From NCBI GenBank assembly GCA_030430155.1, contig JAUIFV010000020.1, positions 1 through 41,731 on the forward strand: a DNA stretch of 41,731 bases, in the 5' to 3' direction. Of this stretch, positions 1-41,731 are shown one piece after another; positions within the stretch are counted from its first letter, which is position 1; every line of letters starts with the position of its first letter. Made by a program: the position numbers and the translations under genes. A model generated the notes under the pieces. The model worked only from the letters and a program-made list of their open reading frames with translations. It searched no databases and was not told where the DNA came from. The DNA is from Gammaproteobacteria bacterium. Its GTDB lineage: Bacteria; Pseudomonadota; Gammaproteobacteria; Xanthomonadales; SZUA-5.

Positions 1-168
1 GCTGCCGATATGGGCCTTGGCGACCAGCGCGTGCAGCTTGGAATCGCTCAGCATGCGCGCACCCAGCTGTTCGGCCAGTCGGTCCAAAAACCAATACCCG
101 GCGTTGTGCCGGGTATTGGCGTATTCGGCGCCTGGATTTCCCAGGCCGACGATCAAACTGATGCTCAT
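1..168 (-). CDS. pth: Peptidyl-tRNA hydrolase, N-terminal part (runs off window)
   Basis: Pth cleaves the ester bond of peptidyl-tRNAs released prematurely from ribosomes, recycling the tRNA. Only the first 56 residues are present because the gene runs off the left edge. The ATG at 168 opens a reading frame with the family signature [20 protein letters not shown], which holds the conserved Asn of the first loop and the catalytic His (about residue 21). It lies 12 bp downstream of rplY on the same strand. The rplY-pth pairing is common in gammaproteobacteria. Identity is clear; nothing can be said about the missing C-terminal part. Confidence 0.93.
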
Positions 169-180
169 GACCGCGAGAAA

Positions 181-816
181 CTAGTCCTCGTCGCCCTCGT
201 CTTCGGCATCTTCCTCTTCGCTCGGATCCTTCTCGACCGCGGCCATCTTCGCCGAGACCACCGAGACGTCGTGCTCCTTGCCCTGGGCCAGCTCGGGGAT
301 GGTCACACCCTCCGGCAGCACCACTTCGGACAGATGCACCACGCTGCCGACTTCCAGCTTGGCCAGATCGACCTCGATGTACTCGGGTAGATCCTTCGGC
401 AAGCACTCGATTTCGACGTCGTTGAGCTCGTGCAGAATCACGCAGCCACCGGTCTTACCGGCCGGCGAGGTGTCTTGGTTGAGGAAGTGCAGCGGCACAC
501 GCAGACGCAGGGTTTCGGCGTCATTGATGCGCTGAAAGTCCAAGTGCATCACCCGCTTCTTGTAGGGGTGACGCTGGATGTCGCGCAGCACGGCGCGCTG
601 CACGTCGTCGCCGACAGTCAGCTCCAGCACGCTGGTGTAGAACCATTCCTTGCTGGAGTACAGCGAGGCCAGCTTCTGGGTCATTTGCAGCGAACGCGGC
701 GGCAGATCGCCGCCGTAAAGTATGGCCGGGACCATTTCCGAACGACGCAGGCGGCGGCTCGCACCTTTCCCTGCATCCTCGCGAAATTCGACCGGCACCT
801 GATGAGCGGTAGCCAT
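181..816 (-). CDS. rplY: 50S ribosomal protein L25 (TL5/Ctc family)
   Basis: L25 binds 5S rRNA on the large ribosomal subunit. At 211 residues this is the long two-domain (Ctc/TL5) form, not the short E. coli form. The N-terminal 5S-binding domain covers roughly residues 1-95 and includes RRSEMVPAILYGG and LRDIQRHPYKKRVMHLDFQR. The C-terminal beta domain (about 96-185) includes LPEYIEVDLAKLEVGSVVHL. The protein ends in a strongly acidic tail rich in Glu and Asp. The ATG at 816 has an AAGGA ribosome binding site 7 bases upstream. It follows prs after a 166-bp spacer with several small hairpins and precedes pth by 12 bp, so all three may share a transcript. Confidence 0.95.
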   Translation of the reverse strand: MATAHQVPVEFREDAGKGASRRLRRSEMVPAILYGGDLPPRSLQMTQKLASLYSSKEWFYTSVLELTVGDDVQRAVLRDIQRHPYKKRVMHLDFQRINDAETLRLRVPLHFLNQDTSPAGKTGGCVILHELNDVEIECLPKDLPEYIEVDLAKLEVGSVVHLSEVVLPEGVTIPELAQGKEHDVSVVSAKMAAVEKDPSEEEDAEDEGDED

Positions 817-836
817 GGTATTTCCTTGTTACTAGC

Positions 837-954
837 GGTCTGAATGCTTCAGACCTGACCAATCCGCCTTGCGGCGGAGAAAATCCCTGACCGCGACCAG
901 CCAGGGTACAAAGGTCCGGGAGAGCCCGAACCGTCGGCCGACTCGTCAGAGTCG
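837..954 (-). promoter_or_regulatory. Hairpin-rich leader between prs and rplY
   Basis: The prs-rplY spacer holds three simple hairpins. The nearest to rplY is a perfect 8-bp stem (GGTCTGAA/TTCAGACC, 837-844 with 848-855) and a 3-base loop, ending about 20 bases before the start codon and just upstream of the AAGGA site. The second is TCCGCC/GGCGGA (863-868 with 873-878). The third is CGACTC/GAGTCG (939-944 with 949-954), shortly after the prs stop. None is followed by a clear T run on the minus strand, so they are not obvious terminators. A role in mRNA processing or control of rplY is inference. Confidence 0.4.
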
Positions 955-982
955 ACCCTTAAAACATTCAATCAACGCTCGA

Positions 983-1921
983 TCAATCGATGTAGAGCGA
1001 ACTCACCGACTCGCCGAAGGCCATACGCCGCAGCGTCTCGGCCAACATGTCGGCCACGCTGAGCACCCGTATCCGGGTGCAGTGACTGGCCTCCTCGCTG
1101 AGCGGGATGGTGTCGGTCACCACCAGCTCATCCATCATCGAGTTTTCAATGTTAGTCACCGCCTTGCCCGACAGCACCGGATGCACGCAGTAGGCATGAA
1201 CGCTGCGCGCGCCGCGCTCTTTCAGCGCCGACGCGGCCTTGCACAGCGTGCCGGCGGTGTCGACGATGTCATCGACCAGCAGGCAGGTCTTGTTCTCCAC
1301 ATCGCCGATGATGTTCATCACCTCCGATTCGTTGGCTCGGGGGCGCCGCTTGTCGATGATCGCCAGATCGGCATTGTCCAGCCGTTTGGCGATCGCGCGC
1401 GCGCGCACCACACCACCCACGTCGGGGCTCACCACCACCAGTTCGCTGCCCGCGTGGCAGCGCCAAATGTCCGCCAGCAGTACCGGCGAGGCGTACACAT
1501 TGTCCAGCGGGATATCGAAAAATCCCTGAATCTGATCGGCGTGCAGGTCCACCGTCAACACCCGATCAGTACCAATGGTGCTGATCACCTTGGCGGCCAC
1601 TTTGGCTGTGATCGGCACCCGCGCCGAACGCGTACGACGATCCTGTCGGGCGTAGCCAAAGTACGGAATCACTGCCGTGACGCTGGCTGCCGAGGCGCGC
1701 TTGAGCGCATCAATCAGCGCCAGCAGCTCCATGAAATTCTCTGCCGTCGGCGCGCAGGTGGACTGCACCACGAACACGTCCTGGCGACGAACGTTCTCTT
1801 CGATCTCGATCTGCGCCTCGCCGTCACTGAAGCGCCCGACCAAGGCTTTACCCAGCGGCACCCCCAGCTCCTCGGCGATGGACGCCGCCAGATCCCGGTT
1901 GGCACTGCCGCTGAACAGCAT
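983..1921 (-). CDS. prs: Ribose-phosphate pyrophosphokinase
   Basis: Prs makes PRPP from ribose 5-phosphate and ATP, for nucleotide, histidine, tryptophan and NAD synthesis. The 312-residue protein starting at the ATG at 1921 begins with the family's usual [12 protein letters not shown]. The open frame extends 84 bp further upstream to a possible start at 2005, but that stretch has no family similarity and runs up to the tRNA gene, so 1921 is preferred. Visible motifs are [15 protein letters not shown], the metal and PRPP-binding region, and the PRPP loop [13 protein letters not shown]. It lies downstream of ispE and tRNA-Gln and upstream of rplY. Length and motifs are those of a normal class I enzyme. 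Confidence 0.96.
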
Positions 1922-2008
1922 CAGTCCCGGTGATTCTCGGACTGAACGGGCCACGCTTCTCGTTCGCGAAATCACAGCAGGACACCGATCCGTTGCGGAG
2001 ATCAAAAA

Positions 2009-2084
2009 TGGCTGGGACGCCAGGACTCGAACCTGGGAATGCGGGGATCAAAACCCCGTGCCTTACCAACTTGGCGACGTCCCA
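2009..2084 (-). tRNA. tRNA-Gln (anticodon TTG), CCA encoded
   Basis: The minus strand from 2084 to 2009 folds as a 76-nt tRNA. The 7-bp acceptor stem TGGGACG/CGTCCCA is followed by discriminator G and an encoded CCA. The D arm is GCCAAGTTGGTAAGGC. The anticodon stem GGGG/CCCC encloses loop TTTTGAT, giving anticodon TTG (Gln). The T arm contains GGTTCGAGTCC. It sits between ispE and prs on the same strand, as I know it from related genomes. Its first 22 bases overlap the 3' end of the ispE reading frame. Confidence 0.96.
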
Positions 2085-2935
2085 ACCGTAAAACTCGTAT
2101 CGTCGACACCATCTGCAGCGCAGTTCAGACCAAGCACCGACCAACCACGCCAGCGCGATGGCAGCTCGGTCAGCCAGCGCTCGGCCTCGGCGGCATCGCT
2201 CACCGGGGCGTATACCGCAGCACCCGTCCCGGTTAGCTGCGCTGGCCCTCGCTCACGCAGCCAGTTCAAGCTGGCGGCCACTTCAGGCACTCGACCAGTG
2301 ACCACCGTTTCGCAGTCGTTGGCCCAGCAATCGTCCGACAATAAGCGCGGAATTGTCGAAGGCGAGCTGTTTCTTGTCAATTGCCGATCCGCAAAAACTT
2401 CCGCCGTAACCACCTCCACCGGCGCACAAACCACCACAAAACGCCGTTTCGGCAGCTCAACCGGGGTCAATAGGTCGCCCACGCCCTCCCCCACCGCGCT
2501 GCGGCCGCCTGCAAAAACCGCCACGTCAGCGCCCAGCGGCGCGCCCAGCTCGGCCAGCTCTTCGGGCCTCAGCTGCAGCCGCCATAGTCGATTCAGCGCG
2601 CGCAGCACAGTGCCGGCATTGGAACTGCCGCCGCCCAGCCCCGCACCCATCGGTATCGCCTTGTTGATGTGTATGTCGGCGCCCAGCGCTGTACCCGTAT
2701 GCCGCTGCAGCAGCTGCGCCGCGCGGATTGCCAGATCGGCCTCTGGATCTACCCCGGGCAGCTGGGAAAGGCGCCGAATCCGGCCGTCGTCGCGGCTGCG
2801 GATGTGGATCACATCGGCTAGGTCAATCAGCTGGAAGATGGTCTGCAGGCGATGGTAGCCATCGTCTCGACGACCCAGGATGCGCAGACCCAGATTGAGC
2901 TTGGCCGGACTCAGCCAGCGCTGCCACAGGCTCAT
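2063..2935 (-). CDS. ispE: 4-diphosphocytidyl-2-C-methyl-D-erythritol kinase
   Basis: IspE phosphorylates CDP-methylerythritol in the MEP pathway of isoprenoid precursor synthesis. It is a GHMP kinase of 290 residues. It shows the N-terminal SPAKLNLGLRI motif with the conserved Lys, and the ATP-binding glycine-rich loop PMGAGLGGGSSNAGT around residue 100. The ATG at 2935 overlaps the lolB stop by 4 bases (ATGA), suggesting translational coupling. The 3' end is odd: the frame continues through the first 22 bases of the downstream tRNA-Gln and uses a TAA lying in the D-loop sequence. The last residues (about FTVGTSPSW) are therefore partly tRNA-encoded. The rest of the protein is of normal family length. 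Confidence 0.95.
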   Translation of the reverse strand: MSLWQRWLSPAKLNLGLRILGRRDDGYHRLQTIFQLIDLADVIHIRSRDDGRIRRLSQLPGVDPEADLAIRAAQLLQRHTGTALGADIHINKAIPMGAGLGGGSSNAGTVLRALNRLWRLQLRPEELAELGAPLGADVAVFAGGRSAVGEGVGDLLTPVELPKRRFVVVCAPVEVVTAEVFADRQLTRNSSPSTIPRLLSDDCWANDCETVVTGRVPEVAASLNWLRERGPAQLTGTGAAVYAPVSDAAEAERWLTELPSRWRGWSVLGLNCAADGVDDTSFTVGTSPSW

Positions 2936-3546
2936 CCGAGTGGTTGCCAGCGCTGCACCACCACCCGCACCCAGCGGTCGCCGCTGCTGGCGTAGAGCTT
3001 TGCCGGCAGTTCGGGGAGTTCGCCCTGGGCCGGATGCCAGCGCAGATAGTCCACCGTCCAGCCGGCCTGCTGCAGCTGTTCAAGGCGCTGTTGCTGATCC
3101 ATGCTGACCTGACCACGCCCGGGTAGGCGACTGCCGCGTAGCCAGTACGACAATGCCTCCACCGGTACGCCCACCGCCCAAACCCGATCCAGCAGCTGCT
3201 GCAGGTCCGCATCGGCGTGCACTTCGCCTTGATCGTCAATCAGACGCGCGCCTTCCGTGTCGCGCTGCAGACGCCAGGTGCGCTGGGTCACAGGTGCGCT
3301 GAAGCGCACGTCCAGATCGCCACCGCGCTGCTCCCAGATCAAGCGGCCGCTGCCACCCTGATCGCCGTCGGAAAGTGCAACGCGCCCCTGCAGTCGAAAG
3401 GCACTCAGCTCGCGCGCGGCCTGTTCCTGCGCTGCCGCCGCCGTGGCTGCCACATCGCGTCGCACCGTGCGCGGTGCACAGGCCGCCAGCAGCGCGGCGC
3501 CTATACCCATCAGCAGCAGACGCCTGCTCTCCAGCGGCTGTCGCAT
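2932..3546 (-). CDS. lolB: Outer-membrane lipoprotein insertion protein LolB
   Basis: LolB is the outer-membrane lipoprotein that receives lipoproteins from periplasmic LolA and inserts them into the outer membrane. The start is set at the ATG at 3546 because the protein then begins with MRQPLESRR, a hydrophobic stretch and the lipobox L-A-A-C, with the lipidated Cys at residue 23. The frame extends upstream but only as unrelated sequence overlapping the TPR gene. The mature part has family-like segments FRLQGRVALSDGDQGGSGRL and EALSYWLRGSRLPG. At 204 residues it has normal length. It overlaps ispE by 4 bases and follows the TPR gene by 35 bp, the arrangement seen in Pseudomonas. Confidence 0.93.
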   Translation of the reverse strand: MRQPLESRRLLLMGIGAALLAACAPRTVRRDVAATAAAAQEQAARELSAFRLQGRVALSDGDQGGSGRLIWEQRGGDLDVRFSAPVTQRTWRLQRDTEGARLIDDQGEVHADADLQQLLDRVWAVGVPVEALSYWLRGSRLPGRGQVSMDQQQRLEQLQQAGWTVDYLRWHPAQGELPELPAKLYASSGDRWVRVVVQRWQPLG

Positions 3547-3581
3547 ATCTGCAGTCGTTGCGGGCGAGCCGTGATCGGCGA

Positions 3582-5258
3582 TCACTTCAGTTCGGGCGCG
3601 AGTCGACCCAGGGTTTCCAGCAGCACCGCATCCTCGGGGTGCTCGGCGAGCGCCTTGCGCCATACTTCGAAGGCCTTCTCCACCTCGCCGTTGACGTACA
3701 ACACCTCACCGTAGTGCGCGGCGATCTCGGCATCGTTGGCCTGTTCATAGGCCCTGGCCAGGTACTCCTGAGCCTTCTCAGGGTTGCCCAGCCGGTATTG
3801 CACCCAGCCCATGCTGTCCAATATCGCCCCCTCATCGGGTGAAAGCTCCAACGCACGCTGGATATAGGCCAGCGCCTCGCTGTGTCGGTCGGTGCGATCG
3901 GCCAGGGTGTAGCCCAGCGCGTTCAGAGCCGCCGAGTTGTTCGGATCAAAGCTCAGGATTCGCCGCAAATCGGCCTCGGCGCCGACCAGATCATCGCTGG
4001 AGACGCGGCCTATGGCGCGGGCGTAGAGCAGCCGCTCATCGTTGGGATAGGCGTCCAGTGCCTGCTCGAAGACCGCTTCGGCCTCATCCTGACGTGCGGC
4101 GGTGTTGAGCAGTTCCACCTCCAGCAGCCAGCTGTCCACCTGGCGCTCCGGCTCCACGCTGGGCACGCGCAGCTTGGCCAACTCTGCCCGTGACTGACCC
4201 AGATCCGACTCGGATTTGCTGTACACCACTGCCATGCGCATGCGCGCATCGACATAGGCCGGACCCGGTTGCACCTGCCCGTACCATTTCAGCGCCTCAG
4301 TCCAGCGTTCGCGCAGCTCGGCCACCTGACCCATGAATAGCGGCCGTTCCGGCAACTCCTCATCGTCGCGCCGGGACAGTTCCCGAGCCAGCCGCTTGAG
4401 CTCCTTTTCGTCTTCCAAATCAGCGGCGTAGCCGATCCGCGTCGCCAGCAGTTCGGCATCCTGCTCAGGCGCATCGGCGAGCACTTTGAGCATCTTCTTA
4501 CCCTGGTCGCGCTCATTGAGCAGCGCTGCCCAGGCCAGACGCCACTCGCGATTGTCTGGCGCAAATCCTACCGCCTTGGCCAGATCGTTCTCCGCAGTCT
4601 GCAGCGCACCGGCGGCGTAGTTGGCCTGCGCGCGCCAGCGCCACGCCGCCCCGGAATCCGGGTGCGCCTGCAGGTCGGCCTCGGCAATGCTCAAGCCCGG
4701 CGCCACCTGCCCCAGCGCCAATGCCGCCGGCACGAAGCTGAATTCAGCCGGGTCGGCCGATAGCAGCGAACCGCGCTCGATCAGCGCATTCAGCGCGGCT
4801 TCGACGTGCGGCTTGGCCTCGCGGGTGAGCATGACCTGCACCGCCAGCCGCGCACCCTCGATGCCATCGACGGTGATCAGCTGAGCCAGCCTCGCGGTGG
4901 CCGTGTCCACCTCACCCTGAGCCAATGCCACCCAGGCGACAGCCTGCAGCGCCCGCTTGTCGTTCGGTTTCAGTTCCAGCCAGCGCTCGGCGACGCGCCC
5001 GGCGCGGGGCAAGTCATCGGCATGCAGGCTGATCATGGTGGCCCGCTCCAGCCAGTCCGGATCGCTGACCTGCTCCACCGCGCGCTCATAGTCCTCGGCG
5101 GCCTTGGAAGGGTTTCCGGACTGCAGTGCGAACTCGGCCGACAGCGCTGACAGCAGCGGATCCTTGCGCCAGCTCTCATCCGGCTCAGCCAGCACCGGAA
5201 CGCCGCCTAACAGCAGCAACAAAGCAGCAACGACCAACTTGACTGAGTTCAGATGCAC
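3582..5258 (-). CDS. Exported TPR-repeat protein upstream of lolB
   Basis: This is a 558-residue tetratricopeptide-repeat protein. A Sec signal peptide (about residues 1-24, MHLNSVKLVVAALLLLLGG then VPVLA) suggests a periplasmic or membrane-associated location. TPR-like helical pairs run through most of the chain and are clearest near the C-terminus (LNALGYTLADRT, ILDSMGWVQYRLGNPEKAQEY, HYGEVLYVNGEVEKAFEVW). Homologues occupy the same position before lolB in Pseudomonas (PA4667-type) and are annotated only as TPR proteins. A role in assembling outer-membrane components is inferred from the lolB neighbour and not shown. It diverges from hemA across a 297-bp spacer. Confidence 0.9.
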   Translation of the reverse strand: MHLNSVKLVVAALLLLLGGVPVLAEPDESWRKDPLLSALSAEFALQSGNPSKAAEDYERAVEQVSDPDWLERATMISLHADDLPRAGRVAERWLELKPNDKRALQAVAWVALAQGEVDTATARLAQLITVDGIEGARLAVQVMLTREAKPHVEAALNALIERGSLLSADPAEFSFVPAALALGQVAPGLSIAEADLQAHPDSGAAWRWRAQANYAAGALQTAENDLAKAVGFAPDNREWRLAWAALLNERDQGKKMLKVLADAPEQDAELLATRIGYAADLEDEKELKRLARELSRRDDEELPERPLFMGQVAELRERWTEALKWYGQVQPGPAYVDARMRMAVVYSKSESDLGQSRAELAKLRVPSVEPERQVDSWLLEVELLNTAARQDEAEAVFEQALDAYPNDERLLYARAIGRVSSDDLVGAEADLRRILSFDPNNSAALNALGYTLADRTDRHSEALAYIQRALELSPDEGAILDSMGWVQYRLGNPEKAQEYLARAYEQANDAEIAAHYGEVLYVNGEVEKAFEVWRKALAEHPEDAVLLETLGRLAPELK

Positions 5259-5555
5259 CGCAGACTGGACCTATGACTTGTGAATGAAACAGTTTACAGC
5301 GGCGAGCCACGTCAGGACGGGCATTTCGCCACTATTCGCACCTCGCCGTCGGCCAGCGCTCGCTGGTGCCGGCGCACACAGCGTAGAATAGGCAGACCCT
5401 GTGCGCCGCGAATAGTTGCGTTTCCCTGACCCTCGGCAAGCTTGCAGCCCGTTGCCGTAGTCATGAGGGCGCAATTATCGCTTGCCAAGGGTCATCGATT
5501 TGTCTTTGGCGCCGGACCACGGACAATATGGGTCATTGTTGGATCTGATTCGCGC
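5259..5555. promoter_or_regulatory. Divergent promoter region, TPR-lolB operon / hemA
   Basis: This 297-bp spacer separates the outward-facing TPR gene and hemA, so promoters in both directions are expected. Toward hemA, a weak sigma-70-like pair can be seen: TTGTCT near 5500 and CAATAT near 5524, about 18 bases apart and 25-30 bases before the hemA ATG. An 8-bp inverted repeat GGCGCACA (5371-5378) / TGTGCGCC (5400-5407) lies in the middle and could be a hairpin or operator. No repeat, riboswitch or RNA gene was recognised. Confidence 0.35.
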
Positions 5556-6887
5556 ATGGCGCTACTAACTGTCGGACTCAATCACGTCACCGCGCCGCTG
5601 GCGCTGCGCGAGCGAGCGGCCTTCCCCCCGGAAGCGACCGCTGAGGCTTTGCGCGCGCTGTGCACGACAGACAGTATCCAGGCGGCGGCTATCGTCAGCA
5701 CCTGCAATCGCACCGAGCTCTACCTGTCCGGCTCGCGTGAAGGCGCCATGAGCGCGGTGGACTGGTGGCATCGCAACCGCGCCATGGCCGATCAGCGCCT
5801 GCACGATGCGGTTTATCACCACTACGACGCCGATGCGGTCAGGCACATGTTCCGGGTCGCCACCGGTCTGGATTCGATGATCCTGGGCGAACCGCAGATC
5901 CTGGGACAGCTCAAGGACGCCCACCGCATCGCCCGCGATGCAGCCACCCTGAGTCCGACCCTGGACCGCTTGTTCCAGCGCAGCTTTGCGGTGGCCAAGC
6001 GGATACGCTCGGAAACCGAGCTCGGCGCCAACCCGGTCAGCGTCGCCTACGCCGCTGTGCGCCTGGTGCAGCGGGTGTTCGACGAACTGCCGCGGCGACG
6101 TGTGCTGCTGGTCGGCGCCGGCGAAACCATGGAACTGGCCGCACGGCACCTGCTCAGCCGCGGCGTGACCGACCTGGTCGTCGCCAATCGCACCCTGGAG
6201 CGAGCCAGCGCGATGGCCGCCCGGGTCGGCGCGCAGGCCGCCGATTTGAATCGCCTGGAGAGCCTGCTCACCGAGGTCGACATCCTCTTCGTCGCCACCC
6301 ACGCCAGCCAGGCGCTGGTTACCACCGCGATGGTCAAGCAGGCCTTCCGCGCCCGCCGCCACCGGCCATTGTTTATCTGCGATCTGGGCGTGCCGCGCAA
6401 TGTCGAGGCCAGCGTTGGTGATCTGGACGATGTCTATCTGTACGCCCTGGACGATCTGGCCCAGGTCGTTGCCGAAGGCCAGGATCGCCGCCGCGACGCC
6501 GCCATGCGCGCCGAATCGCTGGTCGCCGATCAAGTCGACGAGTTCATGGGCTGGTGGCGCAGTGCCGAATCCAGCCGCGCAGTGGGCCGGCTGCGCGCCC
6601 ACGGCCAGCGTCTGCAGCAGGCCCAGTTGGAACGCGCCCTGGCCCAGCTGCGCGCCGGAGCCGCAGCCGAGCAGGTCCTTACCCAGCTGGCTCACGGATT
6701 GACCAACAAGCTGCTGCACCAGCCCACCGTGGCGATGCGTAGCGCAGCGGCCAACGGCGAGCGCGATTTGCTCGACCTGGTCGAGCGCATCTACGCCGCC
6801 GATGCGCTTGATATGTCCGACGACGCAGATCCCAGTGACTACGACGCGATTGATGCCACGCCGCACCCGCAAACTGACCAAGACTGA
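5556..6887 (+). CDS. hemA: Glutamyl-tRNA reductase
   Basis: HemA reduces glutamyl-tRNA(Glu) to glutamate-1-semialdehyde with NADPH, the first committed step of C5-pathway tetrapyrrole synthesis. The start is set at the ATG at 5556 because the protein then begins MALLTVGLNHVTAPLALRER, as the family does. The open frame extends 114 bp upstream without similarity. The catalytic Cys is Cys50 in AAIVSTCNRTELYL. GLDSMILGEPQILGQLKDAH and the NADPH-binding VLLVGAGETMELAARHL follow. At 443 residues it is of usual length. prfA starts 3 bp after the stop, the common hemA-prfA operon. hemE, from the same pathway, lies at the far end of the window. Confidence 0.96.
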   Translation: MALLTVGLNHVTAPLALRERAAFPPEATAEALRALCTTDSIQAAAIVSTCNRTELYLSGSREGAMSAVDWWHRNRAMADQRLHDAVYHHYDADAVRHMFRVATGLDSMILGEPQILGQLKDAHRIARDAATLSPTLDRLFQRSFAVAKRIRSETELGANPVSVAYAAVRLVQRVFDELPRRRVLLVGAGETMELAARHLLSRGVTDLVVANRTLERASAMAARVGAQAADLNRLESLLTEVDILFVATHASQALVTTAMVKQAFRARRHRPLFICDLGVPRNVEASVGDLDDVYLYALDDLAQVVAEGQDRRRDAAMRAESLVADQVDEFMGWWRSAESSRAVGRLRAHGQRLQQAQLERALAQLRAGAAAEQVLTQLAHGLTNKLLHQPTVAMRSAAANGERDLLDLVERIYAADALDMSDDADPSDYDAIDATPHPQTDQD

Positions 6888-6890
6888 ATC

Positions 6891-7976
6891 ATGAGCCCCA
6901 ATCTCCGCCGTCGTCTTACCACCCTGCAGGCCCGCCATGAGGAGCTCGGTCTGCTGCTGGGCCAGCCCGAGGTGGCCAACGACCAGGCCCAATTCGTCGC
7001 CCTCGGACGCGAGTACGCCGGCCTGCAGGAGCTGGTCGACGCGATGGCGCGGATGGACAAGGTGGAGGCCGATCGCAGCAGCGCCGAGGAACTGCTCGCC
7101 GGCGGCGGCGAGATGGCCGACCTGGCTCGTGAAGAGCTCGCCGAGTTGGACACTGAGAAAACCGAGCTGGAGTCCCAGCTGCTGGCCTTTCTGGTGCCCA
7201 AGGACGAGCGCGATTCGAAGAACATCTTCCTGGAGATCCGCGCCGGCACCGGCGGCGATGAAGCGGCGCTGTTCGCCGGTGATCTGTTCCGCATGTACAC
7301 GCGCTACGCAGAAAGCCAGCGCTGGCGGGTGGAAATCATGAGCGAGTCGGTGGGCGAGCACGGCGGCTACAAAGAGGTGATCGCTCGAGTCGAAGGCGAA
7401 GGCGCCTACTCCAGGCTGAAGTTCGAATCCGGCACCCATCGGGTACAGCGGGTGCCGGAGACCGAAGCGCAGGGTCGCATCCACACCTCCGCCTGCACGG
7501 TAGCGATACTCCCGGAGCAGGATGAGTTGGAAGACGTGGAGCTTAATCCGGCCGATCTGAAGACCGATACCTTCCGCGCCAGCGGCGCCGGCGGTCAGCA
7601 CGTCAACAAGACCGACTCGGCGATCCGGATCACTCATTTGCCCACCGGTATCGTGGTGGAATGCCAGGATGAGCGCTCCCAGCACAAGAACCGAGCCCGC
7701 GCGATGAGCCTGCTGAAGTCGCGACTGAGCGAAATCGAGCGCGACAAACAGGTCGCCGAGCAAAGCGAGTCGCGCAAGCTGCAGGTGGGCAGCGGCGACC
7801 GCTCGCAGCGCATCCGCACATACAACTTCCCGCAGGGCCGGCTGACCGACCACCGTATCAACCTGACCCTGTACAGGCTCAGCGAGATCATCGCCGGTGA
7901 TCTGGATCAGGTCATCGACCCATTGCTGCAGGAGTTGCACGCGGCGCAGCTGGCCGACTTGGAACGCGCTGCGTGA
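6891..7976 (+). CDS. prfA: Peptide chain release factor 1
   Basis: RF1 reads UAA and UAG stop codons and triggers peptidyl-tRNA hydrolysis. The 361-residue protein carries the catalytic GGQ motif at residues 234-236 in [18 protein letters not shown]. The tripeptide codon-recognition motif (PxT) is at 189-191 and reads PET here, in [16 protein letters not shown]. The ATG at 6891 follows the hemA stop by 3 bp. The stop codon overlaps the GTG start of the next gene (GTGA), so that gene is probably translationally coupled. The next gene is not prmC, the GGQ methyltransferase that often follows prfA. Confidence 0.97.
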
Positions 7977-9949
7977 GCGTTCCGGCGCAGGTCCAGACCC
8001 TGCTTTCCCAAGGCCGTCTGGAGCAGGCCGATCAGCTGCTGGAGATGCTGCTCCAGGCCACCCCGGACGATGCCGACCTGTGGCGCGCCCGCGGACACGT
8101 GGCGCTGAATCTGGGCAAGCTGGAGCTGGCTTTGTCGGCCAGCCGGCGCGCCACCGAGCTCAATGCCATGTCCGGACCGGCGTGGACTCAGCTTGGCACC
8201 CTTGAGCACGCCGTTGGTCGATTGGATCTGGCCGAACGCGCCCTGCAGCGCGCCTGCCGCATCGACCACGGTCCTGCCAATCTGACCCGTCTGGCTGGGG
8301 TGCTGCGGCAAATCGGGCGTACCGACGAAGCGGTCGATCTGCTCCGCCAGGCGCGCGCTGCCGAGCCGCCGCATCCGCCGGCCTGGACCCTTTCCGGCGA
8401 CATCGCCCTGCAGCGCGAGGACTGGCAAGGTGCCGAAGAGCTGCTCCGCGAAGCGCTGCAACATGACGGCCAGCGCGCACCCACCCATCTCAAGCTGGGT
8501 CGCGCGCTGCGCGAGCAACGCAAGTTGGAAGCGGCACGGGAGGAATTCGACAGCGCCTGGGCACTGGATAGCCATCTGTACATGGCAATGGCGGAAGGAC
8601 TGCACCTGCGCCGGCGGCTGAATCTATGGGAGGACTTGGACGCTCGCGCCGCCGAGCTGGCCTCCAGCGTGCAGATGTGTATACCCGGCATCTCGCCGAT
8701 GGACTATTTGAGCGAGAGCGACGACCCGCAGAGCCAGCTGCAGTGTGCACGCACCGAAGCCGAAGGGGTGCTGCGGCGGCTGCGCAAGGAGTTTCCAGAC
8801 GGCTTGGCGCCCTCCCCGCGTGGCTATCCAGAGCGCCCTAGAGTGGCTTTTCTGTCCAACGGCTACGGCAACGAACGCACTGGGCAGCCCTGTGTCGGGT
8901 TGTTTGAGAATCTGCCCGCGCAGCGTCCGGTGATCCTGCTCTACGCGACCGGCGGCGACAACAACAGTCCGCTGCGGGAGCGCCTGCGCAAGGTCACCGA
9001 CGGCCTCCACGACGTCAGCGGCTGGCGACCGGAGCGCATCGCCAGACACATGATCGAGCAGCAGGTGGACATGCTCATCGACCTGCGCGGCTGGGCCCGC
9101 GGCGGCAGCCCGGAGGTGATGGCGCTGCGGCCAGCGCCGCTGCAGCTGTCCTGGCTGGGCTATCCTGGCAGCAGCGGCGCGCCATGGATGGACTATCTGA
9201 TTGCCGACCGGCGCACCATCCCCGACGCCGAGCGTGCTGGCTACAGCGAACACATCGTGCGCCTGCCGCACTGCTTCCAACCCACCGACATCGAGGCCCA
9301 GCCCGGTCCGGACACCCGGCGCCGAGACTACAAGCTGCCCGGCAGCGGGGTGATCTATGCCTGCTTCAACGCCCGCCACAAGATCAATCCGGCAGTCTGG
9401 GCGCAGTGGATGGAGATCCTGCGGCTGGTTCCAGACAGCGTGCTCTGGCTGCTCACCGGCGAGGGCCTGGAGGAGGCCGACCAGCGGCTGCGCGAATCAG
9501 CCCAAGCGGCCGATATCGACCCCGAACGCCTGCACTTCCTGCCCCGGCAGCCGCATCCGGAGTACCTGAGCGCGCTGCGCCTGGCCGATCTCTATCTGGA
9601 CACCTGGCCCTATGGCGCGCAGGCCACCGCCTCCGACGCGCTACTTGTAGGCACGCCGGTGCTGACCAAACCCGGGCGCAGCTACGCCAGCCGCTCGGCT
9701 GCTAGTCAGCTGCGCACACTGGGATTGGACGAACTGGTGGCTGACAGCGTTGAGCGCTACGCCGACTTGGCGATACTGATTGGCGGCAGCGCCGATCTGC
9801 TGGCCGAACTGCAAGGCAAACTGGCCGCCCGCCGCGCCACCAGCCGGCTGTTCGACATGCGCAGCTATGCGGCCGATTTCTGCAAGGCCCTGGACCAGCT
9901 GTGGCAGCGCTTTCGCAGTGACCAGCCACCAGCAGATCTGGATCTGTAG
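7973..9949 (+). CDS. TPR protein with GT41 (SPINDLY/O-GlcNAc transferase-like) domain
   Basis: The 658-residue protein has N-terminal TPR-type repeats (about residues 1-205) and a C-terminal domain of the GT41 family (about 280-640), which transfers sugars from UDP- or GDP-sugars to protein Ser/Thr. Family landmarks are [27 protein letters not shown], and SVLWLL after a segment with Lys470, which appears to match the UDP-contacting Lys of human OGT (Lys842). Some usual residues differ. The family's NHPTSH-like His segment reads NERTGQ, the N-G-(Y/H)-T segment reads RGWARGG, and the GHTT segment reads AQAT with Asp555 kept. Activity is therefore uncertain. The GTG start at 7973 overlaps the prfA stop by 4 bases. 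No signal peptide is seen, so it is probably cytoplasmic. Confidence 0.85.
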
Positions 9950-10181
9950 GGCGCGATCGCCGGAGTTTTATCGTACGCCGAAGTCGTAGGCCGTAGTGAC
10001 CCGCACTTGATCTGCCCTAAAAACGTGATCTTCGACGGGTCTCTGCGGCGCTTTGCTCGGATTGGGCGCTGTATTCAGATCAGGAGCGCCGCTGAATCTG
10101 ATCGACAAACAGCCCGGCGCATCAACCTTCCGGCTCGATCAGATACAACGGCCTACAAACCCTACCCTCAGCGCGCGAGCA

Positions 10182-11153
10182 TCAATCGCCGACCCAGCCG
10201 GAGCCGGCCTGCAGGCCGCCACGAACGCCCTTGGTCACCACCGCTACCGCATCATGCGGGTGCAGACTCTCCATATGCACCGCGCGTGCCCAGTAGTCGA
10301 TGATCCTCTGGTCCTCATCGAGCATGCCCTGTATGCGTCTGCCGGCGTCCTCGCAGAACATCAGATTGGCGCCGTTGAGACGGGCAAAAGCCTGCTCATC
10401 CTCGCGCTTGACGGCGGTTTGCACCGGTGTCGCCAATGCCGCTTCGGCGGCGTCGATCAGATCGACCACCGGGAAGCTGTCGGCATTGGGAGCCAGACGA
10501 ACGCGCATCTGCATCCGCGAACGCTGCGAATGCGGAGTCGCCACGATGCCCTGCTCGCTGCCCAGCCACTGCACCACTTGAGCATGATCGAGTGCGCTTC
10601 CGGCCGGGAAATCCTTCTCGAACTGCTCCTGAATCAGCTGTCTGGCCAGCGCCGCCGAACACGGACAGGTACTGGAATAAAGCACCTCCACCGCCAGCTC
10701 CAGGGTCAGATGCCCGTGCTCGATCTCCGCGCTCAGGGTCACCGGATAGGCCTTCCAGCCCTGCTTGTCGCTGACCAGCGCTTGACGCCGCAGCAGGTGT
10801 TCGTAGCGCACCTGCAGCGCCGCCCGATCGCTCAGCCCGGCGTGGGAGTCGAGGAACTCGCGCAGCAGCTGGCGCAGCGTGGTCGGGTTCAAGGTCTGGC
10901 TGCTTAGCGTCTGATCGACATGCAGATACAGCCGCGACATGTGTATCCCGCGCACGTCGGCCTGCTCCAGATTGACGAATGCCGCCACCTTGGCCGGCAC
11001 CCGCATCGGCGCGCCCTTCTGATCATCCAAAAGGACCGGCAGCTCCAGCTGATCCATGCCCACCCAGTCCAGTCGACCAGTGGTTTCCGGGCGCTCGTCG
11101 TTGGCCACATCGGGCATTACCCGCGCAGCCTGCTGGCTCAGCTCAGTCGTCAT
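10182..11153 (-). CDS. folE2: GTP cyclohydrolase FolE2 (type IB)
   Basis: FolE2 converts GTP to 7,8-dihydroneopterin triphosphate for folate (and queuosine) synthesis. It is the form that does not depend strictly on zinc. Family landmarks are RGIHMSRLYLHVD, the active-site Cys region YSSTCPCSAALARQL, the His-containing ATPHSQRS, and a conserved C-terminal part with NANLMFCEDAGRRI-like and ARAVHMESLHPHDAVA. The start is set at the ATG at 11153 because AAGG lies 7 bases upstream. An ATG at 11180 in the same frame has no good ribosome binding site. FolE2 is often under Zur control, but I see no Zur-like palindrome upstream. It is transcribed toward the end of the convergent GT41 gene, 232 bp away. 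Confidence 0.93.
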   Translation of the reverse strand: MTTELSQQAARVMPDVANDERPETTGRLDWVGMDQLELPVLLDDQKGAPMRVPAKVAAFVNLEQADVRGIHMSRLYLHVDQTLSSQTLNPTTLRQLLREFLDSHAGLSDRAALQVRYEHLLRRQALVSDKQGWKAYPVTLSAEIEHGHLTLELAVEVLYSSTCPCSAALARQLIQEQFEKDFPAGSALDHAQVVQWLGSEQGIVATPHSQRSRMQMRVRLAPNADSFPVVDLIDAAEAALATPVQTAVKREDEQAFARLNGANLMFCEDAGRRIQGMLDEDQRIIDYWARAVHMESLHPHDAVAVVTKGVRGGLQAGSGWVGD

Positions 11154-11227
11154 CTTATCGCCTTGGTCTGAAGTGCTCATGGGCAGCGCCCGGTGGGTGA
11201 AGAGGCTACTTGGGGGCGTGTGGGGGT

Positions 11228-11258
11228 GGTGTCAAGTGGCCGGTGGCGAGCTGACACC
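11228..11258. terminator. Inverted repeat between folE2 and the upstream 175-residue gene
   Basis: A perfect 7-bp inverted repeat, GGTGTCA (11228-11234) and TGACACC (11252-11258), lies about 20 bp downstream of the stop of the minus-strand gene at 11281 and upstream of folE2. The loop is 17 bases. There is no T tract on the minus strand, so it is at best a weak terminator. It could instead be an operator for folE2. Confidence 0.25.
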
Positions 11259-11280
11259 GCGACGCGCCCTTCCGGGCCAT

Positions 11281-11808
11281 TCAGTCCATAAAGCGATTGG
11301 CGCTGATAGGCAGCTCCGACCGAAGTGCAATTCGCACATCCGCCGCATGCTCAATGGCGATTTCAGGCGATCGCATCCCAAGATCACTTTCCTTGTAGAG
11401 CGTGCCGGTGGGGATGTGGATGTAGTAGTGATAATCCGACTGGCATGGGCCTGCATCATCGGGGTCGCTGTAGGTTAGCAACTCGCAGCAGACCTGATCG
11501 AGGATCTCTGGAAACCTATTCCTACCCGGATCGGTCCCGTCACTCACCAGGCTTCGAGCCTTCTCGAGCCCATAGGTCGTCAATGGTATTTCCGCCACAG
11601 GCGTTTCACCGAGTTGCCTGAGCCAGTAATCGAAGCGGTTGGTCCGGTACAGGCGATCGGTTTGACTGAGTATCGGCGGCAGCGACTTCAGCAGATCTGT
11701 CTTGGCTCTACCCAATGCCGCTGCCAACAAGGTGTGGAGATTGCTGATGTGAGTACTGAAATGCACGTTCACAGCGGTCGAGGAAGGGTGACATCGGGTG
11801 TAAATCAT
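11281..11808 (-). CDS. Hypothetical protein, 175 residues
   Basis: I do not recognise this family. The 175-residue protein has no signal peptide or membrane segment. It has a helical N-terminal half (ISNLHTLLAAALGRAKTDLLKSLPPIL, given here in part: HTLLAAALGRAKTDLLKS) and a C-terminal half with the aromatic segment CQSDYHYYIHIPTGTLYKE, which looks like a beta hairpin. The ATG at 11808 has GGAG five bases upstream, supporting both the start and the gene. A GTG at 11772 is an alternative. It is the first of three accessory genes between folE2 and the LolA-like cassette, all on the minus strand but well spaced. Confidence 0.6.
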   Translation of the reverse strand: MIYTRCHPSSTAVNVHFSTHISNLHTLLAAALGRAKTDLLKSLPPILSQTDRLYRTNRFDYWLRQLGETPVAEIPLTTYGLEKARSLVSDGTDPGRNRFPEILDQVCCELLTYSDPDDAGPCQSDYHYYIHIPTGTLYKESDLGMRSPEIAIEHAADVRIALRSELPISANRFMD

Positions 11809-11983
11809 CTAGTCTCCGGCGGATCGTCGCACAATCCTCCGTCGAGACCAGGCATAGCACCGCTATGGTGACGACGAGAATCGCCGCATTGGCCCGGCCG
11901 CGCGAAGCGCCGCTGCGATTCGCGCAACTAGCCCTAACGGACGTTCGCGGCCTCCGCTTGGCGCCGCACCTTCGCAACGAACC

Positions 11984-12466
11984 TCAATCGTCTCGAACGC
12001 GGTAGGCATTGATTTCGCCGCGGGTGCAGTAGCGGCATCCACAGAATGGCTTGTTTCCTTTCGCCTCTGGGTAGTACCGCCAACCCAGCACCTGATTTGG
12101 CGTGTAGATGCGATGGATCTGTTTAGGCTTGACCGCACGAGTCACCACGACTTCTAGGCCCAGCCCGGATTCATGCACCTGGAAGATCTGCGCGGCTTCA
12201 GAGGCTGTGACGGCGACCAGCTGCTCGTTGAACCTTCCCACCAACACTATCTCCCGCGGCGGAACATAGAACTGCACCGCCGAAATCGTCCTCATGCCAC
12301 GGCGTTTTAGTTCCCGCAGCCATTGATGGGTTCGGTACAAACTGCCGCTGACCGGGGTGCAGTGCACCCCTTTCGCCAGCTCAGCGCGCAGCGAATGTGG
12401 CTTGAGGCCTCTGCGCCGCACCGAGCCGATGCGCTTTTGGTCAGTGAGATGTACGAACTGCGTCAC
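11984..12466 (-). CDS. Conserved hypothetical protein, 160 residues, C-terminal Cys cluster
   Basis: The 160-residue protein starts at a GTG at 12466 with AGGA 6-7 bases upstream. It begins FVHLTDQKRIGSVRRRGLKP, which resembles N-termini of ADP-ribosyltransferase-fold proteins (a His-x-Thr start followed by an 'rrxGL' helix). The segment RTHQWLRELKRRGMRTISAV follows. Near the end, GWRYYPEAKGNKPFCGCRYC is followed by TRGEINAYRVR. The C-x-C-x-x-C pattern could bind a metal. I recall similar proteins of unknown function in scattered bacteria, some fused to repeat domains. An ART-like fold is only a guess. There is no signal peptide or obvious partner gene. Confidence 0.65.
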   Translation of the reverse strand: MTQFVHLTDQKRIGSVRRRGLKPHSLRAELAKGVHCTPVSGSLYRTHQWLRELKRRGMRTISAVQFYVPPREIVLVGRFNEQLVAVTASEAAQIFQVHESGLGLEVVVTRAVKPKQIHRIYTPNQVLGWRYYPEAKGNKPFCGCRYCTRGEINAYRVRDD

Positions 12467-12513
12467 CGGGTTTCCTGATTTGCTGAGACGAACCGCTTTG
12501 TCAGTCCAAATCC

Positions 12514-13065
12514 CTATCCGGATCTGAGGAGCTTCTTCGCACTGGCAAAAAAGACTCCAGCGAAGGCCAGCTCAATCACCCCGCCCAACAGCGCCGAAAT
12601 CCACGGCGCAAGCCACAGGTAGAACGACGCAAAGCCCGCCGCAATCAGGGTCAGTCCCAAGATCCAGAAGCTGCGCAAGCCAAAAACCGTTGCAAACACC
12701 GTGTAGCGGCAGCCAATGGTGACCATCATGGCGGGAAAGAACAGCTCCTGGCGGAGATGGAACAGACCGTAGGCCATCATGCAGCAGGCGATCAGCCAGA
12801 TCGTCGATGCCCCTGCGAGCTGATTCAGCGCATTGGGCGGCGGATCCTTGATTGGCTGGACCCAGATCCGCTGCAGCAGCGTACTGATCGGGTAGATCAA
12901 CGCGCCGCCGATAAGCAGTGTCCACACGCCCTGTTTGTTACCCAGCGCGAAGCAAACGGCCGCAGCCGCAATCCAGACCAGCCCTGAGGTCAACACACCG
13001 GGAGCGCCGTCGTAGTGCTCGCGACGAATTCCGGCCTGCATCCGATCATCCAGTGCCAAGCGCAT
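12514..13065 (-). CDS. Integral membrane protein, DUF7010-like
   Basis: This 183-residue protein is mostly hydrophobic. About five or six membrane segments are visible (for example LVWIAAAAVCFALG, WTLLIGGALIYPIS, STIWLIACCMMAYGLF, FWILGLTLIAAGFASFYLWL and ISALLGGVIELAFAGVFFA). Its pattern, with an N-terminal Gly-rich start, PISTLL after helix two and a polar 'DPPPNALNQLAG' loop, resembles the DUF7010 family. That assignment is from memory. The ATG at 13065 has a strong GGAGG site 4 bases upstream. Function is unknown. It lies 47 bp upstream of the 160-residue gene on the same strand. Confidence 0.7.
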   Translation of the reverse strand: MRLALDDRMQAGIRREHYDGAPGVLTSGLVWIAAAAVCFALGNKQGVWTLLIGGALIYPISTLLQRIWVQPIKDPPPNALNQLAGASTIWLIACCMMAYGLFHLRQELFFPAMMVTIGCRYTVFATVFGLRSFWILGLTLIAAGFASFYLWLAPWISALLGGVIELAFAGVFFASAKKLLRSG

Positions 13066-13159
13066 GTTTCCTCCAATGAATTGATGATCACCGGTCCTGC
13101 CGGAACGCTTCAGGGAGCGACCCGGACGCTGCTTCTCCGTCAGCTACGATAGCGACGCG

Positions 13160-13912
13160 CTAGCGCGGAAACGCAAAGCGCTTGTCGTCCAGCGGCATGC
13201 CCAACTCGATGCGCTCGAGCACGATGATCTGCTCCAAAGTGCCCTCGCCGCGCTGGATGGTGTTGCTGACGCTGAACGGAAACAGCAGGCCGTCGACGGC
13301 GCGATAGTCGGCAAGCAGACTGGCCACGCCAATCTCCACCCCGCCGGACAGCCGTTTGCTGGCGGTGCGAATGGGCAGCAGGCTGTCTTTGGCCAGCCAC
13401 CACATCTCTTCAGCGCCGCCGGCCTTGACCACTTTCAACCGCCAGCTGGGCGTATCGGCGACGGCTTCCTCGCCGTCCAGGGTCACCTCATTGCCCTTCA
13501 ATGCGTAATCGGCCAGGGCGCCGTCAAAGTCGCCCATCTCGCGCATCTCGGCCAACTCATCGCCAAACATCAGCGTCGGCAGCCCGCTTTCCACGAAAGG
13601 CGCGGCGGACCAGCCGCGTTCGCCGTCGTAGGCCTGGACCACCGGCATGTCCTGGACCCGAAACTGCAGCCGCACCTTACCGGGCCGCTTGTACTCCAGG
13701 CTCATCGGCGCGCTGACCTCGCCCATCTGCATTACCCCGGTCATGCGCAGCGTGCTCAGATCGCGCCAGGCCTGGGCTCCGCCGCGCGCCTGCTGATAGC
13801 CGGCGACCAGCTCGGCCACGCTGGGCGCCTTGGCGTTGTCATTGGCGGCGTCTGCGGCCCAAAGCGAAGATCCCACCAAAAGCAGCAGAACGCCTCTTAG
13901 CGCCGAGATCAT
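13160..13912 (-). CDS. Exported LolA-like protein (outer membrane lipoprotein-sorting domain), copy 1
   Basis: This 250-residue protein has a signal peptide (MISALRGVLLLLVGSSLWA, cut near ADA) and a mature part resembling the LolA-like beta barrel of outer membrane lipoprotein-sorting proteins. Examples are ELVAGYQQARGGAQAW, LEYKRPGKVRLQF, VVQAYDGERGWSAAPF and ADYRAVDGLLFPFSVSN. The ATG at 13912 has AGGAG seven bases upstream. The frame extends upstream only into a REP doublet. It is a clear paralogue of the gene at 17225-17977, matching nearly throughout, and the two flank the large BNR gene. It probably binds a lipid or lipidated ligand in the periplasm. That is family knowledge, and its actual ligand is unknown. 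Confidence 0.85.
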   Translation of the reverse strand: MISALRGVLLLLVGSSLWAADAANDNAKAPSVAELVAGYQQARGGAQAWRDLSTLRMTGVMQMGEVSAPMSLEYKRPGKVRLQFRVQDMPVVQAYDGERGWSAAPFVESGLPTLMFGDELAEMREMGDFDGALADYALKGNEVTLDGEEAVADTPSWRLKVVKAGGAEEMWWLAKDSLLPIRTASKRLSGGVEIGVASLLADYRAVDGLLFPFSVSNTIQRGEGTLEQIIVLERIELGMPLDDKRFAFPR

Positions 13913-13959
13913 GCGCGGACTCCTATTTGGGTGCTCACGGCAATTTGGCCCATTGCTGT

Positions 13960-14029
13960 CGGGCACGCTGCGCTTTGCCCAACCTACGTTACAACCGCAG
14001 TGTAGGGTGGGCAAAGCGCAGCGTGCCCG
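13960..14029. repeat. REP doublet (GTAG-headed inverted repeat)
   Basis: Two 28-bp arms, 13960-13987 and 14002-14029, are inverted copies with one mismatch, separated by 14 bases. Each reads from the centre outward as GTAGG(G/T)TGGGCAAAGC followed by GCAGCGTGCCCG. The GTAG head and the internal GGGCA/TGCCC stem match REP sequences mobilised by RAYT transposases. Many proteobacterial genomes carry this kind of repeat. It lies between the BNR gene stop and the ribosome binding site of the downstream LolA-like gene. As a strong hairpin it could reduce read-through or stabilise the upstream mRNA. Confidence 0.85.
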
Positions 14030-14039
14030 CCTTCAACTG

Positions 14040-17000
14040 CTAGTTGACCCGACTCATACCCAAGCCCCAGGTCCACAGGGAGCGCTGCACGTTGCGCACC
14101 GAGGTTGCGCTGCTTCCGGACTTGCTTTGCTCGGCCTCCCAAGCCTCACGCTGCAACGGCACCAGCGGTTCCAGCGACTGCCCACTCAACCGGGCATTGA
14201 CATCGCTCAAGGGCTGCTCCAGCAGCGCTGCGGCGTCGGCCTGGCCCTGGGCCAGCTCGGCCTGCAGCTGCTGGTGGCGCTCGAACTGGGTCTGAGTGGG
14301 TCGACCGTCATAGCCGACGATCTCGCCGTAGTAGTTGCCGTAGCGCTCGCGCAGCTGCTCCGCACCGGACAGCAAGCCGCCCTCGCTGACCGCCAGGCGG
14401 CCGCTGAGCTGAGCCAGGCTATCGGCGTAGCGGCGCAGCGATTTGGCCGTGCCACCGCTGCTGGCCTCGGCACGCGCGATGGCCTGATCGTGCAGATCGG
14501 ACACCTGGGCGGAAAGGAAGGTCAGATCGGCGAGCTCTTTATACAAGGCCATGGACAGCTGCTGCTGGGCAGCGCGATCCTCGGCGCTGTGGCTGGCGCG
14601 CGAATCGGGCAGTAGCTGCACCGTCCCGGTCAGGGTCTGCTTGGCCTTGACCAGTTCGAAGCGATACTCGCCTTCGGCCACCCGCGGACCGACGAAGCCG
14701 GGCACCAGCTGGGTGGACGGCGGGAACTTCGGCGGCTTCAGCCGCATCGGCCACTCCACCCGAACGATACCGCGGCGTTTGTCCACCGGCAGTTCGGCAA
14801 TCTGCTTATCTTCGGCGTCGAAAACCCGCAGCTTCAGATCGCCGAACAGATGCCGACGATTCTGATAGAAGGCGATGGTCGCGGCCTCGGCCGGGCTCTC
14901 GCCTACAAATTCATCGTCGCCGATGAATTCCTGCAGCGCGCCGCCGGAAACCATTTCCCCCGGCCGCGTCGGCAGCAGCGTGAACTTGCTCGCTAGCACC
15001 TCGTTGCTGAGCGCGCGCAGCGGAGTCAGATCATCAATGATGTAGATGCCGCGACCGTGCGTAGCGACGATCAGATCGTGCTCACGCGGGTGGATGGCGA
15101 TGTCATGCACCGCCACCTTGGGCAGATTCTCCTTGAAGCGGGCCCAGTTGGCGCCGCCGTCGATGCTCACCCAGAGACCGAACTCGGTGCCCAGGAAGAG
15201 CAGATCCGGATTGACCAGATCCTGGCGGATCACCCACGCATAACCTTCGACCTGGTCGGTGGTCAGACGCCGCCAGCTCTGCCCGTAGTCATCGGTGCGA
15301 TAAACGTAGGTGCTGAAATCACCGCTGCGATGACCGTCGAAGCTGATCAGTGCGGTGCCTGCCGCATGCGGGCTGGCATCCACTCTGGACACCCACGTGC
15401 CCGCCGGCACATCGGCGAAGCGCTTGCTCAGATCGGTCCAGTTGGCACCGCCGTCGCGGCTGACATGAACCCGACCGTCGTCGCTGCCCACCCAGAGCAG
15501 ATTGCTGTCCAGCGGCGACTCGGCGATGGTGTAGATGGTGGCGTTGTTCTCCGCCGTGGAGTTGTCGATGCTCAGTCCGCCGGATTCGGCCTGACGCTGT
15601 CGCTTGGGATCGTCGGTGGTCAGATCGGGGGAGATTCGCTGCCAGCTCTCGCCGCGGTCAGTCGTGCGATGCACATACTGCGAGCCGTAGTAGAGCACCC
15701 CACCGCGCGTGGGCGATTGCACCAAGGGCGTGTTCCAGTTGAAACGCAGTTTCTCCGCGCCCTCATCGGCTACCGGCGCAATGCGCTTGAGCTCATTCAG
15801 GCGGCGGTCGATGCGCATCAGCTGCCCGCCCTGATACTCGGAATAAACGATGTTGACGTCGTCGTGATCCGGGAAGGACCAGAAGCCGTCGCCGAAGCCG
15901 ACGCTGGACCAGTCGCGATTGCGCACGCCGGCAGCACCGCGCGATGGCCCCACCCAGCTGCCGTTGTCCTGCAGCCCGCCGTAGACGTTGTAGGGCCGCT
16001 GCATGTCCGCCGCAGCGTGATAGAACTGGGAGATCGGCAGCGCGCCCACAAAGCGCCAGTTGTTGGCGCCGTCGAAGCTGATATACAGACCGCCATCGGT
16101 CCCCAGCAGCACCTTCTTCGGATTGCGCGGATCGATCCACAGGGCGTGATGATCGGGATGCACGCCGCTGCCGAAGCCCATCGGCGAAAAGGTTTCGCCG
16201 CCGTCTTCGCTGATGGTGGTAGTGAAACCGGCCTTGTAGACGCGCTGATGATCCACCGGGTCGACCTTGATCTCACCGAAATAGAAGGGCCGCAGCTGGA
16301 CGTTGTTGGAGCTGTTGACCTCCTGGAACTGCTTGCCCATGTCATCGGAGCGATATAGCGCGGTGTGTTCAGCCTCGACCAGCGCATAAACCACCTGCGG
16401 TTTGCTCGGCGCCACGGTCACCGCGATGCGGCCCTTGTCGCCTTCTGGCAGTCCGGCGCTCAGCTCCACCCAGGTGTCGCCGCCATCGAAGCTGCGGTAC
16501 AGAGCGCTGCCCGGCCCGCCGGAGTAGAAGAAATCCGGGTAGCGCCGGTAGGTCCACATCCCGGCGTACAGGACATTGGGATTGGCCGCATCCATGGCCA
16601 GATCGGAACAGCCGGTGTCCTCGTCGACATACAGCACCTTGTCCCAGCTCTGCCCGCCGTCGCGGCTGCGATAGACGCCGCGCTCCGGATTGGCCCGCCA
16701 TGCCGCGCCAGTGGCGCAGACATAGACGGTGTTGGAGTCGTGCGGGCTGACCAGCAGCTCGGCGACTCGTTCGGTCTGCTCCAGTCCAACCCGCTTGAAT
16801 TCGTCGCCGCCGTTGCGCGACACATAGACGCCGTCACCGCTGCCGACGCTGTTGCGCACCCAGCTTTCGCCGGTGCCGACCCAGATGACCTGGTCATCAT
16901 TGGGATCGATACGCACCGCGCCAATGGACTGGGCATGCTCGTCGAACACCGATTTGAAAGTCACCCCGCCGTCCAGAGAGCGCCAGACACCGCCGCTGGC

Positions 17001-17222
17001 CGCACCCACGTAGATTTTCAGCGGGTCGGTGGCCGAAGCGTCGACGCTGGCGATGCGCCCGCTCATCGTCGCCGGTCCAATGGCGCGGGCACGCAGCCCG
17101 CCCATGTGATCGGAATCCAGTACCGTCTCGGCGGCGACTACGCACTGGCCAATGGCCAGCGCGGCAATCATCAATCCGCCGGTGAGTACTCGGTGCGTCG
17201 TCTGCAGGGCGGCGGGGCTCAT
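14040..17222 (-). CDS. Large exported BNR/sortilin-like beta-propeller protein
   Basis: The 1060-residue protein has a signal peptide (hydrophobic part about residues 13-31, GLMIAALAIGQCVVA then AE). The region from about 40 to 740 contains at least nine BNR/Asp-box motifs of the S-x-D-G-G-x-x-W type: RSLDGGVTF, YRSRDGGQSW, YRSFDGGDTW, ISEDGGETF, RTTDRGESW, HVSRDGGANW, YRTDDYGQSW and VSIDGGANW among them. This indicates one or two multi-bladed propellers of the VPS10/sortilin or WD40/YVTN/BNR type. The C-terminal 300 residues lack these motifs and contain helical, Gln/Ala-rich segments. No transmembrane anchor is seen. The ATG at 17222 follows the upstream LolA-like stop by 2 bp, with GGAGG eight bases before it. 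Such proteins are often called glycosyl hydrolases, but I see no catalytic signature. Confidence 0.88.
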   Translation of the reverse strand: MSPAALQTTHRVLTGGLMIAALAIGQCVVAAETVLDSDHMGGLRARAIGPATMSGRIASVDASATDPLKIYVGAASGGVWRSLDGGVTFKSVFDEHAQSIGAVRIDPNDDQVIWVGTGESWVRNSVGSGDGVYVSRNGGDEFKRVGLEQTERVAELLVSPHDSNTVYVCATGAAWRANPERGVYRSRDGGQSWDKVLYVDEDTGCSDLAMDAANPNVLYAGMWTYRRYPDFFYSGGPGSALYRSFDGGDTWVELSAGLPEGDKGRIAVTVAPSKPQVVYALVEAEHTALYRSDDMGKQFQEVNSSNNVQLRPFYFGEIKVDPVDHQRVYKAGFTTTISEDGGETFSPMGFGSGVHPDHHALWIDPRNPKKVLLGTDGGLYISFDGANNWRFVGALPISQFYHAAADMQRPYNVYGGLQDNGSWVGPSRGAAGVRNRDWSSVGFGDGFWSFPDHDDVNIVYSEYQGGQLMRIDRRLNELKRIAPVADEGAEKLRFNWNTPLVQSPTRGGVLYYGSQYVHRTTDRGESWQRISPDLTTDDPKRQRQAESGGLSIDNSTAENNATIYTIAESPLDSNLLWVGSDDGRVHVSRDGGANWTDLSKRFADVPAGTWVSRVDASPHAAGTALISFDGHRSGDFSTYVYRTDDYGQSWRRLTTDQVEGYAWVIRQDLVNPDLLFLGTEFGLWVSIDGGANWARFKENLPKVAVHDIAIHPREHDLIVATHGRGIYIIDDLTPLRALSNEVLASKFTLLPTRPGEMVSGGALQEFIGDDEFVGESPAEAATIAFYQNRRHLFGDLKLRVFDAEDKQIAELPVDKRRGIVRVEWPMRLKPPKFPPSTQLVPGFVGPRVAEGEYRFELVKAKQTLTGTVQLLPDSRASHSAEDRAAQQQLSMALYKELADLTFLSAQVSDLHDQAIARAEASSGGTAKSLRRYADSLAQLSGRLAVSEGGLLSGAEQLRERYGNYYGEIVGYDGRPTQTQFERHQQLQAELAQGQADAAALLEQPLSDVNARLSGQSLEPLVPLQREAWEAEQSKSGSSATSVRNVQRSLWTWGLGMSRVN

Positions 17223-17224
17223 TG

Positions 17225-17977
17225 CTAGCCCTCCGTGGCGGCGGCCGGCATGGCAAAGCGGTCGTCGCCGATTTCCACGCCGGTTTCGATGTTCTCGATG
17301 GTGATGGTCTGCACCATCGGCTGACCACCCATCTCCATGCTGTTGGCCAGCGAGAAGGGGAACATCAGCCCGTCGACTTCCTTGTAGTCACCGATGGTGG
17401 TGGACACGTCGACCATCTGACCCATCCGTTCGGTCTTGCCGGCGGTCTTGATCGGCAGGAAGTACTCGGCATCCAGCCACCAGCTCTGCTGATCGCCGTC
17501 GGCCTTGACCACGTCCACGCGCCAGGCCGAGGTGCCTTCCACCTCTTCCAAACCACCGACGCTGACCTTGTGGCCCTTCTTCTCATAGTCGACCAGGGCG
17601 CCGTCAAAATCGGCCATGTCCTTGACGTCCTTGAGCTCGGACTCGGACATCGGCTCCGGATCGGTCTTGCCCAGCATCGGCATCACCGACCAGCCGTTCT
17701 CGCCGTCGAAGGCCTGAATGATGGTCATGCCCTGCATGTCGAATTCCATGCGGGCGCGCATCTCGCGCTTGAACTCAAGCCGGAACGGCGCCTGCATCGG
17801 GCCCATGGTCATGTTGCCGGTCATCCGCACGGTCTTCACCGCAGCCCAGGCGTCTGCACCGCCGCGGGCTTCCTGGTAGCTGGCGACCAACTCATCAACG
17901 CTCATATCCGCCGCCGACGCCCAGGCGCTGCCGGCCAACAAAGTCACTGCACAAAAAGCAATACGCGAACGCATCAT
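17225..17977 (-). CDS. Exported LolA-like protein (outer membrane lipoprotein-sorting domain), copy 2
   Basis: This is a 250-residue paralogue of the gene at 13160. It has a signal peptide (MMRSRIAFCAVTLLAGSAWA, then SAAD) and a LolA-like mature domain with ELVASYQEARGGADAW, LEFKREMRARMEF, IIQAFDGENGWSVMPM and GDYKEVDGLMFPFSLAN. It is Met-rich compared with copy 1. The ATG at 17977 is chosen. A GTG at 17980 and an ATG at 17974 are near-equivalent alternatives behind the same GAGG site. It is first in the cassette; the BNR gene starts 2 bp after its TAG, so co-translation is likely. The ligand is unknown. Confidence 0.86.
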   Translation of the reverse strand: MMRSRIAFCAVTLLAGSAWASAADMSVDELVASYQEARGGADAWAAVKTVRMTGNMTMGPMQAPFRLEFKREMRARMEFDMQGMTIIQAFDGENGWSVMPMLGKTDPEPMSESELKDVKDMADFDGALVDYEKKGHKVSVGGLEEVEGTSAWRVDVVKADGDQQSWWLDAEYFLPIKTAGKTERMGQMVDVSTTIGDYKEVDGLMFPFSLANSMEMGGQPMVQTITIENIETGVEIGDDRFAMPAAATEG

Positions 17978-18164
17978 CACTGCACCGCCTCTGATCTCGA
18001 TCTTGGGGATGGCTAGCTTATGCGCTCAGCCATGACAGGCTGTAGTGACGGTGGTCATGAATCGCTGCGGTCAGCGGTCACCCCCGCAATCGATGGTCTC
18101 GCTGCGCGCGGCGCGGAGTACGTCAAGCCGTCGTAACTGCCCGCCAGTTTGGTGAACGTCAGAT

Positions 18165-19571
18165 TCACTTCGAGTCCGAAGGCGGGTTCGATGGCGTATC
18201 GACGGCGGCAACCGGTGCCTGCCCAAACAGCCTGGCCGCCACCAGATCGCCGGTTACGTTGACCGCGGTGCGCGACATGTCCAGCAAACGATCGATGCCC
18301 AACACCAGCACCAATCCCTGCGGCGGTATGCCGAAGCTGGCCACCAGTCCGGACAGGATGGCGATGGAAACGCCAGGCGTGCCGGGCGCGCCGATGGAGG
18401 CGGTGACCAGGGTGATGACGATGATTGCGATCTGGTTCGGTTCCAGCGCTACACCGCCCACCTGGGCAACGAATACCACCGCCACCGCCTGATAGAGCGC
18501 GGTCCCGGCCATGTTCACGGTCGCCGCCAAGGGGATCAGGAAGCTGGCAATAGGCGGGTGCACCTGCAGACGCTCCACTGCAGTGCGTATCGATAGCGGC
18601 ATCACCGCAGCCGAAGACGATGTGGAGAAGGCCAGCAGCTGCGCTTCGCCGGCCGCACGCTGAAAGGCCAACGGACTGGTCTTGCCGAACAGCCCCACCA
18701 GCAGCAGATACAGTGCCATCAGCAGCGCCAGTCCGGCCAGCACGGTCCCCGCGTAGGCGCCCAGGGCGCCCAGCGATGCCACGCCCAGCTGGGCGAGCAG
18801 CTGCGCGGTGAGTCCGAACACCGCCAGCGGAGTCAGATACATGGCCCACTTGACCACCGTCATCGACACTTCCAGCAGCGCCTCGACCAGATTCAGCATC
18901 GGCGCCAGCCTGCGCTTGTTGCTGCTGGAAACGTAGGCGGCGCCGATGAACATGGCGAAGATCACCACCGAGAGCATCTCGCTGCGCGCGGCGGCGTCCA
19001 GCGGATTGGCTGGAATCAGCTTGGCGATGGCGCCCGGCGCCTGCTGCACCACGCGGCGCAGCGGCGCCTGGTCCGCATCCACCGGCTGGTCGCCAAACGG
19101 TGGCTCAACGACGGCCGTCGCCGCCGGCGCGACCACCTCGGCGGCGACGAAGCTGCCCGGCTGCAGGTTCAGCGCCAGGGACGCGCCCAACACCGCGGCA
19201 ACGCTGGTGGTCGCCAGCACAAAGAGTCCGAAGCGCAGCCCCACCTGACGCAGCATGGCCGGGTCATTGGCCCCGTTGGCCAGACCAACGATGATCGACG
19301 AGGCCACCAGCGGGATCAGCACCATCTTGATCAGGCCAAGGAACACGCGGCCCGGCAGGGCCAACCATTCGGCAACCAAGGCCGAAGTCGCCCGGCTGAC
19401 CAACTCGGCCTCGGGGCCGAGCAGAAAGCCCACCCCCGCGCCCAGAATCAGTGCGGCCACCACCTGTGCCCAGAGGCGCGCGCGTATCCACGAATCCAGC
19501 GAACGCGCCAGGCGGCGCTGGATACGCTGGCCGGAGACGCCGGGAGTCGCGGTATCGCTCAACTCAGTCAC
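18165..19571 (-). CDS. SLC1/DAACS family dicarboxylate or amino acid:cation symporter
   Basis: This is an inner-membrane secondary transporter of about 468 residues with the typical SLC1 layout. It has an N-terminal scaffold (WAQVVAALILGAGVGFLLGP), the Ser-rich re-entrant loop STSSSAAVMPLS (HP1), a TM7 motif, and the C-terminal DRLLDMSRTAVNVTGD motif that holds substrate and cation ligands. The TM7 motif usually reads N-M-D-G-T; here it reads NMAGTALY, so the Asp is Ala. The substrate is probably an acidic or neutral amino acid or a dicarboxylate. The open frame starts far upstream inside the phzF-like gene. The GTG at 19571, overlapping that gene's stop by 8 bases, fits coupling. An ATG at 19592 is an alternative. 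Confidence 0.9.
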   Translation of the reverse strand: MTELSDTATPGVSGQRIQRRLARSLDSWIRARLWAQVVAALILGAGVGFLLGPEAELVSRATSALVAEWLALPGRVFLGLIKMVLIPLVASSIIVGLANGANDPAMLRQVGLRFGLFVLATTSVAAVLGASLALNLQPGSFVAAEVVAPAATAVVEPPFGDQPVDADQAPLRRVVQQAPGAIAKLIPANPLDAAARSEMLSVVIFAMFIGAAYVSSSNKRRLAPMLNLVEALLEVSMTVVKWAMYLTPLAVFGLTAQLLAQLGVASLGALGAYAGTVLAGLALLMALYLLLVGLFGKTSPLAFQRAAGEAQLLAFSTSSSAAVMPLSIRTAVERLQVHPPIASFLIPLAATVNMAGTALYQAVAVVFVAQVGGVALEPNQIAIIVITLVTASIGAPGTPGVSIAILSGLVASFGIPPQGLVLVLGIDRLLDMSRTAVNVTGDLVAARLFGQAPVAAVDTPSNPPSDSK

Positions 19572-20448
19572 CCGGCCAGTGCAGCCGCCCATCGATGACG
19601 ATATGCGAGCGCCCGCCCACCCAGTTGCTATCCGGCCCGTCGATGAGCACGTCGATGCTGGCGTCGTGGCCCATTTCCCGGCCCTGGCTGACCCGGTAGC
19701 CCTGACCCAGCGCACCGCCGCCCTCGCGCTGCGCAATGTAGGCGGCAATCAGCCCGTTGGCGGCGCCGGAGGCGGGATCTTCGATGATCCCGACGCCACC
19801 CGGGAAGGCGCGCACCGCAAGCTGATAGTCGGCGCCCTCACAGCGCGCGAACACGCACAGCCCCACCGTGTCGCTGGCCCGCGCCAGGGCGGCGATGGCG
19901 TCGTGATTGGGATGCCAGCTGCGCACCTGATTCTCGTCGGCCAGCTCGGCCATCCACCAGCGCCGACCGCCGGCAACCAGGGCCACGCCGAGCGGGCCGA
20001 GCTGCCTGTCGCCGAGGACGAAACCCAGCTGCGGATCGGCACTCAGCCCTTCGGCGAGTATCTCGGCGCGCGGAGACTGCAGCAGCAAGCGCCGCGCTGC
20101 GCCGCTGCCGGCGATGCGGATCGGCAACAGGCCGGCACCGCAATGCTGGATCAAAGTGTCGCCGCGCGGCTGCGCGAAGCCGCTGTCCAGCGCGACGTGG
20201 GCGCTGCCGATGGTCGGATGACCGGCAAAGGGGATCTCCCGACTGGGGGTGAAGATGCGCAATCGGTAGCTGGCCTGATCGTCACTGGCCGGCAGCAGAA
20301 AAGTGGTCTCGACCAGATCGGTCCAGGCCGCGAACGCCTGCATCTGCTCGCCACTCCAGTCCTCGGCGCCCAACACCACGCCCAGCGGGTTGCCGCCGCC
20401 CATCTTCTCGCTGAACACATCCAACTGCAGAAAACGCAATTCGCCCAC
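19564..20448 (-). CDS. PhzF family isomerase
   Basis: This is a 294-residue PhzF-like protein (DapF-fold isomerase or epimerase). Family features are the N-terminal VFSEKMGGGNPLGVVLG, the proposed catalytic Glu47 in TDLVETTFLL, the segment IFTPSREIPFAGHPTIGSA, and the second-domain copy FPGGVGIIEDPASGAANGL. Most members outside phenazine clusters have unknown substrates, and nothing here points to phenazine synthesis. It starts at a GTG (20448) with AGGAG four bases upstream. It overlaps the SLC1 transporter gene downstream by 8 bases, which suggests that the transporter and isomerase handle the same or related compounds. That link is inference. Confidence 0.9.
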   Translation of the reverse strand: MGELRFLQLDVFSEKMGGGNPLGVVLGAEDWSGEQMQAFAAWTDLVETTFLLPASDDQASYRLRIFTPSREIPFAGHPTIGSAHVALDSGFAQPRGDTLIQHCGAGLLPIRIAGSGAARRLLLQSPRAEILAEGLSADPQLGFVLGDRQLGPLGVALVAGGRRWWMAELADENQVRSWHPNHDAIAALARASDTVGLCVFARCEGADYQLAVRAFPGGVGIIEDPASGAANGLIAAYIAQREGGGALGQGYRVSQGREMGHDASIDVLIDGPDSNWVGGRSHIVIDGRLHWPGD

Positions 20449-20474
20449 CGATCTCCTACCTCGTTGTTGTCGGG

Positions 20475-21143
20475 TCAGCCCAAACTGTACTCGCCGCCGC
20501 GCTCCAGCGCGCGCTGGTAGGCGGATCTAGCGTGGATCTGCTCCACAAAGGTCTGCAGCTTCGGATAGCGCTGATCCAGCCCGCCGCGTGCTGCCGCCGC
20601 CTCAAGCACGAAACTTAGCTGGATATCGGCGCCGCTGAATTGATCGGCGACAAACCAGCCGCTGTCGCTGAGGCTGGACTCCAGATACTGCAAATGTTCG
20701 CTGATCCGCGGCTGCACGAACTCCGCCTTCACCTTGCGCGCGATCCCGCGCGCGATGGGCCGAATGAAGAACGGCATCGGCGCGGTCTCCACGCGATCGA
20801 AAACCAGCTTCATCAGCAGCGGGCTCATCGCCGAGCCTTCAGCGAAATGCAGCCAGTAGCGATACTGCAGATAGTCTTCGCTGTCCCTGGCTGGCATCAG
20901 CTGACCGTTACCGTAGCGCTCGACCAGATACTCGATGATCGCGCCGGACTCGGCCAGCACCCGATCGCCATCGCTGACCACCGGCGACTTGCCCAAGGGG
21001 TGCACCTGACGCAGCGTCGGCGGTGCCAGCATGGTTTCGGGATCACGCTGGTAGCGCTCGATGCGATAGCCGATGGCGAGCTCTTCGAGCAGCCAGAGGA
21101 TGCGCTGCGAGCGCGAGTTGTTCAAATGGTGCACGACGATCAT
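20475..21143 (-). CDS. Glutathione S-transferase
   Basis: This is a cytoplasmic glutathione transferase of 222 residues. The N-terminal thioredoxin-like domain shows HHLNNSRSQRILWLLEEL, HPLGKSPVVSDG with the cis-Pro, and LAESGAIIEYLVERYG, the glutathione-binding Glu-Ser-x-Ala signature. The C-terminal helical domain includes WFVADQFSGADIQLSFVLEA, with the conserved N-capping Asp. The ATG at 21143 is chosen because AAGGA lies 8 bases upstream and the protein then starts at the first beta strand. The frame extends upstream without similarity. It lies between TcdA and the PhzF-like gene, all on the minus strand. The substrate is unknown. Confidence 0.92.
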   Translation of the reverse strand: MIVVHHLNNSRSQRILWLLEELAIGYRIERYQRDPETMLAPPTLRQVHPLGKSPVVSDGDRVLAESGAIIEYLVERYGNGQLMPARDSEDYLQYRYWLHFAEGSAMSPLLMKLVFDRVETAPMPFFIRPIARGIARKVKAEFVQPRISEHLQYLESSLSDSGWFVADQFSGADIQLSFVLEAAAARGGLDQRYPKLQTFVEQIHARSAYQRALERGGEYSLG

Positions 21144-21221
21144 CTTGCGATTCCTTGTTGGAAGGCCGGCTGTCGTGCGGCCTGACGAACACGTGCGCAA
21201 GGAACGGCAACGACCCTAGTA

Positions 21222-22061
21222 CTACGCGCCCATCCTCGGCTCGGATGCGCCAAGGCGTGATTCAGACTTGGCCAGCAACCGCTCCACTGCAACGCTGGCG
21301 GCCAGCATTCCGAAGCTCGCCGTCACCATCGTCGACGCACCCAGTCCGCCCTCGCAACCCAGCTTGCCGTCTGCACCGGCCTGCGGCCGCAGCCCGCAAA
21401 CGCTGCCGTCGGGCTGCGGATAGCGCACGTTTTCCAGCGAGTAGATCGCCGGAATGCCGAAATAGCGGTCCTTGTTGCGTGGAAAGCCGTGATCGGCACG
21501 CAGCTTCTTGCGTACCAGCGCCAGCAGTGCATCGTGCTCGGTGCGCGACAAATCACGCTTGCGCACCAGGGCCGGGTCGATGCGGCCGCCGGCCGACCCC
21601 ACCACCACCAGGTCCTGCTTGTTACGGCGGCAATAGGCGACGGTTTCCACCTTGACCCTGAAGGCGTCGGCGGCGTCGATGACCAGATCCCAGGACAGGC
21701 CCAGCCAGCGCTCCAGGGTGCTGGGGGTCAGAAAGCTGGCATGGGCCTCAATCTGCGCGGCAGGGTTGATCTGCTGCAGACGCTCGGCAAGCACCTCGGC
21801 CTTGCCGCGACCGATAGTGCTGCTCAGCGCCTGCAGCTGCCGATTGGTGTTGGTCAGGCAAATCTCGTCGCCGTCGAGCAATCCCAGCCGCCCGACCGCG
21901 CTACGCGCCAGCGCCTCGGCGGTCCACGAACCGACCCCGCCCAACCCCACCACCAGCACGCTGCAGCGAGACAGCCGGTCTACGCTGCCGACGCCGTAGA
22001 GGCGGTCAATGCCGGCGAAGCGGGGGTCGGTGCCTGAGGTTGGCGGGCTGAGGTCGTTCAC
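21222..22061 (-). CDS. tcdA: tRNA threonylcarbamoyladenosine dehydratase
   Basis: TcdA (CsdL/YgdL) uses ATP to cyclise t6A37 to ct6A in tRNAs that read ANN codons. It belongs to the E1/ThiF/MoeB superfamily. The 279-residue protein has the nucleotide-binding loop VLVVGLGGVGSWTAEALARS, then LLDGDEICLTNTNRQ. The distal catalytic segment includes GSVCGLRPQAGADGKLGCEGG and ASTMVTASFGMLAA, typical of TcdA rather than ThiF. The start is a GTG at 22061. No strong ribosome binding site is seen before it. Upstream is a heptamer-repeat element and then the CheX-like gene. Confidence 0.92.
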   Translation of the reverse strand: MNDLSPPTSGTDPRFAGIDRLYGVGSVDRLSRCSVLVVGLGGVGSWTAEALARSAVGRLGLLDGDEICLTNTNRQLQALSSTIGRGKAEVLAERLQQINPAAQIEAHASFLTPSTLERWLGLSWDLVIDAADAFRVKVETVAYCRRNKQDLVVVGSAGGRIDPALVRKRDLSRTEHDALLALVRKKLRADHGFPRNKDRYFGIPAIYSLENVRYPQPDGSVCGLRPQAGADGKLGCEGGLGASTMVTASFGMLAASVAVERLLAKSESRLGASEPRMGA

Positions 22062-22103
22062 GGCGTTGCGGCAATCTTCGTGTTCGGGTGGCGTTGTCGA
22101 TAA

Positions 22104-22197
22104 GGGCCCAGGGCCCAGGGCTCAGGGCCCAGGAGGTCAAGAGCGCGCGGACCCAGCTCCTCTGGGCCCTGGGCCCTGAGCCCTGAGCCCTGAGCCC
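22104..22197. repeat. Inverted arrays of a 7-bp GGGCCCA-type repeat
   Basis: Two short tandem arrays face each other. The left array has four 7-bp units: GGGCCCA at 22104 and 22111, GGGCTCA at 22118, GGGCCCA at 22125. The right array has five units on the other strand: TGGGCCC at 22163 and 22170, TGAGCCC at 22177, 22184 and 22191. Both contain the same T/C variant, and the arrays could pair into a long G+C-rich hairpin with a loop of about 31 bases. The element fills the gap between the cheX-like stop and the tcdA start. A related array sits at 36502-36529. I cannot assign it to a named family. Confidence 0.85.
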
Positions 22198-22204
22198 TAA
22201 TCGG

Positions 22205-22651
22205 CTAGTCGATACTAACCACCAGCGCCGCATGGTACTGGCGCCAGTGAATCGGAATAACGAAACTGCGGTCGGAGAAGCGGAAGCGGGTGTAATCCGG
22301 TTTGCCGGCGAACACGGTGGGCACCGAGATGATGAACTCCTGACCGAACACCTTGCGCGCATTGCCGGAGATGGTATTGGCCACCTCGCCGACCACGTCA
22401 GCCATGAAGTCGCTATCGATCTGCGATTCGCCGTGGGTCATCAGGATGTGCCGCAGCATAGCGCTGGGCGCGGTGAAATAGACGCTGCCCTTGCGCACCC
22501 CGGAGATGCCGATCACCCCGGTGTAGTCCGACGAAATGCGTTGCTTGTCCTCGATCAGATAGGGCGTACCGACCGCGGCGGTCTTGTCCAGCGAGCGGTG
22601 GAAATAATGCACGGTGCCATCGATCAGCACCTGGATATCCTGCTCATCCAT
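22205..22651 (-). CDS. cheX: CheX-like CheY-P phosphatase
   Basis: This 148-residue protein resembles CheX/CheC-type phosphatases that dephosphorylate CheY-like receivers. The signature helix DVVGEVANTISGNARKVFG carries the E-x-x-N pair (Glu89 and Asn92) that acts on the receiver phosphate. One such motif is present, as in CheX. The ATG at 22651 is preferred. A GTG at 22660 is possible and would lengthen the overlap with the receiver gene. The gene overlaps the CheY-like gene by 8 bases and lies last in the kinase-receiver-phosphatase set, so it very likely resets the neighbouring receiver. No flagellar or MCP gene is in the window. Confidence 0.85.
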   Translation of the reverse strand: MDEQDIQVLIDGTVHYFHRSLDKTAAVGTPYLIEDKQRISSDYTGVIGISGVRKGSVYFTAPSAMLRHILMTHGESQIDSDFMADVVGEVANTISGNARKVFGQEFIISVPTVFAGKPDYTRFRFSDRSFVIPIHWRQYHAALVVSID

Positions 22652-23015
22652 GGCCGCCACCCCGCAACAGCTCGGTCAGCGAATCGTTGATCTCCTCGTC
22701 GCTGAAGGGCTTGAGCAAAAAGCCGTTGGCGCCCTGCTTGAGCGCGCGGATCGCGGTCGCTTTGTCGGCTACGGCCGAAACCACCAGGATCAGCACCTTG
22801 GGATTGAGCCGGACCATGGCGCTGGTGCAGGCAATGCCGTCCAGGCCGGGCATGGTGATGTCCATGGTGACCAGATCCGGTTCTTCCTTCTGGAACAAGC
22901 GCAGCGCCTCCATGCCGTTGGGCGCGGTGATCACGCTGTCGATCTTGTGCACCGCGACCGCTCTGGAGATGCGATTGCGGATGAAGTGGGAGTCGTCAAC
23001 GACCAGCAGCTTCAT
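22644..23015 (-). CDS. CheY-like single-domain response regulator
   Basis: This 123-residue receiver has no output domain. It shows the acidic pair Asp7-Asp8 (LLVVDDSHFIR), the phosphorylation site Asp52 (TMDITMPGLDG), the Ser/Thr switch in LVVSAVAD, and the conserved Lys in FLLKPFSDEEI. It therefore looks fully active. The ATG at 23015 overlaps the stop of the upstream kinase by 4 bases (ATGA), and its own end overlaps cheX by 8 bases. The three proteins are almost certainly made together and form one phosphorelay. The downstream target of the receiver is not visible. Confidence 0.93.
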   Translation of the reverse strand: MKLLVVDDSHFIRNRISRAVAVHKIDSVITAPNGMEALRLFQKEEPDLVTMDITMPGLDGIACTSAMVRLNPKVLILVVSAVADKATAIRALKQGANGFLLKPFSDEEINDSLTELLRGGGHG

Positions 23016-25090
23016 GCTGACTTACCTTTGGCCGCAGCGGGATCGGTCGCCGGCAGCCGAATTCTGAACTGTGTGAACTGGCCCGGCACCGACTGCACGC
23101 CGATCCGTCCACCCAGGCGCTTGACCGAGTGCGCAACGATATCCAGCCCCACCCCGCGACCGGCGGCGTCGTCGACACCGCCGCGGGTGCTGAAGCCGGG
23201 CAGGAATATCAATCCCATCAGCTGCTTGGGATTCATCTTGGCGGCCTGATCGGGACTGAAGCGGCGGCTGGCCACGGCTTTGCGGCGCACCGTTTCCAGA
23301 TCGATGCCGCGCCCGTCATCGCGGAAGCTGAGCTCGATCTCGCCCTGATCATTCTGCGCCAGCCCATAGCGGATCTCGCCCACCGGGGTCTTCCCGGCGC
23401 GCGAACGCTCCTCGGCGCTCTCCAGGCCGTGGGCCAATGCGTTGCGCGCCAGCTGGCCGAGGATGTCATCGACCTGGCGACGCCGATCCTCCGGCAGTGA
23501 CTCGCTGGGTTGCCCTTCCAGCACCACTCTGGCCTGACGGCCCAGCTTGCTGGACAGGCCGGCCACCACGCTTTGCAAAAAGCTCGGCGGCGGCGTCTTG
23601 GGCTTGCCCTCGGCCTTGTCCGCCGGTGCGGGTGCGGTGCTGAGCTTGCTCAGCTGCTTGAGCATGCGCTCAAGCACATCGAGCTGCCCGAACAGATCCT
23701 CCAGACGCACCGCCACCGGCAGGAAGTCATTGCCTTCCAGCTGCTCTCGATCACGCAGCAGACCCAGCTCCAGCTCGGTGGCCTTGGCCCGTTGAGTGAT
23801 AAAGCCCAGACCCATCGCCGCCGCTTCGCCCTTGACCAGGTGCACCGGCCGGAACACCCGATCGATCAGCTGACGCAGGCCGCGCTCGCCGCGCGCGGAC
23901 TGCTTCAGCGACTGATTGGCTTCCTTCAGCGCCACACGCCAATGCGTCACCCGCTCCTCGATCATCTTGCGATCGGCCTTGAGCAGGCCCACCACCACCT
24001 CCATCACCCGCTCACTCTGCACGTCGCCCTCGCCGCGCAGCCGATCCAGTTCTTCGTTGAGTACCACCCGTTCGGTGATATCGGTCACCGTCACCAGCAG
24101 CCGCACCACCTTGCCCTTGACCCGCATGCGGCGGAAGGCGAAGTCGAGGAAGCGACGCCCTCGGCTGTCGTCGTCTTCGCCGCCAATCTGCACTTGATCC
24201 AGCGGATTCAGTGAGGCGATCAGGTTTTCGTTGACGCGCTCGGAGAACAGCAGCGAAACGAACTCCTTGGCGGTATCCACCGTCTCGTCAGGAAGCAGTT
24301 CCCTGAGAATGGTGACCAGGTTTCGGTCTGCCAGATCGCCGGTGCCAAACATCTGCATCAGCTGCGGCGACACCTGGTGGCCCAAGCGATAGTCCTCGTC
24401 CAGGGTGAACAAGCCCACCGGCACCGCGTCGAGCATCTCCTGAGCGTCGGTTCGTACGGTTTCCAACTCGCCCTGCTTGAGGGCGAAGATCCACAACGAC
24501 AGCGCCAGCAGAGCGGCAAACAGCAGCACCGACAGCCACAGCAACCAGCCGGCCCTGGATTCGCTGCGCTGAATCTCCTCGCTGAGCAGCTCTCGTAGCC
24601 TCAGCAGCGGGCCATCCAGGGCGGCAGTCAGCTCGGCGATCCGTCCCGCCGCGCCGCGATCAACCCGCTCGACGTCAAGCAGCGGACTGAGCTGGTCGCG
24701 CAGCTGGCTCCAGGCCTCGGCGACCACCGCGCTAGCCGGTTGGGCGCTGGCCGGCACGTCTTCCTGACGGAATACGCTGGGACCGCCGCTGGCGCTCAGA
24801 TCTCCGCCCTCCTGCAGCAGCACCACCACGGCATCGACCTGCTCGAAATCACGCTTGAAGGCGGCGCGAGTGGAGTCCAGCGCACTGAGCCCCTCGTCCA
24901 CCGGCAGTTCCAGCACCCAGCGCGGCAGCCGCTGCGCCGCCAGCTGCGCCTGCACTACGGCTTCCTGCAGGGCTTGGATGCGCTTCTCGCCGCTGCCCAT
25001 CCACCACTGTCCGGCAAGCAGCCCGACCGCAATGACGACCACCAGTGCAGTCCAAACCGGCACGCTGAGCATTCGAGCGAGACTACGCAT
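23012..25090 (-). CDS. Membrane-bound CheA-like histidine kinase (sensor-PAS-Hpt-HATPase)
   Basis: Starting at the ATG at 25090 the protein has 692 residues. The segments are: TM1 about 8-27, an extracytoplasmic helical sensor region to about 180, TM2 about 181-204, a PAS-like region with a PAC-type end (LVTVTDITERV) to about 345, and a helical linker. Then comes an Hpt-like segment with His417 in RPVHLVKGEAAAMGLGF, matching the CheA/Hpt H-x-x-K-G pattern. The last part is a CheA-type ATPase: N box LARNALAHGLE, G1 RDDGRGIDLE, F box FLPGFST, G2 GRGVGLDIV. No CheW-like P5 domain follows. A GTG at 25117 is an alternative start. It is a CheA catalytic core on a membrane sensor body. Confidence 0.88.
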   Translation of the reverse strand: MRSLARMLSVPVWTALVVVIAVGLLAGQWWMGSGEKRIQALQEAVVQAQLAAQRLPRWVLELPVDEGLSALDSTRAAFKRDFEQVDAVVVLLQEGGDLSASGGPSVFRQEDVPASAQPASAVVAEAWSQLRDQLSPLLDVERVDRGAAGRIAELTAALDGPLLRLRELLSEEIQRSESRAGWLLWLSVLLFAALLALSLWIFALKQGELETVRTDAQEMLDAVPVGLFTLDEDYRLGHQVSPQLMQMFGTGDLADRNLVTILRELLPDETVDTAKEFVSLLFSERVNENLIASLNPLDQVQIGGEDDDSRGRRFLDFAFRRMRVKGKVVRLLVTVTDITERVVLNEELDRLRGEGDVQSERVMEVVVGLLKADRKMIEERVTHWRVALKEANQSLKQSARGERGLRQLIDRVFRPVHLVKGEAAAMGLGFITQRAKATELELGLLRDREQLEGNDFLPVAVRLEDLFGQLDVLERMLKQLSKLSTAPAPADKAEGKPKTPPPSFLQSVVAGLSSKLGRQARVVLEGQPSESLPEDRRRQVDDILGQLARNALAHGLESAEERSRAGKTPVGEIRYGLAQNDQGEIELSFRDDGRGIDLETVRRKAVASRRFSPDQAAKMNPKQLMGLIFLPGFSTRGGVDDAAGRGVGLDIVAHSVKRLGGRIGVQSVPGQFTQFRIRLPATDPAAAKGKSA

Positions 25091-25330
25091 CCCTGATATT
25101 GGGCTCCCCAAGGCCACCGACGCCGACGTTACAAGACGTGTCGATGTTAAAACGCCAGCGCGCCTTCGGCCTAGCGCTTAGGTAAAGTTTTAACGATGCG
25201 TTTGCCGTTGACATACGCATACTTAGCAACACTTCTTCGATATTGACTCATCAAAGGCGCCCCACAGTGCCGAATCGCCACGCACGAGCGTGCCTACAAG
25301 GCGACAGGCGACGAGGTGAGTCCGCGCCGC
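25091..25330. promoter_or_regulatory. Upstream region of the kinase-receiver-phosphatase operon
   Basis: This 240-bp gap lies between the acyl-CoA synthetase stop and the kinase start, both on the minus strand. The part 25180-25260 is clearly AT-richer than the surroundings and is the likely promoter zone for the kinase operon. An imperfect palindrome TTGACTCATCAA (25243-25254) may be an operator. I could not find a convincing -35/-10 pair on the minus strand. Confidence 0.3.
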
Positions 25331-26965
25331 TTAGTCCAACCCCACCACCGCCGTCTTGCTGGCCAGCATGGCGGGACGGAATTTCGCTTCCAAGGGCCCC
25401 CGCAGCACTTTCAGCGTCGGAGTGGTCATCCCGTTCTGCGGACTCCAGGCCACCTTGCTGTAGCCCAAGCGGGCGATTTGCTCGTAGCGCGGGTGTCCGG
25501 CATTGACCGTCTGCAGATGCCCTTCCAGGAGCGTCCGCAGCCGCTCCGTCGGCAGCGCCATTGCCGACTCGGCCAAAACCACGATGGCCATCGGCTGATC
25601 CAATCCGTGACCGTAAACCAGCACCTGATCGATCTCGGCAAAGCCCCCGAGGCGCGCTTCCCAGGGGCCGGGATCGATGAACTTGCCCTTGCTGGTCTTG
25701 AAGGTGTCGCTGACCCGCCCGGTCAGATGCAGTCGCCCGTTGCGATCAATCCGACCCTTGTCGCCGGTGTGCAGCCAGCCGTCCTGTAGCGTCTTGGCGG
25801 TGCGCTCCGGGTCTCGGTAGTAGCCGCGCATCAGCGCCCCGCTGCGCATCAGCACCTCGCCGCCCTCGCCGATGCGAATCTCGCCTTCTCCCACCGGACT
25901 ACCGACGGCGCCAATCAGCGGTTTGGCCTCCTGGGCGATGGTCCCGTAGATGAAATTCTCGGTCATGCCGTAGCCGTCGCGGAGCACGATGCCCAAACGG
26001 CGATACCAGCGGTGCACCTCCGGCGGCGTCGGCGCCGAACCGGTGACAAAGCGCGTGGTCTGATCCAAACCCAACCCAGTGCGGATTTTCATCGCCAGTT
26101 TGGCACCCAGCAGCGGCACGCTGAGCAGTACGCGTAGCAGCAGCGGCGGGAAACGCGACTCCACCCCCTGCTTGAACTTCACCCATAGCCGAGGGACGGA
26201 GAAGAACATCGTTGGCCGGATCGCCTGCAAATCCTGCACGAAGGTCTCTTGCGACTCGACGAAGCTGACCACGGCGCCGCAGTAAAGGCTGTCCATCTCG
26301 ACAATGATGCGCTCGGCCGCGTGAGCCAACGGCAGGTAGGAAACAAAGCGATCGGTGGGTCCCATTTCCCACATCTTGCAAAAGGTAGGCACCGCATAGG
26401 CCACAGTATTGAAGTCGTGCATCACCCCTTTGGGATGGCCAGTGGTGCCGGAGGTGTACATCAGGGTGAAGACGTGATCCCCGGGTAGCTTGGGAATCTC
26501 CTCCAGACGTTCGTGCTCGGCGTAGATCCGCGGCAGATCCCAATCGCACTTGAGCGTTTGCGCACCGATGGCCACGGTGACGATACATTCGGGCAGCTGC
26601 GGCAGCCTTTCGGCCATCTCGTCGGCCAGGCCGATGAAGGCCACTTTGACCTCGGCATGCTCAAGAATGTAGTCCATGGGCTTCTTGGCCACCCCCGGGT
26701 ACAGCGGCACGCTGACGTGGCCGCTGAGCATGATCGCCATGTCGGCGATGAACCAGTCGGCGCAGTTCTTGGCGTAGATGGCCACGCGGCTGCCCGGTTC
26801 GGGACATTGCTCGGTGAGAAAGCGCGCCAAGCGCCGCACGCGATCACCATACTCGGCCCAGCTCAGGTCGATAAACTCGCCGCCGCTGCGCTGACGCAAG
26901 TAGACTTGCTCTGGATGATTGGCTTCCCAGTGCAGAAAGCGATCGATCGGTAGTTCAGCGCTCAT
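25331..26965 (-). CDS. AMP-dependent long-chain acyl-CoA synthetase-like protein
   Basis: This is a 544-residue adenylate-forming enzyme that probably activates a fatty or other carboxylic acid to an acyl-CoA via an acyl-AMP. The ATP-binding loop LMYTSGTTGHPKG is around residue 175. YGMTEN is near residue 330. TGDKGRIDRNGRLHLTGR marks the hinge, and the C-terminal region includes TPTLKVLRGPLEAKF with Lys residues near the usual catalytic position. The ATG at 26965 is chosen because a GGGGG-type site lies 4-8 bases upstream and the protein then starts at the domain boundary. The frame is open much further upstream by chance. It diverges from an AraC-family regulator that may control it. Confidence 0.92.
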   Translation of the reverse strand: MSAELPIDRFLHWEANHPEQVYLRQRSGGEFIDLSWAEYGDRVRRLARFLTEQCPEPGSRVAIYAKNCADWFIADMAIMLSGHVSVPLYPGVAKKPMDYILEHAEVKVAFIGLADEMAERLPQLPECIVTVAIGAQTLKCDWDLPRIYAEHERLEEIPKLPGDHVFTLMYTSGTTGHPKGVMHDFNTVAYAVPTFCKMWEMGPTDRFVSYLPLAHAAERIIVEMDSLYCGAVVSFVESQETFVQDLQAIRPTMFFSVPRLWVKFKQGVESRFPPLLLRVLLSVPLLGAKLAMKIRTGLGLDQTTRFVTGSAPTPPEVHRWYRRLGIVLRDGYGMTENFIYGTIAQEAKPLIGAVGSPVGEGEIRIGEGGEVLMRSGALMRGYYRDPERTAKTLQDGWLHTGDKGRIDRNGRLHLTGRVSDTFKTSKGKFIDPGPWEARLGGFAEIDQVLVYGHGLDQPMAIVVLAESAMALPTERLRTLLEGHLQTVNAGHPRYEQIARLGYSKVAWSPQNGMTTPTLKVLRGPLEAKFRPAMLASKTAVVGLD

Positions 26966-27069
26966 CGGTCCCCCTTTCTCATCTTCCGCCCGATAGTAGA
27001 CACAGCCAAACATGCCCTCAATGGCTGCAAAGGATTTGAGATTGGCCGCAGCGAGCGGTAATCGCCCGA

Positions 27070-27277
27070 GCCCGCATTTCTCATACCACTCCGTAGCGAG
27101 GGCGCCCCCGCCCGAACGAGAAATGGCGTGGTGTGGTGCGGTCCGCGGACCCAAAGGGCGGCGAAGGTGTAGTTTCACTACATCGAGCCGACCGTCGGGA
27201 GCAGACCGCGACACGCCGCGCCATTTCTTCTCAGAGCGGGCGGCGTCCGCAGTAGGAGAGGTATGAGAAATGCGGGC
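27070..27277. repeat. Long palindromic element, copy A
   Basis: A 208-bp inverted-repeat element with perfect 18-bp ends: 27070-27087 is the reverse complement of GGTATGAGAAATGCGGGC at 27260-27277. Inner segments also pair; GCCCGAACGAGAAATGGCG on the left matches CGCCATTTC...GCGGGC on the right. At the centre is a perfect 6-bp hairpin TGTAGT/ACTACA (27168-27182). A diverged copy lies at 28404-28589, sharing GTAGCGAGGG, TGTGGTGCGG, CGCGGACC and GCAGTAG in the same order. No transposase is inside. The right end reaches into the start of the AraC gene. Confidence 0.9.
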
Positions 27278-28286
27278 TAACAGCGGGCGCGCACTACGCA
27301 TCCCAGCGTCCATCGTTCGCGCCGCCGTTGCCGGTGCGCAGGCGCGCGCTGTCGATGTTGATGCGCTGCTGCTGGCCGTCGGCGCAGATAACTCTGCACT
27401 CGCCGATGGCGGCAGCCTTTCCGCTTCCCAGTTCGCACAGCTGCTCAATCGCATCACCCAGAGTTTGGGCGATGAATCCAACGGCTTTCTGCATTCACCG
27501 ATACGGATCGGCAGCTTCGCCATGCTCTGTCACGCCTGCGCCGGCGCCGCCACGCTGCGCCGTGCGCTGCAGCGCGCCGCGCGCTTCAGCTCGGTAATCA
27601 GCGATGAGTTGCGTTTTGCAATCAACGTGGAAGGGGAAGAGGCGCTGATCCAGCTGGAATTTCCGGCTACGCCACCGAAGCGCTACTTCGTCGAGAGTCT
27701 GTTCATCATCCTGGTGCGCTGGGCGAGTTGGCTGGTGGACACCAAGATCATCACCAACCGGGTCAGCCTGAGCTATGCAGCGCCAGACTATGTGGACCAC
27801 TACGAACAGATGTTCCCAGGCCAGCATCTGTTTGCACAAAAACACAACTACGTGACCTTCCCGCGCCGTTATCTGGACCTGCCGGTGGTCCAGGATGGCG
27901 CCGCGCTGCGCCGTTTTCTGGCCGTGGCGCCGGGGGCGCTGCTGCGGCAGCACCGTCGCGACGTCAGCGCCAGCGGTCGACTGCGAAAACTGCTGCGCAG
28001 TGCGACTGGGCACGAGTTGGGGTTAGAAGATGCCGCCAGCGCACTGCACAGCTCGGCGGCCAATTTGCGCCGACGATTGCAGGCCGAGGGCACCAGTTTT
28101 TCCGAGCTCAAGGACGCAGCCAGACGCGACAAAGCGGTCTACATGCTGCTGCACGAGGACACGCCGGTGAATTCCATTGCCGAAGCGCTGGGCTACTCCG
28201 AACCCAGCACTTTCCATCGGGCGTTCAAGAAGTGGACCGGGCGCACGCCGGGGGAGTATCGGCGGGTGCATCAGGGCGGGGGTTAA
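27270..28286 (+). CDS. AraC-family transcriptional regulator
   Basis: This 338-residue DNA-binding regulator has an N-terminal arabinose-binding-type domain (AraC_binding_2/OruR-like; about residues 15-205, starting IPASIVRAAVAGAQARAVDV) and a C-terminal double HTH of AraC/XylS type. The HTH includes LEDAASALHSSAANLRRRLQ and NSIAEALGYSEPSTFHRAFKKWTGRTPGEYR. The start at 27270 has AGGAG 11 bases upstream, but both the ribosome binding site and the ATG lie in the right end of palindromic element A. No other in-frame ATG fits better. It diverges from an acyl-CoA synthetase gene, which suggests control of lipid or carboxylic acid use. This is inference. Confidence 0.9.
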   Translation: MRANSGRALRIPASIVRAAVAGAQARAVDVDALLLAVGADNSALADGGSLSASQFAQLLNRITQSLGDESNGFLHSPIRIGSFAMLCHACAGAATLRRALQRAARFSSVISDELRFAINVEGEEALIQLEFPATPPKRYFVESLFIILVRWASWLVDTKIITNRVSLSYAAPDYVDHYEQMFPGQHLFAQKHNYVTFPRRYLDLPVVQDGAALRRFLAVAPGALLRQHRRDVSASGRLRKLLRSATGHELGLEDAASALHSSAANLRRRLQAEGTSFSELKDAARRDKAVYMLLHEDTPVNSIAEALGYSEPSTFHRAFKKWTGRTPGEYRRVHQGGG

Positions 28287-28300
28287 GGCCCAGCCCCATT

Positions 28301-28396
28301 GATGCGGTTCGCTACGCTCACCACATCCTACTTGGAGTAGCTCAATACTGCGCGAGAGCGGACCTGCGTAGGATGCGGTGAGGCACGAACCGCATC
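28301..28396. repeat. REP doublet (GTAG-headed inverted repeat), second type
   Basis: The left arm 28301-28331 and right arm 28368-28396 are inverted, imperfect copies separated by 36 bases. Read outward from the centre, each begins GTAGGATG(T/C)GGTGAG and ends CGAACCGCATC. The right arm folds as an 8-bp stem GATGCGGT/ACCGCATC behind the GTAG head. This is the layout of RAYT-associated REP sequences. It lies after the araC stop and just before palindromic element B, in the space between convergent araC and ffh. It may act as a two-way transcription barrier. Confidence 0.85.
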
Positions 28397-28403
28397 GATC
28401 GCG

Positions 28404-28584
28404 GCTAGCCTGGATTATTCATGAACGTTCGTAGCGAGGGTTTCGCAGGCGTGCTGTGGTGCGGATCGCGGACCGGAAATCGATGAAGGCGTACTTAGGC
28501 AGTACGTCGATTCGATTGGAGGGAGCAAGCCGCGCCACGGCGCGCCTGCGGAAGCCGCAGTAGAAGGTTCATGAATGATGCAGG

Positions 28585-28589
<5 letters not shown>
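28404..28589. repeat. Long palindromic element, copy B
   Basis: A 186-bp inverted-repeat element. The 23-bp ends (28404-28426 and 28567-28589, the latter beginning GTTCATGAATGATGCAGG) match with two mismatches. Inner arms pair as well: TTTCGCAGGCGTG near 28441 with CGCGCCTGCGGAA near 28545. The centre holds a 6-bp hairpin CGTACT/AGTACG (28490-28506). It is related to copy A (27070-27277) in order and in shared blocks but differs in the stem sequences. Its right end contains the TAG stop codon of ffh. Confidence 0.9.
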
Positions 28590-29967
<1,378 letters not shown>

Positions 29968-30101
29968 GGACGCTGCTACTTGGCAAACCGGGGCGCGGAG
30001 TATAGCAACGGCCCGCGGTCGGGACGTTTTCGCAGTGCTAATCTGCGTATGGACGTCAACCGTGAGCGCTACCGTGCGTTGGCTCCGACCTACTCCGGCG
30101 A

Positions 30102-32423
30102 ATGACACTATCAATGCGCACGACCATCTTCGCCCTCGCCCTGCTGCTGCTCCCGCTGCAATCGTTGCAAGCGCAGATCGAAGCCGGCCTCTGGTATGAC
30201 CGCACCCATTCCGGGCACGGTCTGGACCTGCATCGAGCCGGCGACACCCTGTTTGGCACCCTCTACACCTATGACCCCAGCGGCGCCCCGCTGTGGCTGT
30301 GGATACAGACCGCCGATGCGGCCGCGCCCAGCGCCGAGCTGACCCGTTTCGACCGCCAGCCCGACGGCTCGCTGCAGTCCAGCGTCGAAGCCACCCTGAC
30401 CCTGACTCCGGTGGACAGCTGCCCTGACGGCATCGCCAGAGACGGCGCCCGGGCCCTGCTGCGGATGGATTTCGCGCTGCAGGGTCGAGCGCTGGTGTGG
30501 TGCATGGAGCCGCTGCTGCCGCCCGCGCCGGTGGCCAGCAGCGCCCTATCGGGGGCCTGGTATGACCCCAATGAGCCCGGCTGGGGGTTGTTCGTACACG
30601 CCTGGGAAACCGCCAACGGCACCGAGCTGAGCTACCGAACGATTTACTTTCACGACGCCGAAGGCGCGCCGCGCTGGGCCTTCGCCCAGGATCCTATCAG
30701 TGGCCTGACCCAGCGGCAGCTCTACTACACCCCCTACAGCGAGTGCTTCACCTGCAGCCCGTCGCCACCGCTGACCGTGGGCATTGGCGAGGCGACCCTG
30801 CAGCTGAGCGTGCCCAGGGCCCAGGCTGACGACAGTCGCAACCGCGTCGACCTGGATCTGTCCATCGACGGCGACCCACCCTTCCAGCGTGATGTGGCGC
30901 TGGCCCTGCTCTCTGACCCCCTACAGCTACCAACCGTCGCCGCCACCGAACAGGGCCCGGTCGCCGGCGTCGCGCTTGAGGGCGAGTTGGCGGTATTTCG
31001 CGCCCTGCCCTACGCACGGCCGCCGCTGCAGGATCTGCGCTGGCGCACCCCGCAACCGCCGCTTCCGCGCGATCAGCCGCTGCAGGCGGACGAATTCGGG
31101 CCCGGCTGCCCGCAGCCGCCCGGCGCGGGCTTCTTCAGCGGCGCACCGGCCACGCAAAGCGAGGACTGCCTGCAGCTGAACATCTGGCGGCCGCAGGCGC
31201 CCGGCCCCCACCCGGTGATGGTCTGGATCCACGGCGGCGGGCTGACCCAGGGCTCGGCCGTACAGCTCAACGCCGGACAGCTGTTCTACGACGGCGCGCG
31301 CTTTGCCGAGCGCGGCGTGGTGCTGGTCAGCATCAACTACCGGCTCGGCCCTTTGGGCTATCTGGCCCAGCGTGATCTGGTCGGCGAGGCACCCGACCAC
31401 CCGCAGAGCGGCAACTCTGGCCTGCTCGATCAGATACAGGCGCTGCGCTGGGTGCGCGACAACGTCGCAGGTTTCGCCGGCGACCCCGACCAGATCACCA
31501 TCTTCGGCGAATCCGCCGGCGGAGTCAGCGTTTGCGGCCTGCTTGCCGCACCGGCGGCGACAGGGCTGTTTCAGCGCGCGATCATCCAAAGCGGCAGCTG
31601 CGCTCGTCAGTCGCCCACCCTGCAAAGCGCGCTGCAGCAGGGTGACCGGGTCAGCACGGCGCTGGGCTGCGCCGACGCTACCGACAGGCTGGCCTGCCTG
31701 CGCGCTGTGGACGCACAGACCGTGATCGACAGCGTCGCCCCGGTGATCAACACCGGCCTTGGCAATAGTGGCGAGAGCTTCGGCCTGGTCAATGACGGCT
31801 TCGTCCTGCCGCTGTCGCCGGGAGCGGCGCTGGCGGCGGGTCTGGCGGCCCCGGTGCCGTTGATCATTGGCGTCAACGACGACGAGCAAACCACCCTGAC
31901 CCCGGCCGCCACCCTGCCCTCGACCGCGGCCGGTTATGAGTCGGCGATACGCGCGCTGCTGCCGCAGATCGCCAGCCTTGTGCTGCTGCAGTATCCGGCG
32001 CAGGCCTACACCACGCCGCAGCAGGCCTATCAGGATCTGCTCGACGATTTGCGCTTCACCTGTGGCTCGCGCCGCGCCGCCGCCGATCACGCCGCTGCCG
32101 GCAATCCGGTCTATCACTACGTGCTTACCGAGATCCTGCCCGATCTGGCCCCGCTGGAGTCCTTCCACGGTTTGGACGTGGTCCTGCAGTTCGCCGATCG
32201 CGCCCTCGCCGGCGCTGCCGAGGTGCTGCTGCGCGAGCGCATTCGCGACGCCTGGGTGGATTTCGCCTCCGGCTCGGTACCGGGCAGCAGTGCCGGGCTG
32301 AGCTGGCCCGCCTACGATGCACAGCAGCGCCTTTCGCTGGAGCTGAACAGCGCCACGACCGCAGCTATCGCCGACTATCGCGGCGACTACTGCGCCTTCT
32401 GGGCTCAGTTCGTCAACCTGTGA
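30102..32423 (+). CDS. Exported type-B carboxylesterase with two N-terminal repeat domains
   Basis: The 773-residue protein has a signal peptide (MRTTIFALALLLLPLQSLQA, from residue 5). Two tandem copies of a beta-rich segment of about 100 residues follow. Each starts with a G-x-WY motif (GLWYDRTHSGHGLDLH; GAWYDPNEPGWGLFVHAW) and later has YDPSGAPLWLW or HDAEGAPRWAF. The type-B carboxylesterase/lipase domain spans about 285-770: HGGGLTQGS oxyanion region, SEDCLQLNIW, nucleophile Ser471 in FGESAGG, likely acid Glu595 (NDDEQTT) and His689 (SFHGLDV). The ATG at 30102 is used. The ATG at 30114 would give a cleaner signal peptide. It is probably secreted or periplasmic, and its substrate is unknown. 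Confidence 0.9.
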   Translation: MTLSMRTTIFALALLLLPLQSLQAQIEAGLWYDRTHSGHGLDLHRAGDTLFGTLYTYDPSGAPLWLWIQTADAAAPSAELTRFDRQPDGSLQSSVEATLTLTPVDSCPDGIARDGARALLRMDFALQGRALVWCMEPLLPPAPVASSALSGAWYDPNEPGWGLFVHAWETANGTELSYRTIYFHDAEGAPRWAFAQDPISGLTQRQLYYTPYSECFTCSPSPPLTVGIGEATLQLSVPRAQADDSRNRVDLDLSIDGDPPFQRDVALALLSDPLQLPTVAATEQGPVAGVALEGELAVFRALPYARPPLQDLRWRTPQPPLPRDQPLQADEFGPGCPQPPGAGFFSGAPATQSEDCLQLNIWRPQAPGPHPVMVWIHGGGLTQGSAVQLNAGQLFYDGARFAERGVVLVSINYRLGPLGYLAQRDLVGEAPDHPQSGNSGLLDQIQALRWVRDNVAGFAGDPDQITIFGESAGGVSVCGLLAAPAATGLFQRAIIQSGSCARQSPTLQSALQQGDRVSTALGCADATDRLACLRAVDAQTVIDSVAPVINTGLGNSGESFGLVNDGFVLPLSPGAALAAGLAAPVPLIIGVNDDEQTTLTPAATLPSTAAGYESAIRALLPQIASLVLLQYPAQAYTTPQQAYQDLLDDLRFTCGSRRAAADHAAAGNPVYHYVLTEILPDLAPLESFHGLDVVLQFADRALAGAAEVLLRERIRDAWVDFASGSVPGSSAGLSWPAYDAQQRLSLELNSATTAAIADYRGDYCAFWAQFVNL

Positions 32424-33214
32424 GCCGCCGCGGCGATCAGCTCGTACAGCGCCGGTAGACCGTCGAGGATCGCGGCGGGTCCGGGCTGTAAGATCAGCGC
32501 CGATTTGATCTCATGTAGTTCATCGTTGCGCACCGCCGGCAGCTGATCCCAACCCGGGCGCTCGCGAACCCGGCTGGGCGAGAAGCGCTTGCCGCACCAG
32601 GAGCCGATCATCAGCTGCGGGGCGACGGCAAAGACCTCGGCGTCGTGCGCCAGGATTCGTCCCTTGGCCAGCGACGATTGACCGCGTTCGGCGAACACGT
32701 CGCTACCGCCGGCAATCTCGATCAGCTGCGACACCCAACTGATCGCGGTGATGCGCGGCTCGTCCCATTCCTCGAAATAGACCCGCGGTCGGCATGGCAG
32801 CTGCGCCGCACTGGCGCGCACTCGGTCCAGGGTTAGCTCCATTTCCGCCAGCAGCGCCTCGCCCCGCTCGCGCGCGCCAACCATGCAGGCCAGGCGCAGG
32901 CAGTAGTCGAGGATGCCCTGCACGCTGCGGTGATTGGCGATCCAAACCTCCACACCCTGCTTGATCAGCGCCTGGGCGATGTCGGCCTGGATGTCGGAAA
33001 AGCCGATCACCAGATCAGGCTGCAGATCGAGGATGCGATCGACCTTGGCGCTGGTGAAGGCCGATACCTTGGGCTTCTCCTTGCGCGCACGCGCCGGACG
33101 CACGGTGAATCCGGAGATGCCGACGATACGCTCGGACTCACCGGTCCGATACAGCACCTCGGTGGGCTCTTCGGTCAGGCAAACGATGCGCTGTGGGAAG
33201 CGGTCACCCTTCAC
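32405..33214 (-). CDS. Cobalamin-binding-like protein (BtuF/periplasmic-binding fold, no signal peptide)
   Basis: The 269-residue protein has the helical-backbone substrate-binding fold of BtuF/FepB-type proteins: RIVCLTEEPTEVLYRTGE, GISGFTVRPARARKEKPKVS, ILDLQPDLVIGFSDIQADIA and PAVRNDELHEIKSALILQPG. It has no signal peptide or lipobox, unlike transport-linked BtuF. I know such proteins annotated as 'cobalamin-binding protein' with this same signal-less start. No ABC transporter genes are adjacent. The GTG at 33214 overlaps the yjbQ stop by 11 bases, and its 3' end overlaps the convergent esterase gene by 19 bases. Ligand and cellular role are not established. Confidence 0.85.
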   Translation of the reverse strand: MKGDRFPQRIVCLTEEPTEVLYRTGESERIVGISGFTVRPARARKEKPKVSAFTSAKVDRILDLQPDLVIGFSDIQADIAQALIKQGVEVWIANHRSVQGILDYCLRLACMVGARERGEALLAEMELTLDRVRASAAQLPCRPRVYFEEWDEPRITAISWVSQLIEIAGGSDVFAERGQSSLAKGRILAHDAEVFAVAPQLMIGSWCGKRFSPSRVRERPGWDQLPAVRNDELHEIKSALILQPGPAAILDGLPALYELIAAAAHRLTN

Positions 33215-33647
33215 TTAGCCTGCCTTGAAAGCTGGCGGCGATCTTCCGTCGGTGCCCGTGCGCGCGATGTTCGTACAGATATACGCCCTGCCACACGCCC
33301 AGCAGCAGCTGGCCATCGGCGACCGGCACGCTCAAGCCCGAGCCGGTCAACAGGCTGCGCAGGTGGGCGGCCATGTCGTCGGGGCCTTCGCAATCATGTC
33401 GGTAGATGGGATCTCCATCCGGCGCCCAGCGGCCCAGCATGCTTTCGATGTCGATATGCACGTCCGGGTCGGCGTTCTCGGTGATCAGCAGCCCGCAGCT
33501 GGTGTGCAATGCGAACAAATGCAGTACTCCGGCCTGCGCGCCGATCTCGCCCAGCCAGCGATTGGCTCGCGCGCGCAGATCGTGGCAGCGCCGCGGCTGG
33601 GTCTGCAGCTGCCAGATCTCCGGCCCACATTGCTGCAGCGTGCTCAC
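33204..33647 (-). CDS. yjbQ: YjbQ family protein (secondary thiamine-phosphate synthase-like)
   Basis: This is a small UPF0047/YjbQ protein of 147 residues. Members can complement thiamine-phosphate synthase loss, but their main function is unsettled. Family features are VLHLFALHTSCGLLITENAD with the conserved His and Asn, MAAHLRSLLTGSGLSVPV, and the C-terminal LLLGVWQGVYLYEHRAHGHRR with conserved Gly, Gln and His residues. The GTG at 33647 overlaps the pdxH stop in a GTGA and is preferred. An ATG at 33671 would overlap pdxH more. It is sandwiched between pdxH and the cobalamin-binding-like gene, overlapping both. Confidence 0.9.
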   Translation of the reverse strand: MSTLQQCGPEIWQLQTQPRRCHDLRARANRWLGEIGAQAGVLHLFALHTSCGLLITENADPDVHIDIESMLGRWAPDGDPIYRHDCEGPDDMAAHLRSLLTGSGLSVPVADGQLLLGVWQGVYLYEHRAHGHRRKIAASFQGRLSEG

Positions 33648-34243
33648 GGGTAGATCAGGCGCCGGGTCCACTGCCCGTCTTCGATTTCGAAGCGGTCGCG
33701 GCGATGCAGTCTGAAGGCCTCGCCGTACCAGAACTCGATCAGGCTGGGACGCACTCTGTAGCCGGACCAGTGTGGCGGCCGCGGCACCTGCCCTTCCGGA
33801 TACTGCTCACGGTACTGCTCCACCCGCTGCTCCAGCAGCTGACGGCTTTCCAGTGTCTCGGACTGCAGCGAGGCCCAGGCACCGATCTGCGAGACATAGG
33901 GACGAGTCGCGAAGTAGGCATCTGCCTCCGCCGCAGTTACCGGCACCGCCTCGCCCTCGATCTTCACCTGCACCTGATTGAGCAGCGACTTCCACAAGAA
34001 CAGCAGCGCGCACTGCGGATTCATCGCCAGCTGCCGGCCCTTGCGGCTTTCGGTGTTGGTGTAGAAGGCGAAGCCGTCGGCGTTGACATCCTTGAGCAGC
34101 ACCGTGCGTGCCGAGACCCGCCCGTCAGGCGAGGCGCTGGCCAATGTCATCGCCGTGGCCTCGGGGTCGGCCGTCTGCATGGCCTCGGCCAGGAGCTTTT
34201 CGAACTTGGCGATAGCCTCGGAGTAAAGCGTGGTTGCAGTCAT
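33644..34243 (-). CDS. pdxH: Pyridoxamine/pyridoxine 5'-phosphate oxidase
   Basis: PdxH is an FMN enzyme that oxidises PNP or PMP to pyridoxal 5'-phosphate. The 199-residue protein has RVSARTVLLKDVNADGFAFY (FMN phosphate contacts), TNTESRKGRQLAMNPQCALL, VSQIGAWASLQSETLESR, and the C-terminal PSLIEFWYGEAFRLHRRDRF and RRLIYP ending typical of the family. The ATG at 34243 has AGGA 8 bases upstream. It is the first gene of a three-gene overlapping set with yjbQ and the cobalamin-binding-like gene, 93 bp downstream of the YeeZ-like gene. Confidence 0.96.
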   Translation of the reverse strand: MTATTLYSEAIAKFEKLLAEAMQTADPEATAMTLASASPDGRVSARTVLLKDVNADGFAFYTNTESRKGRQLAMNPQCALLFLWKSLLNQVQVKIEGEAVPVTAAEADAYFATRPYVSQIGAWASLQSETLESRQLLEQRVEQYREQYPEGQVPRPPHWSGYRVRPSLIEFWYGEAFRLHRRDRFEIEDGQWTRRLIYP

Positions 34244-34336
34244 GTGAGGGATCCTATGATCGAGTCGCGCTAGCCGCGCCGCCGGCCCCGGGGTGTGCTC
34301 CTGGTAGCGCGGCGCAATCCCACAGCCACCCTCATT

Positions 34337-35191
34337 CTATGCTGGCGGACTGCAGCGATGATTGACCTGGCTCAAAGTGGCGCTGTAGCCGGCGCGATAG
34401 TCCGCATAGCGATGATAAAACGGCAACTCGCGCGTACGCAGAGAAACGATGGCGCGATTCTCCCGCGCCGCTTCGCCGGCATCGCGGGCCGGTGCTGGCG
34501 GCAGATCCAGCCGTGCGGCAAGCCAATCAGCAACCTCGAAATCAGGGCTGGGCAGCGTGTCCACGCCGTTGTACACGCCCACCAGTCGGGCCGCGCTGAT
34601 CTGCGCGAGCAGCCGGGCCGCGTCCTCGGCATGAATGCGGTTGCCGTACTGCGCATGATCGCGCGACACCCGCAGCGCGCCGCTGCGCAGCTGATTGATG
34701 AAGTACTCCCGCCCAGGCCCGTAGATCCCGCCCAGTCGAACCACGGCGGCCTGTGCGCGAGCGCCGACCAACAACTGCTCAGCTTCGACCAGCACGCGAC
34801 TGTTGAAGCGCATCGGCGCGGGAGCCGTTGCCTCGCTGACCTGAGCACCGTCGGCGTCGCCATAGACCGCGGTACTGGAAACAAACAGCCAGTGGATCGC
34901 CGGGTCAGTCAGCGCCGGTAGCGCCAGCAGATTGCTGAGGCCATCAACGTAGGCCCCTCTGTAGGCGGATTCGCTGCGCTGCGCAGGAGTCAGCGCGTAG
35001 ACCACAGCGTCGATGCCGTCCGGAACTGCCAGCTCCAGTCCCGAACCGAGTAAATCGGCGGAAATCGCGTTGATGGAAGCAGGCAGTCCGCTCGGATCGC
35101 GCTTCAGTCCGTAAACCTGATGTCCTGCCGCGACCAGCTTGGCACCGACCGCGCTGCCCAGCCGTCCGCAGCCAGCGATCAGGATGCGCAC
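34337..35191 (-). CDS. NAD(P)-dependent oxidoreductase, YeeZ-like extended SDR
   Basis: This is a 284-residue atypical extended short-chain dehydrogenase/epimerase. It shows the Rossmann loop ILIAGCGRLGSAVGAKLVAAG, VSSTAVYGD with the SDR Ser/Tyr region, and RLGGIYGPGR. It resembles E. coli YeeZ. The physiological substrate of this group is unknown. The start is a GTG at 35191, 12 bp after the exosortase stop, so the two genes are probably co-transcribed. No link between YeeZ proteins and protein sorting is known to me. Confidence 0.9.
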   Translation of the reverse strand: MRILIAGCGRLGSAVGAKLVAAGHQVYGLKRDPSGLPASINAISADLLGSGLELAVPDGIDAVVYALTPAQRSESAYRGAYVDGLSNLLALPALTDPAIHWLFVSSTAVYGDADGAQVSEATAPAPMRFNSRVLVEAEQLLVGARAQAAVVRLGGIYGPGREYFINQLRSGALRVSRDHAQYGNRIHAEDAARLLAQISAARLVGVYNGVDTLPSPDFEVADWLAARLDLPPAPARDAGEAARENRAIVSLRTRELPFYHRYADYRAGYSATLSQVNHRCSPPA

Positions 35192-35203
35192 CGGGCGACC
35201 CGT

Positions 35204-35728
35204 CTACGCCGTAGCCGTTGCCGCAGCGGCTGCCAGCTTCTGCTCGCGCTGGCGCCGCGCCACCCAGCGCAGCCAAATCAGCCAAACGAAGACCGCATCC
35301 AGAATGATCAGCGCCTGCCACAAGTACAGGTGGAACCAGTCAAACCAGACTTTGCTGTACTGTCCCAGATAAAACAGACTGATGATGCGCACCAGATTCA
35401 GCGCCTGAATGGCAATGAAACCCACCGTCAGGCCGACCAGCTTGTCGCGCACGCTGGCTGGGAAGGCGAGCACGCCGGAAACCAGAATGATCACTGCCTC
35501 CAGACCGTTGCAGCCGCGCTCAATGGACACTGCGAAGGCGTTGGTAGTGCTTTGGATGATCTTGCCGTAGCTGATCACGTTGTCGTCGAACAGCATGATC
35601 AGCCAAACGCTGAAGCTGGCCAGCACGCTGGTGAAGGGCTCGACGATCCACTTCTCCCCAGGCTTGGAGACCTCGACGCCAAACAGAACCAGGCAGATGA
35701 CGAAGAACAGGATGAGGAATCTAAGCAT
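35204..35728 (-). CDS. xrtH: Exosortase H (XrtH-like)
   Basis: This 174-residue polytopic membrane protein matches the short XrtH branch of the exosortase/archaeosortase family. These are proposed cysteine transpeptidases that process proteins with a C-terminal PEP-CTERM-like tail. XrtH is tied to IPTLxxWG-CTERM proteins. The catalytic triad pattern is present: Cys73 in SIERGCNGLEAVI, Arg114 in ALNLVRIISLFY, His133 in WFHLYLWQALII. Several hydrophobic helices surround these. No sorting-signal protein is seen in this window, so the substrates lie elsewhere. It diverges from aroK with a 203-bp spacer and precedes the YeeZ-like gene by 12 bp. The gene symbol follows the Xrt naming. Confidence 0.88.
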   Translation of the reverse strand: MLRFLILFFVICLVLFGVEVSKPGEKWIVEPFTSVLASFSVWLIMLFDDNVISYGKIIQSTTNAFAVSIERGCNGLEAVIILVSGVLAFPASVRDKLVGLTVGFIAIQALNLVRIISLFYLGQYSKVWFDWFHLYLWQALIILDAVFVWLIWLRWVARRQREQKLAAAAATATA

Positions 35729-35931
35729 GGGCTAATCGAAAACTATGAGTGACGAAGTGAGGCGTGCGACACGCGAAAGCCGCGCATGGTAGCGATCTGC
35801 GCGTCGATAGTCATTGAAACCCGTCAATGGCTGATGCGAACGGACTTGCGCTCCGCAAGCCAGGGCAGACCACGCAATCGGGCAATGGTTCCCCACCCCG
35901 CTTGCGCCGCTCAACTCGCTACACTGCTCCC

Positions 35932-36486
35932 ATGCAGCGCAGCAGGAACATCATTCTGGTCGGCCCCATGGGTGCCGGTAAGAGCACCGTCGGTCGGCGC
36001 CTAGCGAGGCTGCTGGGACGCCGCTTTGTCGATCTGGACGAGCTGATCGAGCAGCGTACCGGGGTCAGTATTCCGCTGATATTCGAGCTGGAGGGCGAGG
36101 CCAAGTTTCGGCAGCGTGAGGCCCAGGCCCTGCGCGAAGTCATCGAATGGCCCGATCTGGTGCTGGCCACCGGAGGCGGCAGCGTGCTGCTCCCGGAGAA
36201 CCGCGAGTGTCTGCGCAGCCATGGCTTTGTGGTCTATCTACAGGCATCGGTGCGCACCCAGCTGCTGCGCTTGGCGCGCGATCGCAAACGCCCGCTGCTG
36301 CAGGCGCCGGATCGCCGCGAGCGGCTGGAGGCAATGGCCAATGAGCGCAACCCGCTGTATCTGGCCGTCGCCGACGAAGTCGCCGAATCGATCAGCGACC
36401 GCCCCGCCAAACTGGCCCGCTTGCTCGCCATTCGCCTCAATGAGCTGGGTATAGTCGACACCGAACAACTGACTCAGCAGAGTTGA
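35932..36486 (+). CDS. aroK: Shikimate kinase
   Basis: AroK phosphorylates shikimate with ATP, step five of the shikimate pathway. The 184-residue protein begins MQRSRNIILVGPMGAGKSTV with the P-loop. It has DLDELIEQRTG (shikimate-binding Asp), FRQREAQAL (Arg), the GGG of LATGGGSVLL, and the lid Arg region RDRKRPLLQ and ERNPLY. The ATG at 35932 is chosen for the family-typical N-terminus. The frame is open 105 bp further upstream. aroB follows after 79 bp containing a heptamer-repeat array. Confidence 0.95.
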   Translation: MQRSRNIILVGPMGAGKSTVGRRLARLLGRRFVDLDELIEQRTGVSIPLIFELEGEAKFRQREAQALREVIEWPDLVLATGGGSVLLPENRECLRSHGFVVYLQASVRTQLLRLARDRKRPLLQAPDRRERLEAMANERNPLYLAVADEVAESISDRPAKLARLLAIRLNELGIVDTEQLTQQS

Positions 36487-36501
36487 CCGATTCGGCTCTC
36501 C

Positions 36502-36529
36502 TGGGCCCCGTGCCCTGGGCCCTGGGCCC
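36502..36529. repeat. Short array of the 7-bp TGGGCCC-type repeat
   Basis: Four consecutive 7-bp units, TGGGCCC (36502), CGTGCCC (36509), TGGGCCC (36516) and TGGGCCC (36523), followed by the pyrimidine-rich TCCTCCTTC, lie in the aroK-aroB gap. The unit is the same as in the inverted arrays at 22104-22197. Here only one orientation is present, so no self-hairpin forms from the array alone, although GGGCCC is itself palindromic. Confidence 0.75.
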
Positions 36530-36565
36530 TCCTCCTTCAGTCGAGCAGTGCAAGAAACAGCGCAG

Positions 36566-37669
<1,104 letters not shown>

Positions 37670-37716
37670 GTCCGCTGCTTCATGAGTTTTGCTCACGCTC
37701 CAGCTAAACTTGGCGG

Positions 37717-37977
37717 ATGCGCATCTTCATGCAAACCCGGGCGGTCGGCGGCGAGCAGCCCAAGTACTATCAGCTGCGGCTGCAGCAGGACCTGCTTGGC
37801 GCCTGGATACTGACCCGCGAGTGGGGCCAGCCCGGCGTTCGCACCACCCTCAAGCGGGAGCAGTATCTCGATCTGGAGTCGGCTGAGGCCGCTTTGAATC
37901 GAGCCCGTGAACTACAGAAAAAAAAGGGATTCCAGGTGATGTTCAGCCAGGGCAGCGACGGACCCCAGCGCGGATGA
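37717..37977 (+). CDS. Small WGR-domain protein
   Basis: The 86-residue protein is essentially a single WGR-type domain. YYQLRLQQDLLGAWILTREW is followed by GQPG, where WGQ replaces the name-giving Trp-Gly-Arg, then SAEAALNRARELQKKKGF and a short polar tail. WGR domains occur in PARPs, MolR-like proteins and ligase-associated proteins and are thought to bind nucleic acids or assist protein contacts. The stop overlaps the ATG of the SPOR gene by 4 bases (ATGA), so the two are probably co-translated. It sits where related genomes usually go directly from aroB to damX. Confidence 0.85.
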   Translation: MRIFMQTRAVGGEQPKYYQLRLQQDLLGAWILTREWGQPGVRTTLKREQYLDLESAEAALNRARELQKKKGFQVMFSQGSDGPQRG

Positions 37978-39266
37978 GGCAGTTGACGCTGCTCATCATT
38001 GCACTTGCCACGGCCGCGCCAACGCTGGCGGCGGAGCGAATCTGCATTCCAGACCCCAACAGCAAGGGCTGGCTGTGCGGCACCGAGGACGAACTGGCCG
38101 ATGTGCAACCGCGCAGCGTGGATCGCCGCGACCGCAGCACACCGGCAGCGCCGCCGGCCTATCTGCTTGATCCCAACCGCGCAGCCCAGCTGCAGTATCA
38201 GAACCCGGCCACCTTGCCGCCCGCCGGTCCGCCAGCGGTACAGGGCCCGGCGCCTATTGCGCAACCCAGCGACGCGACCAGCGGGGCCAGCCAAGCGCCG
38301 GTGCGCAACGTCTTTTCCCGTTCGCCGGCGCCTATAGCACCCAGCCAAGGGGTCCCGGCCAGCCTTACCCCACCGCCGCCGGCACCGGCTACGGCGCCTA
38401 TTCCGCCTGTGCGGGCTGCGGCGGCCAGCCCTCGTCCGGTCGCTGCGCCGGCAACCAACACGCCGCCGGTACAGGCGCCACCCCCAGCCTCACCGCCCGT
38501 TGCGCAGCCGCCGCGATCGCCAGCGCCGTCAGCAGCGCAGACCTCGGCCAGCAACATTGCCAAGATGTCGGCGCTCACCGATACCGCGCCGGAGACTCCG
38601 GCGGACACCTCAAGTGCGGAAGACGCCAAGCCGACGAGCACGGCCACGGTGACAGCCAGCGCGACTGTCGCGACCCAACCAGCCTCCGCCCCGGAAGCGG
38701 CGGCCAGCGCGCCGACGGCCACGGCATCAACAAGACAAACCGCTGCCGAGCGGGTTGCGCCGGCCAAGCCCGCCGTCGCGACGACCGAAGCGGCGACAGT
38801 CAGTCCGCCCCAGCCACCGGCCAAAGCCCCGTTGACGGCGCCCGCGCCCGCACCGGTGGCGAGCACGGCGCCGCCTGCGCGCACCCCGGCCACTCCGCCG
38901 GCCGCGCCCGAAGCGATCCGGCCATCTGCAGCGCCGGTTCAGCGCGACGGGAGTAGCGCCAGCGCGGCCAGCATGCAAACGCAGACCTTTGCCGGCTGGG
39001 GCGAGCGCGAGTACACCATTCAGCTGCGTGCCGGCGACAGCCCGGACGACTACAGCGCCGTCGCCGGCGGCTCCGGACTGGCAGTCGACAGCTTCCACAA
39101 GGTTCGCCTGCAGCAGCCCGACCGCACTTGGTGGCTGTTGTGCTTCGGTCGCTATCCGAATCTGCAGGCGGCCAAGCAAGCACTGGACAATCTTCCCGCC
39201 CATCTGCGCGGTCCGGGCGTTTGGCCACGCCGGGTGGGACCGCTGCAAACCGAGATCTCGCGATGA
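37974..39266 (+). CDS. SPOR-domain cell-division-type protein with Pro/Ala-rich linker
   Basis: The 430-residue protein has a signal sequence (MRQLTLLIIALATAAPTLA), a short region with two Cys (RICIPDPNSKGWLCGTEDEL), and a very long Pro/Ala/Thr-rich low-complexity linker (about 50-325). The C-terminal domain has the SPOR pattern (YTIQLRAGDSPDDYSAV, WWLLCFGRYPNLQAAKQAL, PRRVGPLQTEI). SPOR domains bind denuded septal peptidoglycan. Position after aroKB matches DamX, although E. coli DamX has a transmembrane anchor, not a cleavable signal peptide. Its stop overlaps the hemE start (ATGA). The linker's skewed composition creates large chance open frames on the other strand. Confidence 0.85.
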   Translation: MRQLTLLIIALATAAPTLAAERICIPDPNSKGWLCGTEDELADVQPRSVDRRDRSTPAAPPAYLLDPNRAAQLQYQNPATLPPAGPPAVQGPAPIAQPSDATSGASQAPVRNVFSRSPAPIAPSQGVPASLTPPPPAPATAPIPPVRAAAASPRPVAAPATNTPPVQAPPPASPPVAQPPRSPAPSAAQTSASNIAKMSALTDTAPETPADTSSAEDAKPTSTATVTASATVATQPASAPEAAASAPTATASTRQTAAERVAPAKPAVATTEAATVSPPQPPAKAPLTAPAPAPVASTAPPARTPATPPAAPEAIRPSAAPVQRDGSSASAASMQTQTFAGWGEREYTIQLRAGDSPDDYSAVAGGSGLAVDSFHKVRLQQPDRTWWLLCFGRYPNLQAAKQALDNLPAHLRGPGVWPRRVGPLQTEISR

Positions 39267-40351
39267 ATGATGCTCAGCTGATCGCCGCCCCCAGCGGGCG
39301 GCACAACCGCTATTTGCGCGCCCTGGCTCGGCAGCCGGTCGACACCACGCCGGTGTGGATCATGCGCCAGGCCGGTCGCTATCTGCCCGAGTACCGCGCC
39401 ACCCGGGCCCAGGCCGGCAGCTTCATGGACCTGTGTCAGAACCCCGAGCTGGCCACCGAAGTCACCATGCAGCCGCTGCGCCGCTTTGAGCTGGACGCGG
39501 CGATCCTGTTCTCCGACATCCTGACCATCCCCGACGCTCTGGGTCTGGGCCTGCATTTTGTAGAGGGCGAAGGTCCGCGCTTCAGCTCGCCACTGCGCAG
39601 CGTTGCCGACATCGACCGCCTCGGCCGTATCGATCCCGAACAGCAGCTTGGCTACGTCATGGACGCGGTACGGATGATTCGCCGCGAGCTGAACGGCCTG
39701 GTACCGCTGATCGGATTCTCCGGCAGCCCCTGGACGCTGGCCTGCTACATGCTGGGCGGGCGCTCCGATACCGGCTTCAAGGAAGCCCGCCAGCTGGCCT
39801 GGAACGAACCGGAGGCCATGCACCGGCTGCTCAGCCTGCTGTCAGACATCGTCATCGACTATCTGGCCGCGCAGCGCGCCGCCGGCGCCCAATCGCTGAT
39901 GGTTTTCGACACCTGGGGCGGCACGCTGCCCTTTGCCGACTACCGCGAGTACTCGCTGCGCTACCTGGCGCAGATCGTAGAAGGACTACGCAAGCTGCCT
40001 GAACCTGCTCCAGTGACGCTGTTCAGCAAGGGCGCCCAGGCCCACTTGAGCGCGATGGCCGACACCGGTTGCCAGGCGCTGGGGCTGGACTGGACCGCCT
40101 CGCTGCGCGAATCACGACAGCTGGTCGGCGATCGCGTCGCCCTGCAGGGCAATCTGGACCCCAACGCCCTGCGCGCCAACCCCAAGGCCCTGCGCAACAT
40201 GGTCGCGTTGACCCTGGCCGACTACGGCAGCGGCCCCGGCCACATTTTCAATCTGGGCCACGGCATCACTCCCGACATCGACCCCGAGCAGCTCAAACTG
40301 GTGGTCGACTGCGTGCATGAATTCGGTCGGGAGCCGACGCTGTTGGCCTGA
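39263..40351 (+). CDS. hemE: Uroporphyrinogen decarboxylase
   Basis: HemE decarboxylates the four acetate groups of uroporphyrinogen III to give coproporphyrinogen III in haem synthesis. The 362-residue protein has the N-terminal signature WIMRQAGRYLPEYR, AILFSDILTIPDALG with the catalytic Asp, IGFSGSPWTLACYMLGG, VFDTWGGTLP and the C-terminal FNLGHGITPDIDPE. The ATG at 39263 overlaps the SPOR gene stop by 4 bases. The frame is open further upstream by chance. It shares the tetrapyrrole pathway with hemA at 5556 but is in a different operon. Confidence 0.96.
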   Translation: MNDAQLIAAPSGRHNRYLRALARQPVDTTPVWIMRQAGRYLPEYRATRAQAGSFMDLCQNPELATEVTMQPLRRFELDAAILFSDILTIPDALGLGLHFVEGEGPRFSSPLRSVADIDRLGRIDPEQQLGYVMDAVRMIRRELNGLVPLIGFSGSPWTLACYMLGGRSDTGFKEARQLAWNEPEAMHRLLSLLSDIVIDYLAAQRAAGAQSLMVFDTWGGTLPFADYREYSLRYLAQIVEGLRKLPEPAPVTLFSKGAQAHLSAMADTGCQALGLDWTASLRESRQLVGDRVALQGNLDPNALRANPKALRNMVALTLADYGSGPGHIFNLGHGITPDIDPEQLKLVVDCVHEFGREPTLLA

Positions 40352-40379
40352 GCGTGGGCCTTCGTTGATTGATGCCTGT

Positions 40380-40829
40380 TCAAGCCGGGCGGACTCTATA
40401 TCCACCCCAGACGCCGACCGCTGCGAGCACCAAGGCCAGCCCGAAGATCGCCAGATAGGCCTGCGCTGGCAGCCACAGCAGCAGCCAGGTAAATAGCGCA
40501 CCACCCACCGCGACCGCAGCGGTGGTGGCCAACGCATCGCAGATCTGCAAAGCCGACACGCTTTGCCCCTGCCCGCGCTGCGGCGCCAGCTGCAGGGTCA
40601 GCACCGACAGCTGCGGGAAGACCATGCCGATGCCCAGCCCGGTCAGGATCAGTCCGAACACGCCAACCGCGACCGGCACCGGCGGCGCCACCATCGCTGC
40701 AACCAGAGTGATACCGACCGCCATCACCGCCATGCCAAGCGCGATCTTCGGTCCGCGATCGACATCCTCGGGCAGGCGCGCCTGCCACCAGGAACCCAGA
40801 CTCCAGCTCAACGCACCGGCGGTCAGCCG
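40380..40829 (-). pseudogene. MFS transporter, C-terminal fragment only
   Basis: The minus-strand frame from 40829 to 40380 encodes the last ~149 residues of a major facilitator superfamily transporter. RLTAGALSWSLGSWWQARLP, KIALGMAVMAVGITLVAAMV, VGVFGLILTGLGIGMVFPQL, GQSVSALQICDALATT and a last pair of membrane helices ending VRPA are present. An in-frame TAG at 40832-40830 cuts it off from anything upstream. The N-terminal two thirds of the transporter are missing, replaced by an acyl-CoA dehydrogenase piece. A TTG at 40811 could start a fragment, but a functional half-transporter is unlikely. Either this gene was broken by rearrangement or the sequence is chimeric from about here. Confidence 0.75.
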
Positions 40830-41195
40830 CTACATGGTGTTGAAGTGACCAGCCGCATCGTGTTCGGCAAGGAAGCACGCGACCTCAGTATTGCCGAGCA
40901 GTATGTGCTGGCAGCAGAGACCATTGTGCGCCTCGACCGCGAGAGCGAGCCCGCCATCGTGACGGGCCAATTCCTCCAGGATGATGGCGAACGCCATATA
41001 GGACCCGCCCGCCCCCTCGAACTCTTCCGGGACCAGGATGCCGAGGTAGCCCTGCTCGCCGAGTTGGCCGATCATGTCATCGGGATACCCCTCCTCCCGA
41101 TCCCAATCCTGGGCTTTGGGTGCGATCTCCTCCTTCGCGAATCGAGCGGTCGCCGCTTTAAGCGCGACCAACTCCTCAGGCAGATCGAAATTCAT
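40830..41195 (-). pseudogene. Acyl-CoA dehydrogenase, N-terminal fragment
   Basis: From an ATG at 41195 the frame encodes about 100 residues of a typical acyl-CoA dehydrogenase N-terminal helical domain: MNFDLPEELVALKAATARFA, EEIAPKAQDWDREEGYP, LGEQGYLGILVPEEFEGAGG, FAIILEELARHDGGLALAVE and AHNGLCCQHILLGN. After GNTE (near 40890) the similarity stops. An unrelated tail of about 17 residues leads to a TAG at 40832-40830, directly followed in the same frame by MFS sequence. The FAD- and substrate-binding middle and C-terminal domains are absent. The join lies between about 40830 and 40890. Confidence 0.75.
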
Positions 41196-41272
41196 AACCC
41201 ATCTCAACTCTCATAAATCACGTCACTTAAAGGTTTTAGTTTAGCGCCGGACCCGTGACAGAGAGAAAGACA

Positions 41273-41731
41273 ATGAGTGATTTGACCCCTTCGGAATTTG
41301 ACCCAAGTACACCGATTTCCTTGGCGAGTACCATTCCCAGTCGTTGGTACACGGATGGAGACTTTTACCAAAAGGAGAAAGAGAAGTGCTTTCTTTCCTC
41401 CTGGCAGCTGGTGGGTCGCACCGAGTTATTGAAAAATCCAGGGGATTTCTTCACCGGAGACATTGCCGGAGAACCCATTGTGGTTCTTAGGGATAAGGAG
41501 AATCAGGTTCAGGCGTTCGCCAATGTCTGCCGACACCGGGCCGCGAAGGTTTGCCGCAAGAGCCATGGAAACTCCTCTTTCCTTCAATGCCAGTACCATG
41601 GTTGGACCTACAACACGGCCGGCCGCTGTGTCCACATCCCGGCCCACCCTGAACAGGTGCCGCCGGCCAAGTTCGTGTTTGATGATGATGGCCGCCGAGG
41701 TATGGCGGTGGATTCGCTGGTTTCCGGTGGG
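41273..41731 (+). CDS. Rieske [2Fe-2S] oxygenase-type protein, N-terminal part (runs off window)
   Basis: From the ATG at 41273 the frame stays open to the right edge (153 codons). It encodes an N-terminal region typical of ring-hydroxylating oxygenases ([38 protein letters not shown]) and a Rieske cluster site: Cys-x-His in [10 protein letters not shown] and Cys-x-x-His in [10 protein letters not shown]. Electron transfer through the cluster would feed a mononuclear iron site in the missing C-terminal part. Up to about 41600 the DNA is distinctly AT-richer and uses different codons from the rest of the window. From about 41605 it becomes GC-rich, and the protein after YNTAGR looks less like the family. 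A GAGAG stretch precedes the ATG. The substrate is unknown. Confidence 0.75.

Follow-up and report, generated by a model that had tools for sequence, protein, structure and literature searches.

We propose that three overlapping genes in the window (the whole 41,731-nucleotide stretch of DNA that was analysed) encode a self-contained two-component circuit with chemotaxis-type catalytic parts, in which His417 of a membrane-bound sensor kinase is predicted to phosphorylate Asp52 of a stand-alone CheY-like receiver and a CheX-type protein would reset that receiver. We give this reading, which draws on sequence comparison and structure modelling, a probability of roughly 75%. The recurrence of the same three genes in other gammaproteobacteria, across wide divergence, suggests a small signalling circuit that is complete in itself.

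The kinase, receiver and cheX genes are minus-strand open reading frames (ORFs) within positions 22205-25090, as seen from the ORF list and its translations (Table 1). The kinase end overlaps the receiver start by 4 nt, and the receiver end overlaps the cheX ATG by 8 nt. For cheX, the ATG at 22651 is preferred to the GTG at 22660, from which the preliminary description had derived a longer form, since most aligned relatives start at the former. The three overlapping genes that had been claimed are otherwise confirmed by the ORF coordinates, the Pfam matches and the codons checked in the sequence. A search of 21900-25500 yielded no sigma-70-like promoter. The long hairpin that separates cheX from the next gene is possibly a transcription end or a repeat element. 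The window neighbours of the trio include a ThiF-family gene, identified by Pfam, and an AMP-ligase-like ORF, identified by reading the ORF list.

Table 1. Positions of the trio genes, their domains and key residues, and the adjacent hairpin in the window.
Feature	Position	Strand	Remarks
Sensor kinase gene	23012..25090	-	692 aa from ATG; 701 aa from GTG at 25117
First transmembrane helix, ~residues 12-31	24998..25057	-	Hydrophobic run; approximate
Presumed periplasmic domain, ~residues 32-181	24548..24997	-	Mostly helical in structure model
Second transmembrane helix, ~residues 182-204	24479..24547	-	Hydrophobic run; approximate
PAS-like domain, residues 220-342	24065..24433	-	Pfam PAS_4 E 0.0039; strands and helices in model
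Hpt four-helix region, residues 374-484	23639..23971	-	Model helices 374-396, 402-425, 429-446, 453-484
His417 codon, H-x-x-K-[GS] motif	23840..23842	-	His and Lys invariant in 24/24 kinases
CheA-type P4 ATPase, residues 503-682	23045..23584	-	CheA P4 chains Z 18-21 (fold search)
Stand-alone receiver gene, CheY-like	22644..23015	-	123 aa; Pfam Response_reg 7.9e-28
Asp52 codon, predicted phosphoacceptor	22860..22862	-	Codon checked in sequence
CheX-type phosphatase gene (predicted)	22205..22651	-	148 aa from ATG; Pfam CheX PF13690 1.3e-17
E-x-x-N motif of CheX	22376..22387	-	Glu codon 22385-22387, Asn codon 22376-22378
Long stable hairpin, between cheX and next gene	22105..22200	.	-91.6 kcal/mol, z -8.67, shuffles as stable 0/200

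The kinase is ordered as a transmembrane helix, a periplasmic domain, a second transmembrane helix, a PAS-like domain, an Hpt region with His417 and a CheA-type P4 ATPase, with the transmembrane helices placed by hydrophobic runs and not by a topology program. Its periplasmic region occupies the position held by a PilJ/NarX-type sensor in some relatives. The structure model of the whole kinase has a pTM of 0.40, which is too low to rest domain packing on. The PAS_4 and Hpt matches of the window kinase (0.0039 each) are both under Pfam's own cut-off, and the Pfam Hpt domain is found in 23 of the 24 aligned family kinases at E 0.01. The location of His417 in an Hpt four-helix bundle, which had been set beforehand as a test, is supported by the model, where this residue lies in helix 2 of the four. 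A fold search (VIA-align) for residues 373-475 returned no Hpt entry among the 50 matches listed, its two four-helix entries being a designed bundle and a repeat-protein fusion (Z 13.7); its rows mainly cover residues 414-684, and the fold search itself gives the Hpt identity no support. The ATPase matches a solved CheA at 2.1e-29 by phmmer and Pfam HATPase_c at 1.3e-13, and N550, D591, G593, G595, G644, G646 and G648 of P4 are invariant in all 24 aligned kinases. The CheA-type Hpt and ATPase of the preliminary description are therefore both borne out by Pfam and the model. No HisKA/DHp domain of orthodox sensor kinases was found among the 24 family kinases at E 0.01; in a separate, smaller set, one of 7 family kinases has a HisKA match at E 0.014.

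The absence of a CheW-binding P5 domain, also claimed previously, holds as well: Pfam detects CheW in none of the 24 family kinases, versus 12/12 control CheA proteins from the trio genomes, and the window kinase ends 10 residues past P4. Similarly, H-kinase_dim (P3) is detected in 0/24 family kinases, versus 11/12 control CheAs, two of these 11 matches being under Pfam's cut-off. Because P3 is often missed by HMMER (PMC10782961), its absence here rests also on the short spacing between Hpt and P4, which is about 20 residues in the model of the window kinase. A survey of 13,673 CheA proteins describes P1, P3, P4 and P5 as the core found in all of them (PMC10782961), and on its predicted domain content the trio kinase is not a CheA under this published definition. 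In an unrooted ATPase tree, built with a small CheA sample and with one row without a twin among those left out, the trio kinases fall outside the 12 CheA ATPases from the trio genomes (branch support 100/98); E. coli CheA groups with these 12 rows in a further tree. The comparison with CheA that had been called for thus yields a P4 of CheA type that stands beside the sampled CheA group. When the tree was rooted with PhoR, NarX, KdpD and another kinase, the long branches joined, the backbone was unresolved and no direction was obtained. The apparent absence of P3, the wide recurrence of the trio and the PilJ/NarX-type sensor of some relatives all lie outside the preliminary description.

The receiver is a single domain that keeps the receiver active site and has no output domain; its D7, D8, D52, S80 and K102 are invariant in 28/28 aligned receivers. 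The CheX match (PF13690) exceeds Pfam's cut-off, and a profile search recovers the solved CheX chains 3hm4, 1xko and 6vpw. A single-sequence structure model of this protein (pLDDT 36.8) was set aside. The Asn of the E-x-x-N motif is found in all 27 aligned proteins and the Glu in 26 of them, with Asp instead in the remaining one (L062), in agreement with the earlier assignment of a CheX-like protein with this motif. By analogy, CheX is predicted to reset the receiver by removing its phosphate. In published systems, CheC/CheX is fused onto the F1 CheAs of Leptospirae (PMC10782961), and VC0377 of V. cholerae is described as a CheX-family protein whose role was untested there (PMC8789113).

The kinase-receiver-CheX synteny sought by the preliminary description was found repeatedly. 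Among 49 loci in named records, found with the CheX alignment, 46 have the complete trio encoded on a single strand, an arrangement that is beyond chance; these 49 include six loci in close relatives, all six with the trio. In the class sample, all 13 loci retrieved with a strong CheX match likewise have the trio. Its spread is patchy, with the trio in 6/61 relatives, the window's genome counted. The exceptions are L045 and L066, where cheX lies at the contig start, and L063, where the kinase and CheX are present and no receiver match was obtained. L066 and L067, both contigs of the same bin, possibly hold the two halves of a single gene. The kinase ORF is partial in four of the 46 (L029, L033, L046 and L047), and that of L098 is split across two frames. 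In Rappaport israeli (L029), the kinase is without most of PAS and Hpt, while the receiver and cheX are still open. A strict three-part circuit fits poorly with L063 and L029, because the former lacks the receiver and the latter most of PAS and Hpt.

In family searches of the window's genome (G000), CheW was matched twice and MCP and CheB once each; every one of these matches is on contig C222 or C128, none being on the window's contig. C222 carries two receivers, CheW, an MCP with a PilJ sensor, CheR and an Hpt ORF, and C128 carries CheB and CheW; by sequence, these genes look like a Pil-Chp set. When the signalling parts of the genome's own CheR, CheB, CheW and PilJ, together with E. coli CheW and Tar, were searched against the window by tblastn, the best E value was 0.2. 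As previously stated, the trio is thus without MCP, CheW or CheB on the window's contig and without CheR in the window, where CheR was checked by tblastn, and no CheW or MCP partner that would speak against a stand-alone role is encoded nearby.

The target of the receiver was sought in the same genomes. The flagellar switch is unlikely in this genome, because no FliM match was found in G000 (assembly 96.6% complete); FliM is present in 7/17 trio genomes and at background level in the class sample (6/12 trio genomes versus 189/369). PilT-family matches over the cut-off are found in 17/17 trio genomes, but co-occurrence did not single out a type IV pilus output in the class sample, where 12/12 trio genomes versus 309/369 gave a P of 0.11, which is not significant. 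That the receiver acts on a type IV pilus or a Pil-Chp component is a guess to which we lean less than to some other partner. Among the 40 largest clusters of neighbouring ORFs, two alone contain the window; as they extend over almost all loci, they are taken to represent the trio together with antisense frames of it. The listed members of the remaining clusters fall within L030-L068, apparently mostly closely related bins. Since the survey of trio neighbours comprised ORF lists for 19 loci and annotation at a selected few, it might overlook a target that is linked to the trio only rarely.

Based on the known behaviour of CheA and CheX, we suggest the following sequence of events. Signal perception by the periplasmic helical domain, the PAS-like domain or both would alter the packing of the cytoplasmic helices, which in turn may control the phosphorylation of His417 by P4 of the same chain or of a dimer partner, as in CheA. 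With P3 seemingly absent, the membrane and PAS helices would need to supply the dimer contacts. The phosphoryl group would then pass from His417 to Asp52 of the receiver, both being conserved residues, and CheX, with its E-x-x-N motif, would remove it, as known CheX biochemistry implies, so that the receiver may be a fast reversible switch. Having no output domain, the receiver must act through binding another protein. The label of a stand-alone switch given in the preliminary description is, we infer, suited to the trio, although some cross-talk with the Pil-Chp set is conceivable.

The trio might instead be an accessory arm of Pil-Chp, with the kinase supplying an additional input and the receiver and CheX acting as a second donor or phosphate sink for PilG/PilH or ChpA. 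Such an arm would agree with the Pil-Chp-like set in the same genome, with PilT in every trio genome and with trio sensors of some lineages that match the same PilJ Pfam family; yet PilT shows no significant enrichment, annotation of trio neighbours at the chosen few loci revealed no pil-chp gene, and the trio receiver is just 27-30% identical to the two receivers beside the genome's PilJ, all of which make this reading unlikely in our judgement. A further alternative is that a nitrate-type sensor underlies the kinase family, that its receiver controls nitrogen oxide metabolism via a partner and that the window copy has drifted to another ligand. The nitrate N-box of PilJ-type sensors, [IVL]-[ND]-x-A-G-x-Q-R-M-L-[ST]-Q (PMC6381276), is present exactly in 7/63 kinase ORFs and at 9/10 fixed positions in two more, whereas the best score among 1,260 shuffled N-terminal parts is 7 fixed positions, and PilJ Pfam matches are found in 4/24 family kinases at E 0.01. 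One N-box trio, L110, has genes for NirB, a NarK-family transporter and a PP2C/Ser-Thr kinase in its vicinity, and another N-box member is the copy of Hahella sp. CCB-MM4 (L064). However, L110 is the sole locus with a nitrate link, and the window kinase has 4/10 fixed positions, the commonest value in the shuffles, and no match to the PilJ model at E up to 1; we regard this reading as a serious but minority candidate.

Another explanation holds that the trio kinase is a decaying CheA remnant that lost P3 and P5. The CheA-type P4, the truncated Rappaport copy and the split L098 kinase are what such decay would leave, but the active-site residues are invariant in 24/24 aligned kinases and the trio is kept across wide divergence. 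Moreover, the trio kinases are not recent local losses from the CheAs of the trio genomes, because the 12 CheA P4s form one side of the 100/98 branch. We disfavour this explanation as very improbable. It is also conceivable that the main phosphate acceptors of the Hpt are other response regulators in the cell, with the linked receiver and CheX serving as a phosphate drain. Stand-alone receivers can serve as sinks, as is established in other systems; the recurring three-gene set nevertheless favours the linked receiver as the main partner, and a drain appears improbable.

Under the preferred reading of a self-contained circuit, a recurring family seemingly manages with only P1 and P4 of the CheA core, which are fused directly to a membrane sensor and accompanied by their own receiver and CheX. 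As a minimal system, the trio lends itself to the question of whether P3, P5, CheW and receptor arrays are required at all for CheA-type phosphorylation. It also puts CheX in a setting without chemotaxis genes, and the N-box members offer a testable ligand, nitrate. A bolder and rather improbable extension is that the trios are distinct chemosensory-like circuits in which the receptor and the CheA-type kinase are one protein, possibly of nitrate-sensing ancestry and possibly near the ancestral form that became CheA on acquiring P3 and P5; its basis is the position of the trio ATPases beside, not inside, the sampled CheA group.

No description of the kinase-receiver-CheX trio was found in the open-licence literature, outside which most subscription journals lie. 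Like CheA, the trio kinase has an Hpt phosphodonor and a CheA-type P4, but it differs from CheA in that its chain also includes PAS and a pair of transmembrane helices, that no P3 or P5/CheW domain was detected and that its ATPase lies outside the sampled CheA group. The CheA/Y-like hybrid A1S_2811 of Acinetobacter, which the title of its report ties to surface motility and biofilm, is likewise CheA-like, but it has four Hpt domains in one protein, and CheX is unmentioned in the text available for that report (PMC5635159). With Pil-Chp of the Tfp class the trio shares Hpt and receivers, PilJ-type sensing in some relatives and, here, the same genome, but Pil-Chp uses an MCP, CheW and a CheA with a CheW domain, none of which is in the trio. 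Some trio relatives have the PilJ-family sensor and exact N-box of NarQ/NarX and McpN, from which the trio kinase differs in a catalytic part composed of Hpt and CheA P4 and the window sensor in being without the N-box. Finally, the window protein resembles CheX/CheC phosphatases in its CheX Pfam domain and E-x-x-N motif, but the gene for the CheX of the trio accompanies that of a sensor kinase and is not part of a chemotaxis cluster.

The positions assigned to the three overlapping genes in the preliminary description were confirmed, on the minus strand, with overlaps of 4 nt between the kinase and receiver genes and 8 nt between the receiver and CheX genes. HATPase_c, Response_reg and CheX are clear Pfam matches, and the Hpt and PAS_4 matches of the kinase are both under the Pfam cut-offs in this member. 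Between cheX and a ThiF-family gene, a very stable hairpin (22105-22200; -91.6 kcal/mol, z -8.67) is composed of GGGCCCTGAGCCC-like repeats, and related units with 3 mismatches are also found at 36503-36528.

Coordinates of the trio genes in the window
Gene	Start	End	Strand	Product	Remark
Kinase	25090	23012	minus	692 aa	
Receiver	23015	22644	minus	123 aa	
CheX	22651 (ATG)	22205	minus	148 aa	GTG at 22660 in the preliminary description

The ATPase domain (P4) of the kinase is of the CheA type: two CheA models of NCBIfam score 136 and 98 bits versus 34 for the best other kinase model, phmmer against solved structures finds CheA at 2e-29 over residues 506-682 versus 1.7e-6 for the best other kinase, and in a fold search P4 matches CheA chains at Z 18-21. 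The AlphaFold model of the kinase (24 sequences, mean pLDDT 78.8, pTM 0.40) predicts long helices that include both hydrophobic runs (residues 12-31 and 182-204), a PAS-like alpha/beta domain and four helices (374-396, 402-425, 429-446 and 453-484) followed by P4. His417 is placed in the second of these four helices, in keeping with its earlier assignment to an Hpt four-helix bundle. As for this stretch the fold search listed only four-helix entries, none of them Hpt proteins, the Hpt call rests on Pfam (23 of 24 family kinases), the H-x-x-K-[GS] motif and the pattern of predicted helices. Among the 24 kinases picked for alignment, H417, K420, N550, D591, G593, G595, G644, G646 and G648 are invariant, as are D7, D8, D52, S80 and K102 in 28 of 28 receivers. 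The E-x-x-N motif noted previously in CheX also holds in the aligned relatives, with Asn in 27/27 and Glu in 26/27, Asp replacing it in the locus L062.

No CheW domain (P5) and no H-kinase_dim (P3) was found by Pfam in any of the 24 family kinases, whereas the same scan of 12 CheA proteins from trio genomes found CheW in 12/12 and H-kinase_dim in 11/12, two of these under the Pfam cut-off; the proposed lack of a CheW-binding domain is thus upheld. In the model, Hpt and P4 are joined by a low-confidence stretch of only about 20 residues, too short for a two-helix P3, and the window kinase ends 10 residues past P4. P3 is reported to be frequently missed by HMMER, and P1, P3, P4 and P5 are reported in all CheA of a 13,673-protein set (PMC10782961). 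The absence of P5 is more firmly grounded than that of P3. Since neither was found, the trio kinase is not a CheA by the definition in PMC10782961. The phylogeny of the ATPase against CheA that had been proposed was built by maximum likelihood from 44 P4 domains (15 of 59 rows were removed beforehand, 14 being genes already represented and one, L117, not). In it, a branch with support of 100/98 parts 12 CheA rows, all with a CheW Pfam match, from the 30 trio kinases and two unlinked ones. E. coli CheA also groups with the 12 CheA rows. Because rooting with ordinary kinases was unreliable, the tree is silent on whether P3 and P5 were lost or never present. The unlinked kinases (L129 and L130, in genomes G314 and G409) have a CheA-type P4, lack a CheW domain and show no Pfam match to Hpt at E 0.01.

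The synteny search suggested in the preliminary description shows that the trio recurs. A scan of 84,980 species genomes was based on patterns of the CheX alignment and detects only relatives that hold them; it yielded 49 loci, and kinase, receiver and CheX are on one strand in 46 of them; many are metagenome bins of apparent close kinship and hence not independent. The exceptions are L045 and L066, where CheX is at the contig start, and L063 (5036-7441), where kinase and CheX adjoin with no receiver match between them. The kinase ORF is incomplete in L029, L033, L046 and L047, and L065 is from a bin labelled Opitutaceae. Within the class sample, 30 of 369 genomes have some CheX match, and matches exceed 130 bits in 12, the window's own among them; the other 11 genomes contribute 13 such loci, every one a trio, and in one of these, L098, the kinase is divided between two frames. 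The remaining 18 have weak matches only, and no trio-type kinase was seen near these in the available stretch of the three genomes inspected (one contig is 4.2 kb). The trio is found in 6 of 61 close-relative genomes, including the window's own, so its presence is patchy, and matches above 100 bits occur in 2 of 378 phylum-sample genomes.

Four of 24 family kinases match the PilJ Pfam family, to which the sensor NarQ belongs according to PMC6381276, where a nitrate N-box is defined. The exact N-box is present in 7 of 63 kinase ORFs, a set that includes sensor-less ORFs (at least L029, L046, L047 and the second half of L098): L056 (Cellvibrionaceae), L064 (Hahella), L098, L102, L103, L104 and L110. 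Two further ORFs hold 9 of its 10 fixed positions; none of 1,260 N-terminal parts scores above 7 after shuffling. The window kinase scores 4/10, the aligned position (residue 42 on) having diverged. In L110 (2-9148), the trio adjoins a PP2C/Ser-Thr kinase gene, beyond which are a NarK-family transporter (340.8 bits, cut-off 311.7) and NirB (928, cut-off 578). These results, with neighbourhood evidence from one locus, L110, suggest that part of the family started out from nitrogen-oxide sensing.

The description of the trio as free of MCP and CheW partners nearby is borne out: CheW, MCP and CheB have no match on the window's contig, and the CheR of this genome, used as a tblastn query, gave nothing better than E 0.29 in the window. 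Elsewhere in the genome, a Pil-Chp-like arrangement comprises a single MCP, which has a PilJ sensor, together with two receivers, two CheW, CheB and CheR; an Hpt ORF in it runs into a contig end. In the most economical reading, sensor input would lead P4 to phosphorylate His417, the phosphoryl group would pass to Asp52 of the receiver and CheX would remove it; the membrane and PAS helices would need to bring about dimerisation, and the receiver would have to work through binding something. FliM was not found in this genome, and a flagellar target of the receiver is improbable in this organism. PilT-family genes are present, but also in 309 of 369 class-sample genomes, and therefore say little about the output.

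Two loci depart from a strict three-part circuit: L063, without a receiver, and L029 (5853-7462; Rappaport israeli), whose kinase is only 230-260 aa long and has lost most of PAS and Hpt, receiver and CheX being still open. L107 (4849-13431; genome G145) carries two trios in tandem and an extra CheX, with the paralogous proteins P0005 and P0006 (48% identical; no Pfam match at E 0.01) each after a CheX gene; both are candidate partners of the receiver. A receiver-Ser/Thr protein kinase fusion ORF starts a few bases past cheX on the same strand in L101 (7113-8354), and in L100 (7167-8978) the cheX end is overlapped by a 604-residue ORF of uncertain start that includes a TonB C-terminal domain.

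The individual parts of the trio are all known already. In open-licence full texts, which leave most subscription journals outside, we found no description of a membrane sensor that combines Hpt with a CheA P4, lacks P3 and P5 and stands in an operon-like arrangement with a receiver and CheX. Compared with CheA, to which P3 and P5 belong, neither is detected in the trio kinases, whereas Hpt and P4 are common to both.
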